Source: a virus. From it: a DNA stretch of 36,111 nucleotides. The stretch spans positions 1 through 36,111 of the IMG/VR virus record IMGVR_UViG_3300008448_000294. The stretch is one strand, 5' to 3'. The notes beneath the pieces were generated by a model. That model was given only the letters and a program-made list of their open reading frames with translations, was not told where the DNA came from and made no database searches. The translations under genes and the position numbers were made by a program. This document shows positions 1 to 36,111 of the stretch, piece by piece; within the stretch, counting starts at the first letter, position 1; every line of letters starts with the position of its first letter.

Positions 1-577
1 ACTCAGCACCGTAACTTCAAACACTTCCTATTCGGTGGCGGCTGGTAACAGGAATTTATCCGTTCCTGCGTCTGCCTTTGTCACTATTCAGGAAGTAAAT
101 GTCATTTTGCCAGCTGGCACGAGCAACCTTGAGACGGGTACGCGATCTCCGCTGCTTCCGGTGACAAAAGAATATCTTAATCTCGTCTATCCCAGCGTCT
201 CTAGTTCCTCGACGCCGCAGTATTTTGCGATGATAAATCAGAGTGACATGATTGTTGGGCCTTGGCCTGATAACAACTATACGGTTGAGATCGTGGGAAC
301 TATTCGTCCGGCAAGCCTGTCTGACGTTAATACTGAGACGTTCATCAGCCTTTATCTGCCTGATCTCATGATTATGGCGAGCATGATTTATGTCTCTGGC
401 TATCAGCGTAACTTTGGTCGTCAGTCGGATGATCCGCAGATGGCGCAGTCTTACGAAAGTCAGTATCAGGCGCTCCTTGGTCCGGCTGTGGTGGAAGAGG
501 CTCGCAAGAAGTTCCAGTCTGGAGCTTGGTCGTCTATGTCGCCTGCCGTTGCTGCCACCCCGACACGGGGGCAGTAA
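1..577 (+). CDS. Head-tail adaptor-like virion protein (5' partial)
   Basis: The reading frame is already open at base 2 and has no stop before 577, so the gene enters from outside the window; the GTG at 35 is internal. The visible part (about 190 residues) has a beta-rich N-terminal half and a helical middle. It ends in a region with Tyr-Gln rich helices (SYESQYQALL) and a low-complexity Ser/Ala/Pro tail. Its place directly before a nozzle-like protein, together with its size, matches the small adaptor that sits under the portal in P22- and SU10-type podoviruses. It is followed at 1 bp by the next gene, so the two are probably translated as one operon. The adaptor assignment rests on gene order and general resemblance rather than on a diagnostic motif. 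Confidence 0.6.
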   Translation, partial: LSTVTSNTSYSVAAGNRNLSVPASAFVTIQEVNVILPAGTSNLETGTRSPLLPVTKEYLNLVYPSVSSSSTPQYFAMINQSDMIVGPWPDNNYTVEIVGTIRPASLSDVNTETFISLYLPDLMIMASMIYVSGYQRNFGRQSDDPQMAQSYESQYQALLGPAVVEEARKKFQSGAWSSMSPAVAATPTRGQ

Positions 578-3064
578 ATGCCGCACGCTTCACTGAAACT
601 CATCCCCGGCGTAGATCAGAACAAAACGCCGGCGCTAAATGAAGCCGCTATTTCTTATTCCAATCTGATCCGCTTCATCCCTGACCGCAGTGGTCTTGGT
701 TTGGTGCAAAAGCTGGGCGGTTGGACGAAGTTTTACCCCAACCAGATCGGTTCTCCGGTTCGGGCGCTACATGCGTGGCAAACCCTGAATGACAGAGACT
801 ATCTGGGCGTTGGCGCGGAAGACTCTTTGAGCGTCATTAATGACGGCTCACAGCGCAATATCACGCCGGAAATCCTGATCGTCAACGCGCCTGTCAATCT
901 TTCGACAGTCAATGGCAGCAATGTTGTCACGATCACAGACGTGGACAGCAATGTGGACGGATATGATTCCGTCTTCATCGCCACGCAGATCACGATTGGC
1001 GGACTGCGTATCCAAGGTCTCTATTCTTGCCGCGCGATTAGCTCTGGCACGTATAGCATTAACGCCACGAACGTGTTGGGCGACCCGGATTTTGCGACAT
1101 CGGACGACTCTGGCGGGTACACGCCAATTTTCACGACAACGCCCGGCAGCTCTTTCATAGACGTAACTCTGAACAATCATAAGTATTCTATTGGCGATAC
1201 GGCGACCTTCCTTGTCCCCACTGTTGTGGGCGGCATCACGATCTATGGCGATTACACTGTCGTGGACGTTGGAACGGCTAATGACTTCATCATCAGCGGA
1301 GATGTGACGGCCACGTCTCCGGCAGAAACCAAAGCCATGAACAATGGCTTGGCGCGCTATCAATACTTCAACGGCATTGGCCCTATCGCAGCAGGCACGG
1401 GCTATGGCGTTGAAAGTTATGGTGAGGGCGGTTTTGGTACAGGTGTTGTGCCGTCAGCTTATCGCATTTGCGCTACTATTGGCACCAAGGGTGACGGAAC
1501 TACTGCCACTATCAGCCACTCCACCAACACAAAGATACCTGTAGACACTACGGTATCCATTGCCGGCGTGACACCAGACTACAATGGCAATTTCATTGTG
1601 CTGGATTCAACGTCTAACGTGTTTAGCATCACTGGCGCATCTGGGGACGGCACCACCGTCACTATTGTGCATGACGGCAATGTCGCCCTTGAGATTGGAA
1701 CCGTTTTCACAATTTCGGGTTGCAATCCGTCCGCTTACAACGGCACGCACACGGTGAGCTTCTCATCCCCATCTGTGGTGCAATATTTAGATTCGACCAC
1801 CACGGCTTACGTGTCAGGTGGCTTGGTGGCCTCTAACACTATTGACATCGCAAGCGCCACAACTGGGGCGCAGACCGTTGCTGGGACGATCAGCATTCTT
1901 GACCTCCCCGGCATTCTGGACACGCCGGACTGGACGCTCGACAACTGGGGCGAAAACCTCGTCGCCTGCCCCGTCAACGGTGGCATCTACCAGTGGATTT
2001 CAAGCTCTGGCGATCCTGTCGCCACGATCATTCCGCAGGCCCCGCCAGTCAATGACGGCATGTTCGTCGCCATGCCCCAGCGTCAGATCATCGCGTGGGG
2101 GTCTACGTTCACCGGCATTCAAGACCCGCTGTTGATCCGGTGGTGCGATGTACAGAACTACAATGATTGGATAGCGAGCCCCACCAATCTGGCGGGGTCT
2201 TATCGCATCCCCAAGGGCTCACGCATCGTCGGCTGTATTCAAGGCCCTCAACAGGGTTTGATTTGGACGGACCTCGCCGTCTGGGCGATGCAGTACACGG
2301 GCTATCCGACGGTTTACGCATTCAATGAGATCGGCACGGGATGTGGCCTGATCTCCCGCAAAGCCGCAAGCTCCATGAACGGCGTTGTATACTGGATGAG
2401 TCAAAGCCAGTTCTTCCGCCTGTCTGGGGCCGGCCCTGAGCCTATCGCCTGCCCGGTATGGGATGTGATCTTCCAAGACTTAGACACGAATAACTTGGAT
2501 AAGATCAGGATTGCGCCCAACTCCCGGTTTGGCGAGATCGCGTGGTATTACCCCACGACCAGCAACGGCGGCGAAGTCAGCCATTATGTGAAGTACAACA
2601 TCTATCTGGATAGTTGGGACTTTGGCGAACTCAGCCGCACAGCGTGGATTAACCAGTCCGTGCTGGGACCGCCGATTGGCGCGGGCGACGACCAGTACAT
2701 CTATCAGCATGAAACATCCACGGACGCTGACGGTCTGCCGATGAACTCGTCCTTCCAGACGGGCTATTTCCAGTTGCAGGACGGCGACCTTCTTACGTTC
2801 ATTGACCAATGGTGGCCTGATGCGAAATGGGGCTATTACGGTGGCCTGCAAAACGCGACCCTGCTGCTGACATTTTATGTCACGCAATATGCGGGCGACA
2901 CTCCGATAGCTTATGGTCCGTTTACGTTGACTCAAGCTACGCAGTATGTGACACCACGGCTACGCGGAAGACTTGTCTCAATTAAGATTGAGAGCAATGA
3001 CGACGGCACCTTCTGGCGGTTGGGCAATATGCGCTACCGCTGGCAAGCAGACGGGAAGTTCTAA
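578..3064 (+). CDS. Tail nozzle / DNA stabilisation protein
   Basis: 828 residues. The N-terminus (PGVDQNKTPALNEAA, then a segment ending in QKLGGWTKF at about residues 42-50) is the typical start of podovirus stabilisation or nozzle proteins of the P22 gp10/SU10 nozzle kind. These form the ring that closes the tail and retains packaged DNA. The protein is nearly all beta-strand. A stretch at about residues 298-417 contains two tandem copies of a GDGTT-x-TI-x-H module ending in PxxYNG-like loops, which looks like an inserted pair of Ig-like or carbohydrate-binding-like folds. The C-terminal third (WTDLAVWAMQYTG, about residue 565 on) carries the conserved propeller-like core of the family. 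The ATG at 578 follows the previous stop directly, and its own stop overlaps the next ATG. Function is inferred from family resemblance and position. Confidence 0.75.
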   Translation: MPHASLKLIPGVDQNKTPALNEAAISYSNLIRFIPDRSGLGLVQKLGGWTKFYPNQIGSPVRALHAWQTLNDRDYLGVGAEDSLSVINDGSQRNITPEILIVNAPVNLSTVNGSNVVTITDVDSNVDGYDSVFIATQITIGGLRIQGLYSCRAISSGTYSINATNVLGDPDFATSDDSGGYTPIFTTTPGSSFIDVTLNNHKYSIGDTATFLVPTVVGGITIYGDYTVVDVGTANDFIISGDVTATSPAETKAMNNGLARYQYFNGIGPIAAGTGYGVESYGEGGFGTGVVPSAYRICATIGTKGDGTTATISHSTNTKIPVDTTVSIAGVTPDYNGNFIVLDSTSNVFSITGASGDGTTVTIVHDGNVALEIGTVFTISGCNPSAYNGTHTVSFSSPSVVQYLDSTTTAYVSGGLVASNTIDIASATTGAQTVAGTISILDLPGILDTPDWTLDNWGENLVACPVNGGIYQWISSSGDPVATIIPQAPPVNDGMFVAMPQRQIIAWGSTFTGIQDPLLIRWCDVQNYNDWIASPTNLAGSYRIPKGSRIVGCIQGPQQGLIWTDLAVWAMQYTGYPTVYAFNEIGTGCGLISRKAASSMNGVVYWMSQSQFFRLSGAGPEPIACPVWDVIFQDLDTNNLDKIRIAPNSRFGEIAWYYPTTSNGGEVSHYVKYNIYLDSWDFGELSRTAWINQSVLGPPIGAGDDQYIYQHETSTDADGLPMNSSFQTGYFQLQDGDLLTFIDQWWPDAKWGYYGGLQNATLLLTFYVTQYAGDTPIAYGPFTLTQATQYVTPRLRGRLVSIKIESNDDGTFWRLGNMRYRWQADGKF

Positions 3065-3417
3065 TGGCTAGTCTTGACGACATTTTGACTACGCAAAAGA
3101 ACGGCGTCGTCGGCATCAATGAGCTAAATCGGACGACCATTCAGGGCATTGGCAGCAACACGTCCGCCACGGTCACGACAGAAAACCTTGTCATCGTCGG
3201 GCCGGGGCGTCTGGTGAACTTCTGCGTTGTTGTGGCCGGAACGTCCACGGGCGGTATTTATAATTTCAATGCCATCTCAGGTATGCCGGCATCAGCGCAG
3301 CTTGTTACAGTGCCGAACACCATCGGCGTATATCAGTGCAATCAAGTCTTCAACGTCGGCTTGGTGATTGCTCCGGGTACGGGACAGTCCATCAACGTCA
3401 CCTATTCCGTGGGATAA
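3064..3417 (+). CDS. Small beta-rich virion-associated protein
   Basis: 117 residues. The ATG at 3064 overlaps the nozzle stop (TAATG), which points to translational coupling and probably to a structural role. The sequence is rich in Thr, Val, Gly and Asn with a pattern of short beta-strands (LVIVGPGRLVNFCVVVAGT) and has no charged catalytic clusters, signal peptide or membrane helix. Similar small beta proteins commonly sit after the nozzle gene in podoviruses of environmental alphaproteobacteria, but no function is established that I recognise. It could be a head or tail decoration protein; this is inference from context. Confidence 0.6.
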   Translation: MASLDDILTTQKNGVVGINELNRTTIQGIGSNTSATVTTENLVIVGPGRLVNFCVVVAGTSTGGIYNFNAISGMPASAQLVTVPNTIGVYQCNQVFNVGLVIAPGTGQSINVTYSVG

Positions 3418-3420
3418 GCC

Positions 3421-3969
3421 ATGCCGCTCAAAAAGGGTTCATCCAAGGAAACGGTTAGCGCCAACATTTCAGAGTTAGTTCACTCTGGGAAACCGCAAAA
3501 GCAGGCCGTTGCCATTGCCTTGAATGTTGCCCGTGACGCCCGCGCCAAAAGAGCGTTTGGCGGGAATGTTGTGACCAAAGAGAAGGTGCATGTTGGCCCG
3601 ATCCGTTCGTCGGTCGCCGGGCGCACCGATCATCTGCCTATGCACGTTCATTCGGGATCGTATGTCATTCCTGCCGACATCGTGTCTGCTCTTGGCGAGG
3701 GCAACACGGAAGCGGGATTTCATGCCGTGCATGAGCTTTTTGGCCCGGAAATGGGCATTCCATTAGCCAGAGCAACAGGGGGAGAGACTGGTGAGCTTGT
3801 TCCGATTGTAGCCGCAGGCGGCGAATACGTCATTCACCCAAGCGGTGTGACACGAATTGGCAAAGGTGACTTGGACACGGGGCACAAGATACTGGACCAT
3901 TTCGTGAAGAAAATCCGGGCCAAGACGGTCCAAACTCTGAAGAATCTACCGGGTCCCGCAAAGGATTGA
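3421..3969 (+). CDS. DUF6496-like phage protein
   Basis: 182 residues. The N-terminal 30 residues (PLKKGSSKETVSANISELV, then HSGKPQKQAVAIAL) match the short DUF6496-type motif found at the start of many phage virion-operon proteins. The middle holds repeated 'PxxVHSGSYVIPADIVSALG' and 'VAAGGEYVIHPSGV' segments, both of which read as a buried GxYVI strand. The C-terminus is basic (KKIRAKTVQTLKNL). It lies 3 bp after the previous gene and 3 bp before the acetyltransferase. The role is unknown. The basic ends and late-operon location would suit a DNA-associated or internal head protein, but that is inference. Confidence 0.6.
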   Translation: MPLKKGSSKETVSANISELVHSGKPQKQAVAIALNVARDARAKRAFGGNVVTKEKVHVGPIRSSVAGRTDHLPMHVHSGSYVIPADIVSALGEGNTEAGFHAVHELFGPEMGIPLARATGGETGELVPIVAAGGEYVIHPSGVTRIGKGDLDTGHKILDHFVKKIRAKTVQTLKNLPGPAKD

Positions 3970-3972
3970 CCC

Positions 3973-4464
3973 ATGAAAAATGACCTTGGGATTAGGGTTG
4001 GCACGCCGGACGATGTGGACGCGATTATGGAAATCGCCTTGTCGGCCTGTGAGGAAAACGGGTTTGTGGACCCCAATCCGACCAAGCTGCTAAGTGAAAT
4101 CTGGCCTGCGCTTAACCTTGACAAGGGACTTATTGGAATCATTGGCGATCCGGGCGGAAAAGCAGAGGGCGCTGTTCTTCTACGTATCGGCTCTATGTGG
4201 TATAGTGACAAAGAGGTGCTTGAGGAGAAGGCTATCTTCATTCACCCCGACTACCGTAGCGCCAAAGGGGGCAGGGCGCGTCGGCTGTGTCAGTTCTCGA
4301 AACACGTAGCCGACACACTCAGCATTCCGCTTATTATCGGCGTGCTGTCCAATAACAGGACCGAAGCCAAGGTCCGCCTGTATGAACGTCAGTTTGGCAA
4401 GCCAAGCGGTGCGTTTTTCCTCTATAATGCCCGCACTGGCGGGTTCAGGGCTGCTGCGGAGTAG
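3973..4464 (+). CDS. GNAT-family N-acetyltransferase
   Basis: 163 residues. The fold order of GNAT enzymes is visible: N-terminal strand and helix (IRVGTPDDVDAIMEIAL), a central strand pair around GAVLLRIGSMWY, then a strand (AIFIHPDY) followed by RSAKGGRARRL at about residues 95-105. That last segment corresponds to the acetyl-CoA pyrophosphate-binding (R/Q)xxGxG/A loop. The C-terminal strand and helix (PLIIGVLSNNRTEAKVRLYERQFG) also fit. Such enzymes move an acetyl group from acetyl-CoA to an amine. The gene sits inside the virion operon, with 3 bp to the gene before and 5 bp to the gene after, so its target may be a virion protein, a host protein or a small metabolite; the sequence does not say. 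Confidence 0.75.
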   Translation: MKNDLGIRVGTPDDVDAIMEIALSACEENGFVDPNPTKLLSEIWPALNLDKGLIGIIGDPGGKAEGAVLLRIGSMWYSDKEVLEEKAIFIHPDYRSAKGGRARRLCQFSKHVADTLSIPLIIGVLSNNRTEAKVRLYERQFGKPSGAFFLYNARTGGFRAAAE

Positions 4465-4469
4465 ATAGA

Positions 4470-7400
4470 ATGGGTGGAAAGACCGCTACAACATCGCAAT
4501 CGGTCCAGATTCCGCCAGACGTTCTGGCCCGATATAATGCGGTCAACGCCCGTGCCGAACAGGTCGCACAGCAGCCATTTCAGCAGTATCAGGGCCAATT
4601 TGTAGCGCCAATTAATGCCACGCAGCAGGCCGGCATTAATGCCACGAGCGCAGCGGCCAATATGGCGCAGCCCTATTATCAGCAGGCCACGCAGTATCTG
4701 AACAACGCTTACGCGCAGGCCAACCCCATGATGCAGGGCTCCGTCGGCCAAGGCCAGACGGGGCTCAACACCGCGACTGGCATGTACGGCGAAGCTCTTG
4801 GCGGGGCTTACGGCGCGCGTGACATTGGCGCGCAATACGCAAATCAGGCTCGTGGTGACATCTCCAGCGCCTACGGGACAGCCTCGCCTTTGATGGGGCA
4901 GGCTTCTAATCTTACGCAAGCTGGCCTAAGCGCGGCGCAGCCCTATATGGGACAAGCTGGGCAATACTTGCAGGGCGGCACGCAAGCCGTAAACGCCGGC
5001 GATCTCGGTCAGGCTGAGATCAACAAGTATATGTCTCCCTACATGAAGAATGTGGTGGAGTCGCAGCAGGCGCTCCAGATGCAAGAAAACGCCGCGCAGA
5101 TGGCGGCGTTGAAGGGAACCCAAATTGGGTCTGGCGCGTTCGGTGGCGACCGGGCTGGCATTTCGGCAGCCAATCTGGCGAAACAGCAGAGCATGGCGAA
5201 TCAGGCCACGCTTGCCAACCTTTTGCAGAGCGGTTACGGCCAAGCTCTGAACACGGCCCAGCAGCAGCAGGGTCTCGGTCTTGCCGCAGCGCAGGCCAAC
5301 CGCGCAGCCCAGCAGTTCGGCTCGCAGCAAGCAGCCGCTCTTGGTCAGCAGAACTTTGCGCAAAACCTTGCCGCCGGTCAGCAGCTTGGCAATATCGGTC
5401 AGGCTTTGTACGGGCAGCGTCTTGCGCAGGGTCAAGCTCTCGCCAATCTGGGCCAGCAGCAGTACGGCCAGCAGATGGGCGTGTCACAGATGCAGGCCGG
5501 GCTTGGCCAGAACATTTATGGCATGAACGCCCAGCAAGCCGCGCTTCAGCAGGCAGCGGCGCAGGGCATGTATGGCATGGGTGCGCAGACCGCTCAGTCT
5601 CTGGCGGGGCTTGGCGCAGGCGCACAGCAGGCCGCTCTTCAGGGCGCTCAGGCTCAGATCGGCGCTGGCACGCTGGAGCAGCAGACGCAGCAAGCTCAGA
5701 ACACTGCTCAGTATCAGCAGTTCCTTCAGGAGCGCGGTTATCCGTTCCAAGTGGCGCAGTTCCTTGCCAACATCGCCATGGGCACCGGCGCTCTGTCTGG
5801 CAGCACCACTACGACCACGCAGCAGGCTCCGTTCTTCTCTGACGCCCGCCTCAAGGACGATATTGAGCCTATTGGCGAGCTTTATGACGGCCAGAAGGTC
5901 TACCGTTACAGCATGGGCGAGGGGCCGAAGCAGATCGGTCTTATTGCGCAGGAAGTTGAGGGGGTGCGGCCTGACGCGGTTGGCGAGGCTAAGGGCTTCA
6001 AGACCGTGGACTACGACCGCGCCACTGAACAGGCCGCTGGTCTTGGTGCTGCTGCGTCCATGGGTGGCGCTGTTCACTCTCAAGATGGTTTGATGCCGCG
6101 TCAGGGCTATGCTCTGAGCGGTGCTGTTGTGGATGGCAATGATCTCAGCGCCATCCTCGCCAGTCAGGCAAAATCTTTTGGCCCGTTTGGCTCCGCTGGC
6201 ATGTACGGCGGAAGCTCTATGGATACTCCTTTCGGTGACACAAAGGGGCCGGTGCCGCAGGGCCGGGTCCACACGCCTAAACTTGTCACCGCAGGCTCTC
6301 TGCCCTCCCGCGCGCCGAAGTCTGGTTTTTCTGAGGCCGTTAGTTCCATTGAAAATGTGATGGACATGGGCAAGAAGGCCAAGTCCCTCGCGATTGGCAC
6401 GCCCGGCACGAAGGACTCTCCGAAAGGCGAGGCCGGCCTGTTTGGCGCTGGTGGCAAGTTCTCATCGGACGATAATCTGTTCCAGCGCGGCAAAGAATGG
6501 CTGGGCTTTGAGTACGGCGGCGTTGTACCCCGCGAAGGTTATGCTCTGAAGGGTATGGTGGACCCTTATGATCCTGTGAAGGATGTCTCAAAGGGTCTTG
6601 GCGAGCAATTTGAAGAGAACATCGAGTCACAGGACGAACCCGGCAACTTGCAAAAGCCCGGCTCCGCGCCCGGACAGCCCGCCTCCGGTCTGGATAATCT
6701 TGGCAAGGCGGCGTCCACGGCGATGACGATTGGCAAGATCATCTCCATGCTCCCGTTCTCTGACGCCCGGTTGAAAGACAATATCCGTCCAGTTGGCAAG
6801 ACCTACGACGGCCAGAACATTTACGCCTATGACATGGGCGATGGCCGCACGCAGATCGGCCTGATGGCGCAAGAGGTCCAGAAGAATCACCCTGAAGCTG
6901 TGGGTGAGCGCGACGGTTATCTGACTCTCGACTATGACAAGGCTACCGGCGAGGCAAAACCCTTTGCTTACGGCGGTCTGGTTCCGCGCCAAGGCTACGC
7001 CACTGAGGGTGCTGTCGAGGAGGAGACCCCGTTTGATATTGAAAAGGCGAAGGGCGCGATTGCCGGGATTGAAAGCGGCGGGCGCTACGAGGCGCTTGGC
7101 CCTGTGACGAAGAGCGGCGATAGGGCTTATGGCAAATATCAGGTCATGGGCGCAAATATACCGTCTTGGACGGAAGAGGCTCTTGGTCGCCGTATGTCGC
7201 CGGACGAGTTTGTAAAAGACCGCGAAGCGCAGGAGCGCGTCTTTGAGCATCATTTTGGCAAAGCGGCCCAAAAATACGGGAATCCTTATGACGCGGCGTC
7301 AGTCTGGTTCTCTGGTCGGCCCATGGCCCGCGCTGGTAATGCGTCTGACATTCTAGGGACGACGGTTCCTTCTTATGTCTCTAAGTTCCGCGCTTCCTAT

Positions 7401-9038
7401 GAAGGCAAAGATGCGCCACCGCGTCCGCGCGGTCTGGTGCCCGAAGGCGATGTGCCTGAGCGTCGGGCGGCTGGCGTTGAAGTTGTAAAGGGTGCGGAAG
7501 AGCCATCCCTGTTTGGCAAGATTGCCGAAAAGGCGTCTTCGCGCGACTTCTTCGTGCCGGCGCTGTCCTTCGTGGGAAGCATGCTTTCCTCCAAGAGCCC
7601 CTATCTTGGCGTGGCGATTGGCGAGGGCATTTTGGGCGGCGTGTCTGGCTATCAGGCTGAGAAGAAGGCCCAGCTTGAAACGGCAAAGGGCGTCATGGAC
7701 CTGATTAAAGATCGGTTCACGCCCACGTATGACTCTGCCACCAAGACCACCAAGTTCTTTGACAAGAACATGGGTAGCTTCGTGCAGCCGGGTCAGGTGC
7801 AAAAGACTGCCTATGACATGCTGGAGCAAGCCGGCCTCAACCCGCGTCAGTGGGGCGTCAACCCCGCCGCTGCGCAGGCCGCACCCGGCGCGCCCGCCGC
7901 GATTGGCGCGATCCCGGCGATTGGGGCTCCGGCTCCCGGCGCGGCTCCGGCTCCCGGCGCGGCTCCGGCAGCCCCGGAAGGCGGCGCGCCCCAGCAACCC
8001 GGTCAGACAACCGCGCAGGCGAAGCCCGCTTTGCCGCCGACGGAGATGACGGCATCGCAACTGAAGGACGACGTGCGCAAAAACCCTGAGAAATACGGGT
8101 TGGAGAAGGATCGTCGCCCTGATGTGTGGCAAGCCAAGATTGACGGCATGCGCCAAGACGCAGAGAACCTTGGCAACATGGGCCGTTCGTCAGAAGCATC
8201 GCAACGTCTCGCAGCCGCTGTTGAAGAACAGAAGCGTCTGGACAGTGCGATCAGTGACGCCGTGAGCCTGCAAGTGAAGCACAATGAAGACTTGCAGAAA
8301 GCGCGCGCAGAGAGCGTGAAGTCTTATCGCGAGAAGGCGGGCGCTGCTCTGGAGGTCTACAAGACCCAGAAGGACGAACTCAACCGTCTCGCCTATCTGT
8401 TCAGTCAGACGCAATCTGGCCGTCTGGAAGAGATCAAGGCGAGCGTGGAGAGCATCGCCAAGGGCCTTGGCCTTGAACCTTTGATCCCGGACGTTCTCGC
8501 CGGCAAGGCTGGCGCTTACGACGAAATCTTGAAGACCGCCCTGAAGCGCGCCTTCTATGCTGTGGATCAGGCCAACCTGTCTCGCGCGCCGAAGGCCGCT
8601 CTTGGCGAGGCGATCCTCACGGTGCCCAATAACAAGATGGATGCAGACGCCATTTACGGTCTGTTGGGCCGCACGCTGGGCGAAATGGAATACGAGGTCG
8701 CCAAGTACCAGAAGTACATTGACAAAGACTTTGGCACCGATCCTTTGAAGTTTGAGCGTGAAGAGGGCAAGGTCAACCCGGACGAATTGCAGCGCAAAAT
8801 CCGGTCGGCCTTTGAATCCATCCCCGTTCCCAAGGGCACCAGCGCCAAAACGCAGGAAGATTTGGCGGCGATGTACGGCTTCAAGATCAGGCCGATTGGC
8901 GAAACGCAGAAGCCGGCTGGCGCGCAAGATCAGCCCTCCGCTGCGCCCGTTCGTGTGGATAGCGAGCAGCAGTATAATTCTCTGCCGTCTGGGACTATGT
9001 TTATCGGGCCTGATGGCCTGACACGGAGGAAGCCATAA
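4470..9038 (+). CDS. Giant internal virion protein with transglycosylase-like and S74-like modules
   Basis: 1522 residues. Residues 1 to about 440 are extremely rich in Gln, Ala and Gly (AQQAALQ-type repeats), probably helical. Two modules beginning SDARLKDDIEPIG (about 455-520) and SDARLKDNIRPVG (about 763-826) match the start of the intramolecular chaperone (peptidase S74) domain, including IGLIAQEV / IGLMAQEV. Each S74-like or linker region is followed by a PRQGYA/PREGYA motif (three copies, near 6095, 6526 and 6985). Residues about 856-970 (AIAGIESGGRYEALGP ... YGKYQVMG ... YDAASVWFSG) resemble a lytic transglycosylase with the catalytic Glu in IESGG. An Ala/Pro hinge encoded partly by an 18-bp tandem repeat (7931-7966) precedes a charged coiled-coil C-terminus. 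Likely role: an ejected core protein that locally opens peptidoglycan at infection. It overlaps the next gene by 1 bp. Confidence 0.75.
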   Translation: MGGKTATTSQSVQIPPDVLARYNAVNARAEQVAQQPFQQYQGQFVAPINATQQAGINATSAAANMAQPYYQQATQYLNNAYAQANPMMQGSVGQGQTGLNTATGMYGEALGGAYGARDIGAQYANQARGDISSAYGTASPLMGQASNLTQAGLSAAQPYMGQAGQYLQGGTQAVNAGDLGQAEINKYMSPYMKNVVESQQALQMQENAAQMAALKGTQIGSGAFGGDRAGISAANLAKQQSMANQATLANLLQSGYGQALNTAQQQQGLGLAAAQANRAAQQFGSQQAAALGQQNFAQNLAAGQQLGNIGQALYGQRLAQGQALANLGQQQYGQQMGVSQMQAGLGQNIYGMNAQQAALQQAAAQGMYGMGAQTAQSLAGLGAGAQQAALQGAQAQIGAGTLEQQTQQAQNTAQYQQFLQERGYPFQVAQFLANIAMGTGALSGSTTTTTQQAPFFSDARLKDDIEPIGELYDGQKVYRYSMGEGPKQIGLIAQEVEGVRPDAVGEAKGFKTVDYDRATEQAAGLGAAASMGGAVHSQDGLMPRQGYALSGAVVDGNDLSAILASQAKSFGPFGSAGMYGGSSMDTPFGDTKGPVPQGRVHTPKLVTAGSLPSRAPKSGFSEAVSSIENVMDMGKKAKSLAIGTPGTKDSPKGEAGLFGAGGKFSSDDNLFQRGKEWLGFEYGGVVPREGYALKGMVDPYDPVKDVSKGLGEQFEENIESQDEPGNLQKPGSAPGQPASGLDNLGKAASTAMTIGKIISMLPFSDARLKDNIRPVGKTYDGQNIYAYDMGDGRTQIGLMAQEVQKNHPEAVGERDGYLTLDYDKATGEAKPFAYGGLVPRQGYATEGAVEEETPFDIEKAKGAIAGIESGGRYEALGPVTKSGDRAYGKYQVMGANIPSWTEEALGRRMSPDEFVKDREAQERVFEHHFGKAAQKYGNPYDAASVWFSGRPMARAGNASDILGTTVPSYVSKFRASYEGKDAPPRPRGLVPEGDVPERRAAGVEVVKGAEEPSLFGKIAEKASSRDFFVPALSFVGSMLSSKSPYLGVAIGEGILGGVSGYQAEKKAQLETAKGVMDLIKDRFTPTYDSATKTTKFFDKNMGSFVQPGQVQKTAYDMLEQAGLNPRQWGVNPAAAQAAPGAPAAIGAIPAIGAPAPGAAPAPGAAPAAPEGGAPQQPGQTTAQAKPALPPTEMTASQLKDDVRKNPEKYGLEKDRRPDVWQAKIDGMRQDAENLGNMGRSSEASQRLAAAVEEQKRLDSAISDAVSLQVKHNEDLQKARAESVKSYREKAGAALEVYKTQKDELNRLAYLFSQTQSGRLEEIKASVESIAKGLGLEPLIPDVLAGKAGAYDEILKTALKRAFYAVDQANLSRAPKAALGEAILTVPNNKMDADAIYGLLGRTLGEMEYEVAKYQKYIDKDFGTDPLKFEREEGKVNPDELQRKIRSAFESIPVPKGTSAKTQEDLAAMYGFKIRPIGETQKPAGAQDQPSAAPVRVDSEQQYNSLPSGTMFIGPDGLTRRKP
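7931..7966 (+). repeat. 18-bp tandem repeat encoding an Ala-Pro-Gly hinge
   Basis: Two exact copies of GGCTCCCGGCGCGGCTCC, with partial further copies on both sides, encode the PAPGAA repeats in the hinge of the 1522-residue internal protein. Copy-number change here would lengthen or shorten the hinge in steps of six residues without a frameshift. Confidence 0.8.
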
Positions 9039-11539
9039 TGGCGAATTGGTGGGAATCCGCTCCGGTTGTTGAGGAAAAGCCCGCCGCGTCTTCCACCCCT
9101 GAGTGGTTGAAGAACGCTCCGGTTGTCGAGCAAGAACCGCGTTCTGTGACGATCACCCCTGATCGTCCCCGTGCTGCGCCTGTCACTAAGGGCGAGCAGC
9201 AGGCAGCCGCTGACAAGGAATTGGTGGATCGTCGTGGCGGAAGCGCAACCGAAGCAGGGTTCCTGTCGGGCGCAAACATGGCGCTCTACAACATCCCGTC
9301 CCATGTCATTGCCCGCTACCGCGCCAGCAAAGAGGGGCGTCCTTATTCCGAAGTCTACAAAGAGCAGAAGCAGTACGAGGAGGCTTTGGCTCGCCAGTTT
9401 CCTACCGCCTCGACCGTTGGTGACGTAGCAGGCTTTGGCGCTGGCATGTTTGTGCCGCTTGGCCCGTTGGCAAAAGCTGGTCAGGCGGCTGGCGCGATTG
9501 GCTCCAAGATTGGCCCTGCTGCTGGTCGCGTGTCACAGATTGCTGGCACCAGTGCGGCTGCGTCTGGCGCATCATCCCTAATTGAGCAAAACCCGTTCGC
9601 CCTTACGGAAAAGAGCGTTGGGGAGGCGTTGAAGGACGCGGGTATTGGCGCAGCCGCCGGCGCTGGCCTTGGTGTGGCTGGGCAGAAATTTGCGAGCTAT
9701 CTGTCGCGTAAACCAGACGCTTTTGTGGATGGCAAGCCGACGCAGGAAACGCTGGATGCCTTCAAGGCTGCGTTCGGCTCCAAATTGTCGCCGGAAGACC
9801 TCGACCTCACCAGCGAGAAGGTGATGTCCGTCCTCGCCAAGAAGGGGCCAAGCAAGGCGTCTATGGTTGAGGCTTTGGCCGCACAGGAAGGTCTGCCTAC
9901 GTCTCGCGCGATGGTGACCGGCACTAGAGCGCCAGAAGTCGCAGCCCCTGCGGCTGAAAAGGCTTTGGTTGATGCTAAGGAAAAACTGGCAGACACCTAT
10001 AGCTCTGTCATTGGCAAGCCAAGTGATGTGAGCGTTCCGGGTGCGCTTCTGGATGCTGAAGCTGCTGCCAAGGCTCGCGCTGCGGGTCAGCTTGAAGACG
10101 TAAAAGAAATTCCCGGCGAGTTTGCTCGCGGCATGCGATTCGTGGAAAAGAAGGCTGCTCCGGGTGCGGCTGAAGGAGCCAAGCCCGTCTACACGACAGA
10201 ACTCTTTAACATTCTTGGTCCGATTGTGAACAGGAACGTGAGCGAGTCCTTGTCTGCATCCAGAATTGGATTCCCTGACAACATCCGCTCACAGCCTAAT
10301 TTCCCGCAGTCTTCAGACGCTCTTAACTTCTTGGACCGGACCATTGGCGCGGACAGCGTGCCGATTGGGAATACGTGGGATTTTAAGAATGTCATGTATA
10401 TCAACCGTCAGCTAAACAGCTTCTGGTATAGCGCCAAGGACCCGACGGATAGAGCGGCTGTCAGCGCCATTAAAGACGGCTACTTGAACGCCGTTAATGA
10501 GGCGATCACTCGCAAGCTCTTTACGGGAGATGGCGATGAGGCCCTCAAGTCGTGGGCTAAGTCCAAGAAAGATTGGCAGGAATACAAGTCTACTTTTGCG
10601 CCTGAGAAGGCGGTTGAAGCGCGTGCCTTCAATGGCATCATGGCTTCTATGTTTGACAATAATGGCAAACTTGTCAGTGATCTTACGCCGTCTCTTGAGA
10701 TTGCGGCTAATGCGGCCATCAACAGTGGTGTTCTGAACAAGAAGGCCGGCGTTGCGCTTTTGGACCGCCTCGAAGGCATTCTTGGCAAGGACACGGACGT
10801 GACAAAAGCTCTGCACCAGCAGATTCGTCAGAAGATGCTGGACGTGGGCGGCGACATCAGCCGTGCGCCCAAGGCGATTGAGAAGTTTCTCGCCCCGGAG
10901 AACATTGAACTCGCCAAGCGCGTCCTTCCGCCCACCGACACCATGACTACGGGCCAGCAGATTTCTCAGCTTCGCCGTATCGCGGCCATGGTTGATAAGG
11001 TCAACCAGACCAAAATGCCGGATGAGCAGAAGAAGAGCATCATCATGAAGGCTCTGAGCGCAGCCCCGACGGCAATCGGCGCTTTTCTTGGCTATCCTCA
11101 CGGTATTGTGGCTACCATCGGAATGGCCGCGCTGGGCAAAGGCGCGGGCGACATTGCGCAGGGAGCCATTCGGTCTAGTCAGGCCGCTAGTGAAGCGTTT
11201 GGTGCGCCTGTCTTCAAGAGGCCATTTGAGATGCCTGAGACGCGCATTCCGGGTGCTCCAGAAATCTTGCAGCCTCAATTTATGCCGTCTGTGCGCAACG
11301 TAGACGAGTTTGGCGACTCCCTTTCGCGAGAAGAGGGATACCAGCTTCCTCCGGTTGCGGGAACGCGCCCCGGTAGAGCATCCGGCGGTAAGGTTATGGA
11401 CGCTGAAGCACTGGCTGACAGGCTTGTGGGAATGGCTGAACAAGCTAAAAATAAGCACAAGCAAAACACCAAGCCGCTACTCAATGCACCGGACGAGCAT
11501 ATCGCCAAGGCGCTAGAGATCGCGAACCAGCACATCTGA
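9038..11539 (+). CDS. Large internal/ejection virion protein
   Basis: 833 residues. The N-terminus has a duplicated motif (WWESAPVVEEKP and WLKNAPVVEQEP, residues 4-32), reminiscent of short docking peptides. Residues about 130-220 are a long Gly/Ala-rich stretch with helix-forming, membrane-compatible segments (AGFGAGMFVPLGPL, DAGIGAAAGAGLGVAG). A second such segment near residue 685 reads IGAFLGYPHGIVATIGMAALG. Between them lies a charged helical region. The gene overlaps the preceding internal protein by a single base (TAATG), and a fibre gene follows, which is the position of ejection proteins in podoviruses. I infer that it is ejected with the DNA and may help form the trans-envelope channel. 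No catalytic motif was recognised. Confidence 0.6.
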   Translation: MANWWESAPVVEEKPAASSTPEWLKNAPVVEQEPRSVTITPDRPRAAPVTKGEQQAAADKELVDRRGGSATEAGFLSGANMALYNIPSHVIARYRASKEGRPYSEVYKEQKQYEEALARQFPTASTVGDVAGFGAGMFVPLGPLAKAGQAAGAIGSKIGPAAGRVSQIAGTSAAASGASSLIEQNPFALTEKSVGEALKDAGIGAAAGAGLGVAGQKFASYLSRKPDAFVDGKPTQETLDAFKAAFGSKLSPEDLDLTSEKVMSVLAKKGPSKASMVEALAAQEGLPTSRAMVTGTRAPEVAAPAAEKALVDAKEKLADTYSSVIGKPSDVSVPGALLDAEAAAKARAAGQLEDVKEIPGEFARGMRFVEKKAAPGAAEGAKPVYTTELFNILGPIVNRNVSESLSASRIGFPDNIRSQPNFPQSSDALNFLDRTIGADSVPIGNTWDFKNVMYINRQLNSFWYSAKDPTDRAAVSAIKDGYLNAVNEAITRKLFTGDGDEALKSWAKSKKDWQEYKSTFAPEKAVEARAFNGIMASMFDNNGKLVSDLTPSLEIAANAAINSGVLNKKAGVALLDRLEGILGKDTDVTKALHQQIRQKMLDVGGDISRAPKAIEKFLAPENIELAKRVLPPTDTMTTGQQISQLRRIAAMVDKVNQTKMPDEQKKSIIMKALSAAPTAIGAFLGYPHGIVATIGMAALGKGAGDIAQGAIRSSQAASEAFGAPVFKRPFEMPETRIPGAPEILQPQFMPSVRNVDEFGDSLSREEGYQLPPVAGTRPGRASGGKVMDAEALADRLVGMAEQAKNKHKQNTKPLLNAPDEHIAKALEIANQHI

Positions 11540-11549
11540 GGACACCGAC

Positions 11550-13130
11550 ATGGCTTCCAGCTACACGGGCAATAAGCAGATTGAAAAGCCGGCGAACGGC
11601 GACTACCCGAATACATGGAACGTGCCGGTCAACAATGACTGGGACATTTTGGATAAAGCCCTTGGCTCGGCTGTCACCAAGGCGCTGACCAATCTGCCGG
11701 TCAACCTGACCCGTGAAGAAGCGCAAAACCAGCAGATTGTCCTGACCGGGACGCTGACGGGCAACGTGCAAATCTTCCTGCCGTTAAAGATTTTGAGCGC
11801 CAGTGAGGCGGTGGGCGGAAGCTGGATCGTCTATAATAACACCAGCGGCTCCTTCACGGTTACGCTGTTCACCGCCGCCCCCGGCAGCACCGGCGTGATC
11901 CTGCCTCAAGGTCGTCGGTCCTTTGTGTACTCAAACGGTACTGACGTTAGCTTTGCAGACGACGTGCGGCTCACGGAAGGCACCGGGATTGACATCGCCA
12001 GCAATGGCACGATCAGCCTTGAAGTTCCTGTTGATGTAGTCAACGGCGGCACGGGCCTAACCTCTTTGACTGCGAACAACCTTCTGGTCGGCAATGGCAC
12101 GAGTGACGTGACGTTCATTGCCCCCGGCGCATCTGGCAACGTCCTGACCAGCACCGGCACGACGTGGACCTCTCAAGCTCCGTCGGGCGGCTCTGGGACT
12201 GGCACTGTCACGTCGGTTGGCATGAGCGGCGGCACCACGGGTATGTCCTTCCTAACGGGCACCGGGTCCACCTTCATCACCAACAGTGGCACCTTCAGCA
12301 TGTCAGGCGTGCTGAACCCCGTCAACGGCGGGACGGGCAGCAACGGCACGATCACGGGATTTCTTTACGCCAACGGCAGTGGCGCGATGACCGCCAGCAC
12401 GACCATTAACGGCGCGGTCGTCACCGGGAACATCGCCGGCAATGCGTTGAACGTCACGGGCGTGGTCGCGCTGGCGAATGGCGGCACTGGGGCCACAACT
12501 GCTGCTGCGGCGGCGACAGCCTTGGGGCTTGGTACTGGCAGCACCCCTACCTTTACGGGGGTCAACACGACGGGCCGCGCGACACTTAATACGGTTAGAG
12601 TTGGCTCATCCGCCACATTTGACGCTATGAGCTTTGCTGGTGGCGTGGTGGCCCTTAACTTTAGCACCACCGCCTCACTTTTTGGTTCTGGTGGAGGTAT
12701 GGAGCATTACGCTGGATCCATACCGAACTTTGCCACGACATCAACGTATTTCCGTTTGCAGAGCGGAATTACGCCTCAAGCGTTTGGAACAACGGCTTGG
12801 ACCAACGTATCCGACTCTCGTCTAAAAAAGAATGTTGCGGATTATAATTTTGGCCTAGCCGAACTGAAGCAGCTTCACACAGTGACGTATCAGTTTAACG
12901 GTCAATACGGAACTCCGAATGACGGCAAAATGAACGTCGGCTTGATTGCTCAAGAGGTGAAGAATACCGCTTTTTCTGACATGGTAAGCTCTTGGCAGCA
13001 TCAAAATCGTGAAACGGGTGAGGTCACAGAGCTGTTTAGCGTCAACACGACGCCACTCGTGTTTGCCCTCATCAACGCTGTCAAAGAATTGTCGGCGGAA
13101 GTCGAGGCGTTGAAGGCGAAACTGCCTTGA
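11550..13130 (+). CDS. Tail fibre with C-terminal S74 chaperone domain
   Basis: 526 residues. The first 70 residues (YTGNKQIEKPANGDYPNTWN ...) resemble the virion-attachment start of several podovirus fibres. The shaft has repeated VNGGTG/ANGGTG turns (four or so, residues about 160-320) alternating with Ser/Thr/Gly-rich strands, as in trimeric beta-helical fibres. From about residue 420, SDSRLKKNV ... LKQLHTVTYQFNG ... VGLIAQEVKNT and a final coiled coil (INAVKELSAEVEALKAKLP) form an intramolecular chaperone domain of the endosialidase/S74 family. In that family the domain assists trimer folding and then cuts itself off just before the Ser of the SDxRLK motif. It is the last gene of the late operon, and a hairpin follows. 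Probable receptor-binding protein. Confidence 0.85.
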   Translation: MASSYTGNKQIEKPANGDYPNTWNVPVNNDWDILDKALGSAVTKALTNLPVNLTREEAQNQQIVLTGTLTGNVQIFLPLKILSASEAVGGSWIVYNNTSGSFTVTLFTAAPGSTGVILPQGRRSFVYSNGTDVSFADDVRLTEGTGIDIASNGTISLEVPVDVVNGGTGLTSLTANNLLVGNGTSDVTFIAPGASGNVLTSTGTTWTSQAPSGGSGTGTVTSVGMSGGTTGMSFLTGTGSTFITNSGTFSMSGVLNPVNGGTGSNGTITGFLYANGSGAMTASTTINGAVVTGNIAGNALNVTGVVALANGGTGATTAAAAATALGLGTGSTPTFTGVNTTGRATLNTVRVGSSATFDAMSFAGGVVALNFSTTASLFGSGGGMEHYAGSIPNFATTSTYFRLQSGITPQAFGTTAWTNVSDSRLKKNVADYNFGLAELKQLHTVTYQFNGQYGTPNDGKMNVGLIAQEVKNTAFSDMVSSWQHQNRETGEVTELFSVNTTPLVFALINAVKELSAEVEALKAKLP

Positions 13131-13138
13131 TGTGAAAA

Positions 13139-13171
13139 TGCCCCGGCTACGCAAAACTTGAAGCCGGGGCA
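13139..13171. terminator. Bidirectional hairpin between convergent operons
   Basis: A 10-bp perfect stem (TGCCCCGGCT / AGCCGGGGCA) with a 13-nt loop lies between the fibre gene and the converging early operon. Read leftward, the stem is followed by CATTTTC, a short T-run. Read rightward there is no T-run. It probably ends the leftward operon and may also stop rightward late transcription. Confidence 0.6.
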
Positions 13172-13219
13172 GTAAGCGTTACGATCCGACGCTGTGACAG
13201 TCTTCTTAAAAACCAGAGG

Positions 13220-13561
13220 TCAAGTTATTGGCCCTGATTTGACAAGAACACCACGTTCTTGCCCTTCGCGCTGTGGTTGCGAAGCTCTTGAAAGAGTTTC
13301 TTCATAGCGGCGAACGCCATGAATGATCGTAGTATGATCCTTCTTGCCGCTGTAAAATGCAAGCCACAAGTATCCTTTCTTGCACTCGTATCGGCCACGC
13401 CACCAAGCCTCACGCCTCGCCAAGACTAAATTCTTAAACTTACGTGGACCGTCTAGCTCCTCTACAGTGATCTTATACTTGGCGCAGACTTCACGTTTAA
13501 TGTCATGATATGTTTTTGGACGTTCTTGGCACAACGCTGAAGGCGAAGAATTGTTCCCCAT
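13220..13561 (-). CDS. DnaA domain IV-like DNA-binding protein
   Basis: 113 residues. Residues 22-86 follow the C-terminal DNA-binding domain of the initiator DnaA: a helix (ITVEELDGPRKFKNLVLARR), a recognition helix-turn-helix, and KKDHTTIIHGVRRYEE at about 73-88. The last segment matches the DnaA signature DHSTVxHACRKIE that contacts DnaA boxes. No AAA+ ATPase domain is present, so it could bind DnaA boxes without initiating. ATG 13561 is preceded by GGGAGG at a 6-base spacing. It overlaps the upstream gene by 59 bp and is the last gene of the left operon. Likely roles are competition at host oriC, transcription control or help in phage origin recognition; which one is unknown. Confidence 0.75.
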   Translation of the reverse strand: MGNNSSPSALCQERPKTYHDIKREVCAKYKITVEELDGPRKFKNLVLARREAWWRGRYECKKGYLWLAFYSGKKDHTTIIHGVRRYEETLSRASQPQREGQERGVLVKSGPIT

Positions 13562-13784
13562 CCGGGGCCTCCCATAAGTCTAAATATGCCGCTTTCTCAT
13601 GGCGCGGATCGGATGATAAGCGTATGTCCCCGTCCGGCTCTTCATAAGCCCAAAGACCCTGCTCTACATCGTCCCGCTCCGGCCTTCTTAGCCATCCGAA
13701 GCTGTAGTGCCAACCGGACTTGACCACTTGATATTCCGACCGAAAGTCGGGTTGTCCAACGCTCTTATGTCCTTGTTTTGCCAT
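13503..13784 (-). CDS. Conserved hypothetical phage protein (93 aa)
   Basis: The open frame extends upstream to 13970, but the ATG at 13784 is preceded by GGGGAG with 8-base spacing and avoids reading through the better-supported gene at 13688-13918, so I start it there (MAKQGHKSVGQ). The 93-residue product is acidic and rich in aromatic residues (SGWHYSFGWL, AAYLDLWEAPDGEQFFAF), which suggests a compact alpha/beta domain. No catalytic motif, signal or membrane segment is visible. It overlaps its neighbours on both sides, consistent with translational coupling in the early operon. Function unknown. Confidence 0.6.
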   Translation of the reverse strand: MAKQGHKSVGQPDFRSEYQVVKSGWHYSFGWLRRPERDDVEQGLWAYEEPDGDIRLSSDPRHEKAAYLDLWEAPDGEQFFAFSVVPRTSKNIS

Positions 13785-13918
13785 GTCCAGCACTCCCCAT
13801 TCTCGTGGAAGCATATCCATAACCAGTGATGTTCTGCACCATAATCCACGATGAAGTGAGCCAGAGCTTTGCCTTTTGGCGTATTCAACGGGATTGTGGG
13901 ATTCAGTTGTAAGATCAT
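13688..13918 (-). CDS. Conserved small phage protein
   Basis: 76 residues. The sequence (MILQLNPTIPLNTPKGKALA, then FIVDYGAEHHWLWICFHENGECWTWQN) is of a type I recognise as widely conserved among phages and prophages of Proteobacteria, where the NPxIPLxTPKGKGLAHFxIDYG and GExWTW parts are the constant features. No function has been assigned that I know of. Its start shares the ATGA overlap with the stop of the gcrA-like gene, so it is translationally coupled. It overlaps the next gene by 97 bp in another frame. The conserved text makes this the real frame here rather than the longer overlapping frame. Confidence 0.7.
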   Translation of the reverse strand: MILQLNPTIPLNTPKGKALAHFIVDYGAEHHWLWICFHENGECWTWQNKDIRALDNPTFGRNIKWSSPVGTTASDG

Positions 13919-14418
13919 TTGGCCTCTGCGTATCTTGGGTTGAGTTGAAACGGTTTACGAGGCTTGTCACGTTTGCGCGGCTCTGCCTTCACATAGCAGA
14001 TAGCGTGATGTTCTTTGCAGTATGAGCCTGTGTGTTTTGGTTGTCCGCAAAACAGGAAGTCAGCCGCCTTGTTGCTGTCATTGATGACAAACCGGCAGGA
14101 ATCTAGCTTCAATTCGAGCAGAGTTATCGGACGTGTTTGCTCATCAACCGGAGGAAGTGGTGGCAGCTTCTTTCTACGCAGATTTGGAACGGAAGGGTTC
14201 CGTAGTTTCTTGAGCCGCTTTTCCGCTGGCGTGGCGTTCTTCTTGGAAGCGGGATCGCGGTAGTCAATGATCCCCTTGCTACGAAGACGCCCCAGTAAGC
14301 CCATGACAGAGTTGCGAGTTATATTGAGCTTGGCAGCTATATCGCCGCCAGTCTTATGCTCTGCCCACATCTTCAGGACTATATCTATAGTTTTCTGATC
14401 GTACTTACTCTCGCCCAT
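13915..14418 (-). CDS. gcrA: GcrA-family cell-cycle transcription regulator
   Basis: 167 residues. The N-terminal helix-turn-helix (residues 6-50, DIAAKLNITRNSVMGLLGRL) parallels the GcrA DNA-binding domain. The C-terminal domain contains ITLLELKLDSCRF and FLFCGQPKHTGSYCKEHHAI, with C108, C124, C134 and H137/H138. This is the cysteine/histidine block that in GcrA binds the sigma70 factor. In Caulobacter GcrA activates promoters with methylated GANTC sites and drives S-phase transcription. A Pro/Lys-rich linker joins the domains. The phage version could redirect host RNA polymerase or activate phage promoters. ATG 14418 has AGGTG four bases upstream. The stop overlaps the next ATG. Identification is secure; the phage role is inferred. 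Confidence 0.88.
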   Translation of the reverse strand: MGESKYDQKTIDIVLKMWAEHKTGGDIAAKLNITRNSVMGLLGRLRSKGIIDYRDPASKKNATPAEKRLKKLRNPSVPNLRRKKLPPLPPVDEQTRPITLLELKLDSCRFVINDSNKAADFLFCGQPKHTGSYCKEHHAICYVKAEPRKRDKPRKPFQLNPRYAEAK

Positions 14419-14433
14419 GTATCACCTATCAGG

Positions 14434-14571
14434 TTATCCGTTTTTAATATCTCTCCACTTCTCCACCATAAGCTCCCAACCCATAAGGATCAGGAGTCCT
14501 GTCAGCATGACAACTAGAACGGTCACGCAGCCAAGCATGACAAGTGCAAGGAATGTTGCTGTCTCTACCAT
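14434..14571 (-). CDS. One-pass membrane peptide beside the endolysin
   Basis: 45 residues when started at the ATG that overlaps the endolysin stop. A 52-residue form from the ATG at 14592, preceded by AAGGTG, is also possible. A single hydrophobic helix of about 22 residues (LALVMLGCVTVLVVMLTGLL) is followed by a charged tail (EKWRDIKNG), predicting a cytoplasmic C-terminus. Its position directly after a secreted transglycosylase suggests a holin- or release-like helper, but single-span peptides are hard to assign and this is inference. The longer frame to 14697 covers endolysin code and is not supported by a ribosome site. Confidence 0.55.
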   Translation of the reverse strand: MVETATFLALVMLGCVTVLVVMLTGLLILMGWELMVEKWRDIKNG

Positions 14572-15185
14572 GTGTATAATGTCCCTGCCCATGATGGCAC
14601 CTTGGAGGCTTGAGCCATCCGCACGTACTTGGCGCGGTATGCCTGAGCCCTCCGGTTGAGCTTCTTGTTCCAGCCGCCCCAGCCAGCAACGTGACACGCT
14701 GCTAATTGGTTGTAGCTCTTAGCCCCCACGGAGATGCACTTCTCCATGTGCTTGATCCCCGCCATGATCTGAGCCTTGCAGTCCCGGTGGAGATCATGAG
14801 AGCTAATCCCGAAGGCCGCTGCGCTGCTTGGAAGCACTTGCAGGGGGCCTACAGCACGCCCGTGGCGGGTCTTGGGACCAAGAACATGGCACCGATACCC
14901 GCTTTCTAGTTTAGTCAGCCTGAGAGCGTCCTGAACGTGCTGTTCGCCAAGCACAGACTTGGCCTCCGCAGCCACCATTGCGGCGACCTTAGCCTTGTCC
15001 GGCGACATAGCGCCAAGATCAAGTTTGCCGGCCCATGCGGGTGTTTCGGGGGCACGCAGCCCCCTACTCCAGTATTCACGATCTTTGCGGAAGAAGTCTG
15101 CCGCCGATTCATCAGCCGCCAGCGGGTGTATCAGGCTGGTTAGGGTGAGAGCCGTAGCCGTTGTGAGAGCTATCAGTCGGCGCAT
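14565..15185 (-). CDS. Secreted lytic transglycosylase, probable endolysin
   Basis: 206 residues. A signal peptide is clear: MRR, a hydrophobic core (LIALTTATALTLTSLI) and a likely cleavage around residue 24 (PLAA-DES). The SLT-like domain shows the catalytic Glu in KLESGYR (E94), the AVGPLQVLPSSAAAFG strand-helix at about 111-126 and a QLAACHVAGWGG segment in the place of the usual AxAAYNAGPG. Cysteines at 99, 136, 150 and 164 could form disulphides in the periplasm. The enzyme class cuts the MurNAc-GlcNAc bond of peptidoglycan. Export by the Sec signal would allow activity without a large holin. ATG 15185 has GGGAG at about 8 bases. It overlaps the upstream gene by 74 bp. Confidence 0.8.
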   Translation of the reverse strand: MRRLIALTTATALTLTSLIHPLAADESAADFFRKDREYWSRGLRAPETPAWAGKLDLGAMSPDKAKVAAMVAAEAKSVLGEQHVQDALRLTKLESGYRCHVLGPKTRHGRAVGPLQVLPSSAAAFGISSHDLHRDCKAQIMAGIKHMEKCISVGAKSYNQLAACHVAGWGGWNKKLNRRAQAYRAKYVRMAQASKVPSWAGTLYTW

Positions 15186-15516
15186 TTGTATTCTCCCGTT
15201 TCGGTGCAAACCGCCTTGCCATGGCGGCGATGTCATCCTCAATGTTTCCAAATTGGGCAGCAGCAAACTGCCCGGCGATAGCCGTGTAGTTTACGTCATC
15301 AACCCACGAGTCAACAAGCGTGGGGTTCTCGGTCTGTCGAGCTTGCTTTACGCACGACATGATAATTGCAACGTCATACATGCTTACCGGCCTATTAAGG
15401 CGAATTGAGGCCAGCTTGCTTGCCCGATCAAAGCATAGTTCCACGGGGCCGTATTGATGGGCGCGCTCGTTCAACGTGTGCGCTGCGGTTGTCAGAATTT
15501 CGGTATGATTCATCAT
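15112..15516 (-). CDS. DUF6378-like protein
   Basis: 134 residues. The N-terminal 90 residues (AAHTLNERAHQYGPVELCFD, then SVSMYDVAIIMSCVKQAR-type helix and DSWVDDVNYTAIAGQF) match the DUF6378 family of phage proteins. Those are all-helical and recall MazG-type nucleotide-handling folds in helix pattern. The C-terminal 40 residues are polar and disordered-looking. The ATG at 15516 is preceded by AAGGA. The gene overlaps both neighbours. DUF6378 has no proven reaction that I know; a nucleotide-pool role would be a guess from fold pattern. Confidence 0.7.
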   Translation of the reverse strand: MMNHTEILTTAAHTLNERAHQYGPVELCFDRASKLASIRLNRPVSMYDVAIIMSCVKQARQTENPTLVDSWVDDVNYTAIAGQFAAAQFGNIEDDIAAMARRFAPKRENTNAPTDSSHNGYGSHPNQPDTPAGG

Positions 15517-15778
15517 TGGGTTGGTCCTTTTCCATTTCCAGATAGACTTGCACTTTACCGATATGAGCGGTGTTTAAGATTATATCACCTCTATCTTCCC
15601 ATATAACATCCCCCGTGTGGTGGTTTTTGCGCTTATAGTAAAGACGCACTTGAACAAAGATTTCTTCATTCAAGAGTTTCAGAAACTCCTCCAAGCTCTC
15701 GCATGACGTATCAACTGTCATTTGATGCACAAGATATTCTTGTGCGCTTGGCATGTTCATGGTCACAAGCAGTTTCAT
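15428..15778 (-). CDS. Hypothetical early protein (116 aa)
   Basis: Not recognised. The first 85 residues alternate strands and a helix (TSCESLEEFLKLLNEEIFVQVRLYY split by basic turns) and the last 30 are polar and overlap the next gene. The start codon follows the upstream stop immediately (TAAATG) with GGAG about nine bases before it, so re-initiation is likely. No signal peptide or membrane segment is present. Early-operon membership suggests a host take-over or DNA-related role, nothing more specific. Confidence 0.55.
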   Translation of the reverse strand: MKLLVTMNMPSAQEYLVHQMTVDTSCESLEEFLKLLNEEIFVQVRLYYKRKNHHTGDVIWEDRGDIILNTAHIGKVQVYLEMEKDQPNDESYRNSDNRSAHVERARPSIRPRGTML

Positions 15779-16357
15779 TTATTTGATCTCCAATGACCGG
15801 AACGTGCAAGAATTAGGCTTGCATGTGTAGAATGACTCAAACTTTTTAGTGTTATGAGCCCATAAATCCTTCTTTTCCCACGTATCAATATCTTTGGTAT
15901 TAATGATCGCCATGTTTTTCCTGTCACTGCTGACGACTATATACGCTGCTATTTTCCCACGGTTCCTGTCCACGGTGCTTGCATTTGAAATCACCACAAC
16001 AGGATAAGGCCAACTTTCGGCGTCTGTGAAGTTGAACCTCTGGCTTCCCTTCACCTCAATGACAGACACGTTGCCGTTCTCGTCCTCTGCGATGATGTCT
16101 CCATCATCAACATAGCCCTCAGACTTAGCATATCGCGGAGCAACACGAGTTCTGGGAATTGTCACGGTTCTTCCTTTTCTGTGCAGCCACATTGCGACTG
16201 CAAAGACAGCTTCTCGTGAGTTTTCCAGACGCTCCACAAAAGCATCATATGGATCGTCAATCGCCTGTATCTCGTCTGACAACGGTGCCGTCCATCTTTC
16301 TTTTCCACTTGGAGTTGCGCCCGCCCGGTATCGGGCTCTTAGACTTTTTAGCCCCAA
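15779..16357 (-). CDS. PD-(D/E)XK-like nuclease-fold protein
   Basis: Up to 192 residues. The core GDIIAEDENGNVSVIEVKGS (about residues 85-104) has the spacing Asp ... Glu-x-Lys of the PD-(D/E)XK nuclease fold. It is followed by strands (PVVVISN, IAAYIVVSS) and a cysteine-bearing end (FYTCKPNSCTF). The fold is used by restriction enzymes, resolvases and repair nucleases. The start is uncertain: the longest frame begins with TTG at 16357 without a ribosome site and overlaps 101 bp of the HNH gene. A GTG about 39-40 residues in, just after the HNH stop, is an alternative. The nuclease call is from the motif alone and needs structural comparison. Confidence 0.55.
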   Translation of the reverse strand: MGLKSLRARYRAGATPSGKERWTAPLSDEIQAIDDPYDAFVERLENSREAVFAVAMWLHRKGRTVTIPRTRVAPRYAKSEGYVDDGDIIAEDENGNVSVIEVKGSQRFNFTDAESWPYPVVVISNASTVDRNRGKIAAYIVVSSDRKNMAIINTKDIDTWEKKDLWAHNTKKFESFYTCKPNSCTFRSLEIK

Positions 16358-16610
16358 TGTGGCGTTGGTGGATGCGCTTCACTTTTGCAATGAGGGGAAC
16401 ATCCACAGTAGCAGTATGAGTCCGATGGCACTTGCGATGGGCAACCAGCCAATTACTAGCATCGTCAGCGCCGCCTGCCTCCAAGGGAATTTCATGGCTT
16501 ACATCCCATTCTTGGCCGGGGACCACCTTCATGCTGCACAGATGACAGACGCCGCCGTGCCGCATGAAAATGTCAGCCCGCATCTTAGCCGTGATGCGTA
16601 CTCGCTTCAT
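16257..16610 (-). CDS. HNH endonuclease
   Basis: 117 residues. It has the beta-beta-alpha metal HNH layout: zinc pair C22/C25 (VCHLC), the first His in DVSHEIPL (H39) with ALEAGG-like loop, Asn53 in DASNWLVAH, and the closing CHRTHT (C61, H62). The C-terminal 45 residues are strongly basic (KKSKSPIPGG..KWKRK), suited to DNA binding. Phage HNH enzymes may act in packaging, as homing nucleases or against host or rival DNA. Position within the early recombination operon, not near terminase, argues against the packaging role. It starts with an ATGA overlap with the upstream gene. Confidence 0.85.
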   Translation of the reverse strand: MKRVRITAKMRADIFMRHGGVCHLCSMKVVPGQEWDVSHEIPLEAGGADDASNWLVAHRKCHRTHTATVDVPLIAKVKRIHQRHIGAKKSKSPIPGGRNSKWKRKMDGTVVRRDTGD

Positions 16611-16912
16611 TGCAGTGTTTGCTCTTCTTCATCTTCTTCTTCATCGTCAAAATTCATATGCACAAACTCATATATGCGCGCGTGCATAGTTGCAGACATG
16701 CACTTTGCCGCAACTCCGTTTTTCGCGACAGAATTGATGACACGTCCCGCAACTACGGTTGCCACAGTTAACGCCATGGCTTCGTCAAGATTTTCCAAAA
16801 TACCGATAATGTGATCTGATACTTTTTTGACCTTTGCCGCCGCCTCAAGGCCATTTTTGACCTCATCAATCAGTTGCTTCAACTGTTCCAGTTCCTCATC
16901 ATGGTCATTCAT
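16607..16912 (-). CDS. Acidic hypothetical protein (101 aa)
   Basis: Not recognised. The N-terminal half is a charged helix with coiled-coil spacing (EELEQLKQLIDEVKNGLEAA). The middle is more hydrophobic (MALTVATVVAGRVIN), and the end is a run of Glu/Asp (FDDEEEDEEEQTLQ). Such acidic tails occur in DNA-mimic or protein-docking small proteins. ATG 16912 has AGGAG seven bases upstream. The stop overlaps the HNH start. Confidence 0.55.
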   Translation of the reverse strand: MNDHDEELEQLKQLIDEVKNGLEAAAKVKKVSDHIIGILENLDEAMALTVATVVAGRVINSVAKNGVAAKCMSATMHARIYEFVHMNFDDEEEDEEEQTLQ

Positions 16913-16922
16913 ATCATATCTC

Positions 16923-17240
16923 CTATAGCTTCATTTCTGCGCGTTTGGTGGCTTCATGTGATTGCCACTCATGAAAACGCATTCTGATATATTCAAGTTG
17001 GACCTTGAGCAGAGACGCCTTCTCACGCGCCTCCACCATGTTCTTGACGTACTCACGCCACTCGCCGGAAGCCTTGACGTTCATCTCAGCGCGGCTGACA
17101 GGCATGTCTCCCTGCCCCGCCATCATCTGAGCAAGCACGCTAGACTTGGTTTCCTCCAGCATGGAGGCCGCAGCGTCCGCATCAACCCACTTTTTGGCGA
17201 TGACGCGAAATTGCTCTGAGAGAGGGAGATTTGCGTCCAT
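16923..17240 (-). CDS. Conserved recombination-cassette protein
   Basis: 105 residues, helical throughout (LSEQFRVIAKKWVDADAAAS ... EWREYVKNMVEAREKASLLK ... YIRMRFHEWQ). I recognise this pattern from phages of alphaproteobacteria, where it sits between exonuclease or annealase genes and structural early genes. It has no named function that I know. The ATG is two bases after the stop of the SSB-tail protein and has no clear ribosome site, so translation probably depends on coupling. A possible accessory of the ERF/exonuclease system, by neighbourhood. Confidence 0.6.
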   Translation of the reverse strand: MDANLPLSEQFRVIAKKWVDADAAASMLEETKSSVLAQMMAGQGDMPVSRAEMNVKASGEWREYVKNMVEAREKASLLKVQLEYIRMRFHEWQSHEATKRAEMKL

Positions 17241-17242
17241 GG

Positions 17243-17491
17243 TCAGAAGGGAATCTCGTCGTCAGAAACGGTCTGGCGCGGAGCTTGTTGCGGCGCGCTC
17301 TGTCGGGCCTCCTTCTTCTTGAAGGAGAATGAGTACCAAGGGTTGCCGTTCTTATCCACTTTGCGCCACCCGTTGATCCAATAGGTCTGGCCGTCAATCA
17401 TGACATCTCCGGTCATATCAGCCTGTCTGTCATTCTCTTTGCGGGTATTCTTGAACATGGAACCGCTGTTATCGCGAAGCTCATACGCCAT
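17243..17491 (-). CDS. Small protein with SSB-like C-terminal tip
   Basis: 82 residues. The N-terminal part (MAYELRDNSGSMFKN, GDVMIDGQTYWINGWRKVDK, NPWYSFSFKKKE) looks like a small beta-barrel. The C-terminus is a Gln/Pro linker that ends DDEIPF. This acidic tip with terminal Phe is the docking peptide of single-stranded DNA-binding proteins. The gene overlaps the exonuclease by 11 bp, placing it in the recombination cassette with ERF. I infer that it may bind ssDNA or recruit host SSB partners to recombination intermediates. Sequence alone does not prove an OB fold. Confidence 0.65.
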   Translation of the reverse strand: MAYELRDNSGSMFKNTRKENDRQADMTGDVMIDGQTYWINGWRKVDKNGNPWYSFSFKKKEARQSAPQQAPRQTVSDDEIPF

Positions 17492-18098
17492 TATATTTCT
17501 CCTTCAGCTTGGAAACCTTCTCGTCCAGTTCAAACAGAAACTCTTGAACCGCTTCTTCAGCCATAGTGATCCACGTATCGTCACGCTCTACGCGGACAAC
17601 AAACAACTGCATCTCTTCTGGCATACGGGGATCAAATGACACGAAGTCACACCACGCCCTGCCAGTACAGGCCATCTGCCATTGCATCTGGGCGAAGTAC
17701 TTAGACGGGGCTTCATCTGACATGAGCGTGTCAATATGAGTGGCTGTGTTGGGGCACTTGATCTCAACAAGGCCGTCAGCTTCCACCAGACCATCTGGCG
17801 AGGCCCCTGTCATTGCCCCGGACGGGTGGGGCACGAACCCGGTTTCTTCCACTAGCACCCCCCTGTGCGCCTCATACGCGGCGCGGGCCAGCGGTTCCGT
17901 GTTCGTGCCCCACATCATCGCGGCGTTCTGATAGGAGTCCCCCTTCTGACCCGTCAGACGCTCCACGATGAGTTCTGCCATATAGTTGGCCCGGCTTGCG
18001 CCCCAGCCGCTCTTGGTCTTAGCCATAACGTCAGAGATACGGGAGGCTGTCACCTTGCCAAGGCGCGCATTGAACCATTCGTCTGTGCGTTGATCCAT
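17481..18098 (-). CDS. YqaJ/lambda-type recombination exonuclease
   Basis: 205 residues. Motifs of the lambda exonuclease/YqaJ family in the PD-(D/E)XK clan are present in order: TDEWFNARLGKVTAS at residues 5-19, GTNTEPLARAAYE with E69, GASPDGLV with D102, and GLVEIKCPN with E112 and K114. KYFAQMQWQMACTG follows in the conserved helix. The family degrades one strand of dsDNA ends to make 3' tails for annealing. The longer frame to 18134 is not needed: ATG 18098 (MDQRTDEWF) has AAGGA about eight bases upstream. Works with ERF two genes upstream and probably with the SSB-tail protein. Confidence 0.88.
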   Translation of the reverse strand: MDQRTDEWFNARLGKVTASRISDVMAKTKSGWGASRANYMAELIVERLTGQKGDSYQNAAMMWGTNTEPLARAAYEAHRGVLVEETGFVPHPSGAMTGASPDGLVEADGLVEIKCPNTATHIDTLMSDEAPSKYFAQMQWQMACTGRAWCDFVSFDPRMPEEMQLFVVRVERDDTWITMAEEAVQEFLFELDEKVSKLKEKYNGV

Positions 18099-18099
18099 A

Positions 18100-18285
18100 T
18101 CACCATTCCTTTTCCAGAATATCTTCAGCGTCACGCACTATCTGGCTTATCTCTCTTATGTTGTCTGGAATAACTTCATTGATGACCTGACGCAGCGCGG
18201 ACTCAAGTTCCGCGATGCGCTGGGCGGCGCGTACAGAAGAGCTGATAAGCTCCATCTCATACGCTATGTCGCCCATCTTGCTCAT
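18100..18285 (-). CDS. Small coiled-coil protein, paralogue family
   Basis: 61 residues. The segment AAQRIAELESALRQVINEV (residues 19-37) has the same EAADRIEELEAAL-like core seen in the genes at 20850, 30917 and 31152. The ATGA overlap with the annealase stop and a 1-bp gap to the exonuclease put it inside the recombination cassette. No further domain is visible. Function unknown; such short helices could dimerise or cap other proteins. Confidence 0.6.
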   Translation of the reverse strand: MSKMGDIAYEMELISSSVRAAQRIAELESALRQVINEVIPDNIREISQIVRDAEDILEKEW

Positions 18286-18863
18286 TGGAGCCCGTCCGCT
18301 TCTTTGGCCGCAGCCTTGAGGGACTTAACAGTTTCATTGTCAATCAAGGAACGCTCTTCCTTGGACAAGGATTGCCACCACGCCGTAAGGGCGATTGTGC
18401 CTTCCTTTGCAGCTTTGTTGGCGGCTGCGATAATGTCTGCGCTGGGCTTCTTCTGGGCGGGCTGCGCTTTCACAGAGTCAACGGCAGTGTTGCCGTCATC
18501 ATCATAGCTGGCGAGAGCAAGCAGAGACATAATGCCAATACGGCGAGCGTATGTGATCGCGCTGGCGTACCCGTGAGGATCAGCCTTTCCCGCAGGCATA
18601 AACAGCGTTTCAGAGATAAACTCGCCAGACTTGTGGACGAGCATGGTTTCAACTTCTGCGCCGCCTGTAACAGTGCGCGGAGCCTGAATGATAGCAAGAT
18701 CATTGTTGGCAAGCGGCTCACGGATCACAGCGCGCACGGCTGCAAGATCAGCGTACTTGCTCTTGAAGTAGGGATTCTCAGAAGCCTTAGAGGCGTCATC
18801 AATCTGGCCCTGCGCCTTAGCGAGCGCGCCAGCGAGTTCAGTGATGCTGTCAGACATTTTCAT
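18282..18863 (-). CDS. erf: ERF-family single-strand annealing protein
   Basis: 193 residues. The ERF domain covers about residues 1-125: ITELAGALAKAQGQI, NPYFKSKYADLAAVR, LANNDLAIIQAPR, VETMLVHKSGEFISE and a DPHGYASAITYARRIGIMSL stretch near residues 94-113, which is the most conserved part. ERF proteins form rings and anneal complementary single strands, as P22 Erf does to circularise its genome. The C-terminal 70 residues are an Ala/Lys-rich linker and a short helical domain (WWQSLSKEERSLID). ATG 18863 has AGGAG seven bases upstream. It is the second gene of the leftward operon. Confidence 0.9.
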   Translation of the reverse strand: MKMSDSITELAGALAKAQGQIDDASKASENPYFKSKYADLAAVRAVIREPLANNDLAIIQAPRTVTGGAEVETMLVHKSGEFISETLFMPAGKADPHGYASAITYARRIGIMSLLALASYDDDGNTAVDSVKAQPAQKKPSADIIAAANKAAKEGTIALTAWWQSLSKEERSLIDNETVKSLKAAAKEADGLQ

Positions 18864-18884
18864 TGTATTGCTCCTATGTGAGTA

Positions 18885-19142
18885 TCAGACTTTGCATTCT
18901 TCAGAGATAATATCCATCATGCGATGGTCATCGTAGATGTTTTTCACCAACAGGTCAAACAACCAGTCGCCCTTCTTGAAGGTAACAACCTTGTCTTTGT
19001 TGTCGCGCATTGCAACGCCGTTGATGTACCACTCGCCATCATAATCAACTTCAATGTCGAGATGCGTGTCGTAGATCATGATGCTGGGCATTGAAGGGAT
19101 TTGGTATTCTTCAATGAAATAGTAGTTGGGTTGGTACGCCAT
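18885..19142 (-). CDS. First gene of leftward operon, hypothetical
   Basis: 85 residues, acidic and tyrosine-rich (NYYFIEEYQIPSMPSIMIYD, then DIEVDYDGEWYINGVAM). The pattern of alternating strands suggests a small beta-sandwich. Not recognised. It has GGAG seven bases before ATG 19142 and is the first gene after the divergent control region, so it would be made earliest and in the largest amount. That position is typical of host take-over proteins, which is inference only. Confidence 0.6.
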   Translation of the reverse strand: MAYQPNYYFIEEYQIPSMPSIMIYDTHLDIEVDYDGEWYINGVAMRDNKDKVVTFKKGDWLFDLLVKNIYDDHRMMDIISEECKV

Positions 19143-19174
19143 GGTTCATCTCCGTCCGTATTGGGGACATAATG

Positions 19175-19203
19175 CTTATCTCATAGCTCGCAAGGGTTGA
19201 CAA
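19175..19203 (-). promoter_or_regulatory. Leftward early promoter, sigma70-like
   Basis: On the minus strand TTGTCA (19203-19198, 5 of 6 consensus) and GATAAG (19180-19175, 4 of 6) are separated by 17 bases. The predicted start is about 26 bases before the ribosome site of the gene at 19142. Its -35 box overlaps that of the rightward promoter. Confidence 0.5.
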
Positions 19204-19225
19204 GTCTTTTTTTGCGTTTTATTGT
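19197..19225 (+). promoter_or_regulatory. Rightward promoter for a leaderless regulator
   Basis: TTGACA (19197-19202, perfect -35) and TATTGT (19220-19225) are separated by 17 bases. Transcription would start near 19232, next to the ATG at 19233, which has no Shine-Dalgarno sequence. This resembles leaderless repressor transcripts such as lambda cI from PRM. Confidence 0.55.
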
Positions 19226-19232
19226 CCATAGC

Positions 19233-19607
19233 ATGAACAAAAGATCACCAGAACTCATGAATGTCTTTGCTGCCGCTGGCGGCGTGGGCGCTCTCGCACT
19301 CAGGCTAGGTCTTAGCCGTCAAGCGGTTGCGGTCTGGCATAGGGTTCCGCTTAAGCATCTGAACAAGGTGTCTGAGCTTACAAGTTTGCCGCGCCAGTTG
19401 ATTAGGCCGGACCTGTTTGATGACGAGCGGCTCATCCTGCAAATGTTTGACCGTGGCATGAACACGGCTGATATTGCGCGGGCGTTGCAGACAACAGAGG
19501 CTTCTGTGGCTTTTGCTCTGGCGCGGTCTTTGGAGGATCGCCGTGAAAAGGTTGGAACTGATACTGCCGCTGCCCCCGTCAATGAACCGACTGTGGAGGA
19601 CAGGTAA
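19233..19607 (+). CDS. HTH regulator (Cro/YdaS-like)
   Basis: 124 residues from ATG 19233; the frame is open further upstream to 19197, but that stretch holds the promoter. Residues 8-45 (LMNVFAAAGGVGALALRLGL then SRQAVAVWHRVPLKHLNKVSEL) have the pattern of Cro/YdaS-type helix-turn-helix proteins that bind operators as dimers. A second helical segment (RGMNTADIARALQTTEASVAFALA, about 72-95) resembles another HTH. The tail is polar. It is the first rightward gene at a divergent control region, the classic place for a repressor or Cro. It overlaps rusA by 65 bp. Confidence 0.65.
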   Translation: MNKRSPELMNVFAAAGGVGALALRLGLSRQAVAVWHRVPLKHLNKVSELTSLPRQLIRPDLFDDERLILQMFDRGMNTADIARALQTTEASVAFALARSLEDRREKVGTDTAAAPVNEPTVEDR

Positions 19608-19929
19608 AGGAGGCGCGGTCCATCGGTCGCCCAAGTATGAGGCTTGGCGGACTCCTGCAATCTGGCAAGCAAGCGTACAGGCTAAGTCAGTCAAGTTTGA
19701 GGGGGCATATAAACTGACAATGCTTGTGGTGCGCCCTGACAAGCGCAAGCGTGATCTGGATAACTTATTTAAGGCGGCGTCCGACTGTTTGGTGTCCGCT
19801 GGGATCATAGACGATAGCAAATGTGAATGGCTGGAAGGGCGTTGGGTTAAGGATGGCCCGCAATGCACCCTGATTATAGAGGAGATTACAGATGGAGAAG
19901 GTGGCTCAAATGTTCAGGTTAACGCCTGA
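19543..19929 (+). CDS. rusA: RusA-family Holliday junction resolvase
   Basis: 128 residues from the GTG at 19543, chosen because GGAGG lies exactly six bases upstream and the product then starts with the family-typical MKRLELILPLPPSMNRLWR. The catalytic block RKRDLDNLFKAASDCLVSAG contains D71, D73 and D81, and IIDDS gives D90/D91, the acidic residues that bind metal in RusA. The enzyme cuts four-way junctions symmetrically and would clear branched recombination intermediates before packaging. The longer frame from 19474 runs through the upstream gene and is not supported. Confidence 0.85.
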   Translation: MKRLELILPLPPSMNRLWRTGKGGAVHRSPKYEAWRTPAIWQASVQAKSVKFEGAYKLTMLVVRPDKRKRDLDNLFKAASDCLVSAGIIDDSKCEWLEGRWVKDGPQCTLIIEEITDGEGGSNVQVNA

Positions 19930-20641
19930 TATATTTGACTCAATCAGCCTTGATGACATTGACGCTACCGCAAAAGATATGTGGGAGATGGATATATTTT
20001 ACCCGCCGTTTGAGAAATTCATCATAACGGTAAAATCTTCATTCCTTGCTAAAATGATGTTGGATAAACAATACGTGCAACAATATGGGAAAAATGGTTC
20101 TGAAGAGTTAAACAGATATTGGTCTGCAAAAGATATGGAGTTGTTCTTTTACTTCTCATCTGATTTGCAGCGAGAAGGTGACAACCCTCTTGGAACTATT
20201 GTTGGTATTAAGTTTGACCGTGACAAAGTAGTAAACTGGTTTGCTGAAGTTGGCATGTCAAAGCAGCTTAAAGAAGTCAGCCGTCATATAGGCGGGCGGC
20301 TGTTTGAGATACTCATTGTTCTTCTTGCAACGCCAAACGCTGATAAGAAAGTTACAGAGAACAGTTTGCGTGGAAAGTTCCAGAGGATACGACAAGATGC
20401 CCAAAGCTCTGAGTACACGACTACAATCAGAATAGGAAAGATCACTGAGACATACAGCGGCGGAAATTTAGGAACAGGCGCAAAAAAGCGCCCTCACCTT
20501 CGCCGTGGGCATATTCGCCGTCAGCGTGTTGGCGAGGGGCGTGCAGAGGTAAAAAAGATTTTCATACCGCCAATGTTTGTGAACGCAGATGAAAACTGGA
20601 TCAAGAATGAGCGTAAAGAATACAAAGTCCTAATGGCATGA
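19892..20641 (+). CDS. Conserved phage protein of unknown function
   Basis: 249 residues. The N-terminal 150 residues are mixed alpha/beta with aromatic patches (MDIFYPPFEKFIITVKS, DMELFFYFSSDL). The C-terminus holds KKRPHLRRGHIRRQRVGEGRA followed by a strand (KKIFIPPMFVNAD), a motif I recognise from many unassigned phage proteins in which RPHxRRGHIRRL is the constant part. The His/Arg-rich block suggests nucleic-acid contact. The ATG has GAGGAG eight bases upstream and overlaps rusA. I know no demonstrated activity. Confidence 0.6.
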   Translation: MEKVAQMFRLTPDIFDSISLDDIDATAKDMWEMDIFYPPFEKFIITVKSSFLAKMMLDKQYVQQYGKNGSEELNRYWSAKDMELFFYFSSDLQREGDNPLGTIVGIKFDRDKVVNWFAEVGMSKQLKEVSRHIGGRLFEILIVLLATPNADKKVTENSLRGKFQRIRQDAQSSEYTTTIRIGKITETYSGGNLGTGAKKRPHLRRGHIRRQRVGEGRAEVKKIFIPPMFVNADENWIKNERKEYKVLMA

Positions 20642-20652
20642 TGGAGGTTAAT

Positions 20653-20853
20653 ATGAATGATGATCTGAATGAAAAGCTGTCACCAGAAGCGCGGCTGCAC
20701 CGCATGGGCGAACTGGAAGAAGCCCTCATGGCCGCGATGGCCTTCATTGACCGATATGTTGACGTAGTGGATGGGCCTGACGGCATCCCCGTGCCAAACT
20801 ATGCCATGGCTTTGAACACATATTTGAATGAAGTGTTGGAGGGGCGGTCATGA
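20653..20853 (+). CDS. Small helical protein
   Basis: 66 residues from the ATG at 20653, which has GGAGG five bases upstream; the in-frame ATG at 20638 lacks one. The product is acidic and helical (MGELEEALMAAMAFIDRYV) with a PDGIPVPNYAMALN loop. Stop and next start overlap (ATGA). The helix recalls the EELEAAL core of the coiled-coil family nearby, less clearly. Function unknown. Confidence 0.6.
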   Translation: MNDDLNEKLSPEARLHRMGELEEALMAAMAFIDRYVDVVDGPDGIPVPNYAMALNTYLNEVLEGRS

Positions 20854-21107
20854 GCAATGATCTTGTGAAGCGGTTGCGCAATCCTATTGGAACCAGCGGC
20901 TCTGATTTTAATGCGACCTATTGGCTTGGCATTTCTTCTGAAGCCGCAGACCATATTGAGGCGCTAAACGCGGCGCTTGAGGCTTACGCCACGGAGACGA
21001 TGGAACGCATTGATGAGTTGGAAGCGGCGCTGCGCCGATTGGCGGAAACAGACCTAACCGGAATCGCCCGCGCTGCGCTGGAGGGGAAAGATGGGCAAAA
21101 GGTCTGA
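20850..21107 (+). CDS. Coiled-coil small protein, paralogue family
   Basis: 85 residues. LVKRLRNPIGTSG, then SSEAADHIEALNAALEAYAT and RIDELEAALRRLA give the family layout: basic start, variable loop, EAADxIExLExAL helix, and AARAALEGK-type end (ARAALEGKDGQ). The same end and helix recur in 30917-31159 and 31152-31451. It overlaps the methyltransferase by 17 bp. Function unknown. Confidence 0.65.
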   Translation: MSNDLVKRLRNPIGTSGSDFNATYWLGISSEAADHIEALNAALEAYATETMERIDELEAALRRLAETDLTGIARAALEGKDGQKV

Positions 21108-21618
21108 CTTTGAGCGGGCCAAGCTAGACTATTATCCCACGCCAGCATCGGCTGTCATGGCTCTGGTCCCGTTGCTGACACGGGGCCAGACATTTTGCGA
21201 GCCCTGCGCTGGCGCGGGTGTGTTGGCGGGGCATCTGGAAAACTATTCCCTCCGCTGCGTGTCAGCTTTTGACGTGCGCCCGCTGGCACCGGGTATTCGC
21301 CAGCATGACGCCTCATGGATTGAGGAGTCGGACCTGAACGGGGCTGAACTCATCATCACGAACCCGCCATGGGATCGCCCCGTCTTACATCAGATCATTG
21401 AGCGGTGTTCACGGCTGCGCCCGACGTGGCTGCTGTTTGACGCCGACTGGATGCACACAGGCCAAGCCCGTGAGCATTTGGAGATTTGCCGCATGATCGT
21501 GTCTGTTGGCAGGGTGAAGTGGATTGAGGGGTCAAAGAACACTGGGATGGACAACTGCTGCTGGTATCTGTTTGACCAGAACTCAACCGGTCCAACCACA
21601 TTTGTAGGCAGACGATGA
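21091..21618 (+). CDS. Phage N6-adenine-type DNA methyltransferase
   Basis: 175 residues. YYPTP (14-18) precedes motif I FCEPCAGAGVLAGHL (35-49), which binds S-adenosylmethionine. The acidic motif is SAFDVRP, and the catalytic motif IV is ITNPPWDRP (NPPW 91-94), typical of N6-adenine or N4-cytosine methyltransferases. A partner endonuclease is not adjacent, and the protein is short with no evident target recognition domain. It may therefore rely on a small loop for specificity and serve as an orphan enzyme that protects phage DNA from restriction. It overlaps neighbours by 17 bp and 4 bp. Confidence 0.8.
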   Translation: MGKRSDFERAKLDYYPTPASAVMALVPLLTRGQTFCEPCAGAGVLAGHLENYSLRCVSAFDVRPLAPGIRQHDASWIEESDLNGAELIITNPPWDRPVLHQIIERCSRLRPTWLLFDADWMHTGQAREHLEICRMIVSVGRVKWIEGSKNTGMDNCCWYLFDQNSTGPTTFVGRR

Positions 21619-21848
21619 AAGTACCGCTGGATATTCAAGTGTCCGCTGTAGAGCGCGCCGTGGTGAACTTACGCGCGCACATTGACATATTACGTGAGCT
21701 TGTCAGCAAGAAGAAGCGCGATCCAAGCACGCTTGAGACAAAAGAGTCATGGCTGCCCGAATTAGCGGCTGCGCTTGAGACATTAAAGTGGCTACAGGCC
21801 CATGAAAAAAAGATTAAAGATGCGTTGAGGGCCTCGCAAAAAGTCTGA
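21615..21848 (+). CDS. Small coiled-coil protein, unknown
   Basis: 77 residues starting with an ATGA overlap with the methyltransferase stop. It is all helical with heptad spacing (VERAVVNLRAHIDILRELVS, then ALETLKWLQAHEKKIKDALR) and a basic middle (KKKRD). No domain recognised. Coupling to the methyltransferase could mean a partner subunit; this is inference. Confidence 0.55.
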   Translation: MKVPLDIQVSAVERAVVNLRAHIDILRELVSKKKRDPSTLETKESWLPELAAALETLKWLQAHEKKIKDALRASQKV

Positions 21849-21850
21849 GA

Positions 21851-21887
21851 ATATGGCATATTGTCATATGATATGGCGAAACGTCAT
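21851..21887 (+). promoter_or_regulatory. Tandem operator-like repeats before a small HTH gene
   Basis: Two 17-mers, ATATGGCATATTGTCAT (21851-21867) and ATATGGCGAAACGTCAT (21871-21887), share ATATGGC and GTCAT and are 20 bp apart, close to two DNA turns, so a regulator would sit on one face. They end just before the ribosome site of the HTH gene at 21899. Self-regulation is plausible. Confidence 0.45.
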
Positions 21888-21898
21888 GGAGAATATGG

Positions 21899-22087
21899 AT
21901 GAAAAAAACAAAAGATGATGAGCGTGAATATCTCCGCGAACTCGTAGAGAAGACCGGCAATCTGTACGTGGAAGTGGCCGATTACTTGGGCGTGAATGAG
22001 CGCACACTCTATAGGTGGTTATCAGGCGAGAGCCGGATACCATATAGTGTTATCAAGGCTTTAGAGTTGATGACGGAGCAGAAATAG
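21899..22087 (+). CDS. Small HTH transcription regulator
   Basis: 62 residues. ELVEKTGNLYVEVADYLGV followed by NERTLYRWLSGESRIPYSVI is a helix-turn-helix of the Fis/XRE-like kind, with the recognition helix in ERTLYRWL. The protein is little more than the DNA-binding domain with a basic N-terminus. GGAG lies seven bases before the ATG, and two operator-like repeats precede it. A hairpin follows the stop. It may tune the replication genes downstream. Confidence 0.65.
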   Translation: MKKTKDDEREYLRELVEKTGNLYVEVADYLGVNERTLYRWLSGESRIPYSVIKALELMTEQK

Positions 22088-22103
22088 GCTAGTCTTAAAA
22101 GAT

Positions 22104-22135
22104 GAAGCCCGAACGGCTGGAACCATTCGGGCTTC
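22104..22135 (+). terminator. Terminator-like hairpin
   Basis: A perfect 10-bp stem GAAGCCCGAA / TTCGGGCTTC with a 12-nt loop lies 16 bases after the HTH gene. No T-run follows on the plus strand, though TCTTTTAAG follows on the minus strand, so termination would be partial or need help. It separates the regulator gene from the replication genes. Confidence 0.5.
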
Positions 22136-22236
22136 GGAATTGAAACGCGGGGAGTGGTCCGCGATTTCGGTCTGGACGATCCTGTTTATACCGTAAATCG
22201 TGAGAATTACAACCCGCTCCAACCCGGAGTGGTAAA

Positions 22237-22560
22237 ATGTCATTTCAAGCTATGACGTGGGCAGTTACTCAACCGCTGCCACCATACGAGAAGCTCACCA
22301 TACTCATGCTTGCGAACTACGCTAACGCTGAAGGCGTTTGCTGGCCGTCTATCCGTAGGCTCTGCATTGATACCGGCATGTCTCGCGCCACGATTTGCAA
22401 ATGCTTGCTTGGCCTTGAGAAAAAGAAGCTGATTACCCGTAAGCGGAGGCTTCGCAAGAGCGGAAATCAATCCACCGTGTACCGTCTTGACCTGTCACAC
22501 GTTGAGACGGGAATCTCAAACTTGACAGTCAATATAGTGGATGAGCCTAAGCTGCAATGA
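22237..22560 (+). CDS. HTH replication-initiator-like protein
   Basis: 107 residues. The domain at 12-75 (LPPYEKLTILMLANYANAEG, then CWPSIRRLCIDTGMSRATIC and a wing LITRKRRLRKSGNQSTVYRL) is a helix_turn_helix_36 winged helix, as in the N-terminus of many phage and plasmid replication initiators (O/DnaD-like). ATG 22237 has GGAG seven bases upstream. Iteron-like repeats follow directly, then helicase and primase genes, so I infer that it recognises the phage origin. The protein is shorter than two-domain initiators, and loader contacts are not visible. Confidence 0.7.
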   Translation: MSFQAMTWAVTQPLPPYEKLTILMLANYANAEGVCWPSIRRLCIDTGMSRATICKCLLGLEKKKLITRKRRLRKSGNQSTVYRLDLSHVETGISNLTVNIVDEPKLQ

Positions 22561-22568
22561 TAGGGGGG

Positions 22569-22738
22569 TAGTCTCTATTACGGACTAGGATACCCTAGTC
22601 TCTATTACGGACCACCTAGTCTCCAATAGAGACACTAACCTGTAAGAGAACCTATCAGCACTGGATACTGACTCATACCCAGCCAGATAGGGAACTAATA
22701 TTAGTAGGTAGAGTACTATATAGGACTGGAGCTAGACA
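22569..22738. other. Candidate replication origin: iterons and AT-rich stretch
   Basis: Two exact copies of TAGTCTCTATTACGGAC (22569-22585, 22596-22612) and a third, degenerate copy TAGTCTCCAATAGAGAC (22617-22633, 13 of 17) lie just after the initiator gene. The third copy contains the inverted repeat GTCTC-CAATA-GAGAC. A perfect 12-bp palindrome ACTAATATTAGT (22694-22705) and an AT-rich run (ACTATATAGG) follow. Direct iterons beside an AT-rich segment and an initiator-like gene are the plan of many theta origins. No coding frame fits this interval. Confidence 0.6.
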
Positions 22739-24229
22739 ATGGAACTGAGACTATACCAGAAAGATACGATTGACGAACTGAAACGCGCTCTTGGCCGTGG
22801 GAGCAAACGCCCTGTGGTGCAAGCACCGACGGGGGCCGGTAAGACCGTGATCGCCGCCGCCATCGTCCGTATGGCGAGGGAAAAGGGCAAGCGCGTGATC
22901 TTCACCGTGCCAGCCATCAGCCTGATTGACCAGACCGTGGAGCGTTTCCGTCAGAACGGGATCACTGAGGTTGGCGTCATGCAGGGCGCGCACGAACTCA
23001 CTGACCGCGATCAGCCCGTGCAAGTCTGTTCTGTTCAAACGCTGGCGAGGCGTGTGATCCCCGACGCTGATCTCGTGATCGTGGATGAATGCCATGTCAT
23101 GTTCAAGCTGTACGATGATTGGATGCGTGATAGCCGCTGGACCAGCGTGCCGTTCATTGGCCTGACCGCTACGCCGTGGTCCAAGGGCATGGGTGCTAAA
23201 GGCCGCTGGGATGATCTGATCGTGGCAACCACGACTTCGGAGCTTATCCGGCTTGGCGACCTGTCAGACTTCCGCACGTTTGCCCCGGCCCATCCTGATC
23301 TGGCGGGGGTTAAGACCGTGGCAGGGGATTATGAAATCCAAGGTCTAGCCAAGGCAATGGACAAGTCTGCGCTTGTGGCCGACATCGTGACAACGTGGCT
23401 GAAACGCGCTGACAACCGCCCGACGATTTGTTTCGCGGTCAACCGGGTTCATGCCGCCCATATCTGCACGCGGTTCCAAGAGGCCGGGGTGACAGCCGAA
23501 TACATGGATGGGTTTACGCCAAATGAAGATCGGCGCGGTACTTTTGAGCGATTCAAAACTGGCGAGACAAAGATCATTTGCAACGTGGGCGTTCTCACAA
23601 CCGGGTTTGACGCCGACGTGCGGTGTATCATTCTGGCGAGGCCAACCAAATCCGAAATCCTGTACACGCAGATGATCGGACGCGGACTGCGGACTGCGCC
23701 GGGCAAAGATCACTGTCTTATCCTTGACCATAGCGACACGACTCTGCGGCTTGGGTTTGTCACAGACATTCACCACGCAAAACTCCACGACGGCCAAAAG
23801 AACACCACAACCGTTGAGAAGCGTGTTCTCTTGCCGAAAGAGTGCCCCTCCTGTGCTTTCCTGAAACCGCCCAAGGTGCGCGTTTGCCCGTCCTGCGGCT
23901 TTGAGCCTAAGCCAACCGCTAATGTGGAGGTGGATGACGGCGAGTTGTTTGAGATCACCAAGGGCAAAAAACAAAAGATTGAGAAGTATTCCATGGAGCA
24001 GAAGCAGGACTGGTACAGCCAACTCCTGTTGCACGCTCACCTTCGGGGATACAAACCCGGCTGGGCGTACTGGGCATACAAGGATAAGTTTAAGGTCGGC
24101 CCTGACGCGTCTTTGCGTGCGGTGCATGCGCCAATGCTGACATATGAGGTGGACTCGTGGATCAGGCACTACAAAATTAAGAAGGCCAAGTCTAAGGCCA
24201 AACAGCAAGCGGCGGGGAAGGCCGCATGA
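22739..24229 (+). CDS. SF2 DEAD/DEAH-box helicase
   Basis: 496 residues. LRLYQKDTIDEL (3-14) is the Q-motif-like start of phage SF2 helicases. Walker A APTGAGKT (29-36), motif Ia TVPAISLIDQ, motif II DECH (116-119), motif III TATP (143-146), CNVGVLTTGFD and motif VI QMIGRGLR (about 311-318) are all present. After the core, a zinc-ribbon-like pair (CPSC ... CPSCGF, about 368-387) and a basic C-terminal domain (RGYKPGWAYWAYKDKF) resemble other phage origin or recombination helicases. It unwinds duplex DNA using ATP. Ribosome site GGAG is seven bases before the ATG. It overlaps the primase by 4 bp, so the two are co-translated. Confidence 0.9.
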   Translation: MELRLYQKDTIDELKRALGRGSKRPVVQAPTGAGKTVIAAAIVRMAREKGKRVIFTVPAISLIDQTVERFRQNGITEVGVMQGAHELTDRDQPVQVCSVQTLARRVIPDADLVIVDECHVMFKLYDDWMRDSRWTSVPFIGLTATPWSKGMGAKGRWDDLIVATTTSELIRLGDLSDFRTFAPAHPDLAGVKTVAGDYEIQGLAKAMDKSALVADIVTTWLKRADNRPTICFAVNRVHAAHICTRFQEAGVTAEYMDGFTPNEDRRGTFERFKTGETKIICNVGVLTTGFDADVRCIILARPTKSEILYTQMIGRGLRTAPGKDHCLILDHSDTTLRLGFVTDIHHAKLHDGQKNTTTVEKRVLLPKECPSCAFLKPPKVRVCPSCGFEPKPTANVEVDDGELFEITKGKKQKIEKYSMEQKQDWYSQLLLHAHLRGYKPGWAYWAYKDKFKVGPDASLRAVHAPMLTYEVDSWIRHYKIKKAKSKAKQQAAGKAA

Positions 24230-25152
24230 GTCAAGACCTGAAGCTGGCGGCGCGTGGTCAATGGCGTCTGATCTTGCCCGCACTGGGCGTAAACGCTCAA
24301 GCTCTTGTCAACAAACATGGCCCCTGCCCCATCTGTCATGGCAAGGATCGGTTCCGCTGGGATGACCAACACGGGGACGGCGGGTTCATCTGCAACCAAT
24401 GCGGCGGCGGCGACGGCTTCAACCTTGCTATGAGGGTTACAGGAAAGGCTTATGCTGATATAGCCAAGTCTATGGAGATATTGCTGGGACTTGACCAGCA
24501 ATATACACGTAAACCGATCAATCAGGCCGAAGTGGATCAATACAATGCCATTCGCCGGGCATGGGAGGGGGGCAGGACGCCCGTTCTTGATGGTCCGGTG
24601 GACCGATACTTGTCACAACGTGTTGGCTGTCTGTGGCCCTCTAATGCGATCCGTGAATATGACCGCAAACCGGCCATGCTGGCTAAGATCATCACGCATA
24701 CAGACAAGGCTGTGAATGTTCATATCACACTACTTGACCATGACGGAAACAAAGCCAAGGTTGAACCGTCCAAAAAAGTCATGCCGGGGAAGCTGCCGGA
24801 CGGGTGCGCGATCCGGCTGGCCCCTGCCAAGGCCCGCATGGGCGTGGCTGAAGGGATTGAGACTGCGATCAGCGCTGCGCTTATGTTTGACATGCCAGTC
24901 TGGGCTTGTGTGAATGGCAATCTGCTGTCCAAGTGGGTGCCCCCGGAGGTGGCCGAAGAAGTTTTTGTGTTTGGTGACAATGACACGAGCTTCACGGGAC
25001 AGGCCAAGGCATATCACCTTGCCAACCGGCTTGAGGTCCAATTCAAGCGCAAAGTCGAGGTTAAGATACCGTCTGTCACGGGCGAGGATTGGAATGACGT
25101 GTTTGTCAGGGAGGCCAACAGCCCGCGCCCGAGGTTGTCGGTCGTGAAATGA
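24226..25152 (+). CDS. TOPRIM DNA primase (P4/T7-like N-terminal type)
   Basis: 308 residues. The zinc-binding domain is PCPICHGKDRFRW (about 33-45) with FICNQCGGGDGF about 20 residues later. The TOPRIM catalytic domain has VAEGIETAISAAL (about 206-218), where the Glu is the metal ligand, and VFGDNDTS (about 247-254), giving the DxD-like pair. It synthesises RNA primers. No helicase domain is fused, unlike phage T7 gp4 or P4 alpha, in keeping with the separate helicase just upstream. A final EDWNDVF motif is common in this family. Last gene of the rightward replication operon. Confidence 0.9.
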   Translation: MSQDLKLAARGQWRLILPALGVNAQALVNKHGPCPICHGKDRFRWDDQHGDGGFICNQCGGGDGFNLAMRVTGKAYADIAKSMEILLGLDQQYTRKPINQAEVDQYNAIRRAWEGGRTPVLDGPVDRYLSQRVGCLWPSNAIREYDRKPAMLAKIITHTDKAVNVHITLLDHDGNKAKVEPSKKVMPGKLPDGCAIRLAPAKARMGVAEGIETAISAALMFDMPVWACVNGNLLSKWVPPEVAEEVFVFGDNDTSFTGQAKAYHLANRLEVQFKRKVEVKIPSVTGEDWNDVFVREANSPRPRLSVVK

Positions 25153-25154
25153 AA

Positions 25155-25174
25155 ACGGGGGCCAAAGCCCCCGT
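25155..25174. terminator. Convergent-gene hairpin
   Basis: Perfect 8-bp stem ACGGGGGC / GCCCCCGT with a 4-base loop lies 3 bp after the primase stop and 5 bp beyond the stop of the converging gene. Leftward it is followed by TTTC, so it fits leftward termination best and could also hinder rightward read-through. Confidence 0.65.
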
Positions 25175-25178
25175 GTCA

Positions 25179-25445
25179 TCATTCGCCGCGCGATCCGTAA
25201 ATAGGACGGTCCTCATGCTCCGGTCGCCATGATCGCCCGACGATCTCCCATGACATATTGCCAGGTAACTTCTGGCGCTTCGTCGGGCAACAATAGAATG
25301 CAAACGGGTTGTCATCGCCGCAGAAAACGCGGGGCGAATGGTAGACGGTCGGCTGATAGACCATTTCCGTCACCTCATTGATGTCGCAGCCAAGCCATTC
25401 CGCGATGATGGTGGCGGCGGGGGTGATGCGATCTTTCACTGTCAT
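25179..25445 (-). CDS. Hypothetical protein (88 aa)
   Basis: Not recognised. Residues 7-30 form a helix (TPAATIIAEWLGCDINEVTE). The middle has several cysteines and aromatics (FCGDDNPFAFYCCPT), and the end is basic and polar. AGGAG lies six bases before ATG 25445. A strong terminator ends exactly where this ribosome site begins, so it either needs its own promoter or read-through from the two genes upstream. Confidence 0.5.
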   Translation of the reverse strand: MTVKDRITPAATIIAEWLGCDINEVTEMVYQPTVYHSPRVFCGDDNPFAFYCCPTKRQKLPGNMSWEIVGRSWRPEHEDRPIYGSRGE

Positions 25446-25456
25446 GAAGGGCTCCT

Positions 25457-25481
25457 AAAAAAAGCGGGGGCCGAAGCCCCC
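25457..25481 (-). terminator. Rho-independent terminator with UUCG-type loop
   Basis: Read on the minus strand: GGGGGC, loop TTCG, GCCCCC, then GC and seven T. This is a textbook intrinsic terminator with the very stable C(UUCG)G tetraloop. It would end transcripts of the gene at 25507-25794, and its T-run touches the ribosome site of the next gene. Confidence 0.85.
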
Positions 25482-25506
25482 AAGTCTGTCACGCTATCAC
25501 TGGCCG

Positions 25507-25794
25507 CTAGTAGTATTGCTCCAGCAGCCAATCCTTTGCCATGGCTTGCGACCAACACAGGCGCACGCTCCCGTGCAATGAAACGGCGCGATAGGCGATG
25601 CGCCTCCGCTGGGCCAATTTTGTTATGTTCATCCAACCAACCACCTTGCCGAAATAGGTTAGGGTGAAGGTCCCGTCGCCTTCTTCGGTCCATTGAATTG
25701 GATTGTCGTATTTCACGCGCTCAGGCTCCGGCTTTGGCGCGGCATTCATCATGATTCCGCACAGGTCTGCGATGTTAAAGGGTAAATTGCTCAT
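25507..25794 (-). CDS. Hypothetical protein (95 aa)
   Basis: Start set at ATG 25794 (MSNLPFNIADLCGIMMN) because GGAGG lies five bases upstream. An upstream in-frame ATG gives five extra residues without a site. The centre (IQWTEEGDGTFTLTYFGKVV then GWMNITKLAQRRRIAYRAVS) looks like a small beta-barrel or a DNA-contacting fold with an Arg cluster. Not recognised. Second gene of a short leftward operon. Confidence 0.55.
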   Translation of the reverse strand: MSNLPFNIADLCGIMMNAAPKPEPERVKYDNPIQWTEEGDGTFTLTYFGKVVGWMNITKLAQRRRIAYRAVSLHGSVRLCWSQAMAKDWLLEQYY

Positions 25795-25805
25795 AGCCCC
25801 CTCCC

Positions 25806-25985
25806 TCATATGCCAGCGGTTGAATGGATAACCTCAGACCCGTCCGGGCGGGCGGCGAGAACAACCGTCACCTCATAAGACTTGCGAGCCTTAAAGAGCT
25901 TGGCGGCTTTCTCCTGCGCGTCAAAGGATCGCAACGCCTGAACCGTGATCTGTTTTCCGCGATAGAAGCAAACATACGTAAACAT
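25806..25985 (-). CDS. Conserved small phage protein (59 aa)
   Basis: Start at ATG 25985 (MFTYVCFYRGKQITVQALRS) with AGGA seven bases upstream; the frame continues to 26045 but that part contains the promoter. The product resembles a widespread unassigned phage protein whose constant parts are YxCFYRGKQIxVQA, KLFKARKSYEVTVVLAA and the HSTA end. It has a beta-alpha-beta plan and no catalytic motif. First gene after the promoter at 26024-26052. Confidence 0.65.
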   Translation of the reverse strand: MFTYVCFYRGKQITVQALRSFDAQEKAAKLFKARKSYEVTVVLAARPDGSEVIHSTAGI

Positions 25986-26023
25986 GAGCTTATCCTTTCT
26001 CCCGGTATATTTGACCGTAACCA

Positions 26024-26052
26024 ACCATACATGGCAATTCGCCATGAGTCAA
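26024..26052 (-). promoter_or_regulatory. Leftward sigma70-like promoter next to AACC repeats
   Basis: On the minus strand TTGACT (26052-26047, 5 of 6) and TATGGT (26029-26024, 4 of 6) are 17 bases apart. The start would be near 26017, giving a leader of about 30 bases with a good ribosome site before ATG 25985. The AACC tract begins immediately upstream of the -35 box. Confidence 0.6.
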
Positions 26053-26116
26053 CAACCAACCAACCAACCAAGTAACCCAACCAACCAACCAAATATTGGA
26101 ACCAACCAACCAAACC
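26051..26116. repeat. AACC tetranucleotide repeat tract
   Basis: Three runs of AACC units (26054-26071, 26079-26092, 26100-26113) separated by short interruptions. On the minus strand this reads GGTT repeats. It directly precedes the -35 box of the leftward promoter, so unit gain or loss would change promoter surroundings. One plus frame reads through it as a Pro/Gln/Asn/Thr string, but that frame has no ribosome site. Confidence 0.85.
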
Positions 26117-26125
26117 GCACGACCG

Positions 26126-26182
26126 GCCATGCCATAGGCTCGGACATGTCACGAGCTTGGCAACGCCATAGCGTAGGTCAAG
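26126..26182 (+). repeat. Left copy of short repeats shared with 30260-30282
   Basis: GCCATGCCATAG (26126-26137) is exactly repeated at 30260-30271. CCATAGCGTAGGTCAAG (26166-26182) matches CCATAGCGTCGGCCAAG (30266-30282) at 15 of 17 bases. The copies bracket the AAA+/VWA operon and the small terminase gene. Confidence 0.6.
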
Positions 26183-26225
26183 AGCCTATTGTCACGCCCA
26201 CGTTTGTCATGGGCTTGGCAATGGC

Positions 26226-26240
26226 ATGAACGCCGGGACG
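26226..26240 (+). repeat. 15-mer ATGAACGCCGGGACG, copy 1
   Basis: Exact copies lie at 26226-26240 (non-coding), 27216-27230 (inside the VWA-like gene) and 29208-29222 (upstream of the small terminase gene). All three are in the same orientation. Confidence 0.7.
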
Positions 26241-26293
26241 GGCGGGCGTGGCGGGCCGGCCCCGCGCGTGGCAGGACCAGCCCTTGGCGGGGA

Positions 26294-26587
26294 TTAATAT
26301 TCGTCGGGCGTTAGCAGCGTCGTAACGCTCCGGTCCGCTTCGGTGATGGCCCATATGGTCGCGCCGCCGACTAGACGATAAACGCTCATAAGGCGGGACC
26401 CGTGGCGCAGGGCCGCTTCATTGGCCCCCCTATCGTCGGCGCATATGTCCCCCCAATCCCCGAACATATGCCGACAAATCAGCATGTGGGCTAGGTCCCG
26501 GTCCCCGTCCATAGCATCCATTGCGCCGGGCGTTGCTACTACGTCCCCCACGGCGAAAAGCGGGCGGGGCTTGCGTTCTGTTTGCAT
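26294..26587 (-). CDS. Conserved plasmid/phage-type small protein
   Basis: 97 residues. PLFAVGDVVATPGAMDAM (9-26), ICRHMFGDWGDICADDRGAN (about 37-56), a MSVYRL strand and TIWAITEADRSVTTLLTPDEY at the end follow a pattern I know from many unassigned plasmid, integrative-element and phage proteins (VATPGALEAL ... HxxGDWGDL ... WIITEADRSxTTxLxPxEY). Its function is unestablished. The ribosome site AAGGAG overlaps a GANTC sequence (GAGTC, 26597-26593). Third gene of the AAA+/VWA operon, 96 bp after the VWA-like gene. Confidence 0.7.
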   Translation of the reverse strand: MQTERKPRPLFAVGDVVATPGAMDAMDGDRDLAHMLICRHMFGDWGDICADDRGANEAALRHGSRLMSVYRLVGGATIWAITEADRSVTTLLTPDEY

Positions 26588-26636
26588 AGCGTGACTCCTT
26601 GCGTTCGCCCGATATTGGCGGGCGGGGCGGGCTTGC

Positions 26637-26672
26637 GGCCCCCCGTGGGGCCGGCCCTTACTGGACCGGCCC
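26637..26672. other. Two overlapping, mutually exclusive hairpins
   Basis: Stem A GGCCCC/GGGGCC (26637-26652) and stem B of ten positions with one mismatch, GGGCCGGCCC/GGACCGGCCC (26648-26672), share the GGGCC at 26648-26652. They lie between the VWA-like gene and the small gene downstream of it. No T-run is present. The arrangement could set the relative expression or RNA stability of the two genes. Confidence 0.5.
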
Positions 26673-26683
26673 GGCGTGGGGTC

Positions 26684-27541
26684 TCAAGCGGCGGCGCGGG
26701 CTTCTAGCATGGCCAGCGTTTCCGCAATCCATGCTTCGGGGTCCCGTGTGGATAGGTCAGTCGCATAAAGGGCGGGAAGGGCTAACACGTCCCCGACGTG
26801 GGGGAAGGCGGGCCGGATCAAGTCATCTAGGTATTGGCGGGACGCCGTGTGAGACTTGAAGGGCCAGCCCCCGGCGAAGCCGAAGGAACGGGCGAGGCTA
26901 TACAGGGCTTGGCGGGGATAGGCGGGGGAGACAAAGGCGAACGCGGCCCGCGCCAAGTCCAGCGGGGCTGTATCAATCCGCGCGAACATGGCGACTCCGT
27001 TCTTGTCCCCGTCCGCGCCCGTGAACGCGCCCGCCCATAGCTCCACGGGACGGCGCGCCGATAGCACGCGGACAAGGGCCAGAATCGCCGCCCCCCGCCG
27101 TTCTATGTCGCGCGCCTCAATACTGCCGCTTGTGGTCAAATCCACCACAACGGCCAACGGGGCCGCTTCGGACGCAAGGCGCACCCGGCGGCGCATGGAT
27201 TGGGGATTCCCCGCAATGAACGCCGGGACGTTGGGGACCGCGCCCGCCACGTCACGGCGCCATGCTTTCGTCGGGGCGGCGAAGGCGAAACGCTCAAAGC
27301 GGGCTAGCAATGCGTCGGACCGCGCCACATAGGAAAGGTCCCCCGTCCGCATGGTCCGACAAGCGGCGGGAAGGTCCAGCCCGCCATTCCATTTTGAGGC
27401 GCCGCCTTGCTGGACGCCCTTCGCCATGGCCGCGTCGGCCATTTCCGAAAGGGAGTCCGCTAAGACATAGTGAGTCACGGCGTCCCTTCGGCCAATATTA
27501 GCGGCCACAATGTCGGGGACTGGACGATTAAAGAGTCTCAT
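26684..27541 (-). CDS. VWA-like (DUF7192-type) partner of AAA+ ATPase
   Basis: 285 residues. Start at ATG 27541, one base after the ATPase stop, with a G-rich ribosome site (the frame runs to a TTG at 27556). FIAGNPQSMRRRVRL (108-122) and VVVDLTTSGSIEARD (131-145) match phage proteins of the DUF7192 kind. D134, T136 and S138 form a variant of the metal-ion-dependent adhesion site DxSxS of von Willebrand A domains. RGAAILALVRVLSARRPVEL is the next helix-strand. VWA proteins of this sort pair with MoxR-type ATPases, which remodel protein complexes or insert metals. It probably acts as the substrate-binding arm of the ATPase next to it. The substrate is unknown. Confidence 0.7.
   Translation of the reverse strand: MRLFNRPVPDIVAANIGRRDAVTHYVLADSLSEMADAAMAKGVQQGGASKWNGGLDLPAACRTMRTGDLSYVARSDALLARFERFAFAAPTKAWRRDVAGAVPNVPAFIAGNPQSMRRRVRLASEAAPLAVVVDLTTSGSIEARDIERRGAAILALVRVLSARRPVELWAGAFTGADGDKNGVAMFARIDTAPLDLARAAFAFVSPAYPRQALYSLARSFGFAGGWPFKSHTASRQYLDDLIRPAFPHVGDVLALPALYATDLSTRDPEAWIAETLAMLEARAAA
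27216..27230 (+). repeat. 15-mer ATGAACGCCGGGACG, copy 2
   Basis: Exact middle copy of the three 15-mers, lying within the coding region of the VWA-like gene, where its complement encodes NVPAFI. Confidence 0.7.
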
Positions 27542-27542
27542 A

Positions 27543-29021
27543 TTAGCCCCCCACAATGGCGCGCTGATCTGCGGAAAGCGCGGCTAGGTACGTCAATTCG
27601 GCGGCGCGGTCCGCCGTGAAACCGGCGGCGATAAGCGCGGCCCCGTCAATAGAGGCGCGTGGGGAAATGATAACTTTCAAGCCCGCCTCACTCGCCTTGG
27701 CGCGGGCCCGCTGGACGCGCGCGGCCCATGCCGCGTTTCCGCAAAGCGCGGACTCGAGCGTTTCATCATAGGTCCAGTCCAGTTTGACGAAGCGGTCCAG
27801 AAAAGCCCCGTCCAGTTTTGTGCGCCCCACATAATCCGCCGTGGCGCCATGGCCCCACGTATTGGCCCCGGCGATAAGCAAGAAGTCAGCATGACGGGGG
27901 ACGATAGCGTCGGGGAATTGGCAGAATCCGTTTGCAATGGCCGATTGCAGGGCCATGCAAGCCTCATTATCCCATGAGTCCAATTCGTCCAGTTGAAGGA
28001 CTCCGCCATGCTCGAACGCTTGGCGAAACGGCGTGCCATGGTACGCGCCGCCCGCGTCCCGATAGCCTAGAACGTCAAAGCCCGTTTGCTTTGCGCCCAT
28101 GCCATAGAACGGGAGTCCCAATAAATCGGCCAGCGCGTGGCCCGCGTGCGTTTTACCGGACCCGGCGGGACCGGCCAGCCATATGTTGACGGGCTTCCCG
28201 TCCCCCTTGCGGGCGGCGGCGATGCGCACAAGGTCCCCGAATGATTTATGCACAAGCCCCGACGTTTCCCGCACGTTCCCGCTAGTGTCCGCAAGCTGGA
28301 CTTTAAGAGTCCCCGCGCCATGGCCCGCAAGGGCGTCCGCGATTCGGGAGTCCACAAGGGCGGCGATAGCGTCGGCGTTCATAGAATTGGCAAGGGCCGC
28401 TTGAATAGCCGCCGCAATGGCCGTTGCAAGGTCCGCCGCGCCGCTTGTCACGGGCGGGGCTTTCGGGGGCGTCGGGACCGTGGCCGCGCTGGCATTGTCC
28501 GCCGTGGCATTGGCGCGGGCGGAGTTTTCCCGTTCCTTTTCGGCGCGCATGGCGTCGAAATATTCCTTTTCGGCGTTCCCCGTATGGCCGCCCGTCCGAT
28601 TGGAACGGCGGCGGCGGAAAGAGGATTCCCCCGTTTCCGCTTCCCGACAAATGGACTCAACCGTGGCAAATTGGCGCGCCGTCATGTTCCCCGCTTGTTT
28701 CGCGCTGGACGTGGCAAAAATGGATTCGGCCAATTCACGGGGGCGAGCGTCCATTTTATGCGCCGCATTATTGAAGCGGACCCGCAATTGAAGAGCGGCG
28801 AAGGAGTCATGCGGCCACGTTGCGCCGTTGGCATAGTCCGCCGCCATGCGTTCAACGTCTATGCCAAGGGCGCGCGCCGCTTCGGCCATTGTTTCAATCC
28901 GTAAATCGGCGGCGGTTATGCCGCGCTCTTTCCGGTACGAGTCCCATTGAGGATGGCTCGTAAGAGCGGACCGGAGCGCGGACCGGGCCAAGGCGGACAA
29001 GCGGGGAAGAGTCATTGTCAT
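27543..29021 (-). CDS. MoxR/CobS-like AAA+ ATPase
   Basis: 492 residues from ATG 29021, chosen for AGGA eight bases upstream; the open frame continues to 29108. Residues 1 to about 230 are helical and end in an Ala/Thr/Pro linker. The AAA+ core has Walker A GPAGSGKTH (about 281-289), Walker B VLQLDELDSW (about 342-351), a sensor segment IAGANTWG (about 381-388) and GAFLDRFV with a probable arginine finger (about 405-412). The pattern is of the AAA_5/MoxR group, which includes CobS-like phage proteins. Such ATPases make rings that act with VWA partners. One base separates its stop from the VWA-like ATG, so the two are made together. A remodelling or metal-chelatase-like role is inferred; neither is shown. 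Confidence 0.8.
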   Translation of the reverse strand: MTMTLPRLSALARSALRSALTSHPQWDSYRKERGITAADLRIETMAEAARALGIDVERMAADYANGATWPHDSFAALQLRVRFNNAAHKMDARPRELAESIFATSSAKQAGNMTARQFATVESICREAETGESSFRRRRSNRTGGHTGNAEKEYFDAMRAEKERENSARANATADNASAATVPTPPKAPPVTSGAADLATAIAAAIQAALANSMNADAIAALVDSRIADALAGHGAGTLKVQLADTSGNVRETSGLVHKSFGDLVRIAAARKGDGKPVNIWLAGPAGSGKTHAGHALADLLGLPFYGMGAKQTGFDVLGYRDAGGAYHGTPFRQAFEHGGVLQLDELDSWDNEACMALQSAIANGFCQFPDAIVPRHADFLLIAGANTWGHGATADYVGRTKLDGAFLDRFVKLDWTYDETLESALCGNAAWAARVQRARAKASEAGLKVIISPRASIDGAALIAAGFTADRAAELTYLAALSADQRAIVGG

Positions 29022-29270
29022 TGCTTTATTCCTATCTTTGGCGTGACAGTAAAACGCGCATAGCGGGCGCGCCTGATTCCCATAGCACGAAATGGCATGG
29101 CATGGCAAATGTGCCAGCGGAAAGCCGTTCGCCTTGTGTTATCATGGGCTTGCGTTGGAAAGGCGGGCCGCGTGGCAATCCCTTTTCGGGCGTTTCTTGG
29201 CGGGGATATGAACGCCGGGACGCAAGGGGCCAAGGCGCGCTTGGCATGGACTAGCAGGGGGGCGTGACAA
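29022..29270. other. Divergent intergenic region before terS
   Basis: About 250 bp between the ATPase gene and the small terminase gene. It contains the tandem pentamer (ATGGC)3 at 29092-29106, a GANTC site (GATTC) at 29075-29079, and copy 3 of the 15-mer. No confident promoter pair was found, although the region must start transcripts in both directions. Confidence 0.4.
29208..29222 (+). repeat. 15-mer ATGAACGCCGGGACG, copy 3
   Basis: Exact third copy, about 50 bp before the small terminase ATG. A site for a regulator or for terminase recognition is possible. Confidence 0.7.
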
Positions 29271-29945
29271 ATGGCGGGACGCAATAAGGGGAAGGTCCGA
29301 CTAGACCCGGCCAGCGTGGCGGCGGAATTAACTAAGCCGCTTCCCCCGGTGAAGGCGTCGGACGCCCAGCGGCGCGCAATTCTTGGCGCGGCTGTTCCTG
29401 CCATAAAGGCGGAAAGGGACAAGGGACTAGAAAAGATCCGAAAGTCCCGAAAGGGCCAAGGCTGCACATACACGCAAGAACGCTTTGACGCCATTTGCGA
29501 CGATATGTCCAACGGGATTCCCCTGAAAGAGTCATTGGCGGCGCATGGATTGGCGGGAAGTACTTTTCGGGGATGGTTAGAGGCGGAGGGGGAAGAAGGC
29601 CTTAAGCGGCGAGCCCTATACGCACGCGCGCGCCAAGCCTTGGCCGATTGGGCTTTCGGGGAAGCCTTGGCCGTCCCTCAAAAGCTGATGGCATTGGCAA
29701 TGGACCCGACGGCGGAGAAACCTATTGATTCTGCTATGGTTGGCGCGGCTAGGCTTGTGACAGATTCCCTCAAATGGTACGCCGAAAGGCTCAATCCCGG
29801 CGCATATGCGGAAAGCAAAGCCCCGCCGCCTAGTGTCACGGTGAATAACAATAGCTTGACGCTGGACGCCCGCGCGCTGGACCCGGAACAGCGGGACAAA
29901 TTGCGCCAGTTGCTACTGGCCGCACGCCCCGCCATAGACGGCTAG
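29271..29945 (+). CDS. terS: Terminase small subunit
   Basis: 224 residues. The N-terminal 60 are basic and disordered-looking. Residues about 66-100 (YTQERFDAICDDMSNGIPLK then ESLAAHGLAGSTFRGWL) form the helix-turn-helix that binds the packaging site. The helical oligomerisation part (LYARARQALADWAFGEALAV, then AMVGAARLVTDSLKWYAERL) follows, ending with NPGAYAESK, a frequent small-terminase end. It selects phage DNA and brings it to the large subunit. Unusually it is about 1.6 kb away from terL. Its codon choice, with many GTC, CCC and GGG, resembles the AAA+/VWA operon more than the late genes. Confidence 0.8.
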   Translation: MAGRNKGKVRLDPASVAAELTKPLPPVKASDAQRRAILGAAVPAIKAERDKGLEKIRKSRKGQGCTYTQERFDAICDDMSNGIPLKESLAAHGLAGSTFRGWLEAEGEEGLKRRALYARARQALADWAFGEALAVPQKLMALAMDPTAEKPIDSAMVGAARLVTDSLKWYAERLNPGAYAESKAPPPSVTVNNNSLTLDARALDPEQRDKLRQLLLAARPAIDG

Positions 29946-30080
29946 ACTGTCAACGTCCCGACATAGCCCTAGAAGGCCCTAGGAAGCCCGCTGGCAGGCT
30001 TCGCGCTTCCCCCTACCGGACATAGCGGACGCCCCCGGCGCGTGCCATCCTGCGCAAATTCACGTTTTGTTCTGCTCATT

Positions 30081-30109
30081 ATGGGCTTGTCCGCCCATTT
30101 TGGGCTTTT
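30081..30109 (+). terminator. Tandem overlapping terminators after terS
   Basis: Hairpin 1, ATGGGC/GCCCAT (30081-30098), is followed by T residues. Hairpin 2, GCCCA/TGGGC (30093-30105), is followed by TTTT. They share bases, so only one can form at a time. They would end terS transcripts about 150 bp after its stop. Confidence 0.55.
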
Positions 30110-30200
30110 CCCGCCCGTCTTAAGCGCGGCCCTATATGCCAAAACACGGGGTTTATATAGCGCCAAGGTTAAGCCGGGGCGTGGCACGCCGTGGCATATT

Positions 30201-30219
30201 GCAAATGATTATCAATAGC
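30201..30219. promoter_or_regulatory. Fur-box-like palindrome 1
   Basis: GCAAATGATTATCAATAGC matches 14 of 19 bases of the Escherichia coli Fur consensus and has the perfect core TGAT-T-ATCA. Outer halves agree at 7 of 9. Confidence 0.4.
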
Positions 30220-30259
30220 ATATAGCTTGGCAATGAGCGTGACCATGGGCGTGGGCTAT

Positions 30260-30282
30260 GCCATGCCATAGCGTCGGCCAAG
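30260..30282 (+). repeat. Right copy of short repeats shared with 26126-26182
   Basis: GCCATGCCATAG (30260-30271) and CCATAGCGTCGGCCAAG (30266-30282) correspond to copies at 26126-26137 and 26166-26182. Confidence 0.6.
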
Positions 30283-30309
30283 GCTAGCGCAAACTGGACA
30301 ATGGCAGAT

Positions 30310-30328
30310 GATAATGAGAAGCATTCTT
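30310..30328. promoter_or_regulatory. Fur-box-like palindrome 2
   Basis: GATAATGAGAAGCATTCTT matches about 15 of 19 positions of the Fur consensus and keeps AATG-N5-CATT. It shares a local duplication with site 3. Confidence 0.45.
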
Positions 30329-30377
30329 AACTGGCAATGCTTAGGACAAGCTGACCATGGGCGGGGCCATGGCAGAT

Positions 30378-30396
30378 GCAAATGAGAAGCATTCGC
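30378..30396. promoter_or_regulatory. Fur-box-like palindrome 3
   Basis: GCAAATGAGAAGCATTCGC has inverted arms TGCAAATG and CATTCGCA (7 of 8 complementary) around AGAAG. It differs from the common AATGAGAATCATT form of the Fur box at one core base. Confidence 0.45.
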
Positions 30397-30516
30397 AAAA
30401 GGGCCCCCTGAAACCAACCATGCCACCCCCCTGTGGGAAAGAGGCCGGGGTGGCTTTGGGTCCTCCGCCCCTCCCCTGAAATCACCCAAAAATCTCAAAC
30501 TGGGTCCCCACCGGCC

Positions 30517-30544
30517 TTGACTATTCACCGGCCTAGAGCATAAT
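30517..30544 (+). promoter_or_regulatory. Promoter of the KGG gene
   Basis: TTGACT (30517-30522) and CATAAT (30539-30544) with a 16-base spacer, each 5 of 6 to sigma70 consensus. The start would be near 30551, 12 bases before the gene. Confidence 0.65.
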
Positions 30545-30562
30545 GGGTCCCTCACTGGGGGT

Positions 30563-30847
30563 ATGGCTATGAATGATACTGGTACGGGTAGTGGTAAGGG
30601 CCGTGGTCGTGGGTTTGCGTCTATGGACCCTGAGAAGAGGCGGTTGATTGCGGCTAAGGGGGGTAAGGCTGTTAAGGCTGAGAGCAGGAGCTTTAGCAAG
30701 GATAGAAACCTTGCCAAGTTAGCGGGCCAGAAAGGCGGGAGGAGCGTGTCTGCGGAGAAGCGGAGCTTTGCCTTGGACCGTGCCCTTGCTGTTCGGGCGG
30801 GTAAGTCTGCCCGGAAGAACAAGGGGGAGGGTGGTGGGTCCCCTTGA
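30563..30847 (+). CDS. KGG-repeat small basic protein
   Basis: 94 residues. RGFASMDPEKRRLIAAKGGK (17-35) and KLAGQKGGRSV (52-62) are KGG-type repeats (KGG at 32-34 and 57-59) as in the stress-induced KGG family (GsiB/con-10-like). The rest is Gly, Lys, Arg and Ser, strongly basic, without a fold signature. In bacteria such proteins are hydrophilic and stress-linked, with DNA or water binding proposed. Here it could bind packaged DNA or protect the host cell. It has its own promoter and a strong terminator, and GGT-rich glycine codons unlike its neighbours, so it looks like an inserted cassette. Confidence 0.75.
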   Translation: MAMNDTGTGSGKGRGRGFASMDPEKRRLIAAKGGKAVKAESRSFSKDRNLAKLAGQKGGRSVSAEKRSFALDRALAVRAGKSARKNKGEGGGSP

Positions 30848-30863
30848 TGGATCCCTATTGGCG

Positions 30864-30890
30864 AGGGGGTCCCTTTGGGGTCCCCTTTTT
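30864..30890 (+). terminator. Rho-independent terminator after the KGG gene
   Basis: AGGGGGTCCC, loop TTT, GGGGTCCCCT gives a 10-bp stem with two G-U pairs, followed directly by TTTT. It isolates the KGG gene from the genes that follow. Confidence 0.8.
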
Positions 30891-30916
30891 CCCAGTATAG
30901 CATATAGGGGGATGAT

Positions 30917-31159
30917 ATGGATGATCTTAAAACGCGGCTGCGTGATCTAGGCGAACGAGTTTCTGTCGGTCACGTTGTGCCGCCGGCTGGCACTTACATG
31001 CTGAAGGCCGCCGACCGCATAGAAGAGCTGGAAGCGGCGTTGCGCCATGTTGTCAAATCATGGGAGGAACCATGTTACGGCGATGACTTTGCAAGGTTAG
31101 ACAACGTGTCGGCAGGAATTTCAGCCGCCCGCGCTGCACTGGAGGGGAAGCATGAGTGA
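30917..31159 (+). CDS. Coiled-coil small protein, paralogue family
   Basis: 80 residues. LKTRLRDLGERVSVG, then AADRIEELEAALRHVVKSW and SAARAALEGKHE repeat the layout of the protein at 20850-21107 (EAADxIExLExAL, ARAALEGK). A GGGG-type ribosome site precedes the ATG. It overlaps the next paralogue by 8 bp. Function unknown. Confidence 0.65.
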   Translation: MDDLKTRLRDLGERVSVGHVVPPAGTYMLKAADRIEELEAALRHVVKSWEEPCYGDDFARLDNVSAGISAARAALEGKHE

Positions 31160-31451
31160 GTTTGTAAAACGCATCAGGTTCCTCGCCGCAGGGCAAGACG
31201 ATCCGCAAAGCCGTGAGCTTGCCGAAGCCGCAGATCGGATTGAATATCTGGAGCGCGAGCTTGCCGAAGAACGCCATAGCCGCGAGGTAGCTGCCGCTAA
31301 GGCGTGGGAGTTTGCCGCCCGGATCAGGGGGCTGGAAGCGGCCTTGCAGGAAATCATGCAGGAAGCGCGGGGAGAAGACTTTGACCCGCCCTCTATTCTC
31401 AATTTGATCCGCAACGTCGCCTTCAATGCGCTAGAAGGCCGGCAATCTTAA
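31152..31451 (+). CDS. Coiled-coil small protein, paralogue family
   Basis: 99 residues. FVKRIRFLAAGQDD, AEAADRIEYLERELAEERHS and LEAALQEIMQEA, with the end FNALEGRQS, place it in the same family as its left neighbour, with an extra heptad stretch. Codon use is like the phage late genes. Function unknown. Confidence 0.6.
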   Translation: MSEFVKRIRFLAAGQDDPQSRELAEAADRIEYLERELAEERHSREVAAAKAWEFAARIRGLEAALQEIMQEARGEDFDPPSILNLIRNVAFNALEGRQS

Positions 31452-31474
31452 TCCCCAGCCAAAAGAGCAAGCAA

Positions 31475-31555
31475 ATGGCGAACCCTGAGCTTATATTCAT
31501 AGCCACAGTCCTTTTGGCGGGGATTGGGTTCTTATGGGTAGCGTCAGATTATTGA
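31475..31555 (+). CDS. Possible 26-residue membrane peptide
   Basis: MANPELIFIATVLLAGIGFL then WVASDY is an uninterrupted hydrophobic helix. It ends 12 bp before the large terminase start. The ribosome site is weak. It may be a tiny membrane protein or a chance frame. Confidence 0.35.
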   Translation: MANPELIFIATVLLAGIGFLWVASDY

Positions 31556-31567
31556 CAGGGGGTAGCC

Positions 31568-33268
31568 GTGGCATTTCTGGAAATTGACGGCGCTAAGATT
31601 GACATAGAAAAACAGCTTCTTCAGCTAGACGCCACGGACTGTGAGGACGATCTCTATACGTTCCTCAAAGCTGGATGGCAGCACATAGACTCCGTGCCAT
31701 TCACCGATGGCTGGCCTATTCAAGCTGTGGCTGAACATCTGCAAGCTGTAGCCGACGGGGACATCAAGCGCCTCATCATCAACATCCCGCCCCGCTGCTC
31801 CAAGTCATCCCTAACCTCTGTCGCCTTCCCCGCTTGGGTATGGGCGCAGCCATGGCTTACCCCAACGTCTGGGCCGGGCGTTCAGTTCCTTCATGCCTCC
31901 TATGCCCAGCAGCTTTCTCTTCGTGATAGCGTCAAATGCCGACGCTTGATTGAAAGCCCATGGTATCAGGCCCGCTGGGGCGATAGGTTCAAGCTGACCG
32001 GCGACCAGAACACCAAGACTAGGTTTGACAATGACAAGAACGGGTCCCGTCTCTCCACGTCTGTTGGCTCTGCGCTTACGGGCGAAGGCGGCTCAATTAT
32101 CGTGGTTGACGATCCTAACGCGGCCCAAGAAGCGTTCTCCGAAGCAACCATCATGTCCACGATTGAGTGGTGGGATTCGGCGCTCTCCACCCGCCTCAAT
32201 GACCCCAAAACGGGCGCGTTTATCGTCATTCAGCAGAGGCTCTCAGAACAAGACCTCACCGGACATATCCTCTCCAAAGACATAGGAGAGTGGACCCATC
32301 TCTGCCTGCCAATGCGATATGAATGGCAGCGCCACAGCTACACCCAAATCGGATGGCACGACCCCCGTGGTCTGACAGACGACGGCACCCCGCTCATTGA
32401 AGTCACCAGTGACGGGGAAAGAATGCCAATTTCCCCGGAGGCACAGGTGGAGCTTGAGGAGCGCGAAGGCGCTTTGCTCTGGCCCGAACGGTTTGGTGAG
32501 CCTGAAGTCGCCATTCTGGAGCGCCAGCTTGGGCCTTGGGCCTCTGCCGGCCAGCTTCAACAGCGCCCTGAGCCGAAGGGCGGTGGCATCATCAAGCGCG
32601 AATGGTGGCAACCGTGGGAAAGCAACATCTATCCCAACATGGAATTGATCGTCGCCTGCCTCGACACCGCCTACACCACCAAAACAGAGAATGATCCGTC
32701 CGCTTTGACCATCTGGGGCGTGTTCTCTGGTGACGTTGTAGCCCAAAATGTCAAAGCTCTGGGCGGTTCAGAGCGTGCTTTCTCCGAATCTCACCCCAGA
32801 GTCATGCTTATGTATGCTTGGCAAGGGCGTTATGAGCTACATGACCTCGTGTCACGAGTGTCAGATAGCTGCCGAAAGTTCAAAGTTGACACCCTACTCA
32901 TTGAAAATAAGGCCGCAGGCCACTCCGTAGCCCAAGAAATCCGCCGTTTGTACGGTTTTGAGCGGTTTGGCGTGCATTTGTTTGACCCAAAAGGCCAAGA
33001 TAAGGTAGCAAGACTGTATTCCGTGCAGCATTTGTTTGCTGAAAACATGGTTTTTGCCCCTAACAAGCAGTGGGCAGAGATGGTAATCAGCCAAGTCGGC
33101 CAATTTCCGAAAGGAAAGCACGACGACTTGGTGGATACGGTCTCTATGGCGATGCGGCACCTCCGTGACACGGGCGTTCTCATCCGTGGCGAGGAATGGT
33201 CCGCTGAAGCCGAAGCAAACATGACGTTCCAAGGCAATAATGCTTGGACGCCGCTTTATCCGGCTTAA
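31568..33268 (+). CDS. terL: Terminase large subunit
   Basis: 566 residues from GTG 31568. The ATPase half has a Walker A-like loop INIPPRCSKSS (about 71-81), Walker B SIIVVDDP (about 176-183) and the coupling region QQRLSEQDLTGHIL. The C-terminal RNase H-like nuclease has LDTAYTT (D365 or near) and KHDDLVDTVSMAM (D519/D520), the acidic residues that bind metal. It pumps DNA into the procapsid and cuts it. GGGGGT precedes the GTG. The gene is followed by a small protein and portal, a common order. Confidence 0.93.
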   Translation: MAFLEIDGAKIDIEKQLLQLDATDCEDDLYTFLKAGWQHIDSVPFTDGWPIQAVAEHLQAVADGDIKRLIINIPPRCSKSSLTSVAFPAWVWAQPWLTPTSGPGVQFLHASYAQQLSLRDSVKCRRLIESPWYQARWGDRFKLTGDQNTKTRFDNDKNGSRLSTSVGSALTGEGGSIIVVDDPNAAQEAFSEATIMSTIEWWDSALSTRLNDPKTGAFIVIQQRLSEQDLTGHILSKDIGEWTHLCLPMRYEWQRHSYTQIGWHDPRGLTDDGTPLIEVTSDGERMPISPEAQVELEEREGALLWPERFGEPEVAILERQLGPWASAGQLQQRPEPKGGGIIKREWWQPWESNIYPNMELIVACLDTAYTTKTENDPSALTIWGVFSGDVVAQNVKALGGSERAFSESHPRVMLMYAWQGRYELHDLVSRVSDSCRKFKVDTLLIENKAAGHSVAQEIRRLYGFERFGVHLFDPKGQDKVARLYSVQHLFAENMVFAPNKQWAEMVISQVGQFPKGKHDDLVDTVSMAMRHLRDTGVLIRGEEWSAEAEANMTFQGNNAWTPLYPA

Positions 33269-33281
33269 ACAGGGTGAGGAA

Positions 33282-33494
33282 ATGTCTCGCGTTCTGGCTC
33301 AGGCTGTGGTGGATGTGATAATTCCGCCCGGTGTTTTTAATCTAGGCAAGTTCAAGGTCGAGGTTTGGGGTAAAGACCCGCACGATTACGTGCGTCACTA
33401 TGAAATCCAAGCCAAATCCGATACACTTGCAGCCCAAGAGGGCATCCGCCGCTTCGTGGAAGAGATGGAACGGCTAGGCTCTGAAGAGGAATAG
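33282..33494 (+). CDS. Small protein between terL and portal
   Basis: 70 residues from ATG 33282 (AGGG with about seven bases before it). VLAQAVVDVIIPPGVFN forms a strand region, then KVEVWGKDPHDYVRHYEIQA and a helical acidic end (EGIRRFVEEMERLG). Not recognised. Its tight place between packaging genes suggests a virion or packaging role. It ends two bases before the portal start. Confidence 0.6.
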   Translation: MSRVLAQAVVDVIIPPGVFNLGKFKVEVWGKDPHDYVRHYEIQAKSDTLAAQEGIRRFVEEMERLGSEEE

Positions 33495-33496
33495 TC

Positions 33497-35764
33497 ATGC
33501 CGCTTACGCCCGGTCTTGTGCCCAACATCCGTCAGGCTTCTCCTGAAGATGATCCGTTGCCCGGCCCGACCGACGTAGTGGTTGAGTATGAAGACAGCGT
33601 GGGCGAAGACCGCCCGGAAACCGACATAGACGGCAATGTTCTGAAAATTGAACATGCTGACGGTTCTATCTCTGTCTCTCTGGATGGAAAGCCGATTGAA
33701 AGCGCACGCAGCCGTGAGCGCGGCGGCTGGTTTGACAATCTGGTTGATGACATTGACAACGCAGAGCTGTCTCGCATCTCCAGTGAGTTGCTCAAGGGCA
33801 TAGACGACGACATTGATAGCCGCAAAGAGTGGATTGAAGATCGCGCGCAGGGCATCAAGCTCCTTGGCCTGAAGATTGAAATCCCCGGCCTCGCTGGCGC
33901 GGCTGACGGCGCTCCAGTTGAGGGGATGTCAAAAGTCCGACACCCGCTTCTGCTTGAAGCTGTGTTGCGATTTCAAGCCAACGCGCGATCAGAGCTTCTT
34001 CCCACCGACGGGCCGGTGAAGATCAGGAATGATTCCACCCGCGCCACGTTGCAGCAAGATCAAATGGCGAACGCGCTCCAGCGCGACCTCAATCACTATC
34101 TGACCAGCATTGCCACTGAGTATTATCCTGACACCGACCGCATGTTGCTCATGCTTGGTTTCGGTGGGTCTTCTTTTAAGAAGATTTACTTCTGCCCGCT
34201 GCGCAATCGCCCGGTGTCTGAGAGCGTTGATGCTGACGATTTGATCGTCAACAATTCTGCGACTGATCTGCGTAACGCCAAGCGCATTACGCATCGCGTG
34301 TACATGCGGCCCTCGACTGTGAAGCGTTTGCAGATTTTGGGTGTGTATCGCGATGTTGATCTGTCAACGCCCAAGCCGGCCCAGTTAGACAGCGTGCAGC
34401 GCGAACAGATGAGCCAGCAAGGGCTGTCGCCATCTGTGACAAACCCTGATGATCGCGACCGCGAAATCTACGAGTGCTATTGCGAACTCGACATTCGCGG
34501 CTTTGAACACAAGTACAAGGGCAAAGAGACGGGCCTTGAGATTCCGTATCGTGTCACGATTGACGCTTCTACAAAGGAAATTCTGAGCATCGTCCGCAAT
34601 TACGACGAGGACGATCAGGACTTGCCGACCGCCCGGCAGAACTTCGTCAAGTACACTTTTGTGCCGGGGATGGGCTTCTATGACATCGGCCTTCTTCACA
34701 TACTGGGCAATACGACTAACGCTATCACTGCTGCGTGGCGTGAGCTACTTGACGCTGGCATGTACAACAATTTTCCCGGCTTCCTTATGGCGGACACGGG
34801 CGCACGCCAGAATACGAATATCTTCCGCGTTCCTCCGGGGGGAGGCGCGACTGTTAAAACAAATGGCATGCCTATCTCGCAGGCCGTAATGCCACTGCCA
34901 TACAAAGAGCCTTCTGGCGCTTTGATGAACCTTGTCACGCAAATGGCTGACACGGGCATGCGCGTGGGCGGCACGTCTGAAGTCATGGTGACGGAAGGCA
35001 AGCCCGACGCGCCCGTTGGCACTACGCTTGCCATGATTGAGCAAGCGCAGAAGGTCGTGAACTCCGTCCATAAGCGGATGCACGCCGCACAGTGCGAAGA
35101 GTTTGCCCTTCTGGCGAGGGAGTTCAAGGAACATCCTGAGAGCTTCTGGCAGAAGAACCGTCGTCCCGCCTATCCGTGGGATGAGCGGACCTTCATGATG
35201 GCTCTTGAAGACTGCGATCTCGTCCCGCAGGCCGACCCCAACACGTCAAGCCAGTCGCAGCGCCTGATGAAGATCATGGCGCTCAAGCAGCTTCAGCAAG
35301 CAAGCCCGTCTCTCTATGACCCGATTGCGGTTGACGTTGCGGCGTTGCAGGCGATTGGCTGGAACAACCCCGAACAGTTCATGGTGCCGTCCTCCGCGCA
35401 GGATAAGCCGCCGCCGGAACTCATGAAGGCCATGGCCGACATGGAGAATGACAAGCGCAACTCCGAAGCGCGCATGCTCGACAGCCAGACCCGCGCCAAA
35501 GAAACGGACGCGAAGATTGGCATGGATCAGCAGCGCGGTCAGCTTGAGATCATGCGTATGCAGAAAGAGCTTGGCGGGGATGAGGACAAGATGGCGGAAA
35601 TGCACAATGACCGCCAGAACCGCCTGAGCCAAGAGCGCACGCAGTTGATTGACTTGGCGCAGGACGTTCTCCAGCATCCTGAAAACGTCGGGCTAATTGA
35701 ACCGCTTATCCGTCCGGCCCTTGAGGAAGTTGAGTCGGATCGCCAACAGAAAGGGCTGATGTGA
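33497..35764 (+). CDS. Portal protein (P22/SU10-type podovirus)
   Basis: 755 residues. After an acidic variable N-terminus, residues about 180-290 (LNHYLTSIATEYYPDTDRML, FGGSSFKKIYFCPLRNRP, NAKRITHRVYM) are the clip/wing core seen in large podovirus portals. Further on are FYDIGLLHILGNTTNAITAAWREL (about 393-416) and DTGMRVGGTSEVMV, common in this family. The C-terminal 150 residues are a Gln/Met-rich helical barrel with long charged helices (NSEARMLDSQTRAKETD, LEIMRMQKELGG). Twelve copies form the ring through which DNA enters. Its stop shares bases with the next ATG (TGATG). Confidence 0.85.
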   Translation: MPLTPGLVPNIRQASPEDDPLPGPTDVVVEYEDSVGEDRPETDIDGNVLKIEHADGSISVSLDGKPIESARSRERGGWFDNLVDDIDNAELSRISSELLKGIDDDIDSRKEWIEDRAQGIKLLGLKIEIPGLAGAADGAPVEGMSKVRHPLLLEAVLRFQANARSELLPTDGPVKIRNDSTRATLQQDQMANALQRDLNHYLTSIATEYYPDTDRMLLMLGFGGSSFKKIYFCPLRNRPVSESVDADDLIVNNSATDLRNAKRITHRVYMRPSTVKRLQILGVYRDVDLSTPKPAQLDSVQREQMSQQGLSPSVTNPDDRDREIYECYCELDIRGFEHKYKGKETGLEIPYRVTIDASTKEILSIVRNYDEDDQDLPTARQNFVKYTFVPGMGFYDIGLLHILGNTTNAITAAWRELLDAGMYNNFPGFLMADTGARQNTNIFRVPPGGGATVKTNGMPISQAVMPLPYKEPSGALMNLVTQMADTGMRVGGTSEVMVTEGKPDAPVGTTLAMIEQAQKVVNSVHKRMHAAQCEEFALLAREFKEHPESFWQKNRRPAYPWDERTFMMALEDCDLVPQADPNTSSQSQRLMKIMALKQLQQASPSLYDPIAVDVAALQAIGWNNPEQFMVPSSAQDKPPPELMKAMADMENDKRNSEARMLDSQTRAKETDAKIGMDQQRGQLEIMRMQKELGGDEDKMAEMHNDRQNRLSQERTQLIDLAQDVLQHPENVGLIEPLIRPALEEVESDRQQKGLM

Positions 35765-36111
35765 TGAACCCCGTTTTGATGCAACTTGTTCAACGGTTTG
35801 GCCCTAGCGTTCTAAGCATGGGCGAGAAAGCTCAAGCTACCTTGGCCCGCATGGCTGGCCTCCAGACCCCTGCGGCACAGCAGGCTTCTAGCCGTCTTAT
35901 GGAGCCCGGCACCGCTGAACGCGCCATGTCCGCGATTCGCGCCTCTGGCCCCGGCGGCACGAACCCCATGCTGACCGCTGGCGCTACCGCTGGCACGGCC
36001 TTGGGCGCTGGCATGATGCCAACCACAAATGGCGGCGCTCAAATGCCACCGGATCGTGAAGCTCTGTTCTCCCAGCTTAACCGCGATCCTGACAGCATGG
36101 CCCGTATGGCT
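35764..36111 (+). CDS. Post-portal structural protein (3' partial)
   Basis: The frame begins at ATG 35764 within the portal stop and is open to the window end (116 codons). The visible product (MNPVLMQLVQRFGPSVLSMG, then LARMAGLQTPAAQQASSRLM ... ) is Ala/Met/Gly-rich with low charge and a GATAGTALGAGMM stretch. Its position after the portal, before the missing capsid genes, and its helical composition suggest a scaffold-like or minor structural protein. Not recognised. Confidence 0.6.
   Translation, partial: MNPVLMQLVQRFGPSVLSMGEKAQATLARMAGLQTPAAQQASSRLMEPGTAERAMSAIRASGPGGTNPMLTAGATAGTALGAGMMPTTNGGAQMPPDREALFSQLNRDPDSMARMA

Follow-up and report, generated by a model that had tools for sequence, protein, structure and literature searches.

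A widespread phage gene pair of a MoxR-type ATPase and a probable, divergent vWA-like adaptor

In NorQ-NorD, a MoxR-vWA pair to which the locus treated here can be compared, the vWA protein NorD carries a finger (residues 403–448) with a helix at its tip; this finger stands just ahead of the vWA core and enters the NorQ pore, and the helix-2 insert hairpin of NorQ touches it (PMC13036017). The MIDAS of NorD is required for the target and not for binding to NorQ (PMC9976466), and in cellular conflict systems certain vWA proteins that partner MoxR ATPases do without the MIDAS aspartates (PMC7159879). We analysed virus record IMGVR_UViG_3300008448_000294 over its whole length of 36,111 bases (the window), in which an earlier note, made from the letters alone, had described an operon for a MoxR-like ATPase, a VWA-like protein and a small protein as an uncharacterised phage system. 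That description stands as far as function goes, but the families were already catalogued and viral MoxR-vWA or cobST pairs are published (PMC8651126, PMC7824862). The locus contains a real and widespread pair, a MoxR-type ATPase and a probable vWA-like adaptor of divergent sequence, of a kind already reported from viruses.

The ORF list and translations agree with the note on the gene coordinates, on the single base that separates the ATPase stop codon from the DUF7192 start codon on the same strand, and on an orientation opposite to the packaging genes (Table 1). Compared with a close relative (L021), pN/pS is 0.15 for the ATPase, 0.15 for the DUF7192 gene and 0.22 for the small-protein gene, which indicates purifying selection on all three and thus that the genes are real. 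The three-gene island has a GC content of 0.64 versus 0.56 for the whole window. An exact 15-mer, CGTCCCGGCGTTCAT, occurs three times on the minus strand (26226–26240, 27216–27230 and 29208–29222), once on each flank of the operon and once within the codons of the candidate DUF7192 finger; two of the copies are present in L021 as well, and the triplicate is possibly a recombination seam. Just 3′ of the operon, at 26054–26129, AACC (minus strand: TTGG) is repeated in a run. A scan for sigma-70 promoters and terminators gave a signal not clearly over that of shuffled sequences. The record is classed as linear, a class that often denotes a fragment; a portal-like ORF lies near one of its ends and a tail-adaptor-like ORF near the other, and since ORF reading recognised no major capsid gene between them (33497–36111 and 1–577), the record is probably incomplete.

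Table 1. Features of the locus and of related loci; positions are those of the window unless a locus is named.
Feature	Position	Strand	Remarks
ATPase gene	27543..29021	-	492 aa; ATG at 29021, stop 27543–27545
ATPase N-terminal region, residues 1–240	28302..29021	-	variable, mostly helical; candidate target-binding part
Walker A, residues 284–291, GPAGSGKT	28149..28172	-	conservation in 24 relatives
Helix-2 insert hairpin, residues 319–329	28035..28067	-	MoxR-clade feature; AF2 model
Walker B, residues 341–346	27984..28001	-	conservation in 24 relatives
DUF7192/phrog_1909 gene, putative vWA-like adaptor	26684..27541	-	285 aa; ATG at 27541; Pfam and PHROGs matches, model, profile-profile comparison
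Candidate finger, residues 92–121, strand-helix-strand	27179..27268	-	VxGxxx[ND][VI]xxxxxGxPxxM; conservation and DSSP
MIDAS-like DLTTS, residues 134–138, end of beta-1	27128..27142	-	not conserved in family
Small-protein gene	26294..26587	-	97 aa; occasional third gene
Terminase small subunit, Sf6-type	starts 29271	opposite to operon	
TerL	starts 31568	opposite to operon	
Methyltransferase-linked relatives of the small protein	L060 2798–4270; L062 3626–5062		

The ATPase matches AAA (4.9e-5) and AAA_5 (6.5e-5) in Pfam and phrog_249 (E 9e-47) in PHROGs. Its catalytic motifs are all intact: Walker A (G284 to K290), D345-E346 of Walker B, the sensor-1 residue N387, the arginine finger R410 and the sensor-2 residue R455 are invariant or nearly so among 24 relatives. 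Together with the helix-2 insert and the pre-sensor-1 hairpin, which appear in the AF2 model as short strand pairs (320–321/327–328 and 366–368/373–375), these motifs place the protein in the MoxR clade (pre-sensor-2-insert superclade). Against solved structures its profile matched the Midasin AAA modules best (1e-37), then CobS (2e-16) and CbbQ (5e-9); the model is confident over the AAA+ part and has NorQ (E 2e-12) and CbbQ as its top Foldseek matches. The note's call of a MoxR-like ATPase is therefore upheld. The PHROG label of phrog_249 is ‘porphyrin biosynthesis’, and because neither NCBIfam nor Pfam gave a match to a CobS or CobT model, this porphyrin or cobalamin label looks wrong. A search for CobN that covered this virus fragment found none. 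The N-terminal stretch of about 230 residues that the note had left unassigned is indeed without assignment. Residues 1 to about 240 are mostly helical with low-confidence linkers in the model and vary among relatives, and relatives in actino- and acidobacterial phages and genomes have Cys-pair, zinc-ribbon-like N-termini instead. This variable region is plausibly the targeting part. The ATPase gene of phage K appears to be split between gp219 and gp220 (L019 2682–3801), and that of phage P108 is one ORF of 372 aa.

The second gene belongs to DUF7192 (PF23822; 2e-15, 57.3 bits versus a cut-off of 27) and also matches phrog_1909 (3.5e-31); a literature search on the name ‘DUF7192’ found no paper. 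The AF2 model, built with 24 sequences (pLDDT 83.9, pTM 0.80), has a Rossmann-like core past residue 129, in which DSSP gives the order strand 129–134, helix 143–163, strands 166–174 and 182–189, helices, and strand 251–255. A Rossmannoid vWA core, on which the note's VWA proposal hung, is thus present in the model, with modest match scores. In Foldseek, vWA proteins head the lists at low TM: the vWA domain of NorD comes first (E 3e-3, probability 0.90, but TM 0.25 and rmsd 9.9 Å), and the PDB yielded no match at E ≤ 1e-3. Among viral models, other DUF7192 proteins lead, followed mainly by phage vWA/CobT proteins (5e-6 onward). A DUF7192 profile scored 24.9 against a profile of actinophage CobT-like vWA proteins, compared with at most 20.5 in 150 column shuffles and 15.7 for the reversed profile, and the alignment spans the finger segment and beta-1; because hhalign itself gives this pair of profiles a low probability (3.8%, P 0.011), we take the score as support and not as proof. 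That was the sole profile to align: hhalign gave no signal for DUF7192 with single CobT proteins or with a cyanophage CobT profile. A search of PDB sequences with the DUF7192 profile returned only a glucanase stretch (3e-4) and a designed miniprotein, both judged to be chance. On the strength of the model and its modest match scores, the DUF7192 protein is probably a divergent vWA-fold adaptor. The DUF7192 protein of Rhizobium phage P106B (L015 3647–4825) has about 100 additional N-terminal residues with a sub-threshold DUF5710 match, possibly a targeting domain.

The D134-x-T136-x-S138 to which the note had drawn attention as MIDAS-like is present, but it is useless as vWA evidence: DxTxS is kept only in close relatives, with N, H, P, E, Q and others found elsewhere in the family, and the later T/D pair of the MIDAS pattern (DxSxS...T...D) was not seen in DUF7192. 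MIDAS as proof of a vWA was dropped for this restriction to close relatives, and since the classical residues are not kept, one cannot take it that DUF7192 binds a target in the way known vWA partners do. The most conserved stretches of the family include residues 91–120 and 196–210, with G100 in 32/32 sequences, G111 and P113 in 30/32 and M116 in 27/32. In the AF2 model the candidate finger, residues 92–121, stands directly ahead of beta-1. Since the NorD finger couples to NorQ and the NorD MIDAS serves the target, a kept finger and a lost MIDAS make a coherent pattern; by this analogy DUF7192 may have retained ring coupling and altered its target contact.

To assess the pairing, the ATPase was used to collect two sets of loci with partly shared contigs. 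In the first set DUF7192 lies directly 3′ of the ATPase on the same strand in 34 of 36 viral loci, and the remaining two (L042, L054) are cut by the contig end, giving 34/34. In the second (80 viral and five genome loci) the genes are adjacent within 600 bp in 80 of 85, 764 bp apart in one and cut in four, giving 81/81. With this near-absolute co-occurrence wherever there is enough sequence, and a vWA-like fold suggested by model and profile, the pairing proposed in the note holds, and neither of the two outcomes that the note named as refuting it came about. The two proteins have correlated distance matrices (r = 0.85; maximum 0.10 in 1000 permutations), a result to which linkage alone contributes. 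More distant ATPases pair with a CobT-like vWA protein instead (Gordonia phages Chidiebere and GMA6, Brevibacterium phage Cantare, Synechococcus phage S-CREM1).

The pair occurs in phages of Sinorhizobium, Rhizobium, Acinetobacter, Alteromonas, Mycobacterium, Gordonia, Tunturiibacter, Staphylococcus and Listeria, the last two being hosts that to our knowledge lack CobN, and under TAG readthrough in a crAss-like phage. The annotated phages have hosts in Pseudomonadota, Bacillota, Actinomycetota and Acidobacteriota, and the crAss-like phage presumably has one in Bacteroidota; the pair is phage-enriched, and the hosts of the phages that carry it come from at least five bacterial phyla. Two pattern scans of 84,980 prokaryote genomes found none and five loci, respectively, and three of these (L150, L153, L154) contain what we take, from reading the sequence, to be phage-terminase-like ORFs. 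Amycolatopsis and Actinocrispum genomes (L151–L154) carry the pair, Actinocrispum in two copies; by the same reading these copies adjoin presumed phage-terminase-like ORFs, and L151 adjoins ORFs that we take to be methylase- and Vsr-like. The TerL of the window was not found in phiM5 or P106B, both of which have the pair, so the pair travels independently of the packaging genes.

The small protein had been described as conserved, and it was indeed found in 175 plasmid records and, for the smaller part of the related phage loci, 3′ of the pair. It has no match in Pfam, PHROGs or NCBIfam; in the PDB, multi-copy ubiquitin matches without a single passing stretch were judged to be chance. On a Stutzerimonas plasmid a DUF6094 methyltransferase has a relative of the small protein as its C-terminal part, and on a Herbaspirillum plasmid the gene adjoins an N6_Mtase gene. 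Some copies bear the PLSDB name ‘type I restriction endonuclease subunit M’. The note's three-gene set did not survive as a conserved unit and was dropped: across loci the small protein accompanies the pair now and again and is not a core partner.

Timing is available from phage K, a single phage that is distant from the present one and whose ATPase gene is apparently split: gp220 (the ATPase) and gp221 (DUF7192) fall in cluster C2, which peaks 2–5 min post infection, C4 being the morphogenesis cluster (PMC11598898). The pair stands at the genome end in phiM5, Faith1 and Kudefre, and near replication genes in the crAss-like phage (Sak4/primase) and Tunturi_4 (clamp). P106B-type phages (Rigallicvirus) have it amid virion genes, but on the other strand. 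The phage K timing, the genome-end positions and the replication-gene neighbours favour an early role, and the note's suggestion that the pair modifies a host complex or counters a defence would fit the early expression. Going by its clade, the ATPase would form a hexameric ring whose pore may receive residues 92–121 of DUF7192, and ATP hydrolysis would then twist the adaptor against a bound target, met probably by the variable ATPase N-terminus and, on the adaptor, by surfaces that are not a classical MIDAS. Such a machine would act early, most likely on a host complex in host takeover or counter-defence, and would work like NorQ-NorD, CbbQ-CbbO or RavA-ViaA rather than as a cobalt chelatase. 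On balance we think it probable that the pair is an early ATP-driven remodelling machine, a vWA-fold adaptor fingered into a MoxR ring, with a likely host target. More tentatively, it may represent a phage-specific MoxR-vWA branch in at least five phyla that lost the metal-dependent target site, kept the finger and became an early remodeller for host takeover or counter-defence.

A narrower reading, in which the ring is a dedicated counter-defence device that takes apart or disables a single class of host defence complex, appears unlikely: early expression in phage K (PMC11598898), the phage-enriched, GC-rich cassette and the occasional third gene, whose plasmid relatives adjoin or fuse with DNA methyltransferases, speak for it, but the methyltransferase link amounts to two cases, no defence target is indicated, a PADLOC scan gave nothing meaningful, and the same evidence suits any host target. 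We regard it as rather unlikely that ring and adaptor are a virion-assembly chaperone that folds or assembles head or tail proteins. Jumbo phages of group 2.2 have MoxR-vWA pairs for which such a role was proposed (PMC7824862), ATV p618/p892 are reported to have it, and the Rigallicvirus copies amid virion genes suit it, but the phage K genes are in the 2–5 min and not the morphogenesis cluster (PMC11598898), the pair frequently lies beside replication genes or at a genome end, and the phiM5 record, which flags particle-detected proteins, has no flag on the ATPase or DUF7192. In a last reading the two proteins are cobaltochelatase subunits of the CobST type, which would take over host CobN and so raise cobalamin output. 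The PHROG label, the similarity of the ATPase sequence to CobS in the PDB and what has been proposed for tailed viruses of archaea and bacteria (PMC8651126) speak for it, but it is very improbable given the lack of CobS or CobT model matches, a DUF7192 without CobT's classical MIDAS, the Staphylococcus and Listeria phages that carry the pair, and the R22Y host, reported to be without CobS itself (PMC11705849).

The pair is present in much-used phages, namely phage K, other Kayviruses and Listeria A511/P100, whose annotations often put the ATPase under ‘porphyrin biosynthesis’ and leave the partner nameless. If the pair is an early remodelling machine, then phages would have a general tool in this vWA-type remodeller, with its fixed pairing and its expression early in infection, and a cobalamin annotation that recurs in auxiliary-metabolic-gene studies would be corrected.

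Among known systems, McrB-McrC has a finger-in-pore contact, made without a vWA domain (PMC13036017); McrC, however, is part of an endonuclease complex, and no nuclease was seen beside the phage pair. The MoxR-vWA ternary conflict systems (eLife 2020, PMC7159879) share the MoxR-vWA core, a third component and some vWA proteins without MIDAS aspartates, but they are cellular and have effectors, whereas the third phage gene is not a core partner. RavA-ViaA and CbbQ-CbbO are two-component MoxR and vWA remodellers, though cellular, with known targets and a classical MIDAS. The cobST pairs of phages and archaeal viruses resemble the phage pair in that, in tailed viruses, a MoxR-clade ATPase adjoins a vWA protein (PMC8651126), and viral CobS-CobT has a comparable finger and beta-1 segment; the CobT-like partners, however, have 600–700 aa and DxSxS, while DUF7192 has about 285 aa and no DxSxS. 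NorD of Paracoccus denitrificans differs from DUF7192 in its classical MIDAS and large N-terminal target-binding domain, and the phage pair differs in its degenerate MIDAS, in the extra N-terminal region on the ATPase and in that no nitric oxide reductase is indicated. Yet NorQ-NorD is the best structural match for each phage protein separately, and the NorD finger and the finger-like segment of DUF7192 both lie immediately ahead of the vWA core.
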